From Polynucleobacter hallstattensis (GTDB lineage: Bacteria; Pseudomonadota; Gammaproteobacteria; Burkholderiales; Burkholderiaceae): 64,000 nucleotides of DNA. Location: positions 1,054,001 through 1,118,000 of the forward strand of contig NZ_JACVPO010000001.1 of the NCBI RefSeq assembly GCF_018881835.1. The letters run 5' to 3'. Positions within the stretch are counted from its first letter, which is position 1. Each line of letters begins with the position of its first letter. The notes beneath the pieces were generated by a model. The model did not search any database. It was not told the origin of the DNA and saw only the letters and a list, made by a program, of their open reading frames with translations. Below are positions 1-64,000 of this stretch, piece after piece. The position numbers and the translations under genes are program-made.

Positions 1-700
1 AAGCGGGCAAGGCTAATGGCACTTCCATCAAACGCTTGGCTTCACTTTCATAGTTGGTGAAGTTTGCAAACAAGAGGTCGGTGTTGGAATGTTCAAAGTT
101 ATAGCAAGATTGCTCCACTTCATTTTGGTGATACACGTCACCATAAGAGATGCCGTCTGCCCAAACGAGGTCGTAAACGTTAGAGCAATTTTGGATATAC
201 ATTGCCAAGCGTTCAATACCGTAGGTGATTTCGCCTAAAACAGGTTTGCAGTCAATGCCGCCCACTTGCTGGAAATAGGTGAATTGAGTTACTTCCATGC
301 CGTTAAGCCAAACTTCCCAGCCCAAGCCCCATGCGCCCAAGGTCGGGTTTTCCCAGTCATCTTCAACAAAACGTACATCGTTCTTTTGAAGATCAAGACC
401 TAAGGCTGCAAGCGATCCTAAGTAGAGCTCAAGAATATTTTCTGGCGCAGGCTTCAGTACTACTTGGTACTGGTAGTAGTGCTGCAGGCGATTCGGATTT
501 TCTCCGTAGCGACCATCTTTGGGTCTACGTGAAGGTTGGACGTATGCTGCTTTCCATGGCTCAGGGCCAATGGCTCTCAAGAAAGTAGCTGTATGGGATG
601 TACCGGCACCGACCTCAAGGTCAATAGGTTGCAATAGGGCGCAACCTTGTTGGTCCCAGTAATCTTGGAGTTTTAAAATGATTTGCTGAAAAGTAAGCAT
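1..700 (-). CDS. glyQ: Glycyl-tRNA synthetase alpha subunit (3' end outside window)
   Basis: This is the catalytic alpha subunit of the tetrameric bacterial glycyl-tRNA synthetase, which charges tRNA-Gly in the cytoplasm together with GlyS. The ATG at 698-700 on the minus strand opens a frame beginning [15 protein letters not shown], the standard family N-terminus, and it continues through motifs such as [23 protein letters not shown]-type text and [18 protein letters not shown] without a stop to the window edge. About 233 of the usual 300 or so residues are present. It lies downstream of lnt in the same direction with about 60 bases between them, so it may be the last part of the miaB-ybeY-corC-lnt-glyQ run. 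The glyS gene should follow outside the window. Confidence 0.96.
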
Positions 701-760
701 GATGTACCTGGCTAAGCCTTTGATTTTACATGGCTAAGCTAGCGAACTAGGAAATTGCAC

Positions 761-2284
761 TTAGATTCGTTTTTGGCGAATTAGACCCAGAAGGAGTAAG
801 AGAGCAGAAAGGCTCAAAATGGGCGCGTTTCCCCAAAGTACGTAAGGAGTTGTGCCGGAGTAGGCTTGGATCTTAATGCTAAGTACCCCCTGGGTAAATT
901 CATCGAGTTGTGACAGTACTTTGCCATCTGGCCCAAGCGCTGCCGTGATGCCTGTATTAGTGGCACGTAAGGCTGGAAGGCCAGTCTCCAAGGAGCGCAA
1001 CTGGGATAACCTCAACTGCTGAGCTGGTGCTTGAGAATCCCCAAACCAGGCCAGATTGGTCATATTGATCAATAGGTTGACAGGTTGACTACTGTGAAGA
1101 ATGCGGGAAGCTAATTCCCCGCCAAAGACATCCTCATAACAAATCGTGATTGCCGCATGAATCACATCTTTTCCAGAGCGAATAATGCTGAAAGGAGCTT
1201 GATCTTGCTTGCCTCGTGCAAAGTCGCTCATGGGTACGTTGAAGGCATTTACAAACCAATGAAAACCCGGCGGAATAAATTCTCCAAAAGGTACCAAGTG
1301 CGATTTGTCATATTGATATCTTGGTGCATTCGGAGAGAGTCCAAGCGCACGATTGGTGAACTGTGCCCCAGCGGAATTACCCGTCTCTCCAATCACGCCA
1401 AGCAAGACATTGCTAGAGGTGTTAGTGGAAAACTGTTGGAGTGATCCCAATAGGCCTGTAGGAAGATTGCTTTGGGGCCAGGGGTAAGCAGTCTCTGGAG
1501 TGATGATGAGATCTGCTGATTGACTCTCGATGGCGTTGGTATAAAAACTAAATTGCTCTTCAATAGCTTTGGGATTGAACTTGAGGCTCTGCTCAAAATT
1601 TCCCTGAATTAAACGAACACTGAGTGGCTCGCCAATCGGTTTTGTGAAAGTCCAGAAGCTAGCAAGTTGCGCAAGAGTGATGGCAGAAATAATGCAGGCA
1701 CCACTATAAAAGATATTTTTCTTGAGTTGACTGATTTCCCAAGAGACCCACACCACTAAAAATGTGCATGCCAGACCGCCGAAGAATGGTGCTGCTGGTG
1801 CGAAGGGGCCATTGAATTGGGCTTCAGCAAATCCCATCCAAGGAAAGCCGGTAAAGACCACGCTACGTAGATATTCAATAATTACCCATGAGGCCGCTAG
1901 TACCAGACCTGTCAGGCGCTTATGTTTTGCCAGGCAGAGGGAGAGAGAGGCGCTGGAGAAAAATAAAGCCATTCCAGCAGCCAGTAAAAATACCGCTAAG
2001 CAAGAAAGTACAGCATGCATTCCGCCTATGTCATGCAGACTAATGTAGATCCACCATAGACCGAGAACAAAGTAGCCTAGACCAAAGGACATTCCAGAAA
2101 TAAATCGATCTTTGATGGTCGCACTTACTTGCTGACCCATCCTCCACCAAATTAAACTTAAGATCGGGATTTGTATCCAGCCACCATTCGGTAGTTCTGC
2201 TGCTGCAGCCAGTAAGACTCCGAGAAAAAATAGCAGCAATACATTGGCGCTATTCGGAAGCCTTGCTGATTGTGAATCAATCAA
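761..2284 (-). CDS. lnt: Apolipoprotein N-acyltransferase
   Basis: Lnt adds the third acyl chain to the N-terminal cysteine of lipoproteins at the periplasmic face of the inner membrane. The 507-residue product has several N-terminal membrane spans (about residues 12-200) followed by a nitrilase-like domain. The catalytic triad is visible: Glu264 in ITPETAYPWPQ, Lys327 in DKSHLVPFGEF and Cys382 in ICYEDVFGGE. A final C-terminal span covers about residues 482-502. Length and motif order match the family. It starts 8 bases after corC ends, so the two are almost certainly co-transcribed, as in many proteobacteria. The window also holds a client: the lipoprotein at 8907-9194. Confidence 0.97.
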   Translation of the reverse strand: MIDSQSARLPNSANVLLLFFLGVLLAAAAELPNGGWIQIPILSLIWWRMGQQVSATIKDRFISGMSFGLGYFVLGLWWIYISLHDIGGMHAVLSCLAVFLLAAGMALFFSSASLSLCLAKHKRLTGLVLAASWVIIEYLRSVVFTGFPWMGFAEAQFNGPFAPAAPFFGGLACTFLVVWVSWEISQLKKNIFYSGACIISAITLAQLASFWTFTKPIGEPLSVRLIQGNFEQSLKFNPKAIEEQFSFYTNAIESQSADLIITPETAYPWPQSNLPTGLLGSLQQFSTNTSSNVLLGVIGETGNSAGAQFTNRALGLSPNAPRYQYDKSHLVPFGEFIPPGFHWFVNAFNVPMSDFARGKQDQAPFSIIRSGKDVIHAAITICYEDVFGGELASRILHSSQPVNLLINMTNLAWFGDSQAPAQQLRLSQLRSLETGLPALRATNTGITAALGPDGKVLSQLDEFTQGVLSIKIQAYSGTTPYVLWGNAPILSLSALLLLLGLIRQKRI

Positions 2285-2292
2285 GGTAATTC

Positions 2293-3132
2293 TCAGGAAG
2301 GTTTTTTCGGGAGTTGTCGTGCAAGCAGAATATGAATTTGTCTTGGGTCGGCACGCTGAACCTCAAATTCAACCCCATCGATTTCAATCAGTTCACCCAT
2401 CTTCGGCACTCGACCAAGATGCTGAATAACTAAACCTGCAACCGTTTCGATACCTTCAACATCAAATTGCGTACCCAAGGTCTCGTTAAATTGCTCGAGC
2501 TCGGTAATTCCCTTCACGCGAATATCACCATTGTCTAAAGAGATTAGGTTATCTGCCTCTTCATCAATATCGTGCTCATCTTCAATGTCGCCAACAATTT
2601 GCTCAAGCACGTCTTCAATTGTAATGACGCCAGCGACGCTGCTGTATTCATCTACGACAATAGCTAAGTGATTGCGGTTGTCTTTGAAGTCACGTAGCAA
2701 CACGCTTAAGCGCTTAGATTCAGGAATAAATACTGCGGGACGGAGCCAATCACGCACCTGAAAATCTTTTTCAGTGGAGTGACGCAATAAATCTTTTGCC
2801 AACAGTATGCCAACCACATTGTCACGAGTACCTTCAAATGCAGGGAAGCGTGAATGAGCGGCAGCAATCACACTTTTGATGATTTCCGATAAAGGCTGGC
2901 TAATGTCAATCCAGTCAATCTGCGCTCTGGGAATCAAAATATCGCGCGCACATAATTGACCTACCTGGAATACTCCCTCAATCATGGAGAGGGCATCTGC
3001 ATCAATTAAGCCCTCTGTCTGAGCTTCTCTGAGGGTATCAATCAGCTCCTGACGACGTTCTGCTGGACTGGTTGGCTGTGGCGTTAAAAAATCGGCCAAG
3101 CGTTCTAAAAGGGATTTATTGGGGTCAGGCAT
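2293..3132 (-). CDS. corC: CorC/HlyC-type CBS-domain protein (YbeX)
   Basis: A 279-residue cytoplasmic protein with two CBS domains (about residues 65-185) followed by the CorC_HlyC transporter-associated domain (about 205-275, including GIETVAGLVIQHLGRVPK). Family members have been tied to Mg2+/Co2+ efflux and, as YbeX, to ribosome and RNA metabolism with YbeY. There is no N-terminal DUF21 membrane domain, so this is the short soluble form. The acidic stretch DIEDEHDIDEEAD separates the CBS pair from the C-terminal domain. It lies between ybeY (56-base gap) and lnt (8-base gap), the conserved order. The exact role in metal transport is inferred only from the family. Confidence 0.93.
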   Translation of the reverse strand: MPDPNKSLLERLADFLTPQPTSPAERRQELIDTLREAQTEGLIDADALSMIEGVFQVGQLCARDILIPRAQIDWIDISQPLSEIIKSVIAAAHSRFPAFEGTRDNVVGILLAKDLLRHSTEKDFQVRDWLRPAVFIPESKRLSVLLRDFKDNRNHLAIVVDEYSSVAGVITIEDVLEQIVGDIEDEHDIDEEADNLISLDNGDIRVKGITELEQFNETLGTQFDVEGIETVAGLVIQHLGRVPKMGELIEIDGVEFEVQRADPRQIHILLARQLPKKPS

Positions 3133-3188
3133 ATGTCAAGAATATCGCAGAAATAAGTAAATTCAATGAAGGAGGTATTAAGAGTCTC

Positions 3189-3665
3189 TTAAATGGGTGC
3201 GTAGGGATTGGCAAAGCCCATAGATGTCAGGAGGGTGATTTCCTTACTTTCCATTTTCTTTGCCTCTTTATCGTTCTCATGGTCAAGACCTTGGGCATGT
3301 AAGCAGCCATGAATAATCAGATGAGCTAAGTGAGCTTTAGCAGTCTTGTTTTGTTCTGAGGCCTCTTTTTGAATCACGGGGAGGCAAAAAATAATGTCGG
3401 CAGTCAAAGTCTTGTTGCTGAGCTCATATGGAAAAGTGAGGACATTAGTCGCATAGTCTTTACTGCGAAAGGCAAAATTGAGTTTTTTCCCTTCAACTGC
3501 ATTAACAAAGCGTAAGGTAATCAGACCATTTAAATGAACCGCTGCCTTTACCCATTTTTTGATTACTGCTTGAGAAGCAATCGTCAAAACTTTTTCCTCA
3601 ATTGCAGTGCTAGCAAACTGAATATCTATCTCTAATTTAGAAGGGGACGATTGCTTGCCTGCCAT
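3189..3665 (-). CDS. ybeY: Endoribonuclease YbeY / rRNA maturation factor
   Basis: YbeY is a single-strand-specific metallo-endoribonuclease needed for 16S rRNA 3'-end maturation and ribosome quality control. The zinc-binding motif H-x3-H-x5-H is present in LIIHGCLHAQGLDHEND near the C-terminus, preceded by the typical strand VLTFPYEL. The frame can be opened at 3707, but that would overlap miaB by 41 bases. The internal ATG at 3663-3665 gives a 158-residue protein starting MAGKQSSPSKLEID, one base past the miaB stop, and fits the family better. The gene normally sits after phoH/ybeZ, which is absent here. Confidence 0.94.
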   Translation of the reverse strand: MAGKQSSPSKLEIDIQFASTAIEEKVLTIASQAVIKKWVKAAVHLNGLITLRFVNAVEGKKLNFAFRSKDYATNVLTFPYELSNKTLTADIIFCLPVIQKEASEQNKTAKAHLAHLIIHGCLHAQGLDHENDKEAKKMESKEITLLTSMGFANPYAPI

Positions 3666-3666
3666 A

Positions 3667-5025
3667 TTAATGGGCGTGCGCAGAAGTGAGTTCACTGATG
3701 AGATCACCTCGGAGTGTGTAATTGAGCGCTTCAGTGATGCGGATGTCTACCATTTGACCAATGAGTGATTCGATATCTGCATCTGGCGCAGTAAAGTGTA
3801 TTACCCGATTATTGGTAGCGCGACCTTGCAGGTTCACTCCATCCTTTGCTAAGCCTTCAACCAGAACTCGTTCAGTATTACCCAGCATATCTTTACTAAT
3901 CTGATTTGCTTGTGACTCAACTAGCGCAAGCAAAGTTTGTAGTCGCTTGAGTTTGACTTCATAAGGCGTGTCATCGCTTAAATTGGCAGCGGGTGTCCCA
4001 GGACGTGCGCTGAAAATAAAGCAAAAGCTATTATCAAAATTGAGTTCTTCAACCATTTTGAGAAGCTTTGCAAAGTCTTCATCTGTTTCGCCAGGAAAGC
4101 CCACAATGAAGTCGCTGGAGAGTGTCAGGTCGGGCCTCACAACACGCATCTTGCGAATAATGCTTTTGTATTCTAAGGCGGTGTAGCCACGTTTCATTGC
4201 AGATAAAACGGAGTCGGATGCGTGTTGCACTGGAAGATGCAAGTGGCTCACCAGCTTAGGAACTTTTGCGTAGACATCAATCAAGCGCTGGGTAAATTCT
4301 TTTGGGTGGCTAGTAGTAAAACGAATTCTTTCAACACCCGGAATTTCTGCAATATATTCAATCAGTAGCGCAAAGTCTGCAATCTCTTCCGTATCACCCA
4401 TTTTGCCAAGATAAGCATTCACATTTTGACCTAGTAAGACAATTTCTTTCACCCCTTGAGCTGCAAGACCGGCTACTTCTGTCAATACGTCATCAAAGGG
4501 GCGCGATACTTCTTCGCCGCGAGTGTAAGGAACCACGCAGTAGCTGCAGTATTTTGAGCAGCCTTCCATAATGGAAACATAAGCCGAGCCGCGCGTTTGA
4601 CGAGAGGCGGGTAGATGATCAAACTTTTCTATTTCTGGAAAAGAGATATCCACTTGAGGCCTGCCAGTTTCGCGACGTTGCGTAATGAGATCAGACAAGC
4701 GATGCAGCGTTTGTGGACCAAAGACCACATCCACATAAGGAGCTCGGCTAATAATCTGTTGACCTTCTTGGCTGGCAACGCAACCGCCAACACCAATCAA
4801 TAAATCGGGTTTGGTCTTCTTGAGCTCACGCAGGCGCCCTAAGTCAGAAAATACCTTATCTTCTGCTTTTTCACGAATCGAGCAGGTGTTCAATAGAACC
4901 ACATCTGCATCTTCAGGGGTGTTGGTCATGACCATGCCTTCATTGGCATGAAGGAGGTCGGCCATCTTGCCCGAGTCATACTCGTTCATTTGACAGCCAA
5001 AGGTTTTGATATAGAGCTTTTTCAT
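3667..5025 (-). CDS. miaB: tRNA-2-methylthio-N6-dimethylallyladenosine synthase
   Basis: MiaB is a radical-SAM methylthiotransferase that converts i6A37 to ms2i6A37 in tRNAs reading UNN codons. The 452-residue protein has the UPF0004 domain with cluster cysteines Cys11, Cys48 and Cys82, the radical-SAM cluster C156-x3-C160-x2-C163 ([17 protein letters not shown]), and a C-terminal TRAM domain (about residues 378-440). All six cluster ligands are intact. It is the first gene of the leftward miaB-ybeY-corC-lnt-glyQ run. Its stop codon is immediately followed by the preferred ybeY start, so translation of the two may be coupled. Confidence 0.97.
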
Positions 5026-5082
5026 ATGCCGTTCTCAGGTTTATAGCTGGGGGCGAAGCTGAGATTTTACGGGATAAGTCGC

Positions 5083-6345
5083 TTAGAGAAGACGTAGGGC
5101 CAGAATCGCAACAATGGTTGGTGGAATGGCGGCTACCAATAACAAGCCTGCCGAAACAGCCGCATTGGGGAAGTAAATACGCAAAATAGCCAGTCCAGCA
5201 GGATTGGGGGCATTGGCAATGACGGTTAGGCCGCCGCCTGCTACTGCGCCGCCAACCAAAGCTAACTTGAATTCTGGGGTAGTGCCCTGTACTAATGAGC
5301 CTAAATAAGTGAGTGCCGCATTATCAGTAATTGCCGTTAATGCCAGGCTGCCATAGAAAACGGCCGTCGGGCTCATGGTTTCCAGAATCGGTTGTAGCCA
5401 CCACCCTTGCAGTCCACCCAATACGACTAATCCACCCAAGAAGAATCCCACCAGCAAAGCTTCACGCAAGATGAGCGGGCTTTGATGTTTTGGATAAGCG
5501 GTGGTGTAGCCAATGAAAAAAAGTAGTAGCCACATGAAAATCACGGGGTCATGTGCAAAAGCCACAATACCCAGCAAAAAGAGTAGATGAATGGCTGTGA
5601 TGGCGATCGGAATGCGAACGTGATCAGCTTTGCTCGTAGGTTCAATTAATTGCTTATAAAAAAGCAGCGTTACGATTGTTGCATTAATAAAAATGGCAAT
5701 CGTTGCTTCAAGGCCAAAGTTGGCAAACATGAAAGCGCTGCTCCAGCCCCAAGTGGATGCAACCATGAGTACCGGCGGTGCTGCAAAATTAGTCAGCGTG
5801 CCACCAATTGAAATATTGACAAACAGCACACCCAAGGTACCGAATAGTAGTGGGGTAGAGCACTTGTGACGATAGACTAGGTCACGCAATAAGAAGGCTG
5901 CCAGCGTCATTGCTGCAGGCTCAGTAATCAGCGAGCCCAACAAAGGTGTGATGCTCAGGGTCAGGAAATATAGCGTAGGAGCTTGCTTGGTGCGGAAGAT
6001 GAGTTGAATTACCTTACCGAGTTTGTGTAGCAGCTGGGTTGCAAAATGCAAAATCGGCTTGCTACCAGCGACCACCATAATGGCAAAAACAAATAGTGGC
6101 TCAGTGAAGTTACGTTGGTTGGCGTATTCTTTTGCTGTGGCGAGATCATTAGCAAGCCACATAAAAATAATCAAAATAGCCGCCCAAAAGCCAAAGACGA
6201 TTTCTACTTCGCCAAGAAGATGCCATAAGCCGGCGTGCTTTGGAGATTTTTTAGCAAGCGCTTCAAAATACGAGGTACAAAAGGTATGAAGTACTGCGAT
6301 CGCAAAAATGATGCTTGCGCCAAGCTCGGTAGGGGTAAAGTTCAT
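5083..6345 (-). CDS. Putative Na+/H+ antiporter (copy 1)
   Basis: A 420-residue integral membrane protein with about ten to twelve hydrophobic spans. It resembles the family annotated as putative Na+/H+ antiporter (Pfam Na_H_antiport type found in betaproteobacteria and Chlamydiae), which is distantly like NhaD/ArsB permeases. Conserved stretches are HLLGEVEIVFGFW near residue 42, FTEPLFVFAIM near 80, LGSLITEPAAMT near 140, and TAITDNAALTYLGSL and NAPNPAGLAIL in the C-terminal half. A clear paralogue with the same signatures is at 32709-33968. The ion specificity has not been read from sequence and rests on the family name. It is transcribed away from the rhodanese gene. Confidence 0.8.
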   Translation of the reverse strand: MNFTPTELGASIIFAIAVLHTFCTSYFEALAKKSPKHAGLWHLLGEVEIVFGFWAAILIIFMWLANDLATAKEYANQRNFTEPLFVFAIMVVAGSKPILHFATQLLHKLGKVIQLIFRTKQAPTLYFLTLSITPLLGSLITEPAAMTLAAFLLRDLVYRHKCSTPLLFGTLGVLFVNISIGGTLTNFAAPPVLMVASTWGWSSAFMFANFGLEATIAIFINATIVTLLFYKQLIEPTSKADHVRIPIAITAIHLLFLLGIVAFAHDPVIFMWLLLFFIGYTTAYPKHQSPLILREALLVGFFLGGLVVLGGLQGWWLQPILETMSPTAVFYGSLALTAITDNAALTYLGSLVQGTTPEFKLALVGGAVAGGGLTVIANAPNPAGLAILRIYFPNAAVSAGLLLVAAIPPTIVAILALRLL

Positions 6346-6426
6346 AGCTACATATTATCAGGACAAGCCTGTCAAAATAGCTGCAAAACTAACTCAGTAA
6401 AACTGTTAGCAATTTAGGAGATTTTG

Positions 6427-6837
6427 ATGAAATTGAAATTGGGTTATCAAGAATTAATTGCTAATGCGATGGCTCAAATTGAGACTGTGCCCTTAGAGCA
6501 AGCGCAACAATTTCTAGATGATCAAAATACAGTATTTGTAGATATTCGGGATGTGAGGGAGTTGGAGCGTGATGGGATGATTCCGAATGCAATTCATGCA
6601 CCGCGTGGCATGTTGGAATTTTGGGTTGACCCAGACAGCCCTTATTACAAGCCGATTTTTGGTGAAGGTAAGCGTTTACTGCTGTATTGCGCATCCGCAT
6701 GGCGCTCTGCCTTGGCAACAGAAACCCTTCAAAAAATGGGGGTGCCAGGTGTTTGTCATCTAGAGGGCGGTTTTAGTGCTTGGAAAAAGGCTGAATTGCC
6801 GATAGCGGAGAAACATTCAAAGCCACATCAGAGTTAA
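6427..6837 (+). CDS. Rhodanese-like sulfurtransferase
   Basis: A 136-residue single-domain rhodanese (persulfide-carrying sulfurtransferase, probably cytoplasmic because no signal peptide is seen). The active-site loop CASAWRSA supplies the catalytic cysteine and the two conserved N- and C-terminal rhodanese signatures are visible as FVDIRDVRELERDG and LEGGFSAWKKA. The frame can also open at a TTG at 6424, but the ATG at 6427 lies six bases after AGGAG (6416-6420) and is preferred. It stands alone between the divergent antiporter gene and the htpG heat-shock promoter. The sulfur acceptor cannot be inferred from context. Confidence 0.9.
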   Translation: MKLKLGYQELIANAMAQIETVPLEQAQQFLDDQNTVFVDIRDVRELERDGMIPNAIHAPRGMLEFWVDPDSPYYKPIFGEGKRLLLYCASAWRSALATETLQKMGVPGVCHLEGGFSAWKKAELPIAEKHSKPHQS

Positions 6838-6855
6838 ATTTCTAGCGGTGTAGAT

Positions 6856-6884
6856 CTTGAAATGTATTAAATAAGCCCCATTTA
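6856..6884 (+). promoter_or_regulatory. Heat-shock (sigma-32-type) promoter of htpG
   Basis: CTTGAAA at 6856-6862, a 13-base spacer, then CCCCATTTA at 6876-6884 match the enterobacterial sigma-32 consensus (CTTGAA, 13-15 bases, CCCCATNTA) essentially without mismatch. It lies 44 bases upstream of the htpG ATG. This is read directly from sequence; activity is inferred. Confidence 0.88.
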
Positions 6885-6927
6885 CTTGAGATGATGTTCA
6901 TTGATTAAGAAGGAAGAGGGAATACGC

Positions 6928-8826
6928 ATGACTGTAGCTAGCAAAGAAACCTTAGGCTTTCAGGCCGAGGTAAAGCAACTTTTACAACTAATGATTCATT
7001 CCTTGTATTCCAACAAGGAAATTTTTCTCCGAGAGTTGATTTCTAACGCATCCGATGCTTCAGATAAGCTTCGCTTTGAGGGAATCGAGCATCCCGATTG
7101 GTATGGCGATGATCCTGATCTGAAGATCAAAGTCAGTTTTGATAAAGCAGCCAGAACCGTAACTATTTCTGATAATGGCATTGGTATGAGCCGCGATGAA
7201 GCCATTGCTAACTTGGGCACTATTGCTCGCTCTGGTACGAAAGAATTTTTCTCCAAGCTATCCGGCGATCAACAAAAAGATGCCGCTTTAATTGGTCAGT
7301 TTGGTGTGGGCTTTTACTCAGCCTTTATTGTGGCTGACCGTATTACGGTGGAGACTCGTCGTGCTGGTCTGCCAGCGACCGATGGGGTTCGTTGGGAGTC
7401 TGATGGTTCGGGCGAATTTACGATAGAAAGTATTGATCGCTCACAACGTGGAACATCGATCATGATGCATTTACGTGAAGGTGAAGACGATTTCCTTTCT
7501 ATCCATAAGCTCAAATCGATTATTCGTAAATATTCTGATCACATCTCTTTGCCGATTCAGATGAATAAAGAAGAGTGGGATGCGGATAAAAAAGAGCAGG
7601 TGATTAAAGATGAGCTTGAAAGTATTAACCAATCCAGCGCTCTATGGGCGCGCTCTAAAGCGGAGATTACTCAAGAGCAGTATGACGAGTTTTATAAGCA
7701 CTTGTCTCACGACTACGAAAATCCCTTGTGCCATTCCCTGAATCGGGTTGAAGGCCGCAGTGAATTTACGCAACTACTGTATGTACCTGCACGTGCACCA
7801 TTTGATTTGTGGGATCGTAATAAGCGTGGCGGTATTAAGTTGTATGTGAAGCGGGTATTCATCATGGATGATGCCGAGCAATTAATGCCGATGTATCTGC
7901 GCTTTGTTACTGGTGTGATTGATTCAACAGATCTGCCTTTAAACGTCTCCCGTGAGATTCTTCAAGAATCACGTGATGTCAAAATCATCCGTGAAAGCTC
8001 CACCAAGCGTGTGCTGAGCATGTTGGAGGATCTAGCCAATGGCGATGATGCTAAGAAAGAAAAGTACCGCACCTTCTGGGCTCAGTTTGGGCAAGTGCTT
8101 AAAGAAGGCATTGGTGAGGATCAAGCAAACCAAGAGCGCATCTTAAAACTATTACGCTTTGCAAGTACGCAAACAGATTCTGCCGATCAAACTGTTTCTT
8201 TAGCTGAATATGTTTCACGTATGAAAGAAGGTCAGGACAAGATTTATTACGTGACTGGCGATACTTTTAATGCTGCTAAAAATAGTCCGCATTTAGAAAT
8301 CTTCCGAAAGAAGGGCGTTGAGGTGTTATTGCTCTCAGATCGCGTGGATGAGTGGATGCTTTCTTTCTTTACGGAGTTTGATAGCAAGCAGATGACCTCG
8401 GTAGCAAAGGGCGGGCTTGACCTTGGTAGTCTCAGTGATGAGAAGGAAAAGAAGGAGCATGAAGAAACTGAGAAGCATTTCAAGGACTTGCTCGATCGTA
8501 TGAAGGCCGCTCTAGAAGACAAGGTGAAGGATGTGCGTGTGACTTTCCGCTTGACTGATTCTCCAGCTTGTTTAGTCTCTGATGAGAACGAGCTTTCTGG
8601 AAATTTATTGCGCATGCTCAAAGCAGCAGGCCAGCAAGCGCCGGATACCAAACCTATTTTGGAGATCAATCCAGAGCATCCTTTGCTCCTTAAGTTGAAG
8701 TCAGGTGATCAGCACTTTGATGAATGGACTCAGGTTTTGTTTGATCAAGCTCTCTTGGCAGAAGGTGGCCAATTGAATGATCCGGCCGCTTATGTAAAGC
8801 GTATTAATCAGCTGCTACTGTCTTAA
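6928..8826 (+). CDS. htpG: Molecular chaperone HtpG (bacterial Hsp90)
   Basis: HtpG is the ATP-dependent cytosolic Hsp90 chaperone that remodels client proteins as a dimer. The 632-residue product has the GHKL ATPase domain (about residues 5-215) with [22 protein letters not shown] and [11 protein letters not shown], the middle domain containing the catalytic-arginine region [13 protein letters not shown] near residue 345, and the C-terminal dimerisation domain. A TTG-initiated frame begins at 6901, but the ATG at 6928 sits seven bases after a GGAAGAGGG ribosome site and gives the family N-terminus [19 protein letters not shown]. The gene has its own heat-shock promoter and a terminator directly after it, so it is monocistronic. 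Confidence 0.97.
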
Positions 8827-8847
8827 ATTACTGAAGCCTTAAAGAAA

Positions 8848-8879
8848 AACCGACTTGCATTACGCAGGTCGGGTTTTTA
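8848..8879 (+). terminator. Intrinsic terminator after htpG
   Basis: The arms AACCGACTTGC and GCAGGTCGGGTT form a hairpin of about ten pairs (one G-T wobble) around the loop ATTAC, followed by a run of five Ts. It lies 22 bases after the htpG stop. Confidence 0.88.
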
Positions 8880-8906
8880 TTTTCTTGCTACAAGAAATAT
8901 TCAGTA

Positions 8907-9194
8907 TTACTGAGGAGCTTTGGCTGGTTGATTATTTTTTCCAGCGTTGTAACCAGAGTTGTATTCAGAGGCCTGCTCTTTTTTGTAGGCATCGTATACG
9001 TAACCAGAGGCCGCGCCAACTGCTGCGCCACCGACTGCGCCCCAGATTGGGTTGCCGTGGAAAATAGCTGTACCTACTGCACCAGCTGCCGCACCGATAC
9101 TAGCGCCAGATAAAGTACGTTGTTCGGTATTGCTCATATTGGAGCAACCTACGATTGCAAGGGTTGCGGCAGTAATAGCGATAATTTTTTTCAT
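8907..9194 (-). CDS. Glycine-zipper lipoprotein
   Basis: A 95-residue exported lipoprotein. The signal peptide MKKIIAITAATLAIVGC ends in a lipobox (IVGC) with the modified cysteine at residue 17. Residues about 29-65 are a glycine-zipper segment (SGASIGAAAGAVGTAI, GAVGGAAVGAASGYVYD) of the kind found in YMGG/OmpA-like glycine-zipper proteins that insert into or associate with membranes. The C-terminus is short and polar. The Asn after Cys+1 (CSN) does not suggest inner-membrane retention by the Asp+2 rule, so outer-membrane placement is likely. It is followed on the same strand, upstream, by the Rap1a-like gene. Its precise role is unknown. Confidence 0.85.
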   Translation of the reverse strand: MKKIIAITAATLAIVGCSNMSNTEQRTLSGASIGAAAGAVGTAIFHGNPIWGAVGGAAVGAASGYVYDAYKKEQASEYNSGYNAGKNNQPAKAPQ

Positions 9195-9249
9195 ATCAAC
9201 TCTTCCTTAGTCTATAAATTGGATTGGCTCAATAGCTTGCTTACTTAGC

Positions 9250-9612
9250 TTATTTTTTGGCACAAGGAAAGCGTGATTCCAAAAAGCCCAAGAAAACGCC
9301 TGCTGCTGGTTTGTCAGCAGTTTGTTGATTTGATTGGCCAAATTTTACAAATTCACTAATTACTTCATCACGGGACGGCGCTGGTTGCTTTACGCAAATA
9401 TATGGCTTTGCGCGCTGAGGGTGGCGTGTAGCCAAATAAGTATCGTAAATAGCGGTTGTATAGCCTACACAAAAGCTGCGGGATTCAGGACTCGCTGGCA
9501 ATTTACAAACGTTTATAAGTTCTTGTGTGCTTAGAACCTGAATTTTTTCTTGAGCCTGAGCTAAGCCAGAAAATGTGCTTAAGGCGGCCAATAGAACTAA
9601 AACTTTTTTCAT
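9250..9612 (-). CDS. Secreted Rap1a/Tai-like immunity-domain protein
   Basis: A 120-residue protein with a clear Sec signal peptide (residues 1-20, cleavage after LAQA). The mature part resembles the Rap1a/Tai family, founded on periplasmic immunity proteins to type VI secretion amidase effectors: it has the spaced cysteines C36, C48 (SFCVGYTTAIYD), C73 (YICVKQPAPSRDEVISEFVKF) and a C-terminal FLESRFPC (C117). Four cysteines could form two disulfides. No effector or T6SS gene is nearby. Many environmental proteobacteria carry orphan members whose function is not known, so immunity is only a family inference. It shares orientation with the glycine-zipper lipoprotein gene 55 bases downstream. 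Confidence 0.72.
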   Translation of the reverse strand: MKKVLVLLAALSTFSGLAQAQEKIQVLSTQELINVCKLPASPESRSFCVGYTTAIYDTYLATRHPQRAKPYICVKQPAPSRDEVISEFVKFGQSNQQTADKPAAGVFLGFLESRFPCAKK

Positions 9613-9669
9613 GGGTTCTCCCTTGGGTGTATGTGAATTTAATAATAAACCATATTGGAGGCATCAAAT

Positions 9670-9686
9670 TGCACTAAATAAGTGCA
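9670..9686. promoter_or_regulatory. NtrC-like dyad upstream of amtB
   Basis: TGCACT-AAATA-AGTGCA is a perfect 17-base dyad, close to the NtrC (GlnG) enhancer pattern TGCACC-N5-GGTGCA. It lies 64 bases before the preferred amtB start. Regulation by nitrogen would make sense for an ammonium transporter, but no properly spaced sigma-54 promoter was found next to it. Confidence 0.5.
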
Positions 9687-9750
9687 TTAATGAGCAAATC
9701 CGGTCTTGATATTCCCCATAATGATGCAAAAAACATGGGGAGTTATTTCG

Positions 9751-10953
9751 GTGGAAAATTTGAAATCAGGCAGTGATGTCCTATTTATTTTGCTCGGCGC
9801 AATCATGGTCTTGGCTATGCATGCGGGATTTGCATTTCTTGAGCTCGGCACTGTACGCAAAAAGAACCAAGTCAATGCTTTGGTCAAAATCTTGGTGGAT
9901 TTTGCAGTGTCAACCATTGCCTATTTCTTTATTGGCTATAGCATTGCTTACGGAGTTGATTTTTTCTCGGGCGCTGAAATCTTAGCCGAGAAAAGTGGCT
10001 ATGAATTAGTCAAATTCTTTTTCTTGCTGACCTTTGCTGCTGCTATTCCAGCGATTATCTCAGGCGGTATTGCGGAGCGTGCGAAGTTCAATCCTCAACT
10101 GATTGCTACTTTTATTCTGGTGGGTTTCATCTACCCCTTCTTCGAAGGCATTGTTTGGAATCAGCATTACGGCATTCAAGCGTGGATTAAGACACTGACC
10201 GGCGAAGAGTTTCATGACTTTGCGGGATCAGTTGTGGTTCATGCAGTGGGTGGTTGGGTTGCATTGCCAGCCATCATTCTCTTGGGCGCTCGTCGCGGTC
10301 GCTATACCAAGGATGGCAACGTAGCTGCGCATCCACCATCTAGCATTCCATTCTTGGCATTGGGTGCTTGGATTTTGGCGGTAGGTTGGTTTGGATTTAA
10401 CGTCATGAGTGCGCAGACTATAGATAAAGTTAGTGGCTTAGTGGCCATGAATTCTCTGATGGCAATGGTTGGCGGCACTTTGGCTGCATGGGTAATTGGT
10501 CGTAATGATCCAGGCTTTACTTACAATGGGCCTTTAGCTGGCTTAGTAGCGGTTTGTGCTGGCTCAGATCTAATGCACCCAATGGGAGCTTTAGTAGTGG
10601 GCTTAATTGCTGGCGCTCTTTTTGTCTATATGTTTACCTTAGTGCAAAACCGCTGGAAGATTGACGATGTGTTGGGTGTTTGGCCACTACATGGTTTATG
10701 CGGTTTATGGGGTGGCTTGGCTGCAGGCATCTTTGGGACAAAAGCACTCGGCGGTCTTGGCGGAGTGACTTTCCTGGGGCAGTTGATTGGGACTGGCTTA
10801 GGAGTTGCGATTGCCCTCATCAGTGGTTTTGTGGTCTATGGATTGCTAAAAGCTTCTCTAGGCATCCGGATGTCACAAGAGGAGGAGTATGAAGGTGCTG
10901 ATTTAAGTATTCACCGGATTTCTTCCACTCCTGATCGTGAGCCTAACTGGTAG
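9751..10953 (+). CDS. amtB: Ammonium transporter (Amt family)
   Basis: A channel-like ammonium/ammonia transporter of the inner membrane with about eleven spans. The conserved pore histidines are in GSVVVHAVGGW and WPLHGLCGLWGG, and family text such as ISGGIAERAKF and GWFGFNVMS is present. Upstream ATG and TTG codons (9706, 9721) are in frame, but GGGGAG at 9737-9742 lies eight bases before the GTG at 9751, which gives a 400-residue protein starting VENLKSGSDVLFILLG. No glnK gene flanks it, unlike the usual glnK-amtB pair. The C-terminal tail EEEYEGADLSIHRISS is short. The NtrC-like dyad upstream suggests nitrogen control. Confidence 0.93.
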   Translation: MENLKSGSDVLFILLGAIMVLAMHAGFAFLELGTVRKKNQVNALVKILVDFAVSTIAYFFIGYSIAYGVDFFSGAEILAEKSGYELVKFFFLLTFAAAIPAIISGGIAERAKFNPQLIATFILVGFIYPFFEGIVWNQHYGIQAWIKTLTGEEFHDFAGSVVVHAVGGWVALPAIILLGARRGRYTKDGNVAAHPPSSIPFLALGAWILAVGWFGFNVMSAQTIDKVSGLVAMNSLMAMVGGTLAAWVIGRNDPGFTYNGPLAGLVAVCAGSDLMHPMGALVVGLIAGALFVYMFTLVQNRWKIDDVLGVWPLHGLCGLWGGLAAGIFGTKALGGLGGVTFLGQLIGTGLGVAIALISGFVVYGLLKASLGIRMSQEEEYEGADLSIHRISSTPDREPNW

Positions 10954-10988
10954 GCTGTCTTAAATATAGCCATTACCTATAATGAGCC

Positions 10989-11513
10989 ATGGCTATATTT
11001 GAACTAGATGGAAATGCTCCTCGCTTAGACGAGGGAACTTGGGTTGCCGAAAGCGCAGAAGTCATCGGCAGGGTCGAGCTTCATCAAAATGCGAGTGTGT
11101 GGCCCAAAGTCGTGATCCGTGGCGATAATGATCTGATACAAATTGGCGAGGGCAGCAATGTACAAGATGCATCAATTTTGCATACCGACCCTGGTTTCCC
11201 CCTCATTATTGGTAAACAGGTTACCGTTGGCCATCAAGTAATGCTGCATGGTTGTCAAATTGGCGATGGCAGTTTAATTGGTATTGGTGCAGTGATTTTG
11301 AACGGTGCCAAAATTGGTAAAAACTGTTTAGTTGGCGCCGGAGCATTGGTCACCGAAGGTAAAGAATTTCCCAATGGCTCGATGATTTTGGGCTCACCCG
11401 CTAAGGCAGTGAAGACACTGACTCCAGAGCAAATTGCTGGCATCGAAGATATTGCTAGACGCTACGTCATTAATGCAGAGCGTTACACTAAGACGCTGAA
11501 GAAAATCGCTTAA
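10989..11513 (+). CDS. Gamma-carbonic anhydrase family protein (YrdA-like)
   Basis: A 174-residue left-handed beta-helix protein built of hexapeptide repeats. The three metal-binding histidines of the gamma class are visible in [18 protein letters not shown], and the segment [19 protein letters not shown] is the typical N-terminal signature. Members are trimeric zinc or iron enzymes; many YrdA-type proteins have no measured carbonic anhydrase activity, so the reaction is uncertain. The gene begins 35 bases after amtB. A TATAAT lies only five bases before the ATG, with no Shine-Dalgarno sequence, so a leaderless transcript is possible. Confidence 0.9.
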
Positions 11514-11604
11514 TTATCGACCACTCATTAACCTCTGCCTAAAAAAGGCATATTGGTCGCCATGATAGTCATCAAGAATGACCAAATTTTCTGGAGATGC
11601 TTAG

Positions 11605-12942
11605 ATGTCCCTTATTCAAAAGCTCAATATACGCGCAGCTAACAACAATCCCGTGCGTGTGGGGATTATTGGGGCTGGCAAGTTCGGATCCATGTATCTT
11701 TCGCAGGCGCCGCGCACCCCAGGTATTCATTTGGTTGCGGTCGCCGATTTATCCCCCACTCGTGCAAAAGAATCGCTTGCTCGGGTAGGTTGGGATGCCC
11801 CTCGTTATAGCGCTTCCTCATTACAGGACGCCGCTAAGTCAGGCGCCACCTTTGTGACTGACGACGCAGAAAAAATGATAGCTAGTGAGCACATTGATAT
11901 CGTGATCGATTCTACAGGTAGTCCAGCAGCCGGCATACGTCATGCTCTACTTTGTTTTGATCATCGTAAACACATCATCATGGTTAACGTAGAGGCAGAT
12001 GTTTTGGCGGGCCCTTTACTTGCACGTAAGGCGGCAGAGGCTGGTGTGATCTACTCGATGGCTTCTGGAGATCAGCCAGCACTCATCGCCGAATTAGTGG
12101 ATTGGGCAAGGACGATTGGCTTAGAAGTGGTATGTGCAGGTAAAGGCACTAAATATTTACCTATCTATCATCAGGCTACTCCCGATACTGTCTGGGGGCA
12201 TTATGGATTTTCTGAGGAACAAGTTGCTGGTGGTGACTTCAATGCACAAATGTTTAATTCATTTTTGGACGGGACAAAATCTGCGCTGGAAATGGCTGCA
12301 GTATCGAACGCTTGTGATTTAACTCCACCGAGTAACGGCTTAGAGTTCCCGCCTTGTGGGGTTGATGACCTCCCACATATCTTCCGTCCCGTATCTGAAG
12401 GCGGCATTTTGAAGCAAAAAGGAACTGTCGAAGTAGTGTCTTCAATTGAGAGAGATGGCCGTCCGGTATTTAGGGATTTACGATGGGGCGTTTTTGCAGT
12501 ATTTGAAGCCCCCAGTCAATATGTGATTGATTGCTTTGCACAATATGGCCTTAAAACAGATAGCACTGGAAAATATGCCGCAATGTATAAGCCCTATCAC
12601 CTGATTGGCTTAGAGCTCGGTATTTCCGTCGCCAGTATTGCGGTACGGGGGGAAGCGACAGGAGCAACTGGCGACTGGCGGGGCGATGTTGTTGCTACTG
12701 CTAAGCGCACGCTGAAGGCTGGTGAGAAATTAGATGGAGAAGGTGGCTTCACGGTTTATGGAAAGCTAATGACCGCTGCAGATTCACTCAAGCTTGGTGC
12801 TCTACCAATTGGTTTAGCACACAATATGGTGTTAAACAAAGAGATTCCATCTGGGAAGCCGGTATGTTGGAGCGATGTGGATTACGACGCTACTCAGCAA
12901 GCCATTCAATTTCGACGCGAAATGGAAAAAGTATTCACTTAG
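11605..12942 (+). CDS. NAD(P)-dependent dehydrogenase with SAF domain (COG4091-type)
   Basis: A 445-residue protein of the homoserine-dehydrogenase-like family sometimes misnamed FlgA. It has an N-terminal Rossmann fold (VGIIGAGKFGSMYL near residue 20, then VVAVADLSP), a middle catalytic-like region (DQPALIAELVDWAR, GKGTKYLPIYHQATP) and a C-terminal SAF domain (about residues 350-415, ending with NKEIPSGKPVCWSDV). The substrate is unknown. The start ATG is preceded by CTGGAG. It converges on the EamA gene with only three bases between stops, next to the aromatic-type catabolic cluster, so it may contribute to the same metabolism. Confidence 0.75.
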   Translation: MSLIQKLNIRAANNNPVRVGIIGAGKFGSMYLSQAPRTPGIHLVAVADLSPTRAKESLARVGWDAPRYSASSLQDAAKSGATFVTDDAEKMIASEHIDIVIDSTGSPAAGIRHALLCFDHRKHIIMVNVEADVLAGPLLARKAAEAGVIYSMASGDQPALIAELVDWARTIGLEVVCAGKGTKYLPIYHQATPDTVWGHYGFSEEQVAGGDFNAQMFNSFLDGTKSALEMAAVSNACDLTPPSNGLEFPPCGVDDLPHIFRPVSEGGILKQKGTVEVVSSIERDGRPVFRDLRWGVFAVFEAPSQYVIDCFAQYGLKTDSTGKYAAMYKPYHLIGLELGISVASIAVRGEATGATGDWRGDVVATAKRTLKAGEKLDGEGGFTVYGKLMTAADSLKLGALPIGLAHNMVLNKEIPSGKPVCWSDVDYDATQQAIQFRREMEKVFT

Positions 12943-12945
12943 GTC

Positions 12946-13797
12946 TTAGGTAGATATTGTGCGATGGTTCCAGATCAGCCAGATCCCTGAAGAGGCAATC
13001 AGAATCATGCCAACGACGCTTAAGCCATCGGGTAGCTCACCAAAAATCAGGTAGCCATAGCCAACCGCCCAGATCAGTTGTAAGAAAACTAAAGGGGTTA
13101 GTTTGTAGGGTCGCATTTGATAGAACGCTAGCACAACCAATAGATGGGCAATTCCGCCAAATAAGCCTATCAAACCAAATAATGCATATTCATATGCAGG
13201 TAATGTGGGAAGTGGAGCCGCAATCGGTAGTAAGACAGTAGAGATCACAAGCCCAACGATGCCGCTATAAAAGAAAGTGGTGTATTCCGAGTCTTCAACT
13301 AGTTTTCTAGTGGATAGCTGAAAGATGGCATTGAGAAATGCCATGAGAACAAGTAGTAGCGCTGCTAAATGAAAAATTGCCGAGCCTGGTCTGGCAATGA
13401 AGAGGATGCCCAGGAATCCTATTGCAGCAACCAACCAATCTTTTAGTCCAACGCGCTCACCTAATATAGGCCCTGATAGGATTGCTACCCAAATTGGAGC
13501 GGTGAATGTAATTGATGATGCCTCAGCTAAAGGCAGCCAATTGAGCCCTGCAAAAAATAAGGCTGCAGTTGCGACAAGTAAGCAAGAGCGAAAGAGTTGC
13601 AGACCTAATTTTTGAGTACGCCAGAAATTTTTCCCTAGGAAGTACCAAGCTATCGGAGCCGCAAGTAATAATTGACCAAAAAATCGAGACCACACCACAG
13701 CGATGAGATTAGTGTCTTGGACCAGAATCTTGGCCATTGCATCTACTGTAGAAAAGCAGATTCCACTTAAAATAAAAAGGAAGACTGGAGATTTCAC
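12946..13797 (-). CDS. EamA-family (DMT) transporter
   Basis: A 283-residue inner-membrane protein with ten predicted spans arranged as two EamA repeats (about residues 5-135 and 148-278). Typical stretches are SRFFGQLLLAAPIAWYF and FYQMRPYKLTPLVFLQ. Drug/metabolite transporters of this type export amino acids, nucleosides or other metabolites; the substrate cannot be read from sequence. The ATG overlaps the stop of the LysR gene by four bases (ATGA), so the two are translationally coupled and the LysR protein may control it. It converges with the SAF dehydrogenase gene. Confidence 0.85.
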   Translation of the reverse strand: MKSPVFLFILSGICFSTVDAMAKILVQDTNLIAVVWSRFFGQLLLAAPIAWYFLGKNFWRTQKLGLQLFRSCLLVATAALFFAGLNWLPLAEASSITFTAPIWVAILSGPILGERVGLKDWLVAAIGFLGILFIARPGSAIFHLAALLLVLMAFLNAIFQLSTRKLVEDSEYTTFFYSGIVGLVISTVLLPIAAPLPTLPAYEYALFGLIGLFGGIAHLLVVLAFYQMRPYKLTPLVFLQLIWAVGYGYLIFGELPDGLSVVGMILIASSGIWLIWNHRTIST

Positions 13798-14690
13798 TCC
13801 GCAGAGACCCCAGCCTTAATGCATATCCATTCTTTAAAGAGCTGAATTTTTTGACTGTTTTTAGTATTCGAACGATAGGATAAAAAATGAGTCCTATCGG
13901 TAGTGGCTAAAAAGATTCCCTCGCCGAGTTCAACCAACTCACCTCGTGAGAGCTCTCTTTCGGCAAACCGAACGCTCTCAAGTACGGCACCTATGCCATC
14001 CACGGCGGCTGAGACTGAGAGGGCTGCACGATCAAATGACATCTTTCGGCTTGATGGATTTTTAAGTTGATTAATCTCAAACCACCGCTCCCAGGTATGG
14101 TGATTCAGTGATGACTCGATGAGGGTTAACTTACTCATTAACTCTTCTACTGAAAGTGTAGGATCAATTAAGTCTGGCGAACACAGCGGCATAATTTTTT
14201 CTTCGCCCAGAGATAGAGATGTAATTCCGGGGCCTTCATGAGTTGCTTGATAGGAGATGGCAATATCAATTTCTTGATTGCGCAAAAGATCAATAGGCTC
14301 AGCGCCAGAAGTAAGTCGAATAGTAATGTCGGGATTATTTTTAATGAACTCCGGTAGTCTTGGGCTAAGCCACTTGGCAGCAAAACTAGGTGAACAGTGC
14401 AAAGCAAGAACTTGTGAGCTTGGAGCGAGCGTCACCTCATTGCATGCCGCTTCAATGACATCAAACACTCTAGAAAGCGACTCTAAAAAACGTCGCCCTT
14501 CAGCCGTTGGTTCTACTTTGCGATTCTTTCTTAGAAATAGTGACTTACCAAAATAGTCTTCGAGCTCTCTAATTTGATGGCTAATGGCTGATTGAGTGAG
14601 GTGTAGCTCTTTAGCGGCCAAGGTGAAGCTTTCTAGGCGCGCAGCCGCCTCAAAAGCCCGCAAAAGAACATAATTTGGTACTTTTCTCAT
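13794..14690 (-). CDS. LysR-family transcriptional regulator (GcvA-like)
   Basis: A DNA-binding regulator with the LysR winged helix-turn-helix at the N-terminus (LRAFEAAARLESFTLAAKEL then HLTQSAISHQIRELEDYFG) and a periplasmic-binding-like effector domain from about residue 85. The frame can start at 14720 (308 residues), but MRKVPNYVLLRAFEAAA from the ATG at 14690 (298 residues) fits the family. It is divergent from the class II aldolase gene with about 150 bases between them, the usual arrangement for a LysR regulator and its catabolic target operon, and is coupled to the EamA gene. The inducer is unknown. Confidence 0.9.
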   Translation of the reverse strand: MRKVPNYVLLRAFEAAARLESFTLAAKELHLTQSAISHQIRELEDYFGKSLFLRKNRKVEPTAEGRRFLESLSRVFDVIEAACNEVTLAPSSQVLALHCSPSFAAKWLSPRLPEFIKNNPDITIRLTSGAEPIDLLRNQEIDIAISYQATHEGPGITSLSLGEEKIMPLCSPDLIDPTLSVEELMSKLTLIESSLNHHTWERWFEINQLKNPSSRKMSFDRAALSVSAAVDGIGAVLESVRFAERELSRGELVELGEGIFLATTDRTHFLSYRSNTKNSQKIQLFKEWICIKAGVSAE

Positions 14691-14837
14691 GTAAATAGAA
14701 TATACATGATTTTTATTCATCTATTCATGAATACTTATCGTTTGTCAAAACCTTTGGGAAAGTTGATGATTGCGGCTTAGTTAGGTTTTGAATATGGTCA
14801 AAGCATCAAATTCGCATCATTTTAAAAAGGAATTCAT

Positions 14838-15677
14838 ATGGCTGCGGTAATGGAGAAAGAACGTAAATTGAACTTGGGCGACAGAGAGTCCATTTACCAA
14901 CCTGAAGACAAATCCCAGATTTTTCCTTACCAGCCAAAATTCAAAAGCTTTGCTGAGGAGCGTCAGCATCTCAAGGAGCGATTGGTTGCTGCATGCAGAG
15001 CATTTGCCCTAGAAAAGTTCGATTATGGATTTGCGGGACATTTAACAGTTCGTGATCCAGAGCATCCAAATTTGTACTGGACCAATCCAATGGCCGTGCA
15101 TTTTGATCAAGTAAAAGTTTCTAACTTAATCTTGGCAGATCATGAAGGCAATATTTTGGAAGGTAAACATGCATTGAATCGTGCTGGATTTGTGTTGCAC
15201 GCAGCGGTTCATGAAAAGCATCCTGATATCGTGGCTATGTGTCATGCACATACAGTCTATGGAACAGCATTTGCAGCGCTAGGTAAACCACTAGATCCAA
15301 TCTCTCAAGATGCCGCAGCATTCTTTGAGGACCATATGGTTTTAGCGGAACAAGCTGGCCAAGTCGCCGTTGAGGATAATTCAGGCTATAACGTAGCGGG
15401 CTCATTAAAAAAAGTGAAAGCGATTATTCACCGCAATCATGGCTTATTAACAGTAAGTCGTCATAGTATTGAGGCTGCAGCTTTCTGGTTTATAGCCTTA
15501 GAGCGTTGCTGCAAACAGCAGATGATTGTTGAGGCAACAGGCATTAAGCCTGTGTTGTTATCACCAGAAACTGCGCGTTACAGCCGTGAACACGTGGGTA
15601 GTGAGTATATTGGTTGGTTACACTTCCAGCCAATCTGGGGTTATCTAAAAGAAAACCAGCCAGATATGTTTGAGTAA
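14838..15677 (+). CDS. Class II aldolase/adducin-family protein
   Basis: A 279-residue cytoplasmic protein of the class II (zinc) aldolase fold. Zinc ligands are visible as the CHAHTVYG motif (about residue 135) and the downstream HRNHGLLT (about residue 197); the conserved NRAGFVLHAAVHEKHPDI precedes them. Members include fuculose- and ribulose-phosphate aldolases and some aromatic-acid decarboxylases. It starts the operon downstream of the divergent LysR gene and is followed 46 bases later by the Rieske oxygenase, so an aldol cleavage or decarboxylation of an oxygenated carboxylic acid is a reasonable inference. The substrate is not known. Confidence 0.85.
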   Translation: MAAVMEKERKLNLGDRESIYQPEDKSQIFPYQPKFKSFAEERQHLKERLVAACRAFALEKFDYGFAGHLTVRDPEHPNLYWTNPMAVHFDQVKVSNLILADHEGNILEGKHALNRAGFVLHAAVHEKHPDIVAMCHAHTVYGTAFAALGKPLDPISQDAAAFFEDHMVLAEQAGQVAVEDNSGYNVAGSLKKVKAIIHRNHGLLTVSRHSIEAAAFWFIALERCCKQQMIVEATGIKPVLLSPETARYSREHVGSEYIGWLHFQPIWGYLKENQPDMFE

Positions 15678-15723
15678 TTGAATAGTTTTAGACATAGCTA
15701 GTGAATCAATAGGAGCACCATTA

Positions 15724-17280
15724 ATGAAGAGTAAACAGGAACAAGCGGAAAAAAAGGTCGGAGCATCCGCAGGGTCTGGAACACCCAAGAAATTGGTTCC
15801 TTACGGTGGCTACTACACAAATAAAGTTCCAGGACATGATCCTGAGCTCACAGAGGTTGGTCCTGGCACGCCAACAGGCGAGTACATGCGCGGCTTTTGG
15901 CATCCAGTTTGTATGTCAATTGAATTAACCGACACACCAAAATTTTTAACTATCTTGTGTGAAGAGTTGGTAGCGTTTCGTGATGGTAGTGGCCGCATTG
16001 GGGTTTTACATGCGCACTGCGTTCATCGCGGCGCTTCACTAGAGTATGGGCAGATTCAAGATCGTGGCATTAAGTGTTGTTATCACGGCATGGTATTTGA
16101 TGTAGACGGTACTTGTTTGAATGCGCCCTTCCCTAAAGGCGAAGAAGCGGAAGCAAAAAAATATGCATGCTCAATTCAACAGGGCGCCTACAAAGCTTTC
16201 GAAAGAAATGGCTTAGTATTTGCCTATATGGGCGCACCTGATAAAGAGCCACCATTTCCAGAGTGGGAGTCTGATTTCACGGTAGCTCCTGGCGATGAGC
16301 TTGTGCCATATAGCAATTTCCAACACTGTAATTGGTTGCAAGTTCAAGACAATGCTGCGGATAACTTTCATACAGCTGAATTACATGCTGCCAAAAACGT
16401 AGTAGGCGGTCACTTTCAAGGCACAACTTTTGATGAGGTAGGCTCTCCAACAATGGAAGTTCATCCGGATATGCAGTTTGTGCCAATCCATGGTGGGCGA
16501 GGCTTGGCTTGTTCTGGTGCACGTCGTGTCAATAACGATAAATTGTTTATACGTGTTCAACATCAAGTACTACCAAACCTCAGCTTGCATGCCTACACTT
16601 CTGAGGATGGCTCTAATAAGAAGCTATTTAGCCGGTTTCACATTATTCGCTGGACGGTTCCAGTCGATGATTTCAATAGCAAGATGATTGGCTGGCGTGT
16701 GATGGGCCCCGGCATTGATACGCGTGGAATCGGACAAAAAGAGCTGGTCGGATATGAATCAATCGACTTTTTGGATGGCCAAGTTGCCTTGAGAAGGGCT
16801 GAGCGTTTTGGTAAGCACACAATTAACGATATTGTGGACATTCCTACTGATCACAGGGCGCGCTCCAATTACAAGATGGCTCAATATGCGCCAGGTGATT
16901 ACGAGGCAATCATTAGTCAAAGACCGATAGCAATCCATGCTCTAGAGAATCCCACTAAATTTGATGCAGGCCCTTATTTATTTAGGAAGATGCTGCGGGA
17001 TGCTATTCGAGGCTCTAATCCAGCGGCAAGTGCAGAAGCCTTTGCTGAGTGGTTAAAGGAATTGAATGGTGCGCCCAATAGTTATTGCTCTGGTAATGTA
17101 TTTGAATTACCAATTGGTGCCACTACTGAAGATGAGGTAGCGCAAAGACGATTTGTTGCTAAAGGTGTAATTGCGATTCTCACGGAGAGTGAGCAGCATA
17201 AAGGCAAAGAGCGCACTGACTTTGTAAAGCAAAAAATGGAAGAGCTTGAGCAAACTGCAAAAGCACAATTTAAGCATTAA
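15724..17280 (+). CDS. Rieske non-heme iron oxygenase, alpha-type subunit
   Basis: A 518-residue aromatic-ring-type oxygenase. The Rieske [2Fe-2S] ligands are C99-x-H101 and C118-x2-H121. The mononuclear iron site shows D209-x3-D213-x2-H216-x4-H221 in QDNAADNFHTAELH. It is longer than typical phthalate/vanillate-type enzymes (about 350-450 residues), with extra sequence at both ends and a charged C-terminus. No beta subunit follows, so it is of the homomeric phthalate-dioxygenase-like kind. AGGAG precedes the ATG. The gene sits between the aldolase and a stand-alone ferredoxin that could deliver electrons. The substrate could be an aromatic acid or another ring or methyl-bearing compound. Confidence 0.88.
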   Translation: MKSKQEQAEKKVGASAGSGTPKKLVPYGGYYTNKVPGHDPELTEVGPGTPTGEYMRGFWHPVCMSIELTDTPKFLTILCEELVAFRDGSGRIGVLHAHCVHRGASLEYGQIQDRGIKCCYHGMVFDVDGTCLNAPFPKGEEAEAKKYACSIQQGAYKAFERNGLVFAYMGAPDKEPPFPEWESDFTVAPGDELVPYSNFQHCNWLQVQDNAADNFHTAELHAAKNVVGGHFQGTTFDEVGSPTMEVHPDMQFVPIHGGRGLACSGARRVNNDKLFIRVQHQVLPNLSLHAYTSEDGSNKKLFSRFHIIRWTVPVDDFNSKMIGWRVMGPGIDTRGIGQKELVGYESIDFLDGQVALRRAERFGKHTINDIVDIPTDHRARSNYKMAQYAPGDYEAIISQRPIAIHALENPTKFDAGPYLFRKMLRDAIRGSNPAASAEAFAEWLKELNGAPNSYCSGNVFELPIGATTEDEVAQRRFVAKGVIAILTESEQHKGKERTDFVKQKMEELEQTAKAQFKH

Positions 17281-17296
17281 TCTTTAGATCAGAAGA

Positions 17297-17320
17297 AATG
17301 GGCTGCGATTACAGCCCATT
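17297..17320 (+). terminator. Hairpin between oxygenase and ferredoxin genes (attenuator-like)
   Basis: AATGGGCTG and CAGCCCATT pair perfectly over nine bases around the loop CGATTA, followed by CTTTGTG. It begins 16 bases after the oxygenase stop and ends six bases before the first possible ferredoxin start. The T-run is weak, so partial termination or mRNA end protection is more likely than full termination. Confidence 0.6.
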
Positions 17321-17326
17321 CTTTGT

Positions 17327-17632
17327 GTGGAGCGAGACAAAAAAGTGAATACAATTTCCAGTGCGGACTCTGAACAACTAGTGATCGAGATTCAGAGTAC
17401 TGGCCAAAAAATAAGTATCACGAGAGCCGAGTCAATCATCGATGCTTTGGCAAGATCAGGCATTGAGATAGCTACCTCTTGTCAATCAGGTTTATGTGGT
17501 ACCTGTAAGACAAGATATCTCAGTGGTGATGTAGAGCATGGAGATTGTATTTTGAGTGATCTCGAGCATCAAGAGTATTTAACCCCCTGCATCTCTCATA
17601 TCAAAAGCGGAACACTGGTCCTTGATTTATAA
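17327..17632 (+). CDS. Plant-type [2Fe-2S] ferredoxin
   Basis: A 101-residue ferredoxin of the kind that forms the C-terminal domain of VanB/phthalate-dioxygenase reductases, here on its own. Cluster cysteines are C52-x4-C57-x2-C60 in SCQSGLCGTCKTRY and C88 in LTPC. The flavin and NAD domains of a reductase are absent and none is found in the window, so an outside reductase must feed it. The likely partner is the Rieske oxygenase just upstream. The start is uncertain: a GTG at 17327 opens the frame, and a second GTG at 17345 has GGAG twelve bases before it. Its end overlaps the following gene. Confidence 0.87.
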   Translation: MERDKKVNTISSADSEQLVIEIQSTGQKISITRAESIIDALARSGIEIATSCQSGLCGTCKTRYLSGDVEHGDCILSDLEHQEYLTPCISHIKSGTLVLDL

Positions 17633-18566
17633 AACACAAAGTGATCAAAAAATATATGTTTTAGGTGCGGGTGCAGTAGGGTGTTACTTTGGTGGTATGT
17701 TAGCTCGAGCACATCATGATGTTACTTTTGTTGCAAGACCTGAGCGTGCAGCGGCCTTGAATGCATCTGGCTTAGAGTTGGATTGCAAAACATTTCATGA
17801 GACAGTGAAAGTCAGAGCAAGTTCCGATCTTTCCGTTTTGAGTGATGCAGATTTAGTTTTGCTAAGCGTAAAGTCACTCGATACAGAGCGGACTATGGCA
17901 GATGTTAAGTCTATTTTGCCAAGCAAGGCACTGATCCTCAGTTTGCAAAATGGGATAGCCAATATCGATATTGCCTCCAAAATAGTGGCCAACCCAGTTT
18001 ATGCAGCAGTGGTCTATGTCGCAGCCGGTATGGTCGGTCATAGAACTATGAAACATCACGGTAGAGGTGAGCTACTGATTGGTGATATGAAAGAAAGTGC
18101 CTTAGGAGATGAGCAAAATCTGAAAGAGATATGCAAACTGTTTGAAGTCGCAGATGTTCCGTGTACGATTAGCCCGCAGATTAAAAGAGAGATGTGGCTA
18201 AAGTTTTTGGTGAACTGTTCTTTTAATGCTATTTCTGGCATTGGCCAGATTTCTTATGGGGAGATGGTTAAGTCCCCCGGCATTGTCAATCTGATTGAAG
18301 AAATTACTAGGGAATTTTTGGCTATTGCCGCGCTTGAGAATGTCAACATCACTCTGGCAGAGGCGCTTGCCGCAAACGAGTCAATAGCGACCACTATGGT
18401 TACGCAGATTTCCTCTACAGCTCAAGATTTATTTAAGGGAAAAATGACAGAGATTGATTTCTTAAATGGCTATATTGTGGAATTGGGTAAGCGCCATGGG
18501 GTCGCTACACCGTACAACGAATCTGTTAATGCCTTAGTCAAAATGCTCGAATCCCAAATTAAATAG
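17622..18566 (+). CDS. Ketopantoate reductase family protein
   Basis: A 314-residue member of the ApbA/PanE 2-dehydropantoate 2-reductase family, NADPH-dependent. The N-terminal nucleotide-binding loop is VLGAGAVGCYFGGMLA, the conserved catalytic-type lysine and Asn region appears as LLSVKSLDTE and LQNGIAN, and the C-terminal ApbA_C domain has EMWLKFLVNCSFNAIS. It begins at a TTG that overlaps the ferredoxin stop by 11 bases, so it belongs to the operon. Given the setting it may reduce a 2-oxo acid made by the pathway and need not be the true PanE of coenzyme A synthesis. It converges on the GST gene with an eight-base overlap. Confidence 0.82.
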   Translation: MIYKTQSDQKIYVLGAGAVGCYFGGMLARAHHDVTFVARPERAAALNASGLELDCKTFHETVKVRASSDLSVLSDADLVLLSVKSLDTERTMADVKSILPSKALILSLQNGIANIDIASKIVANPVYAAVVYVAAGMVGHRTMKHHGRGELLIGDMKESALGDEQNLKEICKLFEVADVPCTISPQIKREMWLKFLVNCSFNAISGIGQISYGEMVKSPGIVNLIEEITREFLAIAALENVNITLAEALAANESIATTMVTQISSTAQDLFKGKMTEIDFLNGYIVELGKRHGVATPYNESVNALVKMLESQIK

Positions 18567-19227
18567 AGGGGTTTGGTCCTTCAGCATCGATTTGTTTTTC
18601 CCAAGAGGCATTCATAAATGCCGGTAGCTTCATACATTCATTAAATATCTTCATCAGTGTGGGATAGGCCCTCATATCCATCTTGATACTTAATGCATTA
18701 AAAATTTGAGGAATTAAACAAATATCGATCAAGCCAGGCTGATCTCCGCAAGCAAAGTGACCTACTCTTGCATCAGCGCTTAATTGTTTCTCCAGGCTAT
18801 CTAATCCTAATACCATCCAGTGTTGATACCACACCTCTTTCGATTCCATGCTGATTCCTAACTTTTGAATCAGATATCGCAATACCCGTAAATTACTAAT
18901 CGGGTGAATATCGATCGCAATATCCATCGCTAATGAGCGTACCCAAGCTCTATCAATTGCATTCTTTGGCAAAAGTGATGGGCTTGGATGAGTCTCCTCT
19001 AGGTACTCAATGATGGCAAGAGATTGGTGGATGCTGTGAGTTCCGTCACTATAAAGAGGTATCAGGCAATTCGGATTCTTGCGACTGTATTCAGGCGAAG
19101 ATTGTTTCCCACCATTTTTTACGAGATGGACAGGAATTACCTCGTAATCAAGATTTTTTAAATTAAGAGCAATGCGCACCCGAAAGGCTGCAGAGCTTCG
19201 CCAAAAGCTATAAAGCTGAGTTTTCAT
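18559..19227 (-). CDS. maiA: Zeta-class glutathione S-transferase / maleylacetoacetate isomerase-like
   Basis: A 222-residue GST with an N-terminal thioredoxin-like domain (about residues 1-85) and an all-alpha C-terminal domain. The zeta signature SSAAFRVRIALNLK and the glutathione-binding QSLAIIEYLEE are present. Zeta GSTs isomerise maleylacetoacetate or maleylpyruvate in tyrosine/homogentisate and gentisate breakdown. It sits at the end of the Rieske oxygenase cluster but on the opposite strand, so shared regulation is not shown. No ring-cleavage dioxygenase is found in the window, which leaves the exact isomerase substrate open. Confidence 0.8.
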   Translation of the reverse strand: MKTQLYSFWRSSAAFRVRIALNLKNLDYEVIPVHLVKNGGKQSSPEYSRKNPNCLIPLYSDGTHSIHQSLAIIEYLEETHPSPSLLPKNAIDRAWVRSLAMDIAIDIHPISNLRVLRYLIQKLGISMESKEVWYQHWMVLGLDSLEKQLSADARVGHFACGDQPGLIDICLIPQIFNALSIKMDMRAYPTLMKIFNECMKLPAFMNASWEKQIDAEGPNPSI

Positions 19228-19272
19228 AAAAGATTCCTTTGGGGTATTACCTTCAGTATATTAAGGACTTCA

Positions 19273-19301
19273 TTGAGTGACTGATAGCGATGATTTAGAC
19301 T
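19273..19301 (+). promoter_or_regulatory. Promoter giving a leaderless TRIC-family mRNA
   Basis: TTGAGT (19273-19278), a 17-base spacer and TAGACT (19296-19301) form a sigma-70-like promoter. The ATG at 19309 is eight bases past the -10 box, so transcription should start at or next to the start codon. No Shine-Dalgarno sequence precedes it. Confidence 0.6.
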
Positions 19302-19308
19302 AGTCAGT

Positions 19309-19938
19309 ATGGATCAAATTAATTTTTGGATTGGCATTATTGCCACGATCGCTTTTGCGGTGACGGGTGTTCTAGCTATTGCTGATCGCGGAGTCGATCT
19401 TTTTGGTGTATTGGTTTTGGGGATCATCACTGCCATTGGTGGTGGAACACTGCGTGACATCATTTTGGATGTCCCTGCATTTTGGTCTATTGCCCAAATT
19501 TACATCTGGGTAGCCTTGGGTGCGTGCATCGTAACTTTTGTAGCGGAATCTTTTTTTACACAGCCGCAAATTTATCGTTGGATGCTCTATATCGATGGAC
19601 TTGGTGCTGCTTTGTTTGGCATTCAGGGAGCAGATAAAGCTTGGAACTTAGGCTTTGGGTTGCCGGTTGCCCCCGTGATTCTGGGCATGGTTACTGCGAT
19701 TGGTGGTGGCTTGTTGCGCGATATATTGGCAGGCAGAAAAACTTTATTGATGTCACATGAGCTGTATGCAATCCCTGTTACTTTGGGTTGCTGCATCTAT
19801 ATTCTGATTTTGAATTTTCTCCCGGCATACACACTCGAGGGATCGGTGATGTGCATGCTAGGTATTTTTGGACTACGCGCAGCTGCCATTTATTGGGATC
19901 TGCGCGTACCCAAATTATTTATTACTAAAACGCGCTAA
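19309..19938 (+). CDS. TRIC-family cation channel protein (YadS/YicG type)
   Basis: A 209-residue inner-membrane protein with about seven spans formed by two repeated units, each with a glycine-rich kink: TAIGGGTLRDIILD near residue 45 and TAIGGGLLRDILAG near residue 130. This is the mark of the bacterial UPF0126/TRIC family of trimeric monovalent-cation channels. Physiological role in bacteria is unclear. It appears to be transcribed from its own promoter immediately before the ATG. The 3' end overlaps the convergent gamma-glutamyltransferase gene by 14 bases. Confidence 0.87.
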   Translation: MDQINFWIGIIATIAFAVTGVLAIADRGVDLFGVLVLGIITAIGGGTLRDIILDVPAFWSIAQIYIWVALGACIVTFVAESFFTQPQIYRWMLYIDGLGAALFGIQGADKAWNLGFGLPVAPVILGMVTAIGGGLLRDILAGRKTLLMSHELYAIPVTLGCCIYILILNFLPAYTLEGSVMCMLGIFGLRAAAIYWDLRVPKLFITKTR

Positions 19939-21523
19939 CGGCGCCATCACTGCGGGGATCCCAGCCGCCATGTAGCGTGCCTGATGGATCGCGAATAATG
20001 CAACCAGCATGGCCAACGGTTTCATCAAAGGCATCGAGCATTTCAATCTCGTGTCCTAGAGCATGTAGCTCTTTAGCAACCCATGGACTAAAGCGTGACT
20101 CTAATTTCAAGCTGTCACTAGTTTGTCCCCAGGTTCTTCCGAGCAACCAGCGTGGACGACTGATAGCGTCCTGTGGATCAAGTCCATAGGTTGCTGTGCG
20201 AGTGAAGACTGCACACTGTGTTTGGGGTTGACCATCGCCACCCATGGTGCCATACACCATTGACCGACCATCCTTAAATAAAGCCATGGCTGGATTCAAT
20301 GTATGGAATGGTTTGCGATAGGGTTCAAGGTGATTGAGTGTCTTTGGATCCAGCGAGAAACTGCATCCGCGGTTCTGCCAGTTCACACCAGACTTGGGTA
20401 ATACGATGCCAGCACCAAACTCGTGATAAATACTTTGAATAAAGGAAACACAATTTCCATTGCCATCGATTACACCCATCCAAATCGTATCGGCCGGTCC
20501 TTTGCCTTGACCCCAAGGCAATGCCTTTTCAGGATCAATGTTTTTTGCTAATTTCTTTAAGAATGCAGGAGCCAAGAAAGACTGCGCATTTCTTGTCATG
20601 TACGCTGGATCAGTGACAAATTGATCGCGCACCTTGAATGCTTGTTTGGTAGCTTCAACGCAGTGATGAACATATTCAGCACTATCGACTTTGAATCGCT
20701 TGAGATTGAGTTGATCTAAGATGCCGATGATCATTAAAGACACAACCCCTTGGGTTGGTGGAGTCATGTTGTATACATTGCCCATGCTGTGCTTGAGCTC
20801 AAGCGGGTCAATCAGCTTCGCTTGATGGCGATGCAGGTCAGATAGTCTGAGGGGGCTACCGATCTCTGTCAGTTCTTTTGCAAGTAGCTCGGCTAAATCA
20901 CCGCGATAGTAATCCTCTGTGCTCTTGCGAGAGATTTGGCGCAAGGTTTTTGCAAGGCGCTCTTGTTTAAAGATGCTACCTACTTCAGGAGCCTTGCCAT
21001 GAACTAAAAATGTCTCTGAAAATCCTGGAATGGGGCTTAACTCCACTCTCTTTTTTTCAGTCAAACTTGATTGACTGTGAGTTACCGGGACCCCAGCTTC
21101 AGCATAGTGAATGGCATCTGCCAATAAGCGGGAGAGTGGGAGCCTTCCGCCTAAGCCTTGTTTCGAAAGCTTTTGCGCTGCACCCCAGCCAGAAATGGTG
21201 CCTGCAACAGTATTGGCTGCAATGGCACCCCGAAACGGAATAGCTTTGGTGACTCCGCGCTCCGCGTACCACTGTTTGGTTGCTAAACCGGCCGCTGCAC
21301 CGCAGGCATCAATTCCGCCCATGGCTTTACCAGGGGAGTGAACTACCCAGAAAGAGTCACCGCCAATGGAGTTCATATGGGGGTAAACAACGGCAATGGT
21401 CGCTGCTGCTGCGATCATTGCCTCTAATGCATTACCACCTTCACGCAGTACCGCCAATGCTGATTCAGATGCTAGTGAGTGTGGCGCTACCGCCATCCCT
21501 CGAATACCCCATTTTTGTTGCAT
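19925..21523 (-). CDS. Gamma-glutamyltransferase family protein (YwrD-like)
   Basis: A 532-residue Ntn-hydrolase of the gamma-glutamyltranspeptidase family. These are made as a precursor that cuts itself before a threonine; here the likely residue is Thr346 in GPADTIWMGVIDGNG, aligned to the TTHYSVVD motif of E. coli Ggt. Other family text: SIGGDSFWVVHSPGK, TPPTQGVVSLM, GTMGGDGQPQTQ. There is no signal peptide, which places it in the cytoplasm like YwrD and some acylases rather than the periplasm. The neighbours (2-oxoacid-type TRAP transporter upstream on the same strand) suggest use of an imported acyl or glutamyl compound. The substrate is not determined. Confidence 0.83.
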   Translation of the reverse strand: MQQKWGIRGMAVAPHSLASESALAVLREGGNALEAMIAAAATIAVVYPHMNSIGGDSFWVVHSPGKAMGGIDACGAAAGLATKQWYAERGVTKAIPFRGAIAANTVAGTISGWGAAQKLSKQGLGGRLPLSRLLADAIHYAEAGVPVTHSQSSLTEKKRVELSPIPGFSETFLVHGKAPEVGSIFKQERLAKTLRQISRKSTEDYYRGDLAELLAKELTEIGSPLRLSDLHRHQAKLIDPLELKHSMGNVYNMTPPTQGVVSLMIIGILDQLNLKRFKVDSAEYVHHCVEATKQAFKVRDQFVTDPAYMTRNAQSFLAPAFLKKLAKNIDPEKALPWGQGKGPADTIWMGVIDGNGNCVSFIQSIYHEFGAGIVLPKSGVNWQNRGCSFSLDPKTLNHLEPYRKPFHTLNPAMALFKDGRSMVYGTMGGDGQPQTQCAVFTRTATYGLDPQDAISRPRWLLGRTWGQTSDSLKLESRFSPWVAKELHALGHEIEMLDAFDETVGHAGCIIRDPSGTLHGGWDPRSDGAVSAF

Positions 21524-21560
21524 TACTAAATCCCTTTGACTGCTGTCTCAATATGTATTG

Positions 21561-23006
21561 TTATTTATTCTCTCGTAGCTGACGTTCAATATCAGAGCTC
21601 GAGTCTACTGTAATCTCATTTTGCTCTACACCGGCCAATGGATCAACCGATGGACCGCTAGCATCAAAAGCAGCAGTCGGCTTATCAACAAAGTAAGTCA
21701 CCGTTTCTGGTATGAAGATGATGATCGCTACCAGAATCAGTTGCAGACCAACCCACGGTAGGGCGCCATAGTAAATATCCGAGCTTTTGACGGTTTTATC
21801 GGCTACCCCTCGCAAGTAAAACAATGCAAATCCAAATGGCGGATGCATGAACGAGGTTTGCATATTGGCGCCGAGAAGCACGCCAAACCAAATGAGATCG
21901 ATCCCCAGCTTGTCTGCAACTGGAGCCAACAAAGGAATAATGATGAACGCAATTTCAAAATAGTCTAAGAAGAAGGCCAAGAAGAAGACAAATAAGTTCA
22001 CCACAATCAAGAAGCCGATTTGCCCACCTGGCAGACCTGTTAAGAGCTCCTCAATCCAAAGGTCCCCATCTACGCCGCGGAATGTCAAACCGAATACAGT
22101 GGAGCCAATCAGAATGAAGATCACCATGGCATTGATGCGCATAGTAGAGGTCATCGCCTCCCAGACTAAAGTTTTTTGTAGGCGTTTGTTCATTGCCGCA
22201 AGAACTAATGCCCCTACAGAACCCATGGCGCCACCTTCAGTTGGAGTGGCTAGACCCATCAAAATAGTCCCGAGCACTAAGAAGATCAATGCGATTGAAG
22301 GAACAATGCCCCAGAGGATTTTCTTAAATAACTTCCAATCTATTGTTGGGCGTGCTTCTGGTGGAAGCGCTGGTACATCTTGCGGTCTAAAAATCGACAA
22401 GAAGAAAATGAATAAACAGAACAGCACTACTTGAATGATGGATGGTCCAATAGCGCCAGCATACATATCGCCAACGGACTTACCTAACTGGTCAGCTAAC
22501 ACGATCAATACGAGTGATGGTGGAATGAGTTGGGTGATCGTTCCTGATGCAGCAATCACTCCAGTAGCTACACGTGGGTTATATCCATAGCGCAGCATAA
22601 TTGGCAGGGAGATTAATCCCATTGCAATCACTGATGCGGCAACGGTTCCAGTAATGGCCCCTAGAATTGCACCGACAATAATGACGGCATAAGCTAAACC
22701 ACCTCGGATCGGGCCAAATAACTGACCTAAACCTTCAAGCATGTCTTCAGCTAATCCACACTTCTCCAGAATCGCACCCATAAACGTGAAGAAGGGAATG
22801 GAGAGCAATAGATCATTGGACAGAATACCGAATACTCGGTCTGGCAGCGCTTGCAAGAAAGTGGGCTGAAACATGCCCATTTCGATGCCGATAAATGCAA
22901 AGAATAAGCCAACAGCGCCAAGGGAAAAAGCGGCTGGATATCCAAGCAATAAAAATATAATAAGGCCCCCAAACATGATGGGGGCCATCAAATCATGGCT
23001 AATCAT
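21561..23006 (-). CDS. dctM: TRAP transporter large permease (DctM)
   Basis: The 481-residue large membrane subunit of a tripartite ATP-independent periplasmic transporter, using a sodium or proton gradient. It has about twelve to thirteen spans and DctM text such as LGAITGTVAASVIAMGLISLPIML, GVIAASGTITQLIPPSLVLIVL (given here as regions near residues 115-170) and LLGANMQTSFMHPPFGFALFYLRG. The large size with an extended C-terminal tail (DVDPLAGVEQNE-like acidic end) is typical of the 2-oxoacid/mannitol-type TRAP systems. The start overlaps the stop of the small permease by four bases, so the operon order is dctP-dctQ-dctM. Confidence 0.93.
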   Translation of the reverse strand: MISHDLMAPIMFGGLIIFLLLGYPAAFSLGAVGLFFAFIGIEMGMFQPTFLQALPDRVFGILSNDLLLSIPFFTFMGAILEKCGLAEDMLEGLGQLFGPIRGGLAYAVIIVGAILGAITGTVAASVIAMGLISLPIMLRYGYNPRVATGVIAASGTITQLIPPSLVLIVLADQLGKSVGDMYAGAIGPSIIQVVLFCLFIFFLSIFRPQDVPALPPEARPTIDWKLFKKILWGIVPSIALIFLVLGTILMGLATPTEGGAMGSVGALVLAAMNKRLQKTLVWEAMTSTMRINAMVIFILIGSTVFGLTFRGVDGDLWIEELLTGLPGGQIGFLIVVNLFVFFLAFFLDYFEIAFIIIPLLAPVADKLGIDLIWFGVLLGANMQTSFMHPPFGFALFYLRGVADKTVKSSDIYYGALPWVGLQLILVAIIIFIPETVTYFVDKPTAAFDASGPSVDPLAGVEQNEITVDSSSDIERQLRENK

Positions 23007-23545
23007 TGGAGCGGTCTTTCGTACTTAGGATCGATTTGAATCATGCCAATAATGGCAGCGTAGCGTTTGATGATTTCTGAAATACCTTGGAGTGTTAGCA
23101 AGAAAAAGCCCAAGGTAATTGCGCCACGAACTGGCCAACGAATCAGCCCACCAGGATTACTCGAAGTTTCATTTTGAATTACTGAGGTAATAAAAAATTC
23201 CCAAGAGTAATAACCAATAATGATGGTTACTGGTAAGAAGAAAATAATGCCACCCCAAAAATCTAACCAGAGGCGAAATTTGTTAGGGTACATTGCATAA
23301 AGTACGTCTACTCGCACATGTTCATTGAGACGGAAAGTGGTTGCGGCACCAAACATCACCATGCCGGCGAATAGATACCACTGCGCTTCTAGCCAACCGT
23401 TGGAGCTGACATTGAAGCCATACCGAATCAGCGCATTTGCTGTGCTGACCAGTACGGCTATCAATACCATCCAACTCGCTAATACACCAAAACGGTCATT
23501 TAAACGATCAACGAAACTTGTGAAAACTAAAAATTGTTTTGGCAT
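23003..23545 (-). CDS. dctQ: TRAP transporter small permease (DctQ)
   Basis: The 180-residue small membrane subunit of the TRAP transporter, with four spans and the DctQ signature ANALIRYGFNVSSNGWLEAQ near residue 35 followed by GAATTFRLNEHVRVDV. It helps form the membrane complex with DctM. It lies between the binding protein gene (20-base gap) and dctM (four-base overlap), so it is co-transcribed. Confidence 0.93.
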   Translation of the reverse strand: MPKQFLVFTSFVDRLNDRFGVLASWMVLIAVLVSTANALIRYGFNVSSNGWLEAQWYLFAGMVMFGAATTFRLNEHVRVDVLYAMYPNKFRLWLDFWGGIIFFLPVTIIIGYYSWEFFITSVIQNETSSNPGGLIRWPVRGAITLGFFLLTLQGISEIIKRYAAIIGMIQIDPKYERPLQ

Positions 23546-23565
23546 ATCAGATTCTCATTAAGTTC

Positions 23566-24651
23566 TTATTTGACTGGATTAGTCAACATGAAGCTCATGA
23601 GAGTTTGCTCAGCAACTTTGTTCCACAACATTTGATCGTTACGGAATTTTTTCCAAGGCTCATAAATTTTCTTGAACGATGGATTTTTAGCTGCTTCTTC
23701 TTCGTACATTTCGAAGGCTGCAGTAGATGCGGCTTTCATAATTTCTGTTGAATAAGACTGCAGCTTCACTCCATTCTTAATGAGGCTTTGCAAGGCGATC
23801 GGATTTTTGTAATCGTATTCAGCCATCATGTCGATATTGCATTCTGCGCATGCAGAGGTAAAAGCCTCTTGATATTGCTTGGGCAACTTCTCCCATTCCT
23901 TGATGTTGACATACATGGAATACATCGAGCAAGCTTCCCACCATCCTGGGTAGTAGTAGTAAGGTGCAATTTTGTAAAATCCTAATTTCTCATCATCATA
24001 TGGGCCAACCCACTCAGCCGCATCGATAACACCTTTTTCTAAAGCAGGGTAAATATCACCGCCAGCGATTTGCTGGGGGATCGCGCCTAGACGTGACATC
24101 ACTTCACCGCCTAAGCCTGCAATACGCATTTTTAGACCTTTGAGGTCAGCGACTGTTTTGACTGGTTTCTTGAACCAGCCGCCCATTTGCGTGCCAGTAT
24201 TTCCTGCTGGGAAAGAGACGATGTTGTAATCACGTAAGAATTCACGTTGGAGTTTTAAGCCTCCGCCCCAATACATCCAGGCGTTTTGCTGGCGTTGGTT
24301 CATACCGAATGGCACGGTGGTATCGAAAGCAAAGGTTTTATTTTTACCAACGAAGTAATATCCGGCTGTATGAGTGCATTCAACAGTACCTTGCTGAACC
24401 GCATCTACAGTACCAAATGCGGGAACAATCTCACCGGCACCAAAAATACGGATTTGAAATTTACCATCGGTCAGCGCGGCAACGCGCTTAGAGATGTATT
24501 CGCCGCCACCGTAAATCGTATCTAAGCTTTTTGGAAAACTAGAGGCACAGCGCCACTTAATTTCTGGCATAGATTGAGCAATAGCCGGAGCTGCCAGTAC
24601 ACCAGCAGCTGCACCCAATGCAGTTTTGCTTAAAAAGTCACGTCTTTTCAT
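23566..24651 (-). CDS. dctP: TRAP substrate-binding protein (TakP/DctP type)
   Basis: A 361-residue periplasmic receptor with a twin-arginine-like signal (MKRRDFLSKTALGAAAGVLAAPAIAQ, cut after residue 26). The mature protein resembles the TakP/YiaO group that binds 2-oxo-acids, including ADLKGLKMRIAGLGGEVM near residue 168, GVIDAAEWVGPYDDEKLGFYK near 210, and the tryptophan-rich YYYPGWWEACSMYSMYVN. The ligand could be a branched 2-oxo acid or related small carboxylate. It is the first gene of the TRAP operon and is divergent from the MHS permease gene, with a 301-base regulatory gap between them. Confidence 0.9.
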   Translation of the reverse strand: MKRRDFLSKTALGAAAGVLAAPAIAQSMPEIKWRCASSFPKSLDTIYGGGEYISKRVAALTDGKFQIRIFGAGEIVPAFGTVDAVQQGTVECTHTAGYYFVGKNKTFAFDTTVPFGMNQRQQNAWMYWGGGLKLQREFLRDYNIVSFPAGNTGTQMGGWFKKPVKTVADLKGLKMRIAGLGGEVMSRLGAIPQQIAGGDIYPALEKGVIDAAEWVGPYDDEKLGFYKIAPYYYYPGWWEACSMYSMYVNIKEWEKLPKQYQEAFTSACAECNIDMMAEYDYKNPIALQSLIKNGVKLQSYSTEIMKAASTAAFEMYEEEAAKNPSFKKIYEPWKKFRNDQMLWNKVAEQTLMSFMLTNPVK

Positions 24652-24952
24652 TTGTATAGCTCCTTAATTAGTTATCTTTTTAGTGCGCTGCCAGATACTG
24701 ACCGCTAATGCCATTAAATCGGGATACCATCGGGCGCTCATTGAGATTTGCACCTAAATTGGGCTGCTTGCATTATCTTGGTGCAAGACCCTTGCTAGAT
24801 AATGCAGCAAATGCGTTGCAACAAATACACATTTATGGGGAAAACCCCAAGATAATTTAGTGGGGAATTACCCTAACTGGCGGATTTCTTTAGCTTTTTT
24901 CAAGTGATAATCGGTGGTTGTATTTTTTTAATGAAATAGTTAGGAGCTACTG
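24652..24952. promoter_or_regulatory. Divergent regulatory region between dctP and the MHS permease
   Basis: This 301-base gap has no credible gene. It contains a perfect nine-base inverted repeat, GCATTATCT (24770-24778) and AGATAATGC (24797-24805), enclosing a second one, GCAAG/CTTGC (24783-24795), and a short TGGGG-AAAA-CCCCA hairpin at 24836-24849. AGATAAT also recurs near 24850. A ribosome site TTAGGAG lies before the ATG at 24953. The nested dyad could be an operator shared by two transport operons or a structured leader. Confidence 0.55.
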
Positions 24953-26623
24953 ATGTCAACATCAACTAAAGCAGCCCCAATGACCGCTGAAGAACGCAAA
25001 GTTATTTTTGCTTCCTCTTTAGGTACGGTTTTTGAGTGGTACGACTTTTATCTTTACGGTTCACTGGCTGCCGTTATCGCCAAGCAATTCTTCTCAGGCC
25101 TAGATGCAGGTTCTGCCTTCATTTTTGCATTGCTTGCGTTTGCTGCCGGCTTTATCGTTCGCCCATTCGGCGCTTTGGTATTCGGTCGCTTAGGTGATTT
25201 GATTGGCCGTAAATACACCTTCTTGGTGACGATTCTCTTGATGGGTGGTGCAACATTCATCGTGGGTATTCTGCCGAACTACGCCAGTATCGGTGTTGCT
25301 GCCCCTGTGATCTTGATCGCGTTACGCATGCTTCAAGGTCTAGCATTGGGCGGTGAGTACGGCGGTGCTGCAACTTACGTTGCTGAGCATGCTCCTCACG
25401 GTAAGCGTGGTGCGTACACATCATGGATTCAGACAACAGCTACTCTTGGCTTGTTCTTGTCCTTGCTCGTGATTTTGTTCACACGTGAATTCACAGGCGC
25501 TAACTTTGACGTTTGGGGCTGGCGTATTCCTTTCATCGCTTCTATCGCATTGTTGGCGATCTCTGTATGGATTCGTTTGTCCATGAATGAGTCACCAGCT
25601 TTCAAGAAGATGAAAGATGAAGGTAAGCTGTCTAAGGCGCCTTTGACAGAGTCATTTGGTCAATGGAAAAACTTGAAGATCGTTATCTTGGCATTGTTTG
25701 GTCTGGTTGCAGGTCAGGCAGTAGTTTGGTACACAGGTCAGTTCTATGCTTTGTTCTACCTCACCCAAGTGTTGAAGGTTGACCCTAAGGCTGCGAACTT
25801 GTTGATTGCTGCTTCTTTGGTAATCGGTACACCATTCTTCGTAGTATTCGGTAGCTTATCTGACAGGATTGGTCGTAAGGTAATCATCATGGCTGGCTTG
25901 TTGTTTGCCATCATTTTGTATATCCCGAACACACCAGTTTCTTTGTTTAACGGCTTAACCCACTTTGCTAACCCAGCATTGGAAAAGGCAATGGCAACTT
26001 CACCAGCAAGCATTACTGCTGATGTGAACGAATGTACTTTCCAGTTCAACCCAACAGGTACTGCGAAGTTCACAAGTTCTTGCGATATTGCAAAGCAGGT
26101 TATGGCTTCTAACTCTGCAAGCTACACAACTATCCCTGGCCCAGCCGGTGGTACTGCAGTTGTGAAGATTGGCGATACAGATATCCAAGGCTACTCTGCT
26201 AAAGGTTTGGCTCCAGCTGATGCGAAAGCAAAAGATGCTGAGTTCAAGAAAGCAATTCGCGAGGCATTGAATGCTGCTGGTTATCCTGCAAAGGCTGATC
26301 CTGCTGCAATCAACTACCCTGCAGTTCTTGCTCTCTTAGTAGTTTTGGTGATCTTGGTAACCATGGTTTATGGCCCAATCGCGGCGATGTTAGTTGAGAT
26401 GTTCCCAACTCGCATTCGCTACACCTCGATGTCCTTGCCATACCACATTGGTAACGGTTGGTTTGGTGGCTTGTTGCCAACGATCTCCTTCGCCTTGGTA
26501 GCGCAAAACGGTAACATTTACTACGGTCTCTGGTACCCAATCATCATCGCTGCGATGACATTGGTAATCGGTGTATTGTTTGTAAAAGAAACTAAAGACG
26601 TAGATATCTACGCTAAAGACTAA
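24953..26623 (+). CDS. MFS metabolite:H+ symporter (MHS family) with periplasmic insertion
   Basis: A 556-residue major-facilitator permease of the MHS type (relatives of ProP, KgtP, ShiA). It has SSLGTVFEWYDFYLYGSLAA at residue 21, the loop 2-3 motif GRLGDLIGRKYTF, RMLQGLALGGEYGGAATYVAEH and the second-half SLSDRIGRKV. Residues about 330-453, between predicted spans 9 and 10, form an unusually long loop facing the periplasm with Cys361 and Cys377 and an Ala/Lys-rich end. The usual MHS length is about 430-460. Codon choice looks biased towards a few codons, suggesting high expression. The substrate is unknown; a carboxylate is plausible from its TRAP neighbour. A strong terminator follows. 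Confidence 0.88.
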   Translation: MSTSTKAAPMTAEERKVIFASSLGTVFEWYDFYLYGSLAAVIAKQFFSGLDAGSAFIFALLAFAAGFIVRPFGALVFGRLGDLIGRKYTFLVTILLMGGATFIVGILPNYASIGVAAPVILIALRMLQGLALGGEYGGAATYVAEHAPHGKRGAYTSWIQTTATLGLFLSLLVILFTREFTGANFDVWGWRIPFIASIALLAISVWIRLSMNESPAFKKMKDEGKLSKAPLTESFGQWKNLKIVILALFGLVAGQAVVWYTGQFYALFYLTQVLKVDPKAANLLIAASLVIGTPFFVVFGSLSDRIGRKVIIMAGLLFAIILYIPNTPVSLFNGLTHFANPALEKAMATSPASITADVNECTFQFNPTGTAKFTSSCDIAKQVMASNSASYTTIPGPAGGTAVVKIGDTDIQGYSAKGLAPADAKAKDAEFKKAIREALNAAGYPAKADPAAINYPAVLALLVVLVILVTMVYGPIAAMLVEMFPTRIRYTSMSLPYHIGNGWFGGLLPTISFALVAQNGNIYYGLWYPIIIAAMTLVIGVLFVKETKDVDIYAKD

Positions 26624-26650
26624 GTTTTATTAGCCTGTTTCAAAAAACTA

Positions 26651-26680
26651 AACCCGACCACTTTGTGGTCGGGTTTTTTT
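26651..26680 (+). terminator. Intrinsic terminator after the MHS permease
   Basis: AACCCGACCAC and GTGGTCGGGTT form an 11-pair stem with a TTT loop, followed by an uninterrupted T-run. It lies 28 bases after the stop and may also serve the convergent MOSC gene on the other strand. Confidence 0.93.
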
Positions 26681-26704
26681 ATTGCCAAAAATACATTACA
26701 GCAA

Positions 26705-27316
26705 TTAATCCCATAGATCTTTTTGATTACCGCGATTAAAGAGGGCTTGATTCTGATCCGAAATAGATATCAGTCTTTGACCCGGCACTACTGAAATGGC
26801 ATCACCCGCTGCAAGTGCACCAGTTTGATTCACCCGCAGGTACCATCCACTAAAGCCTGATTGCAACATCGCTTTGGCTGCACCCTTGTATTTCATCTTG
26901 GCATTGAACTTAAAGCAGGGTTCGCGTAGCTTGACTACAGTAAATTGAAGAGTGCTAATTTGCATTTCATCCCCAACAAATATCTCAGTTTCTAGTAAGC
27001 CTTCAATCGTGAAGTTTTCACCCAGAGCACCTAATGGGAGATTGACGGATTTTTTAGTTTCTCGAGAAAGTAGTTCGTTCCAAAAAGCATAGTGCTCGAT
27101 TGGATAGACGTAAATCGCTTTTTCAATGCCACCATGCACTGACAGATCAGCTTGCTCATCTCCTGCTACGCCTAGTCGGGTGATTTCAATGGGGGTGGGG
27201 GTATCAAGATTACTGATGGACTGTTTATTGATAGCTGAGGCTACCGTTGAATAGTTTGGGTGATGAGATCCAAACAGTGGCATCACTTTGCCGGAGGCTA
27301 TGGAGAGAAGTCGCAT
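26705..27316 (-). CDS. MOSC-domain protein (YiiM-like)
   Basis: A 203-residue MOSC-domain protein. The domain is related to the molybdenum-cofactor sulfurase C-terminus and YiiM-type proteins reduce N-hydroxylated compounds. Family text: DQQADLSVHGGIEKAIYVYP-like segment near residue 52, LGALGENFTIEGL near 96, and the conserved cysteine in VKLREPCFKFNAKM near 130. The open frame extends to 27391, but the extra N-terminus overlaps the divergent gene at 27358; MRLLSIASGKVMPLFG from the ATG at 27316 fits the family. moaC elsewhere in the window shows that the cell makes molybdopterin. Confidence 0.85.
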   Translation of the reverse strand: MRLLSIASGKVMPLFGSHHPNYSTVASAINKQSISNLDTPTPIEITRLGVAGDEQADLSVHGGIEKAIYVYPIEHYAFWNELLSRETKKSVNLPLGALGENFTIEGLLETEIFVGDEMQISTLQFTVVKLREPCFKFNAKMKYKGAAKAMLQSGFSGWYLRVNQTGALAAGDAISVVPGQRLISISDQNQALFNRGNQKDLWD

Positions 27317-27357
27317 AAGTGCTTTGGCTGATAAGATGAAATGAATTAAGAAAGTAA

Positions 27358-27768
27358 ATGATGCCTCTGTATAGATTATTAATGGTAGCAATTCTTTTGA
27401 CGCTTACTAGCCAGACAGCATTTGCTAAGTGGGATGAAGAGCGTGACGTTACTACCAATGGTAAAGATGAGTTGGTTTATTACTTTAAAACCAACGATCA
27501 GGGGCAAAAGCTGGTTTTAGATAAGTATGTCAAGCGCCTGATTTTCATTCAATCTGATCGCCTATATAAGCGTACTATTCGGCTGATTAAAGTAGATGGG
27601 CAATCCATTGAGGTGATGAGTGATCCTTTTTCGCGCTTCCCAGAGCAAACGGCAATCACTTTTGAAAACAAAGATGAGGTCTTGAAGAAACTTTTTTTAG
27701 CCAAGAAAATTGAAGTTTTCGTACGCTATAACCGCGAGGAGAGCTTGAACACTTTCCAAATTCGGTAA
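27358..27768 (+). CDS. Small secreted protein of unknown function
   Basis: A 136-residue protein with a clear Sec signal peptide (hydrophobic residues 5-20, likely cleavage after TAFA). The mature part is charged and mixed alpha/beta in appearance (YYFKTNDQGQKLVLDKYV, RLIFIQSDRLYKRTIRLIKVDG) with no cysteines. I do not recognise the family. Two ATG codons in tandem at 27358 and 27361 can start it. It is divergent from the MOSC gene across about 40 bases and ends about 90 bases before dedA. Confidence 0.65.
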   Translation: MMPLYRLLMVAILLTLTSQTAFAKWDEERDVTTNGKDELVYYFKTNDQGQKLVLDKYVKRLIFIQSDRLYKRTIRLIKVDGQSIEVMSDPFSRFPEQTAITFENKDEVLKKLFLAKKIEVFVRYNREESLNTFQIR

Positions 27769-27857
27769 TCTAATGTTTCTTACTAGTGCCTGTAGCTAAT
27801 ATACCGATGCTGCAATAGGTAAACTAGGGTCTATTACTTTTAATACTCGGGATCCCT

Positions 27858-28511
27858 TTGGACTTCTCTTATCTTTTAGATCTATTTCTTAACCTCGATA
27901 AAAATTTAGCTCTGGTAGCTAATGAGTGGGGTGTCTGGATATACGCCCTGCTTTTTGCCATTATTTTTGTAGAGACAGGCTTTGTCGTGATGCCCTTTTT
28001 ACCTGGGGACTCTCTATTATTTGTAGCTGGCGCTATAGCTGCAGTGGGTGGTTTAGATTTGTGGATGCTGATGGCTTTGTTGACTTTTGCAGCGGTCATT
28101 GGCGATGCTCTGAACTATTCAATTGGACGTTATATCGGCAACCGGGTCTTTTCTTGGGAAAGCTCACGTTGGTTTAATCGCAATGCATTTGATAAGGCGC
28201 ATGCCTTTTATGAAAAATATGGTCCAGTGACGATTGTTTTGGGGCGTTTTATGCCCTTTATTCGAACTTTTGCCCCATTTGTGGCTGGGGTTGCTCACAT
28301 GCGCTATCCCGTGTTCGCTTTTTATAATATCGCTGGCGGCATTCTGTGGGTCTGCAGTTTGACAAGTCTTGGTTTCTTTATTGGTGACAATGCCTGGGTA
28401 AAAAGCAATTTTTCCTTAGTTGCCTTAGCAATGATCATCATTCCAGGCCTACCAGCCCTGTGGATCTTTCTTAAGGAAGTTCTAAAAAAAGTTCAGCTTC
28501 GCGCCAAATAA
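27858..28511 (+). CDS. DedA-family membrane protein
   Basis: A 217-residue inner-membrane protein of the DedA/SNARE-associated family, proton-dependent transporters linked to undecaprenyl-phosphate or lipid recycling and membrane homeostasis. It has ETGFVVMPFLPGDSLLFVAG near residue 40, GDALNYSIGRYIG near 92, and the core FMPFIRTFAPFVAGVAHM with conserved Arg/Pro near 130. The start is a TTG at 27858 with a weak GGGA five bases before it; no better in-frame ATG fits the family N-terminus. The tRNA gene begins 17 bases downstream. Confidence 0.9.
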   Translation: MDFSYLLDLFLNLDKNLALVANEWGVWIYALLFAIIFVETGFVVMPFLPGDSLLFVAGAIAAVGGLDLWMLMALLTFAAVIGDALNYSIGRYIGNRVFSWESSRWFNRNAFDKAHAFYEKYGPVTIVLGRFMPFIRTFAPFVAGVAHMRYPVFAFYNIAGGILWVCSLTSLGFFIGDNAWVKSNFSLVALAMIIIPGLPALWIFLKEVLKKVQLRAK

Positions 28512-28519
28512 GATAAAAT
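28492..28519 (+). promoter_or_regulatory. Candidate tRNA promoter inside the end of dedA
   Basis: TTCAGC (28492-28497), a 16-base spacer and TAAAAT (28514-28519) lie directly before the tRNA, with the -35 part inside the dedA coding end. The match is moderate. Confidence 0.4.
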
Positions 28520-28528
28520 CTCACCTTC

Positions 28529-28605
28529 GGCGATTTAGCTCAGTTGGTTAGAGCGATGGAATCATAATCCACAGGTCCGGGGTTCGAATCCCTGAATCGC
28601 CACCA
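28529..28605 (+). tRNA. tRNA with CAU anticodon (probably elongator tRNA-Met)
   Basis: A 77-base cloverleaf: acceptor GGCGATT pairs with AATCGCC, D-arm GCTC/GAGC, anticodon loop ATCATAA with CAT at positions 34-36, T-arm CGGGG-TTCGAAT-CCCTG, and an encoded 3' CCA. The anticodon stem has an A27-C43 mismatch at its outer pair. CAU can be read as initiator Met, elongator Met or lysidine-modified Ile2. The first base pair (G-C) rules out a typical initiator; Met elongator is preferred over Ile2 from general likeness, not from a proven identity element. Confidence 0.93.
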
Positions 28606-28614
28606 TATTCCTAA

Positions 28615-29049
28615 GCGCTTGCAAAGCATGGACGCCTAAGCGCAGATATTTACAGTCCTCTAAGCCTGTTTCAATCAAAACAGGTCCTCAGCAAAAGTCA
28701 TGTTCATCTGTCAGGTAGTACTCGGATGACAAAAAATATTAAGTGCAGCGACAGTAAGCCGGCAGTTAAGGTTTTAGAAGAATTTCGGCGTTTGGAAGGC
28801 AACTATCCATTACTGGCATTTCATGCTGCCTTTGATGAAGCCATGCTTATTAGCACCCATTCCTCGTTTGGCCTTAAACATCTGCACAATGAATGGCTGG
28901 ACATCGCATTACTTGCCAGAATTACTAGGCTAAACCCTAAAATTTAGTCGCTTGATGATCGACTAGAACTTTTTAGAATTGAGTAGGCTGTCCGCTATCA
29001 AGCTGCGATTGATACATTTGCTACTGCAGAGCGTTTGATGCGCCAATGA
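28615..29049 (+). pseudogene. Degenerate DnaQ-like 3'-5' exonuclease
   Basis: One reading frame can be followed from just after the tRNA to 29049 and resembles the C-terminal two thirds of a DnaQ/PolC-type exonuclease: PLLAFHAAFDEAMLIST (exonuclease II-like motif), NEWLDIALLARIT, then LDDRLELFRIE and YQAAIDTFATAERLMRQ (exonuclease III-like motif with the His changed to Tyr-Gln). TAG stops interrupt it at 28945 and 28984, and the N-terminal catalytic DxE motif is missing. In related bacteria such an exonuclease and a DUF294/CBS protein often sit next to the VC_2705-type symporter found just downstream. The 29050-29249 stretch holds no gene I can identify. Confidence 0.72.
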
Positions 29050-29249
29050 CCTTATCTAACGAAAAAGGTAGTTCATTTGCTAATTTAAGGAGAATTGCCC
29101 AGCAAGCCAACTGGATTCCACGCTATAAAAGCACCCCATAAACCTTTGATTGTGTAGGGGTTTTAATACGGGAAAGCACCGATATATCAAATAGTACAAA
29201 TTTAACATAATCCGATTCATTAGTAGGAATAAAACCTTAGGAAATCTTT

Positions 29250-29546
29250 GTGCTTTTATCTTTAAACATTGCTCAATTGCTTTTATATATTGGCGGGCTT
29301 AGCCTAGCTGGTCAAGGCTTGCTTTATGTTATCGCTGGTCAAGGCAGGGATACCAATTTGTTTTATCAGCTCATCGGCATGGTAAACAAACCATGGACAG
29401 TAATCGCACGCTTTGTTTCGCCAAAGCAAATTGTGGATAGCCAAATCCCATTTGTGGCATTTTGTATTGTCGGTGTTCTTTATATGGCTGTGACCATAGC
29501 AAAGATTGAACATTGCCTCACGATTGGAATTGAAGCATGTCAGTAA
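29250..29546 (+). CDS. Small membrane protein of unknown function
   Basis: A 98-residue protein with two predicted membrane spans (about residues 5-28 and 65-85) separated by a short basic loop with KPWTVIARFVSPKQIVDSQ. It starts at GTG with AGGA seven bases before it. It overlaps the TPR gene by ten bases and so is translationally coupled with it, and the group leads into the DUF4212/symporter pair. I do not recognise a named family, but the position suggests an accessory role for the transporter operon. Confidence 0.72.
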   Translation: MLLSLNIAQLLLYIGGLSLAGQGLLYVIAGQGRDTNLFYQLIGMVNKPWTVIARFVSPKQIVDSQIPFVAFCIVGVLYMAVTIAKIEHCLTIGIEACQ

Positions 29547-30112
29547 AAAGACGCCCTCTCCCTTGGCATATTTTGAAGTGGCGTGCCACCGCAATGATTG
29601 TGCTTGGTATGAAAAATCAGGCAATGGAAGTATTTGAAGAAATGCTCAAGCTGTTTCCAAATGATGCTTATGCCATTAACAGCCTCGCCTTTCTAAAAAC
29701 TGAGTGCGGTGACAAAGAAGGGGCGATTGTTGATTACAAGCGGCTCATATTGTCCCCTGATGCCACGGCAGCCACTTGGTATAACCTCGGCTTTTTGCAA
29801 GAGGAGGTCGGTCAAATTCAGGATGCCGAACACAGCTTTCGGCAAGCCCTCAAAATTAATGAAAAGTTAGATCAAGCTTGGTATGGTCTTGGCTTGGTTC
29901 TAATTCAATTACAACGCTTTGATGAAGCGATCAAAGCCCTCAAGAAGAATACTCAACTTCAACCAATGAGCCCTTACGCTTGGTATCAACTTGCGCGGGT
30001 TTACGTTGAGCGCAATCAGCCTGATGAGGCGACCAAAATTATTCGCCATTTAAAAGAGTTTGAACCTAAATTTGCTAAGCAGCTAGAGCGGGAAACCGGT
30101 TTGGCTGCTTAG
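29537..30112 (+). CDS. Tetratricopeptide-repeat protein
   Basis: A 191-residue soluble protein made almost wholly of TPR units: about residues 17-50, 51-84, 85-118 (WYNLGFLQEEVGQIQDAEHS), 119-152 (WYGLGLVLIQLQRFDEAIKA) and 153-186 (WYQLARVYVERNQPDEATKI). No signal peptide is seen. TPR proteins act as protein-binding scaffolds. It is coupled to the small membrane protein upstream and lies 60 bases before the DUF4212 gene, so it may help assemble or regulate the symporter. Confidence 0.85.
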   Translation: MSVKRRPLPWHILKWRATAMIVLGMKNQAMEVFEEMLKLFPNDAYAINSLAFLKTECGDKEGAIVDYKRLILSPDATAATWYNLGFLQEEVGQIQDAEHSFRQALKINEKLDQAWYGLGLVLIQLQRFDEAIKALKKNTQLQPMSPYAWYQLARVYVERNQPDEATKIIRHLKEFEPKFAKQLERETGLAA

Positions 30113-30172
30113 TGGTTTTTAGTAGTAGGCAACTGTTTTAGAAGTAATTTATTAACTTGAGGAGACACTGTT

Positions 30173-30436
30173 ATGCAATTAACAGAATCGCATAAGCAAT
30201 ATTGGCAGAAAAACCTGAGGATGACAGCATTATTGTTAGCCATCTGGTTTGTTGTGACCTTTGTTGTGGGATATGCTGCGCGCGACCTGAATTTCACCTT
30301 TTTTGGCTGGCCGTTTAGCTTTTGGGTGGGTGCACAGGGAGCATTGGTGGTTTACGTTCTAATTATTGCCTACTATGCGCATTACATGAACAATCTTGAT
30401 AAAGAATACGATTGCGCTGAAGTGGAGGAGGAATAA
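30173..30436 (+). CDS. DUF4212 small subunit of sodium:solute symporter
   Basis: An 87-residue protein with two membrane spans (about residues 20-42 and 53-75) and the family text RDLNFTFFGWPFSFWVGAQGA. DUF4212 proteins are found directly before VC_2705-type sodium:solute symporters and are taken to be their small subunit. GAGGAG stands at the correct distance from the ATG. The next gene begins two bases after its stop. Confidence 0.93.
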   Translation: MQLTESHKQYWQKNLRMTALLLAIWFVVTFVVGYAARDLNFTFFGWPFSFWVGAQGALVVYVLIIAYYAHYMNNLDKEYDCAEVEEE

Positions 30437-30438
30437 TC

Positions 30439-32580
30439 ATGGCCGGAATGACACCTAGTGGTGATGGAAGTATGTTTGGAGGCGGCGGAACTAATGCCGA
30501 TTTTAGAAAGGCGCTAAACAAAGTTTATGCTTTGTACACAGGCGGCTTTATTGCCTTCGTTATTGCTTTAGCTATTGCAGAGCAAATGGGCTTAAGCCGT
30601 GCAATGATTGGTTACGTCTTTTTGGGCGCAACCGTTTTGCTTTATGCCGGCATTGGTGTAATGAGTCGAACCAATGATGCTGCTGAATACTATGTAGCTG
30701 GACGTCGCGTTCCTGCGATCTATAACGGTATGGCAACGGGTGCTGACTGGATGTCAGCTGCGTCCTTTATCGGTATGGCAGGTACTTTGTACTTAACCGG
30801 TTACGGTGGTTTAGCCTTCATTATGGGTTGGACAGGCGGTTACTGTTTAGTGGCTTTGTTCTTAGCCCCTTATCTTCGTAAATTCGGTCAGTTCACGATC
30901 CCAGACTTTTTGGGCGCGCGCTATGACGGTAATCTTCCACGCTTTATCGGAATTTTTGCGGCGATTTTATGCTCCTTCACATATGTGGTTGCGCAGATTT
31001 ATGGTGTTGGTTTGATTACAACCCGTTTAGCTGGTGTGCCATTTGAAGTGGGTATTTTCTTAGGTTTGGCTGGCATTTTGGTATGTTCGTTCTTGGGTGG
31101 TATGCGTGCTGTTACTTGGACACAAGTAGCCCAGTACATCATCTTGATCATTGCTTACATGATTCCAGTGGTTTGGTTATCAGTTAAGCAAACGAATAAT
31201 CCAATTCCACAGGCTGTCTATGGATACCAGTTGGAAAAAGTAACTGCAAAAGAAGCAGAATTAATTAAAGATCCAAAAGAGTTAGAAGTGCGCGCGATTT
31301 TCAAAGCACGTGCTGATGCTTTTGGTGAAAAATTAAAAGACGTTCCTGCTGCGCTGGCTGCTGATAAAGCAGCTGCTGAGACAAAAGTGGCTGATTTAAA
31401 AGCTGCAAATGCTCCCGCGGAAGAGTTGGCTGCTGCTGAAAAAGCGCTAGCTGCTGTTCCAAAGGATGCTGAAGCAGCTAAAAAAGCTTGGACAGCGGGC
31501 AAAACTGGAGCAGAGAATCGCTCTAAGCCGCTTGCTAATATGCCACGCCATGCTCAGCAGTTTGCGGGTGATCCCGAAGGTGATGAGAAAGCACGCACGG
31601 CATTTGATACCTCACGTCGTAATTTCTTAGCATTGATCTTCTGTTTGATGGTGGGTACAGCGGCATTGCCACACATTCTGATGCGCTTTTACACGACCCC
31701 GTCGGTAAAGCAAGCACGTGAGTCTGTGACATGGTCCTTGTTCTTCATCTTCTTGCTTTACTTCACTGCACCTGCTTTGGCAGTGTTGGTTAAGTATGAG
31801 ATCTTTACGATGTTGGTGGGAACGCCATTTGATCAACTGCCAGCCTGGATCGCGCAATGGAATAAGGTTGATGCCACTTTATTATCAGTAGCTGATATCA
31901 ATAAAGATGGTATTTTCCAGCTGGCTGAAATGACCATTGGTGGTGACATCATTGTTCTGGCAACCCCCGAAATTGGTGGTTTGCCATACGTGATCTCAGG
32001 CATGGTTGCTGCTGGTGGTTTGGCGGCAGCGCTGTCAACAGCGGATGGATTGTTGCTGACCATTGCAAACGCCTTGTCACATGACCTTTACTACAAAATG
32101 ATCAACCCAAATGCCCCAGCTAGCAAACGTGTTTTGATTTCTAAAGCACTATTGTTGGTTGTAGCTCTGGCAGCCGCATATGTGGCTGCGCAGAAACCGG
32201 CTGACATCTTGTTCTTAGTGGGCGCAGCGTTCTCCTTTGCTGGCGCAGCGTTCTTCCCAGCACTTACCCTCGGTATTTTCTGGAAGCGCGCTACAAAAGC
32301 AGGTGCATGTATTGGCATGGTCGGCGGCTTAGGTTTGACCTTCTACTACATGGTCATGACTCAGCCTTGGTTGCGTGGCATATTTGGTGTCACATCACCG
32401 ATTGAACTTTGGTATGGAATTGCGCCAATTTCAGCTGGTGTCTTTGGTATACCGCTTGGCTTTGCATTGATTTTCTTGGTGAGCTTGGTAACCCCAGCCC
32501 CACGTAAAGATATTCAAGATTTGATTGATCACGTTCGTTATCCAACATTGCGTGGAGACATCAATACACAAGCTAGTTAA
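30439..32580 (+). CDS. VC_2705-type sodium:solute symporter (acetate-permease-like)
   Basis: A 713-residue inner-membrane symporter related to ActP/SSS-family acetate or short-chain acid permeases. N-terminal half: MATGADWMSAASFIGMAG near residue 98, ADWMSA being typical. About residues 265-390 form a hydrophilic Ala/Lys/Glu-rich insertion, probably a coiled or helical loop. Residues 486-497 (DINKDGIFQLAE) fit an EF-hand calcium loop exactly. The second half has GMVAAGGLAAALSTADGLLL near 520. It forms an operon with the DUF4212 subunit. Acetate or another small monocarboxylate is the likely substrate, by family inference. A strong UUCG terminator follows. Confidence 0.9.
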   Translation: MAGMTPSGDGSMFGGGGTNADFRKALNKVYALYTGGFIAFVIALAIAEQMGLSRAMIGYVFLGATVLLYAGIGVMSRTNDAAEYYVAGRRVPAIYNGMATGADWMSAASFIGMAGTLYLTGYGGLAFIMGWTGGYCLVALFLAPYLRKFGQFTIPDFLGARYDGNLPRFIGIFAAILCSFTYVVAQIYGVGLITTRLAGVPFEVGIFLGLAGILVCSFLGGMRAVTWTQVAQYIILIIAYMIPVVWLSVKQTNNPIPQAVYGYQLEKVTAKEAELIKDPKELEVRAIFKARADAFGEKLKDVPAALAADKAAAETKVADLKAANAPAEELAAAEKALAAVPKDAEAAKKAWTAGKTGAENRSKPLANMPRHAQQFAGDPEGDEKARTAFDTSRRNFLALIFCLMVGTAALPHILMRFYTTPSVKQARESVTWSLFFIFLLYFTAPALAVLVKYEIFTMLVGTPFDQLPAWIAQWNKVDATLLSVADINKDGIFQLAEMTIGGDIIVLATPEIGGLPYVISGMVAAGGLAAALSTADGLLLTIANALSHDLYYKMINPNAPASKRVLISKALLLVVALAAAYVAAQKPADILFLVGAAFSFAGAAFFPALTLGIFWKRATKAGACIGMVGGLGLTFYYMVMTQPWLRGIFGVTSPIELWYGIAPISAGVFGIPLGFALIFLVSLVTPAPRKDIQDLIDHVRYPTLRGDINTQAS

Positions 32581-32621
32581 GTTGTCAGATTGATTCTCGG
32601 GTTTATCCCCGAGGCTTTATA

Positions 32622-32650
32622 GACCCGCTCTTCGGAGCGGGTTTTTTATT
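32622..32650 (+). terminator. UUCG-loop terminator after the symporter
   Basis: ACCCGCTC-TTCG-GAGCGGGT with a following T-run is a strong intrinsic terminator. A smaller hairpin, CTCGGG-TTTATC-CCCGAG (32596-32613), stands just before it. Confidence 0.95.
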
Positions 32651-32708
32651 GCACATCAAACAAATTAGAGTCTCAAATAATGTAGATTTCATCTTTATAC
32701 TTATTGGT

Positions 32709-33968
32709 ATGAATCCAACCATTATCAATATTGTCAGTAGTGCTATTTTTGCAGTGGCGGTACTACATACTTTTTCAACCAAGTTTTTTGAGGGTCTAGC
32801 ACATAGATATCCAAATCATTCTGGTATTTGGCATTTACTTGGTGAGGTTGAGGTGGTATTTGGTTTTTGGGCGATGGTGTTGGTGTCATTCTTTTTTGTC
32901 TACTCTGGACATGATGCGACGATCGCTTACCTTGATAAGCTGAACTTTACCGAACCGCTATTTGTCTTTGTGATCATGATCATTGCGGCGAGTAAACCGG
33001 TTTTAGAGTTTTGTCTTTTTTTAGTATTGCGTGTGACAGCTTTACTGCCTGTCAAGAAATCGGTTGGATTTTTGTGGGTCACGCTCACTCTAGTACCCTT
33101 GCTTGGTTCATTTATTACCGAGCCTGCTGCCATGACAGTAGCTGCTTTGCTGCTGCGCAATTATTATTTCTCAAAGCAGATTTCCCCTAAGCTCATGTAT
33201 GCAGCGCTGGCGGTATTGTTTGTGAATATTTCCATTGGCGGCGCATTAACGCCCTATGCAGCTCCTCCCATATTGATGGTTGCGTCCACTTGGAATTGGG
33301 ATCTTGGGTTTATGTTGCAAAACTTTGGCTGGCGCTCTGCACTGGCAGTTGCAACCAATTCTGCCTTGCTCGTATTAATCTTCTTTAAAGAATTAAATGC
33401 TTTTAGAATCGAACCCAACGAGAAAAAAATTGATGCGATTCCTTTCGGCGTCATTACAATCCATTTAGCATTTTTAGTTGGAGTAGTGATCTCAGTTCAC
33501 CATTCAGTTTTATTCATGGGCTTATTCTTGTTTTTCGTGGGGTACACCGCAGCCTATGCACGCTATCAAAATAAGTTGATTATTCGTGAAAGTTTATTAG
33601 TAGCATTTTTCTTGGCGGGTCTTGTTGTTCTAGGTGGGCAACAAAAATGGTGGTTGCAATCTCTCTTGGTCAATTTAGATTCAACTTCGGTTTATTACGG
33701 CGCTACCGTCCTTACTGCAATAACTGATAATGCTGCGCTTACCTATTTAGGATCGCTGGTTGATGGGCTCTCTGATGAATTTAAGTACTCATTAGTTTCT
33801 GGCGCTCTCACTGGTGGCGGTTTAACCGTTATTGCTAATGCCCCCAATCCCGCAGGCTTCTCCATCCTGAAGCCCAGCTTTGAGGAAGGTGCAATTAGTC
33901 CGCTTTACTTGTTTCTATATGCACTACCCCCCACTATCATCGCCATCATCGCTTTCCGCTTTATCTGA
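32709..33968 (+). CDS. Putative Na+/H+ antiporter (copy 2)
   Basis: A 419-residue membrane protein that is a paralogue of the product of 5083-6345: both share HLLGEVE-VVFGFW-like text near residue 42, FTEPLFVFVIM near 80, LGSFITEPAAMTVAA near 140, VLTAITDNAALTYLGSL and NAPNPAGFSIL. The frame begins at a TTG at 32649, which falls in the terminator's T-run, so the ATG at 32709 that matches copy 1 is preferred. Two copies in 64 kb of a small genome suggest distinct conditions or ions. Ion specificity is a family inference only. Confidence 0.8.
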   Translation: MNPTIINIVSSAIFAVAVLHTFSTKFFEGLAHRYPNHSGIWHLLGEVEVVFGFWAMVLVSFFFVYSGHDATIAYLDKLNFTEPLFVFVIMIIAASKPVLEFCLFLVLRVTALLPVKKSVGFLWVTLTLVPLLGSFITEPAAMTVAALLLRNYYFSKQISPKLMYAALAVLFVNISIGGALTPYAAPPILMVASTWNWDLGFMLQNFGWRSALAVATNSALLVLIFFKELNAFRIEPNEKKIDAIPFGVITIHLAFLVGVVISVHHSVLFMGLFLFFVGYTAAYARYQNKLIIRESLLVAFFLAGLVVLGGQQKWWLQSLLVNLDSTSVYYGATVLTAITDNAALTYLGSLVDGLSDEFKYSLVSGALTGGGLTVIANAPNPAGFSILKPSFEEGAISPLYLFLYALPPTIIAIIAFRFI

Positions 33969-34051
33969 GTTAGGTGCTAGCCCATCAATTTGAAATATCG
34001 TTAGATATTGGGGCTGACCTTTCTCTTTCTCTTTGATGGATAAAATGAAAT

Positions 34052-34585
34052 ATGGCTAAATTTTGGAATTTCATCCTATTTCAGGCGGGTTGGTTTGCTT
34101 GCATTATTGGTGCAGCCAATGAGCAGGTTTTATGGCCTGTCATTGGCACCCTTTTATATCTTGCGATACATATTTGGCGCTCGGAGCATTCAAAGCTAGA
34201 GCTAAAGCTTGTATTTAAGGCAGTTATATTTGGAGTGAGTGCGGACACACTTATAGCCAATCTAGGCTTTCTATACTTTAAAGATGCTTGGCCTAGCGCC
34301 TATTTATCCCCATTTTGGATGTGGACCCTATGGGCATTGGTAGCCAGTACTGTTAATGGATCCTTATCCTGGTTACGTGGCAGGCCATGGTTGGGGGCCA
34401 TCTTAGGGGCAATAGCGGGTCCAATGTCCTATGAGGCGGGTATTCGTATGGGAGCAGGCTCTTGGAGGCCAGATGGGCAACTGGGGGGGCTCGCCCTTTT
34501 GGCAATCGTATGGGGTGTTGCTATGCCGCTATTTTTCCATTGGCATAGCCGTCATGTCAGTGCAAGCCTAATTAAAAATCAGTAA
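34052..34585 (+). CDS. DUF2878 membrane protein
   Basis: A 177-residue inner-membrane protein with about five or six spans and the family features MAKFWNFILFQAGWFACIIG at the N-terminus and GPMSYEAGIRMGAG near residue 130. DUF2878 proteins are common in proteobacteria and have no assigned function. TAAAAT lies seven bases before the ATG, so a very short leader is possible. The gene ends 29 bases before the LexA box of recA. Confidence 0.82.
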   Translation: MAKFWNFILFQAGWFACIIGAANEQVLWPVIGTLLYLAIHIWRSEHSKLELKLVFKAVIFGVSADTLIANLGFLYFKDAWPSAYLSPFWMWTLWALVASTVNGSLSWLRGRPWLGAILGAIAGPMSYEAGIRMGAGSWRPDGQLGGLALLAIVWGVAMPLFFHWHSRHVSASLIKNQ

Positions 34586-34613
34586 ATTCTTTTTAAAAGA
34601 TGCTTGCAAATAG

Positions 34614-34633
34614 TACTGTTTTTATATACAGTG
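34614..34633. promoter_or_regulatory. LexA (SOS) box upstream of recA
   Basis: CTGT (34616-34619), eight bases, ACAG (34628-34631), inside a 20-base near-palindrome flanked by TA and TG, matches the beta/gammaproteobacterial SOS box with few changes. It overlaps a candidate promoter (TTGCAA at 34604, TATACA at 34625) and lies 70 bases before the recA ATG. Confidence 0.9.
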
Positions 34634-34702
34634 ATTTGCATGCTAACAAAAAACACAAAAAACTCGAAAAACAGCCTAACAAACAGTGAAAAGGGATTAA
34701 AC

Positions 34703-35791
34703 ATGGCCTTGGACGATAAGAGAAAATCAGCCTCATCCGAATTTGACGGTATGAGCGGAGACAAGCAAAAGGCGCTTACTGCGGCCTTAGCGCAAATTGA
34801 GAAGCAATTTGGTAAGGGCTCAATCATGAGATTGGGCGATGCAGAGATTCATCAAGATATTCAGGTAGTTTCTAGTGGCTCACTGGGCTTGGATATTGCA
34901 CTGGGAGTTGGTGGTTTGGCGCGTGGACGTGTTATTGAGATTTACGGCCCAGAATCTTCAGGTAAGACTACTCTGACTTTGCATGCGATTGCAGAGATGC
35001 AAAAGATTGGTGGAACTTGCGCCTTTATTGATGCGGAGCATGCTTTAGATGTTCAGTACGCTTCACGCTTAGGTGTAGATGTTAATAATCTCTTGATCTC
35101 ACAACCAGATACTGGCGAGCAAGCATTGGAAATTGCAGATGCATTAGTGCGTTCGGGCTCTATCGATTTAATCGTCATTGACTCTGTAGCGGCCTTAGTT
35201 CCAAGGGCGGAGATCGAGGGCGATATGGGTGATTCATTGCCCGGCCTCCAAGCCCGTCTGATGAGTCAAGCATTGCGTAAGTTGACTGGTGCGATCAAGC
35301 GCACTAATACAACCGTCATCTTCATCAACCAGATCCGTATGAAAATTGGCGTGATGTTTGGTTCACCTGAAACTACAACAGGTGGTAATGCACTGAAGTT
35401 CTACGCTTCTATGCGTTTAGATATTCGTCGTATCGGCAGTATCAAGAAAGGTGATGAAATTGTTGGTAATGAGACTCGCGTGAAAGTGGTTAAGAACAAA
35501 GTATCTCCACCATTCCGCGAAGCAATCTTTGACATCATGTACGGCGCTGGAATTTCTCGAGAGGGTGAAATTATTGATATGGGTGTTGAGGCTGATATCG
35601 TTGAAAAATCAGGCTCTTGGTATGCCTATAACGGTGATCGCATTGGTCAAGGAAAAGACAATGTGCGTGAGTTCTTGAAAGAGAATCCAGCCATTGCCCA
35701 AGATATTGAGGCCAAGATTCGTGCGAAATTGGGAGTAAAGACTGGCACAGCAATAGTTAGCGATGTTTTAAGCGAAGAAGAGGAAGCGTAA
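34703..35791 (+). CDS. recA: Recombinase RecA
   Basis: The DNA strand-exchange ATPase and SOS co-protease. The 362-residue product has the Walker A motif GPESSGKTT (about residues 82-90), the [19 protein letters not shown] region (Walker B and loop L1), [20 protein letters not shown] (L2) and an acidic C-terminus. The open frame reaches back to 34604, before and through the LexA box, so the ATG at 34703 with AAGGG before it is chosen. recX follows after seven bases. LexA control is strongly indicated by the box. Confidence 0.98.
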
Positions 35792-35798
35792 TTCTTCG

Positions 35799-36335
35799 AT
35801 GTCAGAGCTAGGTAGCACCGTTCAAAAAAAGAAAAAACAAAGCCCGAGTCTCAAAGCTCGGGCTTTGCGCCTTTTATCCATGCGCGAGTACAGCCGCAAG
35901 GGGCTTGCAGCAAAGCTTGAAGAGTCAGCAGCAAGGATGTTGAAGCTTAAGACTGTCGGGGAGGATTCTGAGGAGATTGCACCAACCAACTCCCTGACTT
36001 CTCAGATTGAGGCTGTCTTGGATGATTTTGAGGCTCGTGGTTGGTTATCTGATGAGCGCTTTGCAGAAGCCCTTGTTAGACGTCGTAGCGAGCGCTTTGG
36101 CACTAGAAAAATACAAGATGAGCTCACACAGGCAGGGGTGGATAGCTCAAAGACTGTAGCGCTTTTAAAGACCTTAAAAGAGACTGAATACCAGCGCGCT
36201 TACGAATTGTGGTTGCGTAAATTTGGAGCTCTACCAACAGAGCAGAAGGAGCGGGCTCGTCAATATCGTTTCCTAGCCTCCAAGGGCTTTAGCTCAGCCG
36301 TAGTCTCTAAGGTAGTGGCTGGGCGTCCAGACTAG
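35799..36335 (+). CDS. recX: Regulatory protein RecX
   Basis: RecX binds RecA filaments and limits their activity. The 178-residue protein has the three tandem three-helix RecX repeats, starting at SLKARALRLLSMREYSRKGL and including DDFEARGWLSDERFAEALVRRR and a C-terminal FLASKGFSSAVVSKVV. The lysine-rich N-terminus (QKKKKQ) and the first repeat are encoded over an 11-pair hairpin at 35838-35867. An internal ATG at 35880 would avoid the hairpin but would cut the first helix, so the upstream ATG seven bases after recA is kept. Confidence 0.93.
   Translation: MSELGSTVQKKKKQSPSLKARALRLLSMREYSRKGLAAKLEESAARMLKLKTVGEDSEEIAPTNSLTSQIEAVLDDFEARGWLSDERFAEALVRRRSERFGTRKIQDELTQAGVDSSKTVALLKTLKETEYQRAYELWLRKFGALPTEQKERARQYRFLASKGFSSAVVSKVVAGRPD
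35838..35867 (+). terminator. Terminator-like hairpin within the recX coding sequence
   Basis: CAAAGCCCGAG (35838-35848) and CTCGGGCTTTG (35857-35867) pair perfectly over 11 bases with an eight-base loop, followed by CGCCTTTTA. It would reduce recX transcription relative to recA, as an intergenic terminator does in E. coli. The T-run is short, so termination is probably partial. Confidence 0.7.
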
Positions 36336-36494
36336 GGCAATTACGGAGCAAATAGGCCATGTTGCCGCATTGCAGCATGATAGACTTACGGAGTCAGCTA
36401 AACCGCTACCGTTGACTCAAATAGGTGGATACGGTTAATTCGGTTTTGCTAATCCTCATCGCTTGCTTAAAAAGATACCGTTTCGGGAGTAATA

Positions 36495-37664
36495 ATGAAA
36501 ATTCACGAGTACCAAGGGAAAGAATTACTGCACCAATTTAATGTGCCTGTTCCAAACGGCATCCCTGCATTTAATGTTGATGAGGCAATTAAAGCTGCCG
36601 AAAAGCTTGGTGGTCCAGTATGGGTTGTTAAGGCACAAATTCATGCAGGTGGTCGCGGTAAAGGTGGTGGTGTGAAGTTGGCTCGCAGCATGGACGAAGT
36701 GAAAAAATACGCTTCTGAAATTTTGGGTATGCAGTTGAAAACCCATCAAACAGGCCCAGAAGGTCAAAAAGTCAATCGTCTCTTAATTGAAGACGGTGCA
36801 GACATTAAAAAAGAGTACTACTTCAGTATCGTTACTGACCGAGGCACACAGAAGAATGTCATCATGGCTTCTAGTGAAGGTGGTATGGATATTGAAGAGG
36901 TTGCAGAATCTCATCCAGAAAAAATTATTAAAGTGTTTGTTGATCCATTGATTGGTTTGACTGATGCTGACTGTCAGATTATTGCGAAAGGTATTGGTGT
37001 TCCCGATGCTTCAATTCCAATGGCAAGTGACGTGTTTAAAAACTTGTATAAAACCTATTGGGAAACTGATGCTTCATTGGTGGAAATCAATCCATTAATT
37101 CTTGAAGGCAATGGCAAGATCAAGGCGCTTGACGCTAAATTCAATTTTGATCCAAATGCTTTGTATCGTCATCCAGAAATTGTGGCTTATCGCGATATTG
37201 ATGAAGAAGATGCGGCCGAGATCGAGGCTTCTAAGTTTGACTTAGCCTACATTTCACTTGATGGCAATATTGGCTGCTTAGTGAATGGTGCAGGTTTAGC
37301 AATGGCAACAATGGATACCATTAAGTTGTTTGGCGGCGAGCCAGCAAACTTCTTGGACGTTGGTGGTGGCGCAACTGCAGAGAAGGTAACAGAAGCCTTC
37401 AAGATCATGCTCAAGAACAAGAGCGTTGAGGCAATCTTGGTAAATATTTTCGGCGGCATTATGCGTTGCGACGTGATTGCTGATGGTGTGGTTACAGCGT
37501 GTAAGGCAGTGAACTTGACTGTACCTTTGGTCGTGCGTATGAAGGGTACCAATGAGGAGCTAGGCAAGAAGATTCTTGCAGACTCTGGTTTACCAATCAT
37601 TAGCGCCGATTCAATGGCAGAAGCTGCTACTAAGGTAGTTGCTGCTGTTGCGAAAAATAAATAA
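36495..37664 (+). CDS. sucC: Succinyl-CoA ligase beta subunit
   Basis: The ADP/GDP-forming beta subunit of the TCA-cycle enzyme that interconverts succinyl-CoA and succinate with nucleotide triphosphate synthesis. The 389-residue protein has the ATP-grasp domain ([20 protein letters not shown] near residue 45) and the C-terminal ligase domain with [14 protein letters not shown] and [22 protein letters not shown] precedes the ATG. sucD follows after 14 bases. The 160-base gap upstream carries a nested inverted repeat (36400-36446). Confidence 0.98.
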
Positions 37665-37678
37665 CCAAGGAAATCAAT

Positions 37679-38572
37679 ATGTCTATTTTGGTAAATAAAA
37701 ATACTAAAGTAATTACTCAAGGTATTACTGGTAAGACTGGCCAATTTCATACAGAAAAGTGCCAGGAATACGCAAACGGTAAAAACTGTTTTGTTGCTGG
37801 CGTTAATCCTAAAAAAGCAGGCGAGTCTATTTTCAATATTCCAATTTATGGAACTGTAAGAGAAGCTGCTCAGCAAACTGGTGCAACTACTTCGGTTATT
37901 TATGTTCCGCCCCCTGGTGCTGCTGCTGCCATTTGGGAAGCCGTTGAAGCCGACCTTGATTTTGTGATCTGCATTACTGAGGGCATTCCAGTCAAGGACA
38001 TGCTGGAAGTGCGCAACAAGATGCATGCAAAAGAAGCTGCCGGAGGTAAGAAGACTTTATTACTTGGCCCAAATTGCCCTGGCATCATTACTCCAGATGA
38101 AATCAAAATCGGCATCATGCCTGGCCATATTCATAAAAAGGGTCGTATTGGTGTAGTAAGTCGTTCAGGTACTTTGACGTATGAAGCAGTTGGTCAATTG
38201 ACAGCGATCGGTTTAGGGCAGTCCACTGCAGTAGGTATTGGTGGCGACCCAATCAATGGCTTAAAGCATATTGATGTAATGCGCATGTTCAACGAAGATC
38301 CAGATACAGATGCAGTTATCATGATCGGCGAAATCGGTGGTCCAGATGAAGCTGAAGCAGCACGCTGGTGCAAGGCCAACATGAAGAAACCGATTGTTGG
38401 CTTTATCGCCGGTGTAACAGCGCCTCCTGGAAAACGTATGGGCCATGCAGGTGCATTGATTTCTGGTGGTGCGGATACGGCGGATGCAAAGCTTGCTGTG
38501 ATGGAAGAATGTGGCTTTAAGGTAACAAGAAATCCATCAGAAATGGCTGCATTACTTAAAGCTATGTTGTAA
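37679..38572 (+). CDS. sucD: Succinyl-CoA ligase alpha subunit
   Basis: The CoA-binding alpha subunit, partner of SucC. The 297-residue protein opens with the CoA-binding domain (VITQGITGKTGQFHTEKCQ near residue 11) and carries the active-site histidine that is phosphorylated in the region GFIAGVTAPPGKRMGHAGALISG (about residues 238-260, His near 251). It is the second gene of sucCD and is followed at once by a strong terminator. Confidence 0.98.
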   Translation: MSILVNKNTKVITQGITGKTGQFHTEKCQEYANGKNCFVAGVNPKKAGESIFNIPIYGTVREAAQQTGATTSVIYVPPPGAAAAIWEAVEADLDFVICITEGIPVKDMLEVRNKMHAKEAAGGKKTLLLGPNCPGIITPDEIKIGIMPGHIHKKGRIGVVSRSGTLTYEAVGQLTAIGLGQSTAVGIGGDPINGLKHIDVMRMFNEDPDTDAVIMIGEIGGPDEAEAARWCKANMKKPIVGFIAGVTAPPGKRMGHAGALISGGADTADAKLAVMEECGFKVTRNPSEMAALLKAML

Positions 38573-38579
38573 TCAAAGA

Positions 38580-38608
38580 TTCATGCCGATTCGTCGGCAT
38601 GAATTTTG
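38580..38608 (+). terminator. UUCG-loop terminator after sucCD
   Basis: TTCATGCCGA-TTCG-TCGGCATGAA is a perfect ten-pair stem with a stable UUCG loop followed by TTTTG, seven bases after the sucD stop. Confidence 0.94.
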
Positions 38609-38652
38609 TAGGATCTTGTAGTTAAAACTAAAAATAAAAGTACGGAGACATC

Positions 38653-39360
38653 ATGGATTATTCAGCATTTTCAGATGCAGCCTTTTGGGCGGCATTACTT
38701 TCAATCATCGTGGCGAATATTTTGCTGTCTGGGGATAACGCAGTGGTAATCGCGCTGGCATCACGCAATCTACCACCTGCCCAGCAAAAAAAGGCAATCT
38801 TTTGGGGTAGTGCCGCAGCCATCATCTTGCGCGTTGTTCTAACGATTACTGCGGTTGCTCTATTAACGCTGCCATATTTAAAAATCATAGGTGGCTTGCT
38901 ATTGCTCTATATTGGTATTCAGTTGTTATCCGATAGTGGCGGTGAAGAGCATATGGAAGCCAAGACCAGTATTTGGGCGGCCATTCGTACGATTTTGATC
39001 GCTGACTTAGTGATGAGCTTAGATAACGTTCTAGCCGTTGCAGCAGCAGCTCAAAAAGGCCCTGAAGAAACTCGACTCTTGCTCTTAATTATTGGTTTGG
39101 CAATGTCTATTCCATTGATTATTTTTGGCAGCGCTATGTTGCTAAAGGTAATGGAGCGTTTCCCAATCATTATCACTATTGGTGCAGGGCTTTTAGGTTT
39201 CTTGGCTGGCGGCATGTTGGTCGACGATCCTGCGATCAAAGATAGCATTCAGGCTGCGCTAGGTGATGCGAAACTAGGCTTTGAAGTGGTTGGTATAGCG
39301 ATTGTGATTTTGGTTGGCACCTATTTCAAGAAAAAGAACGCGGCTAAAGAAGCGCATTAA
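38653..39360 (+). CDS. TerC-family membrane protein (YjbE-like)
   Basis: A 235-residue inner-membrane protein with about seven spans. The TerC family markers are [19 protein letters not shown] near residue 22 and [20 protein letters not shown] near 118, each with the conserved Asp-Asn pair thought to contact metal. Members are linked with tellurium resistance or manganese export; here the role is a family inference. CGGAG precedes the ATG by five or six bases. It is a single-gene unit between two terminators. Confidence 0.88.
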
Positions 39361-39382
39361 TTTTTCTTTCGTATTAATCAGA

Positions 39383-39410
39383 AAAGCCGGCCTTCAAAGC
39401 CGGCTTTTTC
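39383..39410 (+). terminator. Intrinsic terminator after the TerC gene
   Basis: AAAGCCGGC and GCCGGCTTT pair perfectly over nine bases around CTTCAAA, with a following T-run, 22 bases after the stop. Confidence 0.94.
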
Positions 39411-39484
39411 TTACATTTGGACATCTTGAATGTGTTGGGTATAGACTGGATGATGAGGCATTTAACCCTCAGGAGCTAATGAAT

Positions 39485-39982
39485 ATGTCTACGCAAGATC
39501 AGCAACAAGAGTCTGGATTTACCTTGATTGAGGTGATGGTGGTGGTTGCCATCATCGGTATTCTAGTGGCAGTAGCCGTTCCTCAATATCAAGATTACAT
39601 TGCTCGCAGTCGCATCGTAGAGGGCATGAATCTCTCCTCAAGTGCAAAGCTTGCTGTGACAGAAGCTTTTGCCAGCAGAGGTGCTGTGCCGATGGATGAT
39701 GCAACACAGGGCTCGTTTACTTTTGTGCCAACCCGCAGCGTGAAGTTAATTGAAATCACACCATCTGGAGCAATTGCCATTGACTTTCAAAATAATGTAG
39801 CACCCGATAATAAAAATACTTTGCATCTCATCCCAACAAATAACCCTGATGCTAATGCTCCAAGAACAATCGATTTATCCAAGCCAGAGGGATCGACTTG
39901 GGCGGGTGGGTGGTCTTGTCGTTCCATTGAGACAAATCTCTTGCCTCAACTATTGCCTTCAGAGTGCCGCATTACGAAGTAA
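39485..39982 (+). CDS. Type IV pilin (PilA-like major or minor pilin)
   Basis: A 165-residue prepilin. The short leader ends in glycine followed by [20 protein letters not shown], the class III prepilin-peptidase site and hydrophobic assembly helix (Glu5 present). A pair of cysteines near the C-terminus (Cys in GGWSCRSIE and PSECRITK) can close the D-loop disulfide. The open frame reaches back to 39314 inside terC, but ATGs at 39479 and 39485 follow AGGAG; the second has normal spacing. No other pilus genes are near. It is possibly the main pilin for attachment or DNA uptake. Confidence 0.9.
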
Positions 39983-40007
39983 CGCAATGATTAGTGCTTC
40001 ATGAGAA

Positions 40008-40034
40008 ATTAAGCCACCCTAGGGCGGCTTAATT
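40008..40034. terminator. Bidirectional terminator between pilin and moaC
   Basis: ATTAAGCC-A-CCC-TA-GGG-C-GGCTTAAT forms a hairpin of eleven pairs with one A-C mismatch. It stands between two convergent genes, 26 bases after the pilin stop and 25 before the moaC stop. Confidence 0.75.
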
Positions 40035-40057
40035 ATTTGCATGATGAAGTTTGTCTA

Positions 40058-40531
40058 TTAGGCCTTCCATTCTCCAGACTTACCGCCACTCTTCTCCAGA
40101 AGATGGACATCTCCCATCACCATTCCCCTATCAACAGCTTTGGCCATATCGTAGATTGTGAGTAGGGCCACCTGTACTGCAGTGAGGGCTTCCATTTCCA
40201 CGCCAGTGGGACCAGTTGTTTCGGCTCTCACTTGGCAGGTAATAGTGCTGGTTTCATTACTTAGGACAAATTCTAGACTCACGTGCGTTAGGGCTAGCGG
40301 GTGACAAAGGGGAATCAAGTCCGATGTCTTCTTAGATGCCTGAATACCAGCTATTCGGGCGATGCCTAAAACATCTCCTTTTTTATGGGTGCCCGCCTCA
40401 ATCATGCCAAAGGTTGCTGGCAGCATGGTGATCTTGCCTGTAGCAACGGCAATCCGATGGGTATTGGGCTTATCACCAACATTGACCATATGGGCTTGGC
40501 CGCTTGTATCAAAATGAGTTAGTTTGTTCAT
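40058..40531 (-). CDS. moaC: Cyclic pyranopterin monophosphate synthase
   Basis: MoaC acts with MoaA to convert GTP into the first pterin intermediate of molybdenum cofactor. The 157-residue protein has the hallmarks [56 protein letters not shown] and a C-terminal [10 protein letters not shown]. The catalytic Lys/His/Asp residues lie in these conserved parts. It is divergent from the BepA-like gene across about 20 bases and converges with the pilin gene. No other moa or moe gene is in the window. Confidence 0.96.
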
Positions 40532-40554
40532 GGGATAAGTTTTACCATATAGGG

Positions 40555-42273
40555 ATGCAAGTCATAAAGACATCAAGGGGTATATCGATTTTTAGACGAA
40601 TTTTGGCTACTCAGCTCATTCTGAGTTTGGCTTGGCCAAGTGCTGGTTTCGTCTATGCGGCTGGCCCTGCGCCTTCTTCGAGCACTGGGGATGTATCGGT
40701 ACAGGGTGAGTCTGCCGCCTTGCAAAATTTGGGTAGAGCGGTCCAGTCGCCTGATGCTCGCTCCTCCAATCTGCCATCACGCAATGCGCCTCTTAGCCAA
40801 CCCAGTTTTGTGCTCCCGGATATGGGTGACCCTGGTGGCGATAGCTTGAGTCGCATGGATGAGAAAAAGTATGGCGAAATGATCATGCGCCAGATCCGTC
40901 CAGATCCGGATTATTCAAATGATTTACCGATCTATGACTATTTAAATGATATGGAGCGACGCTTATTGCAGGCCGCAAAACGTCTGCAATTGGGCGGTGC
41001 CAATGAGCAGGGTAGTGGTGCTTATAACTTTGAAGTGTTTGCTGTTAAAGACAGTAGCATTAACGCATTTGCATTGCCCGGTGGATTTATTGGTTTTCAT
41101 ACGGGATTGCTAGTTAGTGCTGAAACAGATTCGGAAGTAGCTTCTGTTATGGGTCATGAGACAGGTCACGTTTTACAGCGCCACTTGGCTCGTCAGATGG
41201 ACAAACAAACCACCAACACAATGATTGCCCTCGCTGGCATATTGCTAGGTGCCTTAGCTGCCTCACGTAATCCAGGCGCAGCATCTGGTCTCATGCAGGG
41301 TGGTCAGGCAGTTGCTATTAATAATCAGCTCTCCTACTCAAGAGATGCTGAGCGCGAGGCTGATCGTATCGGCTTTCAGATTCTGGCAGCGAGTGGCTAT
41401 GACGTCAATGGTGCTCCAGGCTTTTTCCAGCGGCTACAAAAGGCGACAGGAATTATGGATAGTGGAGTGCCATCTTATGTGCGTACCCATCCATTAACCA
41501 CTGATCGTATTGCGGATATGCAAGATCGTGCTCGAAATATCGCCAGCAGAAATGTGCCTACGGCAGTGGAGTTTTATTTCATCAAAGCACGTGCTCGCAT
41601 GGAGCAATCTGGAAGCTCTAGTCAGATGTACGATTTAAAAAATACCTTTGAAGGTTTGAGTAAACAATCAGTCCCTGGAAAGCAGATAGAAGGTTTTTAT
41701 GGACTTGCACTGGTTGCTCTAAAGCAGGGTAAATTCGATCAAGCTTCAAGCTATTTGCAACAAGCACGCAACCTAGCCAATAGCGTTAGCGCGCCAGGAT
41801 CACCCATACTGCGACAAAGTCTGTCTTTAGACATTACTACTTCCGAGTTAGCATTGGCTAGAGGAAAGGGTGATGAGGCTTTGCAAATCGCCCAAGCCAC
41901 TTTAAAAGCTTTCCCACAATCCTATGCTGCTGGAGCAGCGATGATGAATGCGTATCTGAAACTAGGTCGTACCAATGACGCCATTGCCTGGTTAAAGGCG
42001 CGCACTAGAGTGCAGCCCAATGAGTTGGTGTGGTGGACCATGTTATCTAATGCCTATGATCAGGCAAAGAATATAGCGATGCGCCATTACGCCCTTGGAG
42101 AAAAATATGCGCTTGAGGGTGCATGGCCATCAGCGATTGAGCAACTCAAGATTGCTAGATCTTCTGGTGGCGCAGATTTCTATCAGGCTTCTAGCATTGA
42201 TGCACGTCTTCGTGAAATGCAGAAGCAATATCAAGAAGAATTGAAGGAGCAGGGCAAAAATATGCCTAGCTAA
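40555..42273 (+). CDS. bepA: BepA-like periplasmic M48 metalloprotease with TPR repeats
   Basis: BepA degrades misassembled LptD and helps outer-membrane assembly. The 572-residue product has a signal peptide (residues about 10-36), an M48 protease domain with the zinc motif H201-ETGH-205 ([13 protein letters not shown]) and the downstream glutamate in [10 protein letters not shown], then a C-terminal half rich in TPR-like helices (about 340-550). The frame can open at 40504 within moaC, but [20 protein letters not shown] from the ATG at 40555 gives a normal signal peptide. The stop is adjacent to the stop of the next convergent gene. Confidence 0.9.
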
Positions 42274-42888
42274 TTAATTTTTTGGTACTTTAGCGAAATT
42301 AAAGCGATTGGCTAATTCATTAGAGTGAATAGGTTCAATCAGCAGTTGATTACCTTTCCATTGCCAGGAGCCTCTAAAGCTACATGCATCCTCCATCACT
42401 TTTGACTGATCTGAGAATAGATCTAAATCATGATCATGTAATAGCGCGACGGATAAAGATTCTGTTTTAGTAAATGCTGCCCCATCAATTTGATCAGAGA
42501 GTGATTGTTGAAATAACCCGGTGATATAAATGTTTCCTTTTTCATCACTCAGTGCTCCCTGCGGTTTTATCTCTGTGCCGCCTTGGGTTAATAGCTGAAG
42601 ACCACTTTCGATCGGAAAGATTCTAGCAATGAATGGCGTGGCATCTAGCGTAACAAAAACTCGTTGTGGCCCATTCTGGAAAAAATATCTACCCAAAGAG
42701 TCGTGCGCATAATTTCTGGAGATAAACTCATTCAAGGCTACGTGCTGAATTACGCTCCCAGCTAGTTGATTGGCTTGGGCAAATTCATCACGCATACGCC
42801 ATTGACCGCGACGATCAAGAGCCAGCCAGCCAAAGCAGTGAGGGACATTTGGCCACTTGATTAGTGATCGAAGAACTTGCTCATCCAT
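42274..42888 (-). CDS. Conserved betaproteobacterial protein of unknown function
   Basis: A 204-residue soluble protein without signal peptide or cysteine clusters. It resembles a family found beside LPS and branched-chain amino acid genes in Burkholderiales, with the conserved parts KWPNVPHCFGWLALDRRGQW at residues 12-31 and YFFQNGPQRVFVTLDATPF near 68-86; the remainder is variable. I do not assign a function. It is the last gene of the leftward ilvE/waaF group, 28 bases after the SnoaL-like gene, and ends adjacent to the BepA-like gene. Confidence 0.72.
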   Translation of the reverse strand: MDEQVLRSLIKWPNVPHCFGWLALDRRGQWRMRDEFAQANQLAGSVIQHVALNEFISRNYAHDSLGRYFFQNGPQRVFVTLDATPFIARIFPIESGLQLLTQGGTEIKPQGALSDEKGNIYITGLFQQSLSDQIDGAAFTKTESLSVALLHDHDLDLFSDQSKVMEDACSFRGSWQWKGNQLLIEPIHSNELANRFNFAKVPKN

Positions 42889-42916
42889 AAGACATCAATC
42901 TATATGGCATTGCTAG

Positions 42917-43351
42917 TTAATGCAATCCATGTGGAGTTGAGGGCGCATCAAACGTATCCTCGGTGGAGTGGCTAGCATGAAGATGTGCAATCCGCCAGCC
43001 TTGACTATCTTGCAGAAGAACTAAGGTGATATTGAGAAAGAATGCTGCTTCAATTTGATCGGGTCGGATGTGGACAGCCTCAGTGGTGTCGTAAACCGCG
43101 GCCCCTAAAACAGAGTGACTTATGCAGGCAATCGGCTCCAAAAAAAGAGCTTGCTTGGCTAAGAGGCGCTCTAGACCGTCCCGAATTTCTACATGACCGC
43201 TAAGGCGCTGGCCTTCTGGAAGGACGCAAGTAATCGAATCATCATCTAGCCAGATTGCCAAAGCCCCTTTGACATCACGATTTTTTAAGGCCTCACGCCA
43301 AGCATCCACCACGTCATCGGCATTATGAAAAAGTCTGGCTAGTTTTGACAT
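42917..43351 (-). CDS. SnoaL/NTF2-like domain protein (ketosteroid-isomerase-like)
   Basis: A 144-residue protein of the NTF2-like cone fold used by SnoaL polyketide cyclases, ketosteroid isomerases and many small binding proteins. It shows the usual layout: helix with DDVVDAWREALKNRDVKGALAIW, then SITCVLPEGQRLSGHVEIRDGLERLL and the final strand LVLLQDSQGWRIAHLHAS. No catalytic role can be set from sequence. It lies between waaF and the unknown protein gene on the same strand. Confidence 0.82.
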   Translation of the reverse strand: MSKLARLFHNADDVVDAWREALKNRDVKGALAIWLDDDSITCVLPEGQRLSGHVEIRDGLERLLAKQALFLEPIACISHSVLGAAVYDTTEAVHIRPDQIEAAFFLNITLVLLQDSQGWRIAHLHASHSTEDTFDAPSTPHGLH

Positions 43352-43385
43352 GGCGTACTTTCTGGTGATGTATAGCGCTACAAAA

Positions 43386-44423
43386 TTAATGGGGTGTTTG
43401 AATGGCGCCTAATACGGTGATGGGCAAAATATCTTTTAAGCATTTAAGGTGACCTAATGGGCACTCTCTTTCATGGCAGGGGCTGCAAGGTAGATTGAGC
43501 CAAAGTACTTTAGCTTTTTCGGATAGTGGTGGGGTGTGATGTGGATCACTTGAGCCAAAAATGGCGACCTGCGGAACTTTTAATGCAGCACCAATATGCA
43601 TTAAGCCCGAGTCATTGCTGACCAGCGCCTTGCTCACCCCAATAAGTGCAATCGCTTCGTCTAGTGAAGTTTGGCCGCACCAGTTGTGTATTTGCAAGTC
43701 ATTCTTTGCCTCGGTCCTAATGCTCTCACCTAAGTCGTGATCGCCCTTACCACCCAAAAGAATCACATGAGCATCTGGCTCATGGGCGATTAACTGCTGT
43801 GCAAGAGAGGCGAAGTGATCGGCAGGCCAGCGTTTTGTTGCGCCATACTCAGCGCCTGGGCAAAGTACATAAATTAAATTTTCGCTAATTTCTGCGGCTC
43901 TTAACTTAGCACAGATTGATTCTTTGGCTGCAGGTAGGATATTGAGCCTAGGATCTGCAGGCTTGCTGGCATCAATCACTTGTGAGTGCTCCAGCGATTT
44001 AGCAAGTGCAAGGTAATGATTCGCCATCGGTGGACGATTCACTTTGCTCGGATTATCTAGAGCAAGATTAATAAGCCCAAAGCGCATCTCACCGCGATAG
44101 CCAATTCGAAATGGAATATTAGCAAGCCAAGGAATGAGGGCAGACTTCAAGCTATTGGGTAGAACAAAGCAGGTGGTGTATTGATTTAATTCAAGTTGCT
44201 TTGCTAGTTGCTTACGTAAGCCCCATTGCAATTGTTTGTGCTCTAGTCGCGCTTCAATGACTTGATGAACTTCTGAGCAGGCACGATAAATCGGTGCAAC
44301 CCAAGGGCTTGCTAAAACATCAATCTGTGACTGCGGGTAAATTGCTTTGAGATACGCCAGTAGTGGCTGGGACATCACAGCATCACCAATCCAGTTGGGG
44401 GCGATGATCAGAATACGATTCAT
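43386..44423 (-). CDS. waaF: LPS heptosyltransferase II
   Basis: A family 9 glycosyltransferase that adds the second L-glycero-D-manno-heptose to the LPS inner core at the cytoplasmic face of the inner membrane. The 345-residue protein starts ILIIAPNWIGDAVMSQPLLA and has CPGAEYGATKRWPADHFA near residue 185 (donor binding), LLGGKGDHDLG, and VSNDSGLMHIGAAL near 265. The longer frame from 44450 adds MGCCVGIPH, which is not in the family; the ATG at 44423 is preferred. The zinc-finger protein gene precedes it closely. Confidence 0.95.
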   Translation of the reverse strand: MNRILIIAPNWIGDAVMSQPLLAYLKAIYPQSQIDVLASPWVAPIYRACSEVHQVIEARLEHKQLQWGLRKQLAKQLELNQYTTCFVLPNSLKSALIPWLANIPFRIGYRGEMRFGLINLALDNPSKVNRPPMANHYLALAKSLEHSQVIDASKPADPRLNILPAAKESICAKLRAAEISENLIYVLCPGAEYGATKRWPADHFASLAQQLIAHEPDAHVILLGGKGDHDLGESIRTEAKNDLQIHNWCGQTSLDEAIALIGVSKALVSNDSGLMHIGAALKVPQVAIFGSSDPHHTPPLSEKAKVLWLNLPCSPCHERECPLGHLKCLKDILPITVLGAIQTPH

Positions 44424-44468
44424 ATGAGGTATCCCGACACAGCACCCCACTTGGGGGTGCTGCTAGGC

Positions 44469-44660
44469 TTAGTGCCCGTGGGGCTCGGTACCGGGAGTGA
44501 GTTTGTACTCAGTGCCGCAGTAAGGACACTTAGCGTCACCCGTTTTTGCTACATCAAGAAATACACGTGGATGCGAATTCCAGCTAGGGGTTTTATTGGT
44601 TGGGCAATGCAAAGGCAAATCTTTATTGCCATCAACCATTACAACTTGAGCTTCACTCAT
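44469..44660 (-). CDS. CHCC zinc-finger protein
   Basis: A 63-residue protein of the zf-CHCC family (related to the NDUFS6 subunit of complex I). The likely metal ligands are the Cys in LHCPTNK (residue 19), a His in NSHPRVFLD (residue 30) and the pair CPYCGTEY (about residues 45-48). In Burkholderiales it sits between ilvE and waaF as here. The biological role is not established. Confidence 0.9.
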   Translation of the reverse strand: MSEAQVVMVDGNKDLPLHCPTNKTPSWNSHPRVFLDVAKTGDAKCPYCGTEYKLTPGTEPHGH

Positions 44661-44674
44661 TATCTGATTTCCAA

Positions 44675-45598
44675 TTACTTAACGTAAGTTAGCCAAGACT
44701 TGTATTGATCGCTTCTGCCGTAGACCGCATCAAAGTAAGTTTTCTGGATTTGTTCAGTAATCGGACCGCGCTTACCTTCACCAATGGTGCGATCATCTAG
44801 CTCACGAATAGGCGTTACTTCAGCGGCAGTACCGGTAAAGAAGGCCTCATCTGCTGAGTACACTTCGTCACGAGTAATGCGCTTCTCACGTAATTCGTAG
44901 CCAAGATCTTTGGCGATTTGTATGATGGAGTTACGAGTAATGCCATCTAAACAAGAGGCCAGATCTGGGGTGTAAATAATGCCGTTGTTAACGATAAAGA
45001 TATTCTCTCCAGAACCTTCAGATACGTAACCCTCCGTATCTAGTAGGAGTGCTTCATCGTAACCATTAGCCGTCACCTCTTGGTTAGCCAAAATGGAGTT
45101 AATGTAGTAACCGGAGGCTTTAGCGCGAACTAGTGAGGAGTTCACAAAATGGCGGGTAAATGAAGAGGTTTTAACTCGGATACCCTTATTAAGACCGTCT
45201 TCACCCAAATAAGCGCCCCATTCCCATGCAGCGATCGCCGTATGAATGCTATTTCCTTTTGGAGAGATACCGAGTTTTTGGGAGCCGATAAAGATAATTG
45301 GTCGGATGTAGCAAGATTCCAGCTTATTGCTGTTCACGACTTCAATAATGCCACTGGAGATCTCTTTAGGAGTCCAAGGCATATTCATCTGAAAAATCTT
45401 AGTTCCATTGAATAGGCGCTTAACGTGCTCTGGAAGGCGGAAAATGGCGGTACCTTGGGGGGTATTGTAGGCACGAATACCCTCAAATACGCCCATTCCG
45501 TAGTGAAGACTGTGGGTTAACACATGAACATTGGCCTCACGCCAGGGAACCAACTTCCCATCGGACCAAATAAAGCCATCGCGGTCGGACATCGACAT
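44675..45598 (-). CDS. ilvE: Branched-chain amino acid aminotransferase
   Basis: A PLP-dependent fold-IV transaminase for the last step of leucine, isoleucine and valine synthesis. The 307-residue product has the N-terminal HVLTHSLHYGMGVFEGIRAY, the PLP-lysine region with VRAKASGYYINSILANQEV (Lys near 160), and YDEALLLDTEGYVSEGSGEN. It starts the leftward operon ilvE - zinc finger - waaF - SnoaL - unknown. A TACAAT box on the minus strand near 45706-45711 may belong to its promoter. Confidence 0.96.
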   Translation of the reverse strand: MSMSDRDGFIWSDGKLVPWREANVHVLTHSLHYGMGVFEGIRAYNTPQGTAIFRLPEHVKRLFNGTKIFQMNMPWTPKEISSGIIEVVNSNKLESCYIRPIIFIGSQKLGISPKGNSIHTAIAAWEWGAYLGEDGLNKGIRVKTSSFTRHFVNSSLVRAKASGYYINSILANQEVTANGYDEALLLDTEGYVSEGSGENIFIVNNGIIYTPDLASCLDGITRNSIIQIAKDLGYELREKRITRDEVYSADEAFFTGTAAEVTPIRELDDRTIGEGKRGPITEQIQKTYFDAVYGRSDQYKSWLTYVK

Positions 45599-45673
45599 TT
45601 TCTCTACCTTTTAGATATTTATATAAATTGGGTGATTCAATTCGGTAAAACAGGGTGCCAAGCAACTAGGGAG

Positions 45674-45763
45674 CCCCAAGGCCTGGAATACGTCTCAGCC
45701 TTTATTGTAGAGCAGGGAGCGTGGTGGGGTAGTCCAATTCCTTGGGGGTCTAAAGCCGAGACG
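45674..45763. repeat. Interleaved inverted repeats between ilvE and pgk
   Basis: Two inverted repeats overlap in order A-B-A'-B': CCCCAAGG (45674-45681) with CCTTGGGG (45740-45747), and CGTCTC (45691-45696) with GAGACG (45758-45763), the latter extended by GCC-TTTA/TAAA-GC. The 212-base gap has no credible gene. The layout would allow alternative or pseudoknotted folding in RNA, or protein binding on DNA. A possible pgk -10 (TAGAAT, 45767-45772) lies at its right edge. Confidence 0.5.
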
Positions 45764-45810
45764 ATTTAGAATGGAGCATTCCCCTTAAACCACTCCATTT
45801 GCCTATTCTC

Positions 45811-47022
45811 ATGCCGGATTCCCTCTTTAAAGTAAAGCGCCTTAGTGAACTAGCTGCAGCAGGTCTTCTCAAGGGAAAGCGAGTTTTGATCCGTGCCGAC
45901 CTCAATGTTCCTCAGGATGAGGTGGGTAATATCACGGAAGATACCCGGATTAAAGCGTCCATGCCGGCAGTACAAATGTGTTTAGATGCTGGTGCAGCAG
46001 TGATGGTGACCTCCCACTTGGGACGTCCAACCGAAGGTGAATTCAAACCCGAAGATAGTTTGGCTCCAGTAGCTGATCGAATTGCCACTCTCTTAAATCG
46101 TAAAGTGCCCTTAATTAGCGATTGGGTGGGAGGTAATTTTGAAGTCAATCCAGGCGAGTTGGTATTGCTGGAGAACTGCCGCCTTAATGTAGGCGAGAAA
46201 AAGAACAATGATGAGTTGGCTAAGAAGATTGCCGCTTTGTGTGACGTCTATGTCAATGATGCCTTTGGTACTGCTCACCGTGCTGAAGCAACTACGAATG
46301 GTGTCGCCAAATATGCACCGATTGCTTGTGCAGGCCCATTGATGGCAGCAGAGTTAGATGCCTTGAGTCGTGCTCTAGCAAGTCCGAAGCGTCCATTGGT
46401 AGCGATTGTGGCAGGATCTAAAGTATCTTCAAAGCTCACTATTCTCAAGGCTCTAGCTGACAAAGTGGATGAATTGATTGTGGGTGGCGGTATTGCAAAT
46501 ACTTTTATGTTGGCTAAAGGTTTGCCAATTGGTAAGTCATTAGCCGAGCCAGATTTAGTTAATGAAGCACGAGAAATCATGGAGATTATGGAAAAGCGCG
46601 GTGCGCACGTTCCCATCCCTGAAGATGTCGTTGTTGCAAACGAACTTTCTCCATTAGCGCGAGCCAATCGAGTCGCTGCTGATCAAGTAGCTGATGACGA
46701 TATGATTTTGGATATCGGCCCCAAGACTGCCGCACGTTTATCCACCATGCTGGCGCACGCTGGCACGATTGTTTGGAACGGCCCATTGGGTGTATTTGAG
46801 ATTGATCAGTTTGGCGGTGGTACTAAGATGTTGGCAGCAGCGATTGCCCATTCACCCGCATTTTCGATTGCTGGTGGTGGCGATACCTTAGCGGCAATTG
46901 CGAAGTACGGTATTGAAAATCAAGTGGATTACATCTCTACTGGTGGTGGCGCTTTCTTAGAATTCTTAGAAGGTAAAACCTTGCCAGCCTTTGCAGTATT
47001 AGCCGAAAGAGCGAAAGACTAA
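45811..47022 (+). CDS. pgk: Phosphoglycerate kinase
   Basis: Pgk transfers phosphate between 1,3-bisphosphoglycerate and ADP in glycolysis and gluconeogenesis. The 403-residue protein has [16 protein letters not shown] (substrate site) near residue 24, VTSHLGRP near 67, [14 protein letters not shown] near 200 and the C-terminal [19 protein letters not shown] at 45799 opens the frame; the ATG at 45811 gives the family start. No Shine-Dalgarno sequence is evident. It leads the run pgk-pyk-fba, with pyk starting two bases after its stop. Confidence 0.97.
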
Positions 47023-47024
47023 AT

Positions 47025-48461
47025 ATGTTGAGAGCAACTAAAATCATAGCCACATTAGGACCTGCATCAGAAAAGCCTGAAGTATTGCGCGAGATGATTC
47101 GTGCTGGCGTAGATGTTGTGAGAATGAACTTTTCTCATGGCACTGTTGCTGACCATAAAGCGCGTCACGACTTGGTGCGAAGTATTTCTGCAGAAGTTGG
47201 CAAAGAGGTTGGCATCATGGCCGATCTTCAGGGCCCCAAAATTCGCGTGGGTAAATTTGTCAATAGCAAAATTCTCCTTAAAGAAGGTGCACAATTTATT
47301 CTGGATGTTGCGTGTGATCTTGGTAATCAAGAGCGCGTAGGATTGGATTACAAGGAGTTACCACAAGATGTTAGACCGGGTGATCGACTGTTATTGAATG
47401 ATGGCTTAGTTGTTCTTCGAGTCGAGAGTGTAAAAGGCGGAGAAATCTTTACCTTGGTAGAGCAAGGTGGCCCACTTTCAAATAACAAAGGTATTAATCG
47501 TGCTGGAGGTGGTTTAACGGCGCCGGCACTAACAGAAAAAGATATTGCCGACTTGGATGCTGCGATTGCGATGGGCGTGGATTTTCTGGCGATCAGCTTT
47601 CCAAAAGACGGTGCAGATATGGCTTATGCTCGTAAGCTAGCAAATGCCGCTAGTGCAAAGCATGGCGTTGGTAAGGTTCGCACGATTGCTAAGGTGGAGC
47701 GCGCTGAAGCTATTGAAACTGAAGCTCTAAAGAGCATCATTGCGGAGAGTGACGGCATCATGGTTGCACGCGGCGACCTAGCAATTGAGGTTGGTAATGC
47801 AGCCGTTCCTGCTTTGCAAAAGCGCATGATCAAACTCGCACTTGAGGCTGATAAATTTACGATCACTGCAACGCAAATGATGGAGTCGATGATTAATGCT
47901 CCAGTGCCTACCCGCGCTGAGGTCAGTGACGTAGCCAATGCAGTGTTAGACGGTACGGATGCAGTGATGCTGTCTGCAGAATCTGCTGCTGGTAACTACC
48001 CGGTACAAACTATCAAGGCAATGGCTGAGATTTGTGTTGAAGCTGAGAAGTCAGACCGTGTAAAACTGGATACGGATTTCTTGGATCAAACCTTCTCACG
48101 CATTGATCAAACGATTGCCTTGGGTGCTCTGTTTACAGCGCACCACCTGAATGCCAATGCGATTGCCGCTTTGACAGACTCTGGGTCTACTGCAGTTTGG
48201 ATGAGTCGCCATAATATCCATTTACCTATTTTTGCTTTGACTTCAAAGATTGCTACTCAGCGTGCTTTAAGTACTTACCGCAATGTATTTCCCATTGGAC
48301 TGGATTACACCAAGCATCGTGATACCGCATTACAGGAAGTAGAAGATTGCTTGAAAAAGATGGGAGCAGTGAAGAAGGGCGACGTGGTTGTACTGACCTC
48401 TGGTGAGCCAATGGGGGAGCCAGGCGGTACGAATTCACTCAAGATTATTCAAGTGAAGTAA
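47025..48461 (+). CDS. pyk: Pyruvate kinase
   Basis: Produces pyruvate and ATP from phosphoenolpyruvate. The 478-residue protein has TKIIATLGPASEKPEVLREM, the N-terminal VVRMNFSHG, GIMADLQGPKIRVGK, the active-site signature AKVERAEAIE, GIMVARGDLAIEVG and TATQMMESMINAPVPTRAEV. The C-terminal allosteric domain ends VVVLTSGEPMGEPGGTN. It is tightly linked to pgk upstream and fba downstream. Confidence 0.97.
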   Translation: MLRATKIIATLGPASEKPEVLREMIRAGVDVVRMNFSHGTVADHKARHDLVRSISAEVGKEVGIMADLQGPKIRVGKFVNSKILLKEGAQFILDVACDLGNQERVGLDYKELPQDVRPGDRLLLNDGLVVLRVESVKGGEIFTLVEQGGPLSNNKGINRAGGGLTAPALTEKDIADLDAAIAMGVDFLAISFPKDGADMAYARKLANAASAKHGVGKVRTIAKVERAEAIETEALKSIIAESDGIMVARGDLAIEVGNAAVPALQKRMIKLALEADKFTITATQMMESMINAPVPTRAEVSDVANAVLDGTDAVMLSAESAAGNYPVQTIKAMAEICVEAEKSDRVKLDTDFLDQTFSRIDQTIALGALFTAHHLNANAIAALTDSGSTAVWMSRHNIHLPIFALTSKIATQRALSTYRNVFPIGLDYTKHRDTALQEVEDCLKKMGAVKKGDVVVLTSGEPMGEPGGTNSLKIIQVK

Positions 48462-48524
48462 TTCATTTTTTTAAGATTTTTATTCAAACTATTCATCACT
48501 AACATTTTTAATTAAGAAATCATT

Positions 48525-49589
48525 ATGGCTTTAGTATCTTTACGACAACTCTTGGATCATGCTGCTGAAAACGGCTACGGTTTGCCAGCGTTTAACGTCA
48601 ATAATTTAGAGCAGGTAACAGCGATCATGGAGGCTGCTCATGAGGCGGATTCTCCAGTCATCATGCAAGCTTCTGCTGGAGCACGTAAATATGCTGGCGA
48701 ATCATTCTTACGACATTTGATTTCAGCTGCAGTTGAGGCTTATCCACATATTCCAGTCGTAATGCACCAAGATCATGGTCAAAGCCCAGCAGTTTGTATG
48801 GCTGCCATTAAGAGTGGCTTTACTAGTGTGATGATGGATGGCTCTTTAGAAGCTGATGGCAAGACTGTTGCTAGCTATGAATACAACATTGATGTATCTA
48901 GAGAGGTGGTGAAGTTCTCCCACTCAATTGGAGTTACCGTTGAAGCTGAGTTAGGTGTTCTCGGCTCGCTGGAAACTATGCAGGGCGATAAAGAAGATGG
49001 TCATGGCGCCGATGGCAAGATGACGCGTGAGCAGTTGTTGACAGATGTTGAGCAAGCAGCTGACTTTGTAAAGGCTACCCAGTGCGATGCCTTGGCAATT
49101 GCTATTGGTACAAGTCATGGCGCCTATAAATTTACTAAGAAGCCGACAGGCGACATCTTGGCAATCGAGCGCATTAAAGAAATTCATACCCGTATTCCAA
49201 ATACGCATTTAGTAATGCATGGTTCATCCAGTGTTCCACAAGAGCTGCTCGCTGAGATTCGTGAGTTTGGTGGCGATATGAAAGAAACTTATGGCGTGCC
49301 TGTTGAAGAGATTCAAGAGGGTATTAAGAATGGTGTACGTAAGATCAATATTGATACTGATATTCGGTTGGCGATGACCGGTGCGATTCGCCGTTATTTG
49401 TTTGAGAATCCAAGCAAGTTTGATCCACGTGATTACCTTAAGCCTGCACGTGAAGCTGCTAAGAAGGTTTGTATTGCGCGCTTTAATGCTTTTGGCTGTG
49501 CAGGTCAGGCATCCAAAATTAAACCAATTCCTCTAGAGAAAATGGCTGAGCTGTATAAGAGTGGCAAATTAGCCCAGATCGTGAAGTGA
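48525..49589 (+). CDS. fba: Fructose-bisphosphate aldolase class II
   Basis: A zinc-dependent aldolase cleaving fructose 1,6-bisphosphate. The 354-residue protein has [22 protein letters not shown] at the N-terminus, [21 protein letters not shown] with the metal-binding His near 83, [14 protein letters not shown] near 145, [11 protein letters not shown] with another His near 232, and [17 protein letters not shown]. The length and an acidic insert at 155-170 are typical of the longer class IIB form in betaproteobacteria. The 63-base gap after pyk is T-rich; purC follows after seven bases. Confidence 0.97.
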
Positions 49590-49596
49590 GATAGAT

Positions 49597-50493
49597 ATGC
49601 CCGCTTTGTATGCCACCTCTATTAAGTCATTGCCTTTACTCTCCAAAGGAAAGGTACGTGATGTATACGCATTGGGTGATGACAAGCTGCTCATGGTCAC
49701 CACAGATCGCCTGTCTGCCTTTGACGTAGTGATGGGTCAGCCGATTCCTGAGAAGGGAATTGTGCTCAATCAAATGGCTAATTTTTGGTTTGAGAAGTTG
49801 GCTAAGGTGATTCCGAATCACTTAACGGGTATTGATCCTGAAAGTGTAGTACCTGCCAATGAGCTTGATCAGGTTAAAGGCCGTGCGGTAGTGGCTAAAC
49901 GCCTCAAGCCAATCTTGGTCGAAGCAGTAGTGCGAGGTTACCTGGCTGGTAGTGGTTGGAAAGATTACAAAGAAACTGGCAAGGTCTGCGGCATTACCTT
50001 ACCAGCAGGCCTTGAGAATGCGCAGAAGTTACCGGAGCCTATTTTTACTCCAGCTGCAAAAGCAGAAATGGGTGAGCATGATGAAAATATCTCTTTTGAC
50101 AAAGTGATCGAGATGATTGGCGAGAAGTTGGCCAATCAAATTCGTGAGGTCAGTATTCGTTTATACAAAGAAGCTTCTGAATTTGCCGCGACTCGCGGAA
50201 TCATCATTGCTGATACCAAGTTTGAATTTGGCTTGGATGATGCTGGTCAGGTGGTATTGATGGATGAAATCCTCACTGCCGACTCTTCCCGTTTTTGGCC
50301 TGCTGAAACCTACTATGTGGGGGCAAACCCACCTTCCTATGACAAGCAATTTGTGCGGGATTGGCTCGAAACAGCGATGGTCGATGGCAAGCTTTGGCCA
50401 AAAACAGCCCCAGCACCTGCTTTGCCGGCAGAGGTGATTGATAAAACAGCCGAAAAGTACCGTGAAGCCCTCGCTCGCTTAACTAAGGTCTAA
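49597..50493 (+). CDS. purC: SAICAR synthase
   Basis: Phosphoribosylaminoimidazole-succinocarboxamide synthase, step eight of purine synthesis. The 298-residue protein has [21 protein letters not shown] at residues 14-34, [14 protein letters not shown] near 62, [22 protein letters not shown] near 108, and [20 protein letters not shown] near 203. It is of the yeast-like longer type with a C-terminal extension, usual in betaproteobacteria. It joins glycolysis genes upstream to the purE-purK pair downstream. Confidence 0.97.
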
Positions 50494-50573
50494 TTTCTAT
50501 AGAGCCCTAAAAGGCTGGGATAATAAGGACTTAGATAGATTAACGATGTAGATCAGGGCATTTGGAGAAGGAA

Positions 50574-51068
50574 ATGAGCAAAAAGCCAGTAGTCGGAATA
50601 GTAATGGGATCCAATTCAGATTGGGACACCATGCAGCATGCTGCTCAAATGCTTGATCAATTTGGCATTGCTCATGAGGCTAAAGTAGTTTCTGCCCATC
50701 GCATGCCAGACGATATGTTTACCTATGCAGAAAATGCCTCCAAAAATGGCCTCAAGGCGATTATTGCTGGTGCTGGTGGCGCTGCGCATTTGCCGGGCAT
50801 GTTGGCATCAAAAACCATTATTCCGATTTATGGCGTTCCAGTCGCTAGCAAATACTTACGAGGTGAAGACTCTCTCTATTCCATCGTGCAAATGCCTAAA
50901 GGTATTCCGGTAGCGACATTTGCAATTGGTGAGGCCGGGGCTGCAAATGCAGCTTTGCATGTCATTGCCAATTTAGCAGTCAATGATCCTGCTTTAGCAA
51001 AACAGCTTGAAGAGTTTCGTTCAAAGCAGTCCGATACTGCACGCTCCATGAATTTGCCGGGATATTAA
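50574..51068 (+). CDS. purE: N5-carboxyaminoimidazole ribonucleotide mutase
   Basis: PurE moves the carboxyl group in N5-CAIR to give CAIR. The 164-residue protein shows the class I signature [17 protein letters not shown], the mobile catalytic His in SAHRMPDDM and [21 protein letters not shown] at 50562 opens the frame, but it lies in the GGAGAAGG ribosome site; the ATG at 50574 is used. It is coupled with purK four bases downstream. Confidence 0.96.
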
Positions 51069-51072
51069 TCAG

Positions 51073-52257
51073 ATGGTAGATCGTTTGGAGCCCATCTTGC
51101 CGGGCTCGTACTTAGGAATTTTAGGTGGCGGTCAATTGGGGCGGATGTTTACGCAAGCCGCTCAAGCAATGGGCTACAAAGTCTGCGTTTTGGATCCTGG
51201 ATCCGATAGTCCGGCCGGCTCCATCGCAGAAAAATTTATTCAAGCTGATTACACAAACTCTGCCGCCCTAAAAGAAATGGCAGCATTATGCAAATCCGTT
51301 AGTACCGAATTTGAGAATGTTCCTGCACAAGCTTTAGATGAACTTGAATCTTTAGGCGTCTTTGTAGCACCTCGCAGTAGTTGCGTATCTTTAGCTCAAA
51401 ACCGCGTTGCTGAGAAAAAGTTCTTGGCTACCTGGAAAGCAGAGACCAATATTGGTCCTGTTCCTTACTTTGTGCTTGAGCACGATGCGGACATTGAGCA
51501 TGTGCCAGCGGATCTATTTCCCAGTATTCTGAAAACTGCTCGCATGGGTTATGACGGCAAAGGTCAAATCACCGTTTATGACTCTGCCAATCTAGTCGCA
51601 GCTTGGGCTGAATTGGGTAAAGTGCCTTGTGTTCTTGAAAAGCGCATGGATTTGGATTTTGAGGTGTCTGCTTTGGTGGTACGCGGGTACGACGATGCGG
51701 TAGTGGCTTACCCCGTATCTCAGAACATTCATCGTGACGGTATCTTGCATACCTCAACCGTACCAGCCCCATCACTGAAGCCTGCTCAAGAGAAAAAAAT
51801 TATTGAAGCCGCTAAAGCGCTGATTCGTAAGATTGATTATGTAGGTGTCTTGTGTGTGGAGTTCTTTGTGCTGAAGAGTGGCGACATTGTTGCTAATGAA
51901 ATCGCTCCACGCCCACATAACTCAGGCCACTACACTATGGATGCCTGTGTTAGTAGCCAGTTTGAACAGCAGGTTAGAAGTATGGCCCGCTTACCTTTAG
52001 GCGACACCCGCTTGCTAGCGCCAGTCTCTATGCTCAATCTCTTGGGAGATCTTTGGTACGAAGGCAGCGAAGATAAGGCAAGAGAGCCTGCTTGGGACAA
52101 GGTGCTTACTCATCCGGATGCCAAGTTACATCTATATGGCAAATCTGATCCACGCATGGGTCGTAAGATGGGTCATATCAATTGTTTAGGCGAGTCACTC
52201 AATCAAGCTCGTCAAAATTGTGCAGCTGTTGCCCTTGAATTAGGGATCGAGACCTAA
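51073..52257 (+). CDS. purK: N5-carboxyaminoimidazole ribonucleotide synthase
   Basis: PurK is an ATP-grasp enzyme that carboxylates AIR using bicarbonate. The 394-residue protein has LGILGGGQLGRMFTQAAQAMG near residue 12, KTARMGYDGKGQ near 155, VLEKRMDLDFEVSALVVRG near 182, and EIAPRPHNSGHYTMDACVSSQ near 275. It makes the substrate for PurE. The Sua5-type gene starts two bases after its stop. Confidence 0.97.
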   Translation: MVDRLEPILPGSYLGILGGGQLGRMFTQAAQAMGYKVCVLDPGSDSPAGSIAEKFIQADYTNSAALKEMAALCKSVSTEFENVPAQALDELESLGVFVAPRSSCVSLAQNRVAEKKFLATWKAETNIGPVPYFVLEHDADIEHVPADLFPSILKTARMGYDGKGQITVYDSANLVAAWAELGKVPCVLEKRMDLDFEVSALVVRGYDDAVVAYPVSQNIHRDGILHTSTVPAPSLKPAQEKKIIEAAKALIRKIDYVGVLCVEFFVLKSGDIVANEIAPRPHNSGHYTMDACVSSQFEQQVRSMARLPLGDTRLLAPVSMLNLLGDLWYEGSEDKAREPAWDKVLTHPDAKLHLYGKSDPRMGRKMGHINCLGESLNQARQNCAAVALELGIET

Positions 52258-52259
52258 TA

Positions 52260-53354
52260 ATGTCCAGTGACAGTAGCTCATTGCATTCCTCTGCAGTGAT
52301 TAATGAAGCGGTACAAGCTTTGCGAGATGGTGGCTTAGTTGCCTTTCCGACTGAGACGGTTTATGGCTTGGGGGCGGATGCAAAGAATCCTGATGCAATC
52401 AAAAAAATTTTTACTGCTAAGGGCAGACCATCCAATCACCCATTAATTGTTCACCTTGCAGCGCCTGATAAGTTCGATCGGGCTCAAATAGATTGGGTGC
52501 CAGTGCTAGCGCCGTGGGTAAGAGATTTGTCAGAAGATGCATTAAAACTCATCAACACTTTTTGGCCAGGTCCACTGACCTTAGTCTTTAAAAAAGATAA
52601 AAGCGTTTTGAATGAACTGACTGGTGGTCAAGATACGGTAGCCATTCGAGCGCCAGCCCATCCAATTTCGCAAGCCTTATTGCGTCAGTTTCAAGGTGGA
52701 ATAGTAGCGCCTTCAGCTAATCGATTTGGAAAGGTATCGCCAACGAGTGCGGCTGATGTCCGTGACGAGTTTGATGACGTATTAGATTTGATGATTTTAG
52801 ATGGTGGCGATTGTGAGGTCGGTATTGAGTCGACCATCATCGATTTATCATCTAGTGATCGCGCAGTTTTGCTGCGACCTGGCCTGATTACTCCAAGTGA
52901 AATTTCGACCAAGACCGGCATCAAAGTCTATTTACCTGGTGAGGATGCTGTCAGTAAGCGGGATGCTGCTTTACCAAGAGTATCTGGAAGTCTACGTGCG
53001 CATTACGCCCCAACGACGCCATTAAGAATGTATGCCTCAGGACGCATCTTAGATGCGCTGAGTGAGTTTCCGGATATAAAGTCGCAAGTAGCAGTTGCAG
53101 TGTGGGATTCAGACTCCTCATTGGGTGAGGATGGTCATCCATCCGTTCATTTTGAGGAAGTGATTGTTCCTAGTGATAGTACTGTGTTCACAAGTCGCCT
53201 ATATCGGACCTTACGGGACTTAGATCAACAGGGTTGGGATCTGATTCTGTTTCCGGAGCCGCCACCAGGCGAGGAGTGGGATGGGGTTCGGGACCGACTT
53301 CAGCGCGCCTGTTTTGGATCTGGGCCATCATTTAGTAACCACGCCAATAGTTGA
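52260..53354 (+). CDS. tsaC: Threonylcarbamoyl-AMP synthase (Sua5 type)
   Basis: Makes threonylcarbamoyl-AMP from threonine, bicarbonate and ATP for the t6A37 modification of tRNAs reading ANN codons. The 364-residue protein has the YrdC domain with GGLVAFPTETVYGLGADAKN near residue 25, KGRPSNHPLIVHL near 55 and SANRFGKVSPTSAADV near 150, followed by an additional Sua5 C-terminal domain, which E. coli TsaC lacks. So it is the long Sua5 form. The 3' end overlaps the convergent dacB gene by 55 bases. Confidence 0.94.
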   Translation: MSSDSSSLHSSAVINEAVQALRDGGLVAFPTETVYGLGADAKNPDAIKKIFTAKGRPSNHPLIVHLAAPDKFDRAQIDWVPVLAPWVRDLSEDALKLINTFWPGPLTLVFKKDKSVLNELTGGQDTVAIRAPAHPISQALLRQFQGGIVAPSANRFGKVSPTSAADVRDEFDDVLDLMILDGGDCEVGIESTIIDLSSSDRAVLLRPGLITPSEISTKTGIKVYLPGEDAVSKRDAALPRVSGSLRAHYAPTTPLRMYASGRILDALSEFPDIKSQVAVAVWDSDSSLGEDGHPSVHFEEVIVPSDSTVFTSRLYRTLRDLDQQGWDLILFPEPPPGEEWDGVRDRLQRACFGSGPSFSNHANS

Positions 53355-54853
53355 TCATGGGCGTCTAAGCCTCTCAAGGCATTAGGGTGGTTTATGAAAG
53401 AGGTCACCGCATACATCCTTCCAGACTTACTCATCACATAGCCTGATATTGCTCTGACGTCTACAAGTGCCCCTGTTTTGATACGAGCCTCAGGCTTTTT
53501 CTTGAGATGTAGAAATTTTCGTAAATGTGCCATGAGGCGATTTTTCATTGTGCCATCTGTCCCTGCAATCGGAAGGCTGTTATAAAACGTATCTGCAACG
53601 GATAAGTTACGAGCTGCAACTAATAATTGCGTCATATGTTCAGCTGAGATTGCTTCATTACGAGATAGGCCAGAGCCATTTTCAATAACGAGCTCTGGGA
53701 ACTGAAGTCCTAATCCCTTTAGCCAACTCTGAATCACAAGCTCGCCATTCTCAGTAGTCGCTGGTTTACCCATTTTCTCTAAAGCCAAGGTCAGCATAAG
53801 TTGTCTAGCCATGACGTTGTTAGAATATTTATTAATATCTTGTACGTTGTCAGCCAAAGTGAGGCCTTCAAATTGCAGTAGTAGTCTTGCCCCTAGAGGA
53901 ACAGTACTTGGCTTGCCAGTAGGTGCTTGTTTCCAAGTTCCGCCAGCCAATTCCCAGGCTGCAGCAAATCCTTGAGTAAGAAATGTGTTGGCATCTAAAG
54001 CAACGACGTTGTAATTCACTCCCTTACACGTATTTGGAAAGCTTCCAGAAAACTGTGCAGTCAGAAGCTGGTTGGTAGTTGCTTCATCACCTTCGGGATC
54101 TAGGTTAAAGCGAATATTATTTTTCCAACTATCGCAAGATTGCGCAACTAATTGCATTTGGTTAACCACCTTGAGTTGGGATAGTGGTGGCGTGTAGCTA
54201 ATATCAATGAAGTCCGCAGTGCGAGATTTACCCAGCTGAAATGAAAGCGTTCTAAAAGCGTACAGCAGGGGATCGGGCGGTACGTTATAGGCACGCAGCG
54301 ATTCGCCATCAATAGTGTTGTGTTCCATAACGCTAGGGGCATAGGCACTTCTATCAAAGAATAGGTTGCCATCGATTTTTTGTATGCCTAGATTTTGTAG
54401 GGCCTTCATCATTTTGACGAATTCTTCAGGAATCAGTTTTGGATCTCCGGTGCCTTGCAAATAGATATTGCCTTTGAGGGTACCCTGACGAATAATTCCA
54501 TCGGTATATAGATTGGTGCGCCAACGATATTGTGGCCCCAACATATCTAAGCCAGAGAGGGTGGTGACGAGCTTCATAGTGGAGGCAGGATTCATCGCTT
54601 GCTTTGAGCGCCAGTCCAATTTTGTTTTTGCTGTTATGTTCCCTGGCTGCCCTGAATTCATTTCCACTACTGAAATGCTGATCGCCCCTTTGGGGATCTG
54701 ACTCTTCTCAAGGCTAGCGGCTACGGCCTTAGGAATAAGCTGAGGGACAGTTTCCTGAGAAACTAGATCGGCAGAAGATATCTGTGGGCTAAATAATAGG
54801 CTAGCCAACACGGCAGCAGTAATGAATGAAGAGTTTCGGGTATGCATGCCCAA
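53300..54853 (-). CDS. dacB: D-alanyl-D-alanine carboxypeptidase/endopeptidase (PBP4)
   Basis: A periplasmic class C penicillin-binding protein that trims and cleaves peptidoglycan cross-links. The 517-residue product has a signal peptide (residues 1-28), the SxxK motif S91-T-M-K94 in NPASTMKLVTTLSG, an SxN motif in NKYSNNVMARQLML and a KTG motif in ARIKTGALVDVRA near residue 460. Domain inserts between SxxK and SxN are as in other PBP4 proteins. The 3' end lies inside the tsaC 3' end on the other strand. Its 5' end is close to the stop of the hybrid kinase gene but the promoter is not seen. Confidence 0.94.
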   Translation of the reverse strand: MGMHTRNSSFITAAVLASLLFSPQISSADLVSQETVPQLIPKAVAASLEKSQIPKGAISISVVEMNSGQPGNITAKTKLDWRSKQAMNPASTMKLVTTLSGLDMLGPQYRWRTNLYTDGIIRQGTLKGNIYLQGTGDPKLIPEEFVKMMKALQNLGIQKIDGNLFFDRSAYAPSVMEHNTIDGESLRAYNVPPDPLLYAFRTLSFQLGKSRTADFIDISYTPPLSQLKVVNQMQLVAQSCDSWKNNIRFNLDPEGDEATTNQLLTAQFSGSFPNTCKGVNYNVVALDANTFLTQGFAAAWELAGGTWKQAPTGKPSTVPLGARLLLQFEGLTLADNVQDINKYSNNVMARQLMLTLALEKMGKPATTENGELVIQSWLKGLGLQFPELVIENGSGLSRNEAISAEHMTQLLVAARNLSVADTFYNSLPIAGTDGTMKNRLMAHLRKFLHLKKKPEARIKTGALVDVRAISGYVMSKSGRMYAVTSFINHPNALRGLDAHDQLLAWLLNDGPDPKQAR

Positions 54854-54895
54854 TAGGATAAACCTAGGTGCGCAAGATCCTAAGATTTCCCAAAA

Positions 54896-57325
54896 TTACC
54901 GCCGATATTTTTTCTTGTAGGTCTCGATAGTTTGATTTTGTTCTTTTAGAAGGGCGATGAATTGCTTAATGCGCTCTATAAGTGGACCATTCGCTTGAAG
55001 TGATTCGCATGCATGAGTGAATTCAGTAGCCTGCAGCAGTTGTGCCCCACCTTTGACTTTATGAACCAGACTTTGAAAATAGACTTCATCAATTAGGATT
55101 TGATTGCCATCTGATTGCAATTGATGCAGAGTGTCTAGGTGAACCTTCTCAATTTCCTCCAGGATCACTATAATCTGGTGGGAATCATTTTTGATGAGAT
55201 TAGAGAAGGCATCAAACGAATAGACCTCACTAGTGGGGCCCGACTCTCGGCTGGAGTCAAAATAACGTAAAAGTTCATTTTCAAGAGCGCCCAAACTTAA
55301 AGGCTTGATGAGTACGCCATTCATGCCAGATGATAAAAATTGATGGCGAGAGTCTAGAGCATAAATATCTGCAGTGACACCAATAATGATTAAGTCACGA
55401 TTACCGAGAGATCGGATTTGTTTAGCTAATTCAGAGCCTTGCATTCCTGGCATCGATTGATCTGTTAGCATCAGATCAAATTGATACTCCTTCATTAACT
55501 GTAATGCCGTAGTTGCATTCTCACAAACGCAAGTACTGATACCAAGCGCTTCTAATTGCAGGGATAAAATTTGCCGACTAGCTGGGTGGTCTTCAACTAC
55601 TAAAGCATGAATGTGAGAATTTTTTCGACCCGATCTTTTTAAAATTAAGTTCTTAGATGATGGTACGAGCGAATTAAAGCCCGGAGCCTGTGCTGCAGCA
55701 ACACTCGTTCTAGGAAGTGCCACTGAAAAGTGGACATTGCTTCCAAAGCCTGGGGCGCTCTCAAAATAAAGGTGGCTGTTCATGGAATTCACCAAATGAT
55801 TGGTGATGGTAAGACCAAGGCCGGTCCCCCTCTTTTGCTCTGATAGATAAGACTCTTGCGCAGCTGGTAATTGCTCAAAAGCTTGCAGAGCCAATTTAAT
55901 TTGATCACTTCCCATTCCTACTCCAGTATCAATCACCCTGAACTCGAGTAATTGACCAGCATGATCATCAGCTAGAACGCTGGTAGAAAAGTACACCTCA
56001 CCTTCAGCGGTGAACTTAATCGCATTGCTCAGTAAATTCTGTAGAACTTGTCTCAGACGTAAGGAATCAATCATGAGTACTTCAGCGATTCTGGGATCAA
56101 TCGAAGTGTGGAGTAGCAGATTCTGTTTCTTAGCTACTGTAGAAAATGCCGCATGAATATCCATAATCAATTGATGTGGATTGCAAGGCTCTAGGTTGAG
56201 GGTGAGTTTGCCAGCCTCAATCTTAGAAATATCTAACACTTGATTGAGCATACCCAAAAGAGACTCGGCAGAAGCTTGAGCACTTTTTAGTAGAGGCTTA
56301 TCTTTCTTAGGAAATTGCGCGCTACCAAGCAGTAGTTCTTGAACGCCCAAAATAGCATTCATCGGTGTGCGAATTTCATGGCTCATAGTTGCTAGAAAGG
56401 CTGACTTTGCAGCATTCGCTTTTTCAGCCAGCTCTTTTGAGTGAAGTAACTCATGAGCGGTTTTCTTTTGGTCAAAATATTTTCTTTGGAGTTGATAAAA
56501 CATCGCTCCACCAATCATGAGAATAAGTGTGGCGCTCAGCCAAGGAAGTAGGTTTGAACCTCGCTTGTACTCATCGTCTAATACAAAAAGCTGACGTGAT
56601 GCAATAGGGTCTAAGTCATTTAAAAAGTGGCTCAGTACGTCGTGAAGTGGGGCGTGCTGGTCTGAGATGAGCCAGCGATAGGCAAAAGGATCGCGACTAT
56701 ATAAACCATCAATTTTTAGATCTGAATTTTGGTTTTCACGTAATAGTTGACGTGCCAAGCGAATGGGCATGACTAGTGCCTCGATGTCACTTTTAATGAG
56801 AGATTGAATTAAGCTGGCGGGCGACTGCGCCTCTTTAATGTCGCTGAAACTATTAATACTGGCAGGCGCATTTTCAAGACCTCGATCAAAGTAGCCAATC
56901 TTCACAGAGCTTGAGTCCAGCTTACTTGAGGACTTAGTGACAATAGCATCATGACCCCAAAAGATGGCTTCAGATAGAGATCCAAATTGCAATACGTGGT
57001 CATCAATGTTTGGTGGATCAATGATGAAATCTACCTCGCCTTTACTGAGCTGCCTTAAGCCTTCAGAGTCTGATTTTCTCCATACCGGAACATATTGCTG
57101 TCGTGTGCACTCTTCAATTTTGGATAGCAGCGCCATAAAGGGTGCCGTACCCTGCTGATGACTAGATGGGCTGAGATAGGAGGCATATTTTTCGTGAATA
57201 CTGAAGCGCACAACTGGATGGGCATCGATCCATGATTGCTCAGCAACGCTAAAGGGTCCGGCATCCGCTAGACCTGCATAGACACAGCAGAGAATGAATA
57301 CTTTTTTCAATATGAACCGATGCAT
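54896..57325 (-). CDS. BvgS/EvgS-like hybrid sensor histidine kinase
   Basis: An 809-residue multi-domain sensor. A signal peptide (1-22) is followed by one periplasmic Venus-flytrap-like (SBP_bac_3-type) domain at about 30-250, a membrane span at about 258-278, a HisKA domain with His316 in MSHEIRTPMNAI, an HATPase domain (LLSNAIKFT near 432, DTGVGM near 466, GTGLGLTIT near 500), a receiver domain with Asp622 in TDQSMPGMQG and Lys674, and a C-terminal HPt domain with His755 in VHKVKGGAQL. This is the BvgS order with a single sensing domain and no PAS. It is seven bases after its response regulator gene, so it forms an operon with the regulator and the EAL-like gene. Confidence 0.92.
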   Translation of the reverse strand: MHRFILKKVFILCCVYAGLADAGPFSVAEQSWIDAHPVVRFSIHEKYASYLSPSSHQQGTAPFMALLSKIEECTRQQYVPVWRKSDSEGLRQLSKGEVDFIIDPPNIDDHVLQFGSLSEAIFWGHDAIVTKSSSKLDSSSVKIGYFDRGLENAPASINSFSDIKEAQSPASLIQSLIKSDIEALVMPIRLARQLLRENQNSDLKIDGLYSRDPFAYRWLISDQHAPLHDVLSHFLNDLDPIASRQLFVLDDEYKRGSNLLPWLSATLILMIGGAMFYQLQRKYFDQKKTAHELLHSKELAEKANAAKSAFLATMSHEIRTPMNAILGVQELLLGSAQFPKKDKPLLKSAQASAESLLGMLNQVLDISKIEAGKLTLNLEPCNPHQLIMDIHAAFSTVAKKQNLLLHTSIDPRIAEVLMIDSLRLRQVLQNLLSNAIKFTAEGEVYFSTSVLADDHAGQLLEFRVIDTGVGMGSDQIKLALQAFEQLPAAQESYLSEQKRGTGLGLTITNHLVNSMNSHLYFESAPGFGSNVHFSVALPRTSVAAAQAPGFNSLVPSSKNLILKRSGRKNSHIHALVVEDHPASRQILSLQLEALGISTCVCENATTALQLMKEYQFDLMLTDQSMPGMQGSELAKQIRSLGNRDLIIIGVTADIYALDSRHQFLSSGMNGVLIKPLSLGALENELLRYFDSSRESGPTSEVYSFDAFSNLIKNDSHQIIVILEEIEKVHLDTLHQLQSDGNQILIDEVYFQSLVHKVKGGAQLLQATEFTHACESLQANGPLIERIKQFIALLKEQNQTIETYKKKYRR

Positions 57326-57332
57326 ACAGTTT

Positions 57333-57956
57333 TTAGCTTTCGATGATGTTGTTCATGCGGCAGAACAAGATCAAGTCAGCAATATTATTAATACCTAGTT
57401 TGTCAAAGACTCTGGTCTTGTAGGTTGCAACTGTCTTATTACTAATGTGCAGTAGGTCTGATATCTGCTGGTTGGTATTGCCTTTGCCTAGATACTTCAT
57501 GACTTGAAGCTCACGATCCGATATCAATGCCAATTTGTCGTTATCGCTCAAGGAAGTGTTGCCGTTCTTGCCATGTGTAAAGAAGGTATAGCCTTGGGAG
57601 ATAGCAACGCATGCAGCCAAAATGACATCAGCCCCAGCAGTCTTATTCACAAAACCATGCGCACCTAAGGACCGCACTCTGCCGCCATAGACTGCTTCAT
57701 CTAGGCTAGATAGCACCAGAATACGAACTTCTGGATGCATCAAGCCAATCCGACGGATCACATCAAAACCATCCGTCTTGGGCATATCCAAATCTAAGAT
57801 GACCATATTAGGATTGACTTCTTTAATTGAGCGTAGGCACTCTTCACCATGCTGCGCCTGTCCTGCAATCTCAAAAAGCAATTGATCTTGCAACATACTT
57901 TTTAATGCCATCAGCATAGCTGGATGGTCATCTACCAACATCACGCGTTTTCTCAT
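57333..57956 (-). CDS. LuxR/NarL-family response regulator (BvgA-like)
   Basis: A 207-residue regulator. The N-terminal receiver has the acidic pair in LVDDHPAM, the phospho-acceptor Asp55 in VILDLDMPKTDG and Lys105 in VNKTAG. The C-terminal GerE/LuxR helix-turn-helix covers about residues 143-205 (ISDRELQVMKYLGKGNTNQQ, HISNKTVATYKTRVFDKL). Expected to receive phosphate from the HPt of the kinase coded downstream. Its start codon overlaps the stop of the EAL-like gene by one base, so the two are translated together. Confidence 0.94.
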   Translation of the reverse strand: MRKRVMLVDDHPAMLMALKSMLQDQLLFEIAGQAQHGEECLRSIKEVNPNMVILDLDMPKTDGFDVIRRIGLMHPEVRILVLSSLDEAVYGGRVRSLGAHGFVNKTAGADVILAACVAISQGYTFFTHGKNGNTSLSDNDKLALISDRELQVMKYLGKGNTNQQISDLLHISNKTVATYKTRVFDKLGINNIADLILFCRMNNIIES

Positions 57957-58789
57957 TACTTGTCTCCGTTTTGGGTTTTATGAGGGTGCAGCGAAAAAAT
58001 GGCCTTGGCGATACGGCTATCGCTCATGTGTAGCATTTGATGTCGGCTTACTGGTGGCATCATGAGTCCGCCATAGCTATGGTGCGCCCCCATTGCCATG
58101 ACATTTTCTAAATCTTTCACCAGGGTGATGTTGCTGGCATAGATTTGGGTCTGGAATTTCTGGCCAAGGGAAATCATTTCGCTTGGTAAGCCATCAGCTC
58201 GAAATTGCCCCATCTCAATATGAATGCCCTCGGGCTCGATCTTCTCTACCCAGCGGATTTGCGCACTCGCCCCAGAAAAATCAAGAAGATGGATCAGAAC
58301 GCCGAGACGACGCATTCGCAATAAGCCCTCCATGCAGGATTCCATAGAGTCAGCATCCTTGAGTTTGTGCATGCCCAAACTTACTAGGCCAACTGGAAGT
58401 CGTGAGTTCAGAATGAGGTCACTTAAAGCATCTATAAAACTGCTTGATGTCAGATGTTGCGCTGGTATCGGTAAGATGCCTGGAATGAAGCGACCGCTAC
58501 GGTACCAATACGTAATGGTATCTAAGCCCTCCATGAACAATCTGAGGAGCTGCGTGTCGGTAGCGGTCAGTAATGGTCTAAATAAAGAGCTCGTCAGCTT
58601 AGTTCCTTGGCTATTAAAGATGGGTTCGTTACTAATCGCTTGTCGCTGGGACCAGGATTGGTGTTCTTCTAGCGCTTCGCCACTGAGACCAAGCCAAGGC
58701 TGGCCGCAAGCATCGCGCACTTCTTGGAAGGGTTTGTTCTTCCAAGCCTTTACAAGCGTGTACAGCCGGGATTTCGGGCTCATCAGCAT
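57956..58789 (-). CDS. Degenerate EAL-domain protein
   Basis: A 277-residue soluble protein whose residues about 70-255 follow the EAL phosphodiesterase pattern in order: PIPAQHLTSSSFIDALSDLI (helix after the NLS motif), LPVGLVSLGM (place of ExTE), LGVLIHLLDFSGASAQIRWV (DDFGTGYSSL), IHIEMGQF (KID), IYASNITLVKDLENVMAMG (AEGVE) and HHSYGGLMMPPV (QGYLFSKP). The catalytic Glu, Asp and Lys residues are mostly replaced, so it should not cleave cyclic-di-GMP and may bind a ligand or a partner. It is the first gene of the operon with the LuxR regulator and hybrid kinase. Confidence 0.78.
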   Translation of the reverse strand: MLMSPKSRLYTLVKAWKNKPFQEVRDACGQPWLGLSGEALEEHQSWSQRQAISNEPIFNSQGTKLTSSLFRPLLTATDTQLLRLFMEGLDTITYWYRSGRFIPGILPIPAQHLTSSSFIDALSDLILNSRLPVGLVSLGMHKLKDADSMESCMEGLLRMRRLGVLIHLLDFSGASAQIRWVEKIEPEGIHIEMGQFRADGLPSEMISLGQKFQTQIYASNITLVKDLENVMAMGAHHSYGGLMMPPVSRHQMLHMSDSRIAKAIFSLHPHKTQNGDK

Positions 58790-58935
58790 TCTCCAATCAT
58801 TGAACAGTCAGTCTAGGCAGGACAGATTGGAGGAGTAAGGGCTTAAAGCTTATTTATGTGTAGGAATCCACCTACTTACCTGCCTCTATTATAGAAAGAG
58901 CAGGAGACTCATTTGAAATTTAAGGTGAATTTGCC

Positions 58936-58992
58936 CTTGAAATCCCTGGAATCAGACCTATATAATCAGCACTCCCTACACGCGAGTGCTAA
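58936..58992 (+). promoter_or_regulatory. groESL promoter with CIRCE operator
   Basis: TTGAAA (58937-58942), an 18-base spacer and TATAAT (58961-58966) form a sigma-70 promoter. CTTGAAA with ACCTATAT 13 bases later also partly fits sigma-32. The CIRCE operator for HrcA, TCAGCACTC-N9-GAGTGCTAA (58966-58992), differs from consensus by one base and overlaps the transcription start. The remaining gap from 58790 holds nothing else that I can identify. Confidence 0.93.
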
Positions 58993-59101
58993 AACAGGCT
59001 TATTCAGCTAAAAAGCTTGTTGCTCTCGTGTTAAGAGAATGCAACATATTGATTTATATTGGTTTTTTAATTAGTTAACACTTACTAACATAGGAGAAGG
59101 A

Positions 59102-59392
59102 ATGAATCTGCGTCCTTTACATGATCGCGTAATCATTAAACGTTTAGATCAAGAATCAAAAACTGCCTCTGGAATCATTATTCCGGATGCTGCTGCTGAA
59201 AAGCCGGATCAAGGTGAAGTATTGGCAGTTGGCCCAGGCAAGCGTGATGACAGCGGCAAGTTGAATGCACCAGACGTCAAAGTTGGCGATCGCGTGTTAT
59301 TTGGCAAATATGCAGGTCAAACAGTTAAGGTCGGCAGCGATGAGCTTCTCGTTATGCGCGAAGAAGACATCATGGCTGTTGTACAGAAGTAA
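59102..59392 (+). CDS. groES: Co-chaperonin GroES
   Basis: The heptameric lid of the GroEL folding chamber. The 96-residue protein has [15 protein letters not shown], the mobile loop with [10 protein letters not shown], and [29 protein letters not shown] precedes the ATG. It lies 109 bases after the CIRCE element, giving a long leader, and groEL follows after 26 bases. Confidence 0.98.
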
Positions 59393-59403
59393 TTAGTACC
59401 TAA

Positions 59404-61071
<1,668 letters not shown>

Positions 61072-61109
61072 TGCTGCACACTTCCTCAGCTATCAAGCTG
61101 TAGAAACTA

Positions 61110-61142
61110 AAACGCCTGGTTCAAAAGACCAGGCGTTTTTTT
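61110..61142 (+). terminator. Intrinsic terminator after groESL
   Basis: AAACGCCTGGT and ACCAGGCGTTT pair over 11 bases around TCAAAAG, followed by a T-run. Confidence 0.95.
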
Positions 61143-61160
61143 AATGAATCTTCTTCATTA

Positions 61161-62126
61161 TTAATCTGGCTGAATACCACCATCTTTAATCACTTTTTTC
61201 ATCCTCACTAAACCTTGGGCAATCATTTCTTTTAAATGATCTGGTCCCAGGGGCACAAATTCAAAGCCTTGCTGTATTAACTGATCCCGCAACTTCTGAT
61301 CTTTTAATGCCAAAGCCAATGAGTCATTAAGCTTGGTAACGACTGCTGGTGATGAACCCTTGGGGGCAACAATCGCACCCCAGGTAGAGAACTCATAGCC
61401 TTTAACACTTTCGCTAACGGTAGGTGCATTTGGTAATAGTGCCGAGCGCGTTTTGCTAGTGATGCCAAGCACCTTTAGTTTCCCCGATCGGATATGGGGA
61501 AGCACAACCGATAAAGCACTAATCATTACAGGCACCTGGCCTGCCATGACATCGGTAACCGCCGCCGCTGCTCCACGGTAAGGGATGTGAACCAATGGCG
61601 CACCCGTGTACTGACGAAAGATCTCCATACCAATATGCTGAGGCGAGCCATTGCCACCCGAAGCGTAATCAATTTTTCCTGGATTTTCTTTAGCGATGCG
61701 AATGAAGTCTGCGGCTGTGTTTGCTGGAAAGGATGGGTTGGCCACCATCACGAAAGTGATTGCAGCTACCTCAGAAACTGGCACAAAACTTTGAATAGGA
61801 TCGTAGTCAATTTTCTTATGCAGATTGGGTAGCATCGTCAAAATGCTGTCATTAAATGCGCCCAATACAAAGCCTTCTGAATTGGCTTGAGCTACCTTGG
61901 TAGCCCCTATTAAACCGGCGCCACCAGGAAGATTTTCAATCGTAATTGCCTGACCCAAGTTCTCACTCATTTTTTGCACAATAGGCCGCATCAAAATATC
62001 AACACCACTTCCCGCCTGCAAGGGCATGATCATCTGAATCGGTCTATTGGGGTAGGTATTTTGAGCTTGGGCAGATGCAACCCAAATTAAGCCCATTACT
62101 AAAAGTAAGCATTTTTTAATGTTCAT
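61161..62126 (-). CDS. Bug-family (TctC) substrate-binding protein
   Basis: A 321-residue periplasmic receptor with a Sec signal (residues 1-21, cut after AQA). The Bug/TctC family features are YPNRPIQMIMPLQAGSGVDIL at residues 25-45, ENLPGGAGLIGATKVA near 63, YASGGNGSPQHIGMEIF near 157 and VHIPYRGAAAAVTDVMAGQ near 178. The family binds small carboxylates and is very common in Burkholderiales, usually as orphans with no TctAB permease nearby, as here. The ligand is not known. Confidence 0.9.
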   Translation of the reverse strand: MNIKKCLLLVMGLIWVASAQAQNTYPNRPIQMIMPLQAGSGVDILMRPIVQKMSENLGQAITIENLPGGAGLIGATKVAQANSEGFVLGAFNDSILTMLPNLHKKIDYDPIQSFVPVSEVAAITFVMVANPSFPANTAADFIRIAKENPGKIDYASGGNGSPQHIGMEIFRQYTGAPLVHIPYRGAAAAVTDVMAGQVPVMISALSVVLPHIRSGKLKVLGITSKTRSALLPNAPTVSESVKGYEFSTWGAIVAPKGSSPAVVTKLNDSLALALKDQKLRDQLIQQGFEFVPLGPDHLKEMIAQGLVRMKKVIKDGGIQPD

Positions 62127-62189
62127 TTTTTGTCTCGTATTAATATAATTTTTAGCGCTCTAGAGGTGCCTGTGTGTATCTTAACGCAA

Positions 62190-62213
62190 TAAAAAACCGC
62201 CCGAGGGCGGTCT
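62190..62213 (-). terminator. Intrinsic terminator after pntB
   Basis: On the minus strand ACCGCC-CTCG-GGCGGT is followed by a run of Ts, 20 bases past the pntB stop. Confidence 0.93.
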
Positions 62214-62233
62214 GTTATAGACAAGTTTTCTAT

Positions 62234-63601
62234 TTAACTTACTGACTTCACCATGTCCTCCACAACCTTCTTCGCATCACCGAAGACCATCATGGTTTTG
62301 TCCATGTAAAAGAGTTCGTTATCTAGGCCAGCATAACCTGCAGCCATGGAGCGCTTGTTAACAATAATTGTTTTAGCTTTAAATGCCTCCAAAATCGGCA
62401 TACCAAAGATTGGGCTGCCTGGCGTACGAGCAGCAGGGTTTACTACGTCGTTTGCACCAAGTACTAGGACTACATCAGCTTGACCAAAGTCGCTGTTGAT
62501 ATCTTCCATCTCAAATACTTGATCGTATGGAACTTCAGCCTCAGCCAAGAGTACATTCATATGACCAGGCATGCGACCCGCTACTGGATGAATTGCGTAC
62601 TTCACGGTTACACCATGATGAGTCAGTTTTTCTGTTAATTCTTTGAGTGCGTGCTGAGCGCGGGCAACTGCCAAGCCGTAGCCAGGAACAATCACAACTG
62701 TATCGGCATTTTCCATCAGGAAGGCAGCATCTTCTGGTGAACCAGTTTTGTAGTTCTTCGGACCACCATCATCAGCACCACCGGCAGAAGCTTCAGCACC
62801 GAAGCCGCCAAGCAAGACTGCCAGAATTGAGCGGTTCATTGCCTTACACATAATGTAAGACAGAATTGCGCCAGATGAACCTACGCAAGCACCCGCAATA
62901 ATCAATACTGGGTTGTTCAGTGTGAAACCAATACCAGCAGCTGCCCAACCAGAGTAACTGTTGAGCATCGATACAACCACAGGCATATCTGCGCCACCGA
63001 TTGGAATGATCAAAGTCACGCCCAATACCAAGGCAATCGCGCACATCACTAAGAATGCTTCGTGGCTACCTGTCATGAAGTACATGACGCCACCAGCAAT
63101 CATGACAATTGCGAGAATGAGGTTGAGCAAGTGTTGACCTGCAAAGGTCACTGATTTACCACTAACTTTACCGGACAATTTTCCAAAAGCGATGATAGAA
63201 GCAGTGAAGGTGATCGCGCCAATAAATGCGCCGATAAAGAGCTCGATCTTTTGAGCGCCAGTATGGTCTTGGGCTGGGTTAAACACTGCTGCAATCGCAA
63301 TCAATACAGCTGATAAGCCAACAAAAGAGTGCATCAATGCTACAAGCTCAGGCATCTTGGTCATTTGCACACGTTTAGCAGCAAGTATTCCAATGATTGC
63401 ACCCGCAACAATGGCACCAATAATCAATGAGAAGACAGGTTTAAAGTCAGGAATCATGAAGGTGGTGATCACAGCCAACAGCATGCCGATCATGCCGAAG
63501 GTATTGCCTTGACGTGATGTGGTTGGTGAAGACAATCCACGCAAGGCGAGGATGAAAAGCACCGATGAAATGAGGTAGGAAATCGCGGTTATGTTTGACA
63601 T
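62234..63601 (-). CDS. pntB: NAD(P) transhydrogenase subunit beta
   Basis: PntB carries the NADP(H) domain and most of the membrane part of the proton-translocating transhydrogenase, which makes NADPH from NADH using the proton gradient. The 455-residue protein has nine or so spans up to about residue 260 and then the soluble dIII domain with IVPGYGLAVARAQHALKEL near 310, HPVAGRMPGHMNVLLAEAEV near 342 and VVLVLGANDVVNPAAR near 380. It lies 34 bases after pntAb. Confidence 0.97.
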   Translation of the reverse strand: MSNITAISYLISSVLFILALRGLSSPTTSRQGNTFGMIGMLLAVITTFMIPDFKPVFSLIIGAIVAGAIIGILAAKRVQMTKMPELVALMHSFVGLSAVLIAIAAVFNPAQDHTGAQKIELFIGAFIGAITFTASIIAFGKLSGKVSGKSVTFAGQHLLNLILAIVMIAGGVMYFMTGSHEAFLVMCAIALVLGVTLIIPIGGADMPVVVSMLNSYSGWAAAGIGFTLNNPVLIIAGACVGSSGAILSYIMCKAMNRSILAVLLGGFGAEASAGGADDGGPKNYKTGSPEDAAFLMENADTVVIVPGYGLAVARAQHALKELTEKLTHHGVTVKYAIHPVAGRMPGHMNVLLAEAEVPYDQVFEMEDINSDFGQADVVLVLGANDVVNPAARTPGSPIFGMPILEAFKAKTIIVNKRSMAAGYAGLDNELFYMDKTMMVFGDAKKVVEDMVKSVS

Positions 63602-63635
63602 GATTGTGGTCTCTGTATAGGTCTTGTTCTAGTTT

Positions 63636-63974
63636 TTATTTAGTTCCAGTCGCATCAGCTTTAGGGGCTTTTTTCTTGAACATTTCAAGCATGCGACGGG
63701 TGACCATAAAGCCACCAAAAATATTAATTGATGCTAAAAAGACGGCTACAGCGCCAATGATGCTGGTGAGAGTGATCTCATCACCACCAATGACTTCAGT
63801 TTGAAGTAGGGCACCAACAATAATGATCCCAGAGATGGCATTAGTAACTGCCATTAGTGGAGTATGTAATGCAGGGGTGACGTTCCAAACTACTTGATAG
63901 CCAACAAAAATGGCCAAAACAAACACGGTGATGTTTTGGACTGTGAGGATGCTTTGATACGCAGCGAGATCCAT
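63636..63974 (-). CDS. pntAb: NAD(P) transhydrogenase subunit alpha, membrane part
   Basis: A 112-residue protein equal to the C-terminal membrane domain of PntA, with three or four spans and the conserved [35 protein letters not shown] region. It shows that PntA is split in two here, as in many alpha- and betaproteobacteria. The NAD-binding part (pntAa) should lie just upstream beyond the window edge; 63975-64000 holds only the ribosome site region. Confidence 0.96.
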
Positions 63975-64000
63975 GATGTTTCCTTTGAATATTCTGTATT

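Follow-up and report, generated by a model that had tools for sequence, protein, structure and literature searches.

BvgR of Bordetella is an EAL protein that stands alone, lacks catalytic residues and is encoded next to a phosphorelay of the BvgAS type. In the sections of PMC11537037 and PMC12805831 that deal with it, bvgR adjoins bvgAS and is activated by phospho-BvgA. The gene is placed downstream of bvgS, it has a BvgA-activated promoter of its own, and its product works amid many c-di-GMP proteins. In Pseudomonas, the RocR-RocA1-RocS1 and PvrR-RcsB-RcsC systems encode an EAL protein, a LuxR-type regulator and an unorthodox kinase together, and for Roc the model given in PMC12051241 includes an SBP_bac_3 domain in the periplasm. 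RocR and PvrR belong to the response regulators, carry a receiver (REC) domain and are described as phosphodiesterases. According to parts of PMC2696094 and PMC12051241, they antagonize RocA1 and RcsB, as does, in part, RocR3 with its possibly compromised catalytic motifs.

YdiV and BluF are catalytically dead EAL folds that act on transcription regulators, as would by analogy be proposed for the protein described here; their partners in the literature are Fur and BluR. FlhDC is also among the partners of degenerate EAL proteins of this type, and neither YdiV nor BluF is known to be linked to a phosphorelay operon. BvgR and RocR are closer parallels; these two, and the conserved operator described below, were absent from the initial annotation of the locus.

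The operon examined here was taken from a window of 64,000 nt, the whole stretch of DNA analysed, in Polynucleobacter hallstattensis (GCF_018881835.1, NZ_JACVPO010000001.1, forward strand positions 1,054,001-1,118,000). Its features are listed in Table 1. An EAL protein made together with an autoregulated phosphorelay and acting by protein contact, most likely the case here, would be a fresh version of the BvgR and RocR theme.

Table 1. Features of the three-gene operon and its upstream region, in window positions
Feature	Position	Strand	Basis or remarks
Degenerate EAL protein, stand-alone	57956..58783	-	275 aa from probable start Met3; ORF as listed 57956-58789, 277 aa
LuxR/NarL-type response regulator (REC + GerE)	57333..57956	-	Pfam; nearest solved relative EvgA
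Unorthodox hybrid histidine kinase	54896..57325	-	Periplasmic sensor, TM, HisKA, HATPase, REC, HPt
Kinase sensor domain	56579..57238	-	Approximately residues 30-249, by profile position; relatives are the EvgS/BvgS Venus-flytrap domains
Inverted repeat GTAGG-N6-CCTAC, putative regulator-binding site	58860..58875	.	69-71 bases ahead of first ATG
-10-like hexamer TAGACT, proximal promoter	58810..58815	-	Column conservation, 73 regions; promoter function inferred
Shine-Dalgarno GGAG	58791..58794	-	Sequence
Second, upstream sigma-70-like promoter TTCAAA-18-TATAAT	58888..58917	-	Consensus scan, 10/12

ORF coordinates and junction letters confirmed the one-base overlap between the EAL and regulator genes (TAATG) and the gap of 7 bases between regulator and kinase that had initially been annotated. 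Across distinct loci, the overlap was 1 base in 65/106 and 4 bases in 16 more, using script-chosen ORF starts. Conservation of the gene order, which the initial annotation had proposed to check, was found at 106 of the 107 distinct loci, where the EAL gene was followed by the regulator and by all or part of the kinase; the sole exception was a contig end. Loci were counted from tblastn matches and script-chosen ORFs, and gene order was read for part of the 92 matching genomes. The kinase match extended to residue 770 or beyond in 72/106 loci (the fetched DNA stops earlier in 33), and the kinase itself was eroded in L118 (genome G017). The three-gene arrangement is far beyond chance. Homologues standing without the two-component genes, which had been named as evidence against a joint role, were limited to a broken remnant in G188. 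Met3 of the listed EAL ORF was present in 98/99 homologues, many of which begin there, and a few show TTG at the first position; the gene therefore probably starts at 58783 and not at 58789.

The regulator matched Pfam Response_reg (4.6e-23) and GerE (6.5e-18), and the E value to its nearest solved relative (EvgA, 5f64) was 7.3e-33. By its predicted domains, the kinase is of the BvgS/EvgS unorthodox type (Venus-flytrap sensor, HisKA, REC, HPt). The HPt domain was weak in Pfam (0.0051, under the cut-off), but its His was nonetheless kept, as were the HisKA His and the REC Asp, in 31/31 aligned kinases. A sensor profile (A3) compared with the PDB matched EvgS 9ilw (E 1.2e-8 summed over two stretches; best single stretch 2.7e-4) and BvgS 3mpl (E 2.1e-6), and the predicted sensor structure was of low confidence (mean pLDDT 66.4). 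The phosphorelay initially annotated as BvgAS-like was supported, as BvgAS/EvgAS-like. EvgAS of E. coli has the same regulator and kinase architecture and provides the nearest solved relatives. Whereas two Venus-flytrap stretches match in EvgS, the sensor here is a single Venus-flytrap-type domain of about 220 residues; EvgS also has a PAS domain in the text of PMC8174306, and the Pfam search of the present kinase gave no PAS match. The same source, in the part concerned, reports evgAS as probably not autoregulated.

We give about an even chance to the operon being an autoregulated EvgAS/BvgAS-type phosphorelay with a built-in, non-enzymatic EAL partner that acts via protein contact. The kinase would sense a periplasmic signal via its single Venus-flytrap-type domain, and phosphate would be passed along the His-Asp-His residues present in the kinase and reach the LuxR-type regulator at its Asp. 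The phosphorylated regulator would then bind the inverted repeat and may activate the operon from a class I position, so that the EAL protein would be made when the relay is on, its output tied in ratio to the regulator by start-stop coupling. The EAL protein would have no phosphodiesterase activity, with c-di-GMP dispensable at least in lineages without a detectable cyclase, and would most likely modulate its own relay by feedback, through contact with the co-encoded regulator or kinase; another regulator may instead be its target, with the EAL protein serving as an output like Bordetella BvgR. The relay itself is supported by the invariant phosphorelay residues, the REC and GerE domains of the regulator and the sensor and EvgA matches. 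Also in favor is an EAL-regulator pair that stays constant while the kinase sensor changes in length (about 235 aa, about 115-125 aa or none). Identifying the contact partner would tell if, without any second messenger, a relay of the BvgAS type can be under the control of a dead EAL domain. Polynucleobacter are described as widespread freshwater bacteria in the relevant part of PMC2408644, and the operon suggests how such a group senses its surroundings.

The EAL fold, also named in the initial annotation, is real by profile and structure prediction, where it is strong, and weak by single sequence. Pfam EAL matched the window protein with E 1.1e-4 and 22.1 bits, below the gathering cut-off of 31.3; EAL was the sole Pfam domain, with no REC. 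Among 28 family members, 25 matched Pfam EAL at E ≤ 1, and some (e.g., G009 and G078) exceed the gathering cut-off. Aligning the family profile to EAL with hhalign gave E 1.3e-13, so that the profile search did return the EAL relation whose absence would have counted against the initial annotation. Structure prediction of the protein alone, suggested there as a check, gave the TIM-barrel EAL fold (PF00563) by Foldseek (E 2.3e-13) and VIA (Z 23.5 across 211 residues, 3.0 Å). The VIA alignment rows cover mainly residues 41-261, and the fold statement applies outside the N-terminal helix.

The reported loss of catalytic residues was likewise confirmed. The catalytic N, E, D, K, E and Q positions are occupied by P107, G139, L169, H190, S219 and Y239, and the second Asp of the DD pair (D170), variable in the family, is the lone survivor among the catalytic and metal positions placed. 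At the other positions placed, the conserved metal and catalytic residues of an active c-di-GMP phosphodiesterase are, as read from the alignment, gone. In a census of 99 homologues (proteins of at least 255 aa, duplicates removed), P107, H190 and Y239 were kept in 94, 96 and 95, respectively; R161, R197, H250 and Q251 were also near-invariant, and 30 positions reached ≥ 93% identity. No acidic residue was conserved in the same census at residues 65-70, where the model places the motif strand; GEAL at residues 40-43 was ruled out as a leftover EAL motif. Given these new near-invariant residues at old active-site positions, the pocket would bind another ligand or a regulator or kinase peptide, and the barrel may have been rebuilt as a receptor that gates the phosphorelay without c-di-GMP. 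We consider such a receptor rather improbable.

A gate by c-di-GMP itself, in which the dead pocket still binds the nucleotide and reports to the regulator, had been suggested initially. The EAL fold is retained, a single GGDEF protein and a single PilZ match under the cut-off occur in the genome that contains the window, and a model of the same kind is presented for BvgR in the pertinent part of PMC12805831. However, no GGDEF protein (diguanylate cyclase) was detectable in 31/101 sampled Polynucleobacter genomes, and the EAL-like gene was present in 29 of these versus 63/70 genomes with GGDEF. Restricted to high-quality genomes, the gene was found in 21/21 without a detectable cyclase (broken in one) versus 55/58 with one. 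The single remaining, variable Asp also argues against the gate, as does a Glu in the first strand (E55, 96%, by inspection) in place of the Gln that contacts the substrate. Gating by c-di-GMP was rejected as a shared function, and we hold the gate quite improbable. Because the EAL protein is kept in relatives in which no cyclase was found, it probably works by protein contact. With the BvgR-like arrangement kept across the genus, including these genomes without a detectable cyclase, Polynucleobacter offers a natural test.

Contact with the operon's own regulator or kinase was weighed against two readings drawn from the described systems. Like BvgR, and in the same bacterial order, the protein is a degenerate stand-alone EAL encoded beside BvgA and BvgS homologues, and its expression is apparently tied to the regulator, as predicted here from the suitably placed, conserved inverted repeat. 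The likeness is one of EAL fold, lost catalytic residues and gene arrangement. The regulator might thus mainly serve to make the EAL protein, which would act on an unrelated transcription factor. That the EAL gene comes first behind the sole exact operator found in the genome, and that bvgR is activated by phospho-BvgA, favor such an output role. On the other hand, an intact regulator persists in lineages with a broken EAL gene, and bvgR has its own promoter, whereas the gene here is co-operonic, upstream of the regulator and coupled to it. BvgR also works among many c-di-GMP proteins, and the Polynucleobacter gene is found in genomes without a detectable cyclase as well. We judge an output of this type somewhat unlikely.

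The protein could instead be an antagonist of the RocR/PvrR type that, having shed both its receiver domain and its catalytic function, damps the output of the LuxR-type regulator, which we regard as clearly unlikely. The combination of EAL protein, LuxR-type regulator and BvgS-type kinase recurs: genes for REC-EAL proteins are found close to BvgS-like kinases at L207, L213 and L223, 3 of the 20 Burkholderiales loci inspected from among 51 matching genomes. RocR was also the best PDB profile match of the family (E 1.1e-4), and antagonism is described for RocR and PvrR. Unlike these, however, the Polynucleobacter protein has neither REC domain nor catalytic residues, and the lead of RocR over other EAL domains is slight (24.7 versus 23.4 bits). 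The three REC-EAL proteins scored 12-24 bits, versus up to 55 for proteins of GGDEF-EAL type. Because the RocR match is barely ahead and the REC-EAL proteins are outscored, descent from RocR was rejected as inseparable from relation to other EAL domains. No stand-alone degenerate EAL was present in the 20 fetched loci around BvgS-like kinases.

Within the samples searched, the EAL-like gene was confined to Polynucleobacter; in 399 genomes of the order outside the genus (Bordetella perhaps not among them), matches were EAL parts of larger proteins only. The gene is, by its substitution ratios, under purifying selection, with dN/dS of 0.06-0.14 in 10/10 comparisons, all against the window gene. 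For the regulator, dN/dS was ≤ 0.013 in 9/10 comparisons (those computable). With the EAL protein drifting and the regulator near-static, there is no visible sign of a tight co-evolving interface. As called from stop counts in the genome search and ORF lengths, the EAL gene is interrupted by stops in G065 and G001 and by a frameshift in locus L088 (71A-WALBACH), and it is broken in G017, G023, G347 and G421; the regulator is intact in each. The relay thus seems useful without the EAL protein. These breaks would suit a functionless relic held by operon position, but both the low dN/dS and the 30 strongly conserved positions speak against one, and a relic is hardly credible. An EAL match was lacking from 10 genomes (4 high-quality); in 9 of them no regulator was found at E 1e-40 either, and in the remaining one the regulator sits at the edge of a contig. 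The remnant in G188 contains a stop and has no regulator at 1e-40.

Upstream of the operon, the leader was considered as an RNA switch, with long stems masking the start codon along with the ribosome site, and with the inverted repeat forming a hairpin in the RNA. CTCCAATC...GATTGGAG and ATCAGC...GCTGAT are able to pair around GGAG and ATG, and 25 leaders (98-100 bases) folded with z of +0.9 to -3.4 versus simple letter shuffles. Among the 99-base leaders (n = 69), however, 0/19 pairs had a compensatory two-sided change, and changes disrupted pairs (one pair in 31/69); the Rfam search was also without a match. In the absence of compensatory changes the switch was rejected, and we rate it very unlikely.

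The inverted repeat is a newly found element and a putative operator of the regulator. It is located at a fixed distance before the operon, exact in 77/96 distinct upstream regions and in the form G[TA]A[GA]G in 80/96, with its centre near -64 relative to the inferred start of the proximal promoter. The upstream set comprised loci with a match starting no later than residue 8 and at least 200 bases upstream, identical regions counted once; these filters dropped L100, L105, L107 and L114 of a divergent group (23-29% identity). For sigma-70-like matches of the upstream-promoter kind, 11 were found versus 10.3 expected in shuffles, which is no excess. Searched genome-wide in this form only, GTAGGNNNNTTCCTAC had a single exact occurrence in each of five genomes (G000, G012, G018, G077 and G004), the window genome included. 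A wide regulon was rejected, given that matches with ≤ 1 mismatch were rarer than those of the reversed-pattern control in all five (3 versus 14, 3 versus 9, 4 versus 7, 4 versus 14 and 2 versus 16, in the same order). The literature on EvgA and BvgA sites gives positions without a usable letter consensus. The conserved putative operator would make a ready reporter. In the divergent group, the repeat was not found in 13/13 upstream regions examined; by eye, a similar repeat ending in CTTAC is present elsewhere upstream in L101 and L104.

The operon is best explained as an autoregulated relay that co-produces a non-enzymatic EAL partner with its response regulator. Phosphate would be transferred along the relay, the regulator would bind an operator and so autoregulate the operon, and the EAL protein, produced along with the regulator, would work by protein contact; we infer both the contact and its target. 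Coordinates are collected in the table below. As the initial annotation had read from the sequence, the EAL-like and LuxR-type regulator genes overlap by one base (stop and start codons share a base in TAATG) and regulator and hybrid kinase genes are separated by 7 bases. Translation of the EAL-like gene probably begins at 58783, 7 bases after a GGAG, because Met3 is found in 98/99 homologues, many of which start there, and a few of which have TTG at the first position.

Coordinates of the operon, its flanking genes and its upstream elements
Feature	Position	Strand	Remark
YrdC/Sua5-like gene	52260-53354	plus	named by eye
D-alanyl-D-alanine carboxypeptidase (dacB)-like gene	53300-54853	minus	operon flank; named from translation
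Hybrid histidine kinase gene	54896-57325	minus	third in transcription order
Response regulator gene	57333-57956	minus	second in transcription order
EAL-like gene	57956-58789	minus	first in transcription order
Leader	58784-58850		possible long-range stems
Inverted repeat (putative operator)	58860-58875		GTAGG-N6-CCTAC
CIRCE-like element of groES	58968-58992		AGCACTC-N9-GAGTGCTAA
groES-groEL	59102 onward		operon flank, divergent; named from translations

The window protein alone scored 22.1 bits against Pfam EAL (cut-off 31.3), and 25 of 28 family members matched at E up to 1. The EAL fold proposed initially was upheld by a family profile compared with three genuine EAL domains (E 1.3e-13) and by structure prediction. 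The AlphaFold model (mean pLDDT 80.9, barrel mostly above 85) matched EAL structures throughout the matches listed, including 8arv (Foldseek 2.3e-13) and 5yrp (Z 23.5, 211 residues, 3.0 A). At the metal and catalytic sites placed by aligning profiles, P107 stands for Asn, G139 for Glu, L169 for Asp, H190 for Lys, S219 for Glu and Y239 for Gln. The initially claimed loss of catalytic acidic residues was supported; of the DD pair only the second Asp, D170, is kept, and Asp occurs there in just 26/99 relatives. The Glu of the EAL motif falls outside the profile alignment, and no conserved acidic residue was found in residues 62-76. Across 99 distinct EAL-like proteins, P107, H190 and Y239 are conserved in 94, 96 and 95, and Y10, W95, P132, G134, R161, G163, R197, G240 and Q251 in all (1.00). 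The pocket has been remodelled with new conserved residues instead of decaying. The gene is under purifying selection (dN/dS 0.06-0.14 in 10 comparisons, each with the window gene). Residues 5-20 form a basic, strongly conserved N-terminal segment (PKSRLYTLVKAWKNKP), a predicted helix ahead of the barrel and joined to it by a low-confidence linker, which could possibly be a partner-binding or membrane segment.

The EAL-like gene was matched in 92/101 Polynucleobacter genomes (76/79 of high quality). At 1e-5, 65 of 398 genomes sampled from the family matched, with all strong matches in Polynucleobacter; the six outside the genus were weak (2e-8 at best) and within longer frames of 456-1194 aa. 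Among 399 genomes of the order, non-genus matches were segments of larger ORFs of 723-1448 aa (5.8e-15 at best). As far as sampled, the protein is confined to Polynucleobacter. The three-gene order is maintained across the genus: in 106/107 distinct loci the regulator lies downstream on the same strand, followed by the kinase, whole or in part, and the exception ends at a contig edge. Of the 106, 72 have a kinase match extending to the C-terminal part, in 33 the fetched DNA stops earlier, and in one (G017) the kinase is eroded. Homologues lacking the two-component genes, which by the initial annotation would have refuted the idea, were not found among the 107 loci other than at that contig edge; one EAL remnant with a stop (genome G188) had no regulator at 1e-40. 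Ten genomes without an EAL match, four of them of high quality (G069, G084, G095, G283), were searched for the regulator; nine had none at 1e-40, and in the tenth it lies 51 bases from a contig edge. Broken EAL genes lie beside intact regulators in G065, G001, G017, G023, G347, G421 and at locus L088. The genes are therefore mostly lost together, yet the relay can survive loss of the EAL gene.

The window's genome encodes one GGDEF protein, one PilZ match below cut-off and no EAL match besides the sub-threshold operon protein. GGDEF was detected in 70/101 genomes, and EAL above cut-off in 32/101, five of these matches being members of the operon family. The EAL-like gene is retained irrespective of detectable c-di-GMP synthesis (judged by GGDEF): it is present in 29/31 genomes without GGDEF and 63/70 with it. 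Cyclic-di-GMP gating of the phosphorelay, as first suggested, was not supported as the shared function: among high-quality genomes the gene is present in 21/21 without GGDEF (one copy, in G001, is broken) and 55/58 with GGDEF. In genome G000 (G000:C1:462741-466371, locus L097) the single GGDEF gene encodes 258 aa with a GGDEF motif and RxxD upstream, near YcgR/PilZ-like, rpoN-like, FlgA-like and several bactofilin-like genes (named by eye except for the GGDEF and PilZ matches).

The regulator carries REC and GerE domains (Pfam), and its nearest PDB relative is EvgA (E 7.3e-33). Its dN/dS against the window gene is 0.013 or less (computable in 9/10 comparisons), and that of kinase parts 0.06-0.17 where computable. 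Pfam identified HisKA, HATPase and REC in the kinase, a weak, sub-cut-off HPt and no PAS domain; the HisKA His, REC Asp and HPt His are kept in all 31 aligned kinases, the window's included. For its periplasmic region, the window kinase had no Pfam match and a low-confidence structure model (pLDDT 66.4). A profile of this region from 11 relatives matched the Venus-flytraps of EvgS (1.2e-8 over the whole chain, 2.7e-4 for the best single stretch) and BvgS (2.1e-6), and the kinase is a relative of EvgS/BvgS design with a single flytrap. By hydropathy, two hydrophobic segments enclose a periplasmic part of about 235 aa in close relatives, and this part measures about 115-125 aa in L092 and L121; kinases of the divergent group (EAL identity 23-29%), at 510-595 aa, have no space for such a domain. 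Persistence of the EAL-regulator pair while the sensor varies speaks for a link between the EAL protein and the regulator or kinase core, and against one with the signal. At its N-terminus, the L006 (G031) kinase shares 97% identity with that of the window and the L005 (G059) kinase 75%, though the EAL proteins of these two loci are equally close to the window's (93-94%), suggesting recombination of the sensor region.

An inverted repeat (GTAGG-N6-CCTAC) lies 69-71 bases ahead of the first ATG in 77/96 distinct upstream regions, or 80/96 with GTAAG permitted; the remaining 16 comprise L045, L084, L115 and every one of the 13 regions examined from the divergent group. By eye, a conserved block spans repeat to start codon even where DNA farther upstream is replaced (L007, L009, L013, L034). 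In 73 aligned regions, a TAGACT hexamer lying 26 bases ahead of the first ATG shows little or no variation; taken as a -10 box, it places the repeat at about -64, near the positions reported for BvgA sites, -65.5 (B. holmesii) and -67.5 (B. pertussis fhaB) (PMC2225982). Each of five genomes has a single exact copy of GTAGGNNNNTTCCTAC, always at the operon, and matches with up to one mismatch were rarer than in a reversed control, which suggests autoregulation via one strong site; the regulator would be its binder.

That the EAL and regulator genes stay paired makes the regulator or kinase of the operon itself the favoured target. Intact regulators next to broken EAL genes, together with how little the regulator varies, speak against the relay depending on the EAL protein. 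Close behind is BvgR-like action on another regulator. BvgR is described as a catalytically dead EAL protein next to bvgAS, without 12 of 13 EAL residues and BvgA-activated (PMC11537037, PMC12805831), but one paper interpreted raised c-di-GMP in a bvgR mutant as a degradation role (PMC10955343). RocR and PvrR, REC-EAL proteins with proven or supposed phosphodiesterase activity, are reported to be encoded beside LuxR-type regulators and unorthodox kinases and to oppose those regulators (PMC2696094, PMC12051241). This neighbourhood also occurs in Burkholderiales: BvgS-sensor matches were found in 51 genomes, and 3 of 20 fetched loci have a REC-EAL gene near a BvgS-like kinase, two with a LuxR-type regulator resembling that of the operon; a further one (L224) has a REC-GGDEF-EAL gene. 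Unlike RocR and PvrR, the Polynucleobacter protein lacks both REC and catalysis, and its operon position and persistence without a detectable cyclase set it apart from known systems. Among the papers listed for Polynucleobacter with c-di-GMP, two-component systems or EAL proteins, mainly from outside subscription journals, no description of the locus was found.

The CIRCE-like element of groES lies a few tens of bases from the divergent operon promoter region. Foreign DNA was seen by eye between groES and the operon in L007, L009, L013, L015, L034, L083, L084 and L088. In all except L084 (G035) it ends before reaching the inverted repeat, a pattern that protection of the operator block would give; in L084 it extends to the first EAL codons and the operator was not seen. 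Two possible leader stems, CTCCAATC/GATTGGAG and ATCAGC/GCTGAT (one mismatch in the window), could mask GGAG and the start codon; no supporting covariation was found, though the 5' arm is conserved. Beyond the kinase, the YrdC/Sua5-like and dacB-like genes overlap at their 3' ends by 55 bases (53300-53354).
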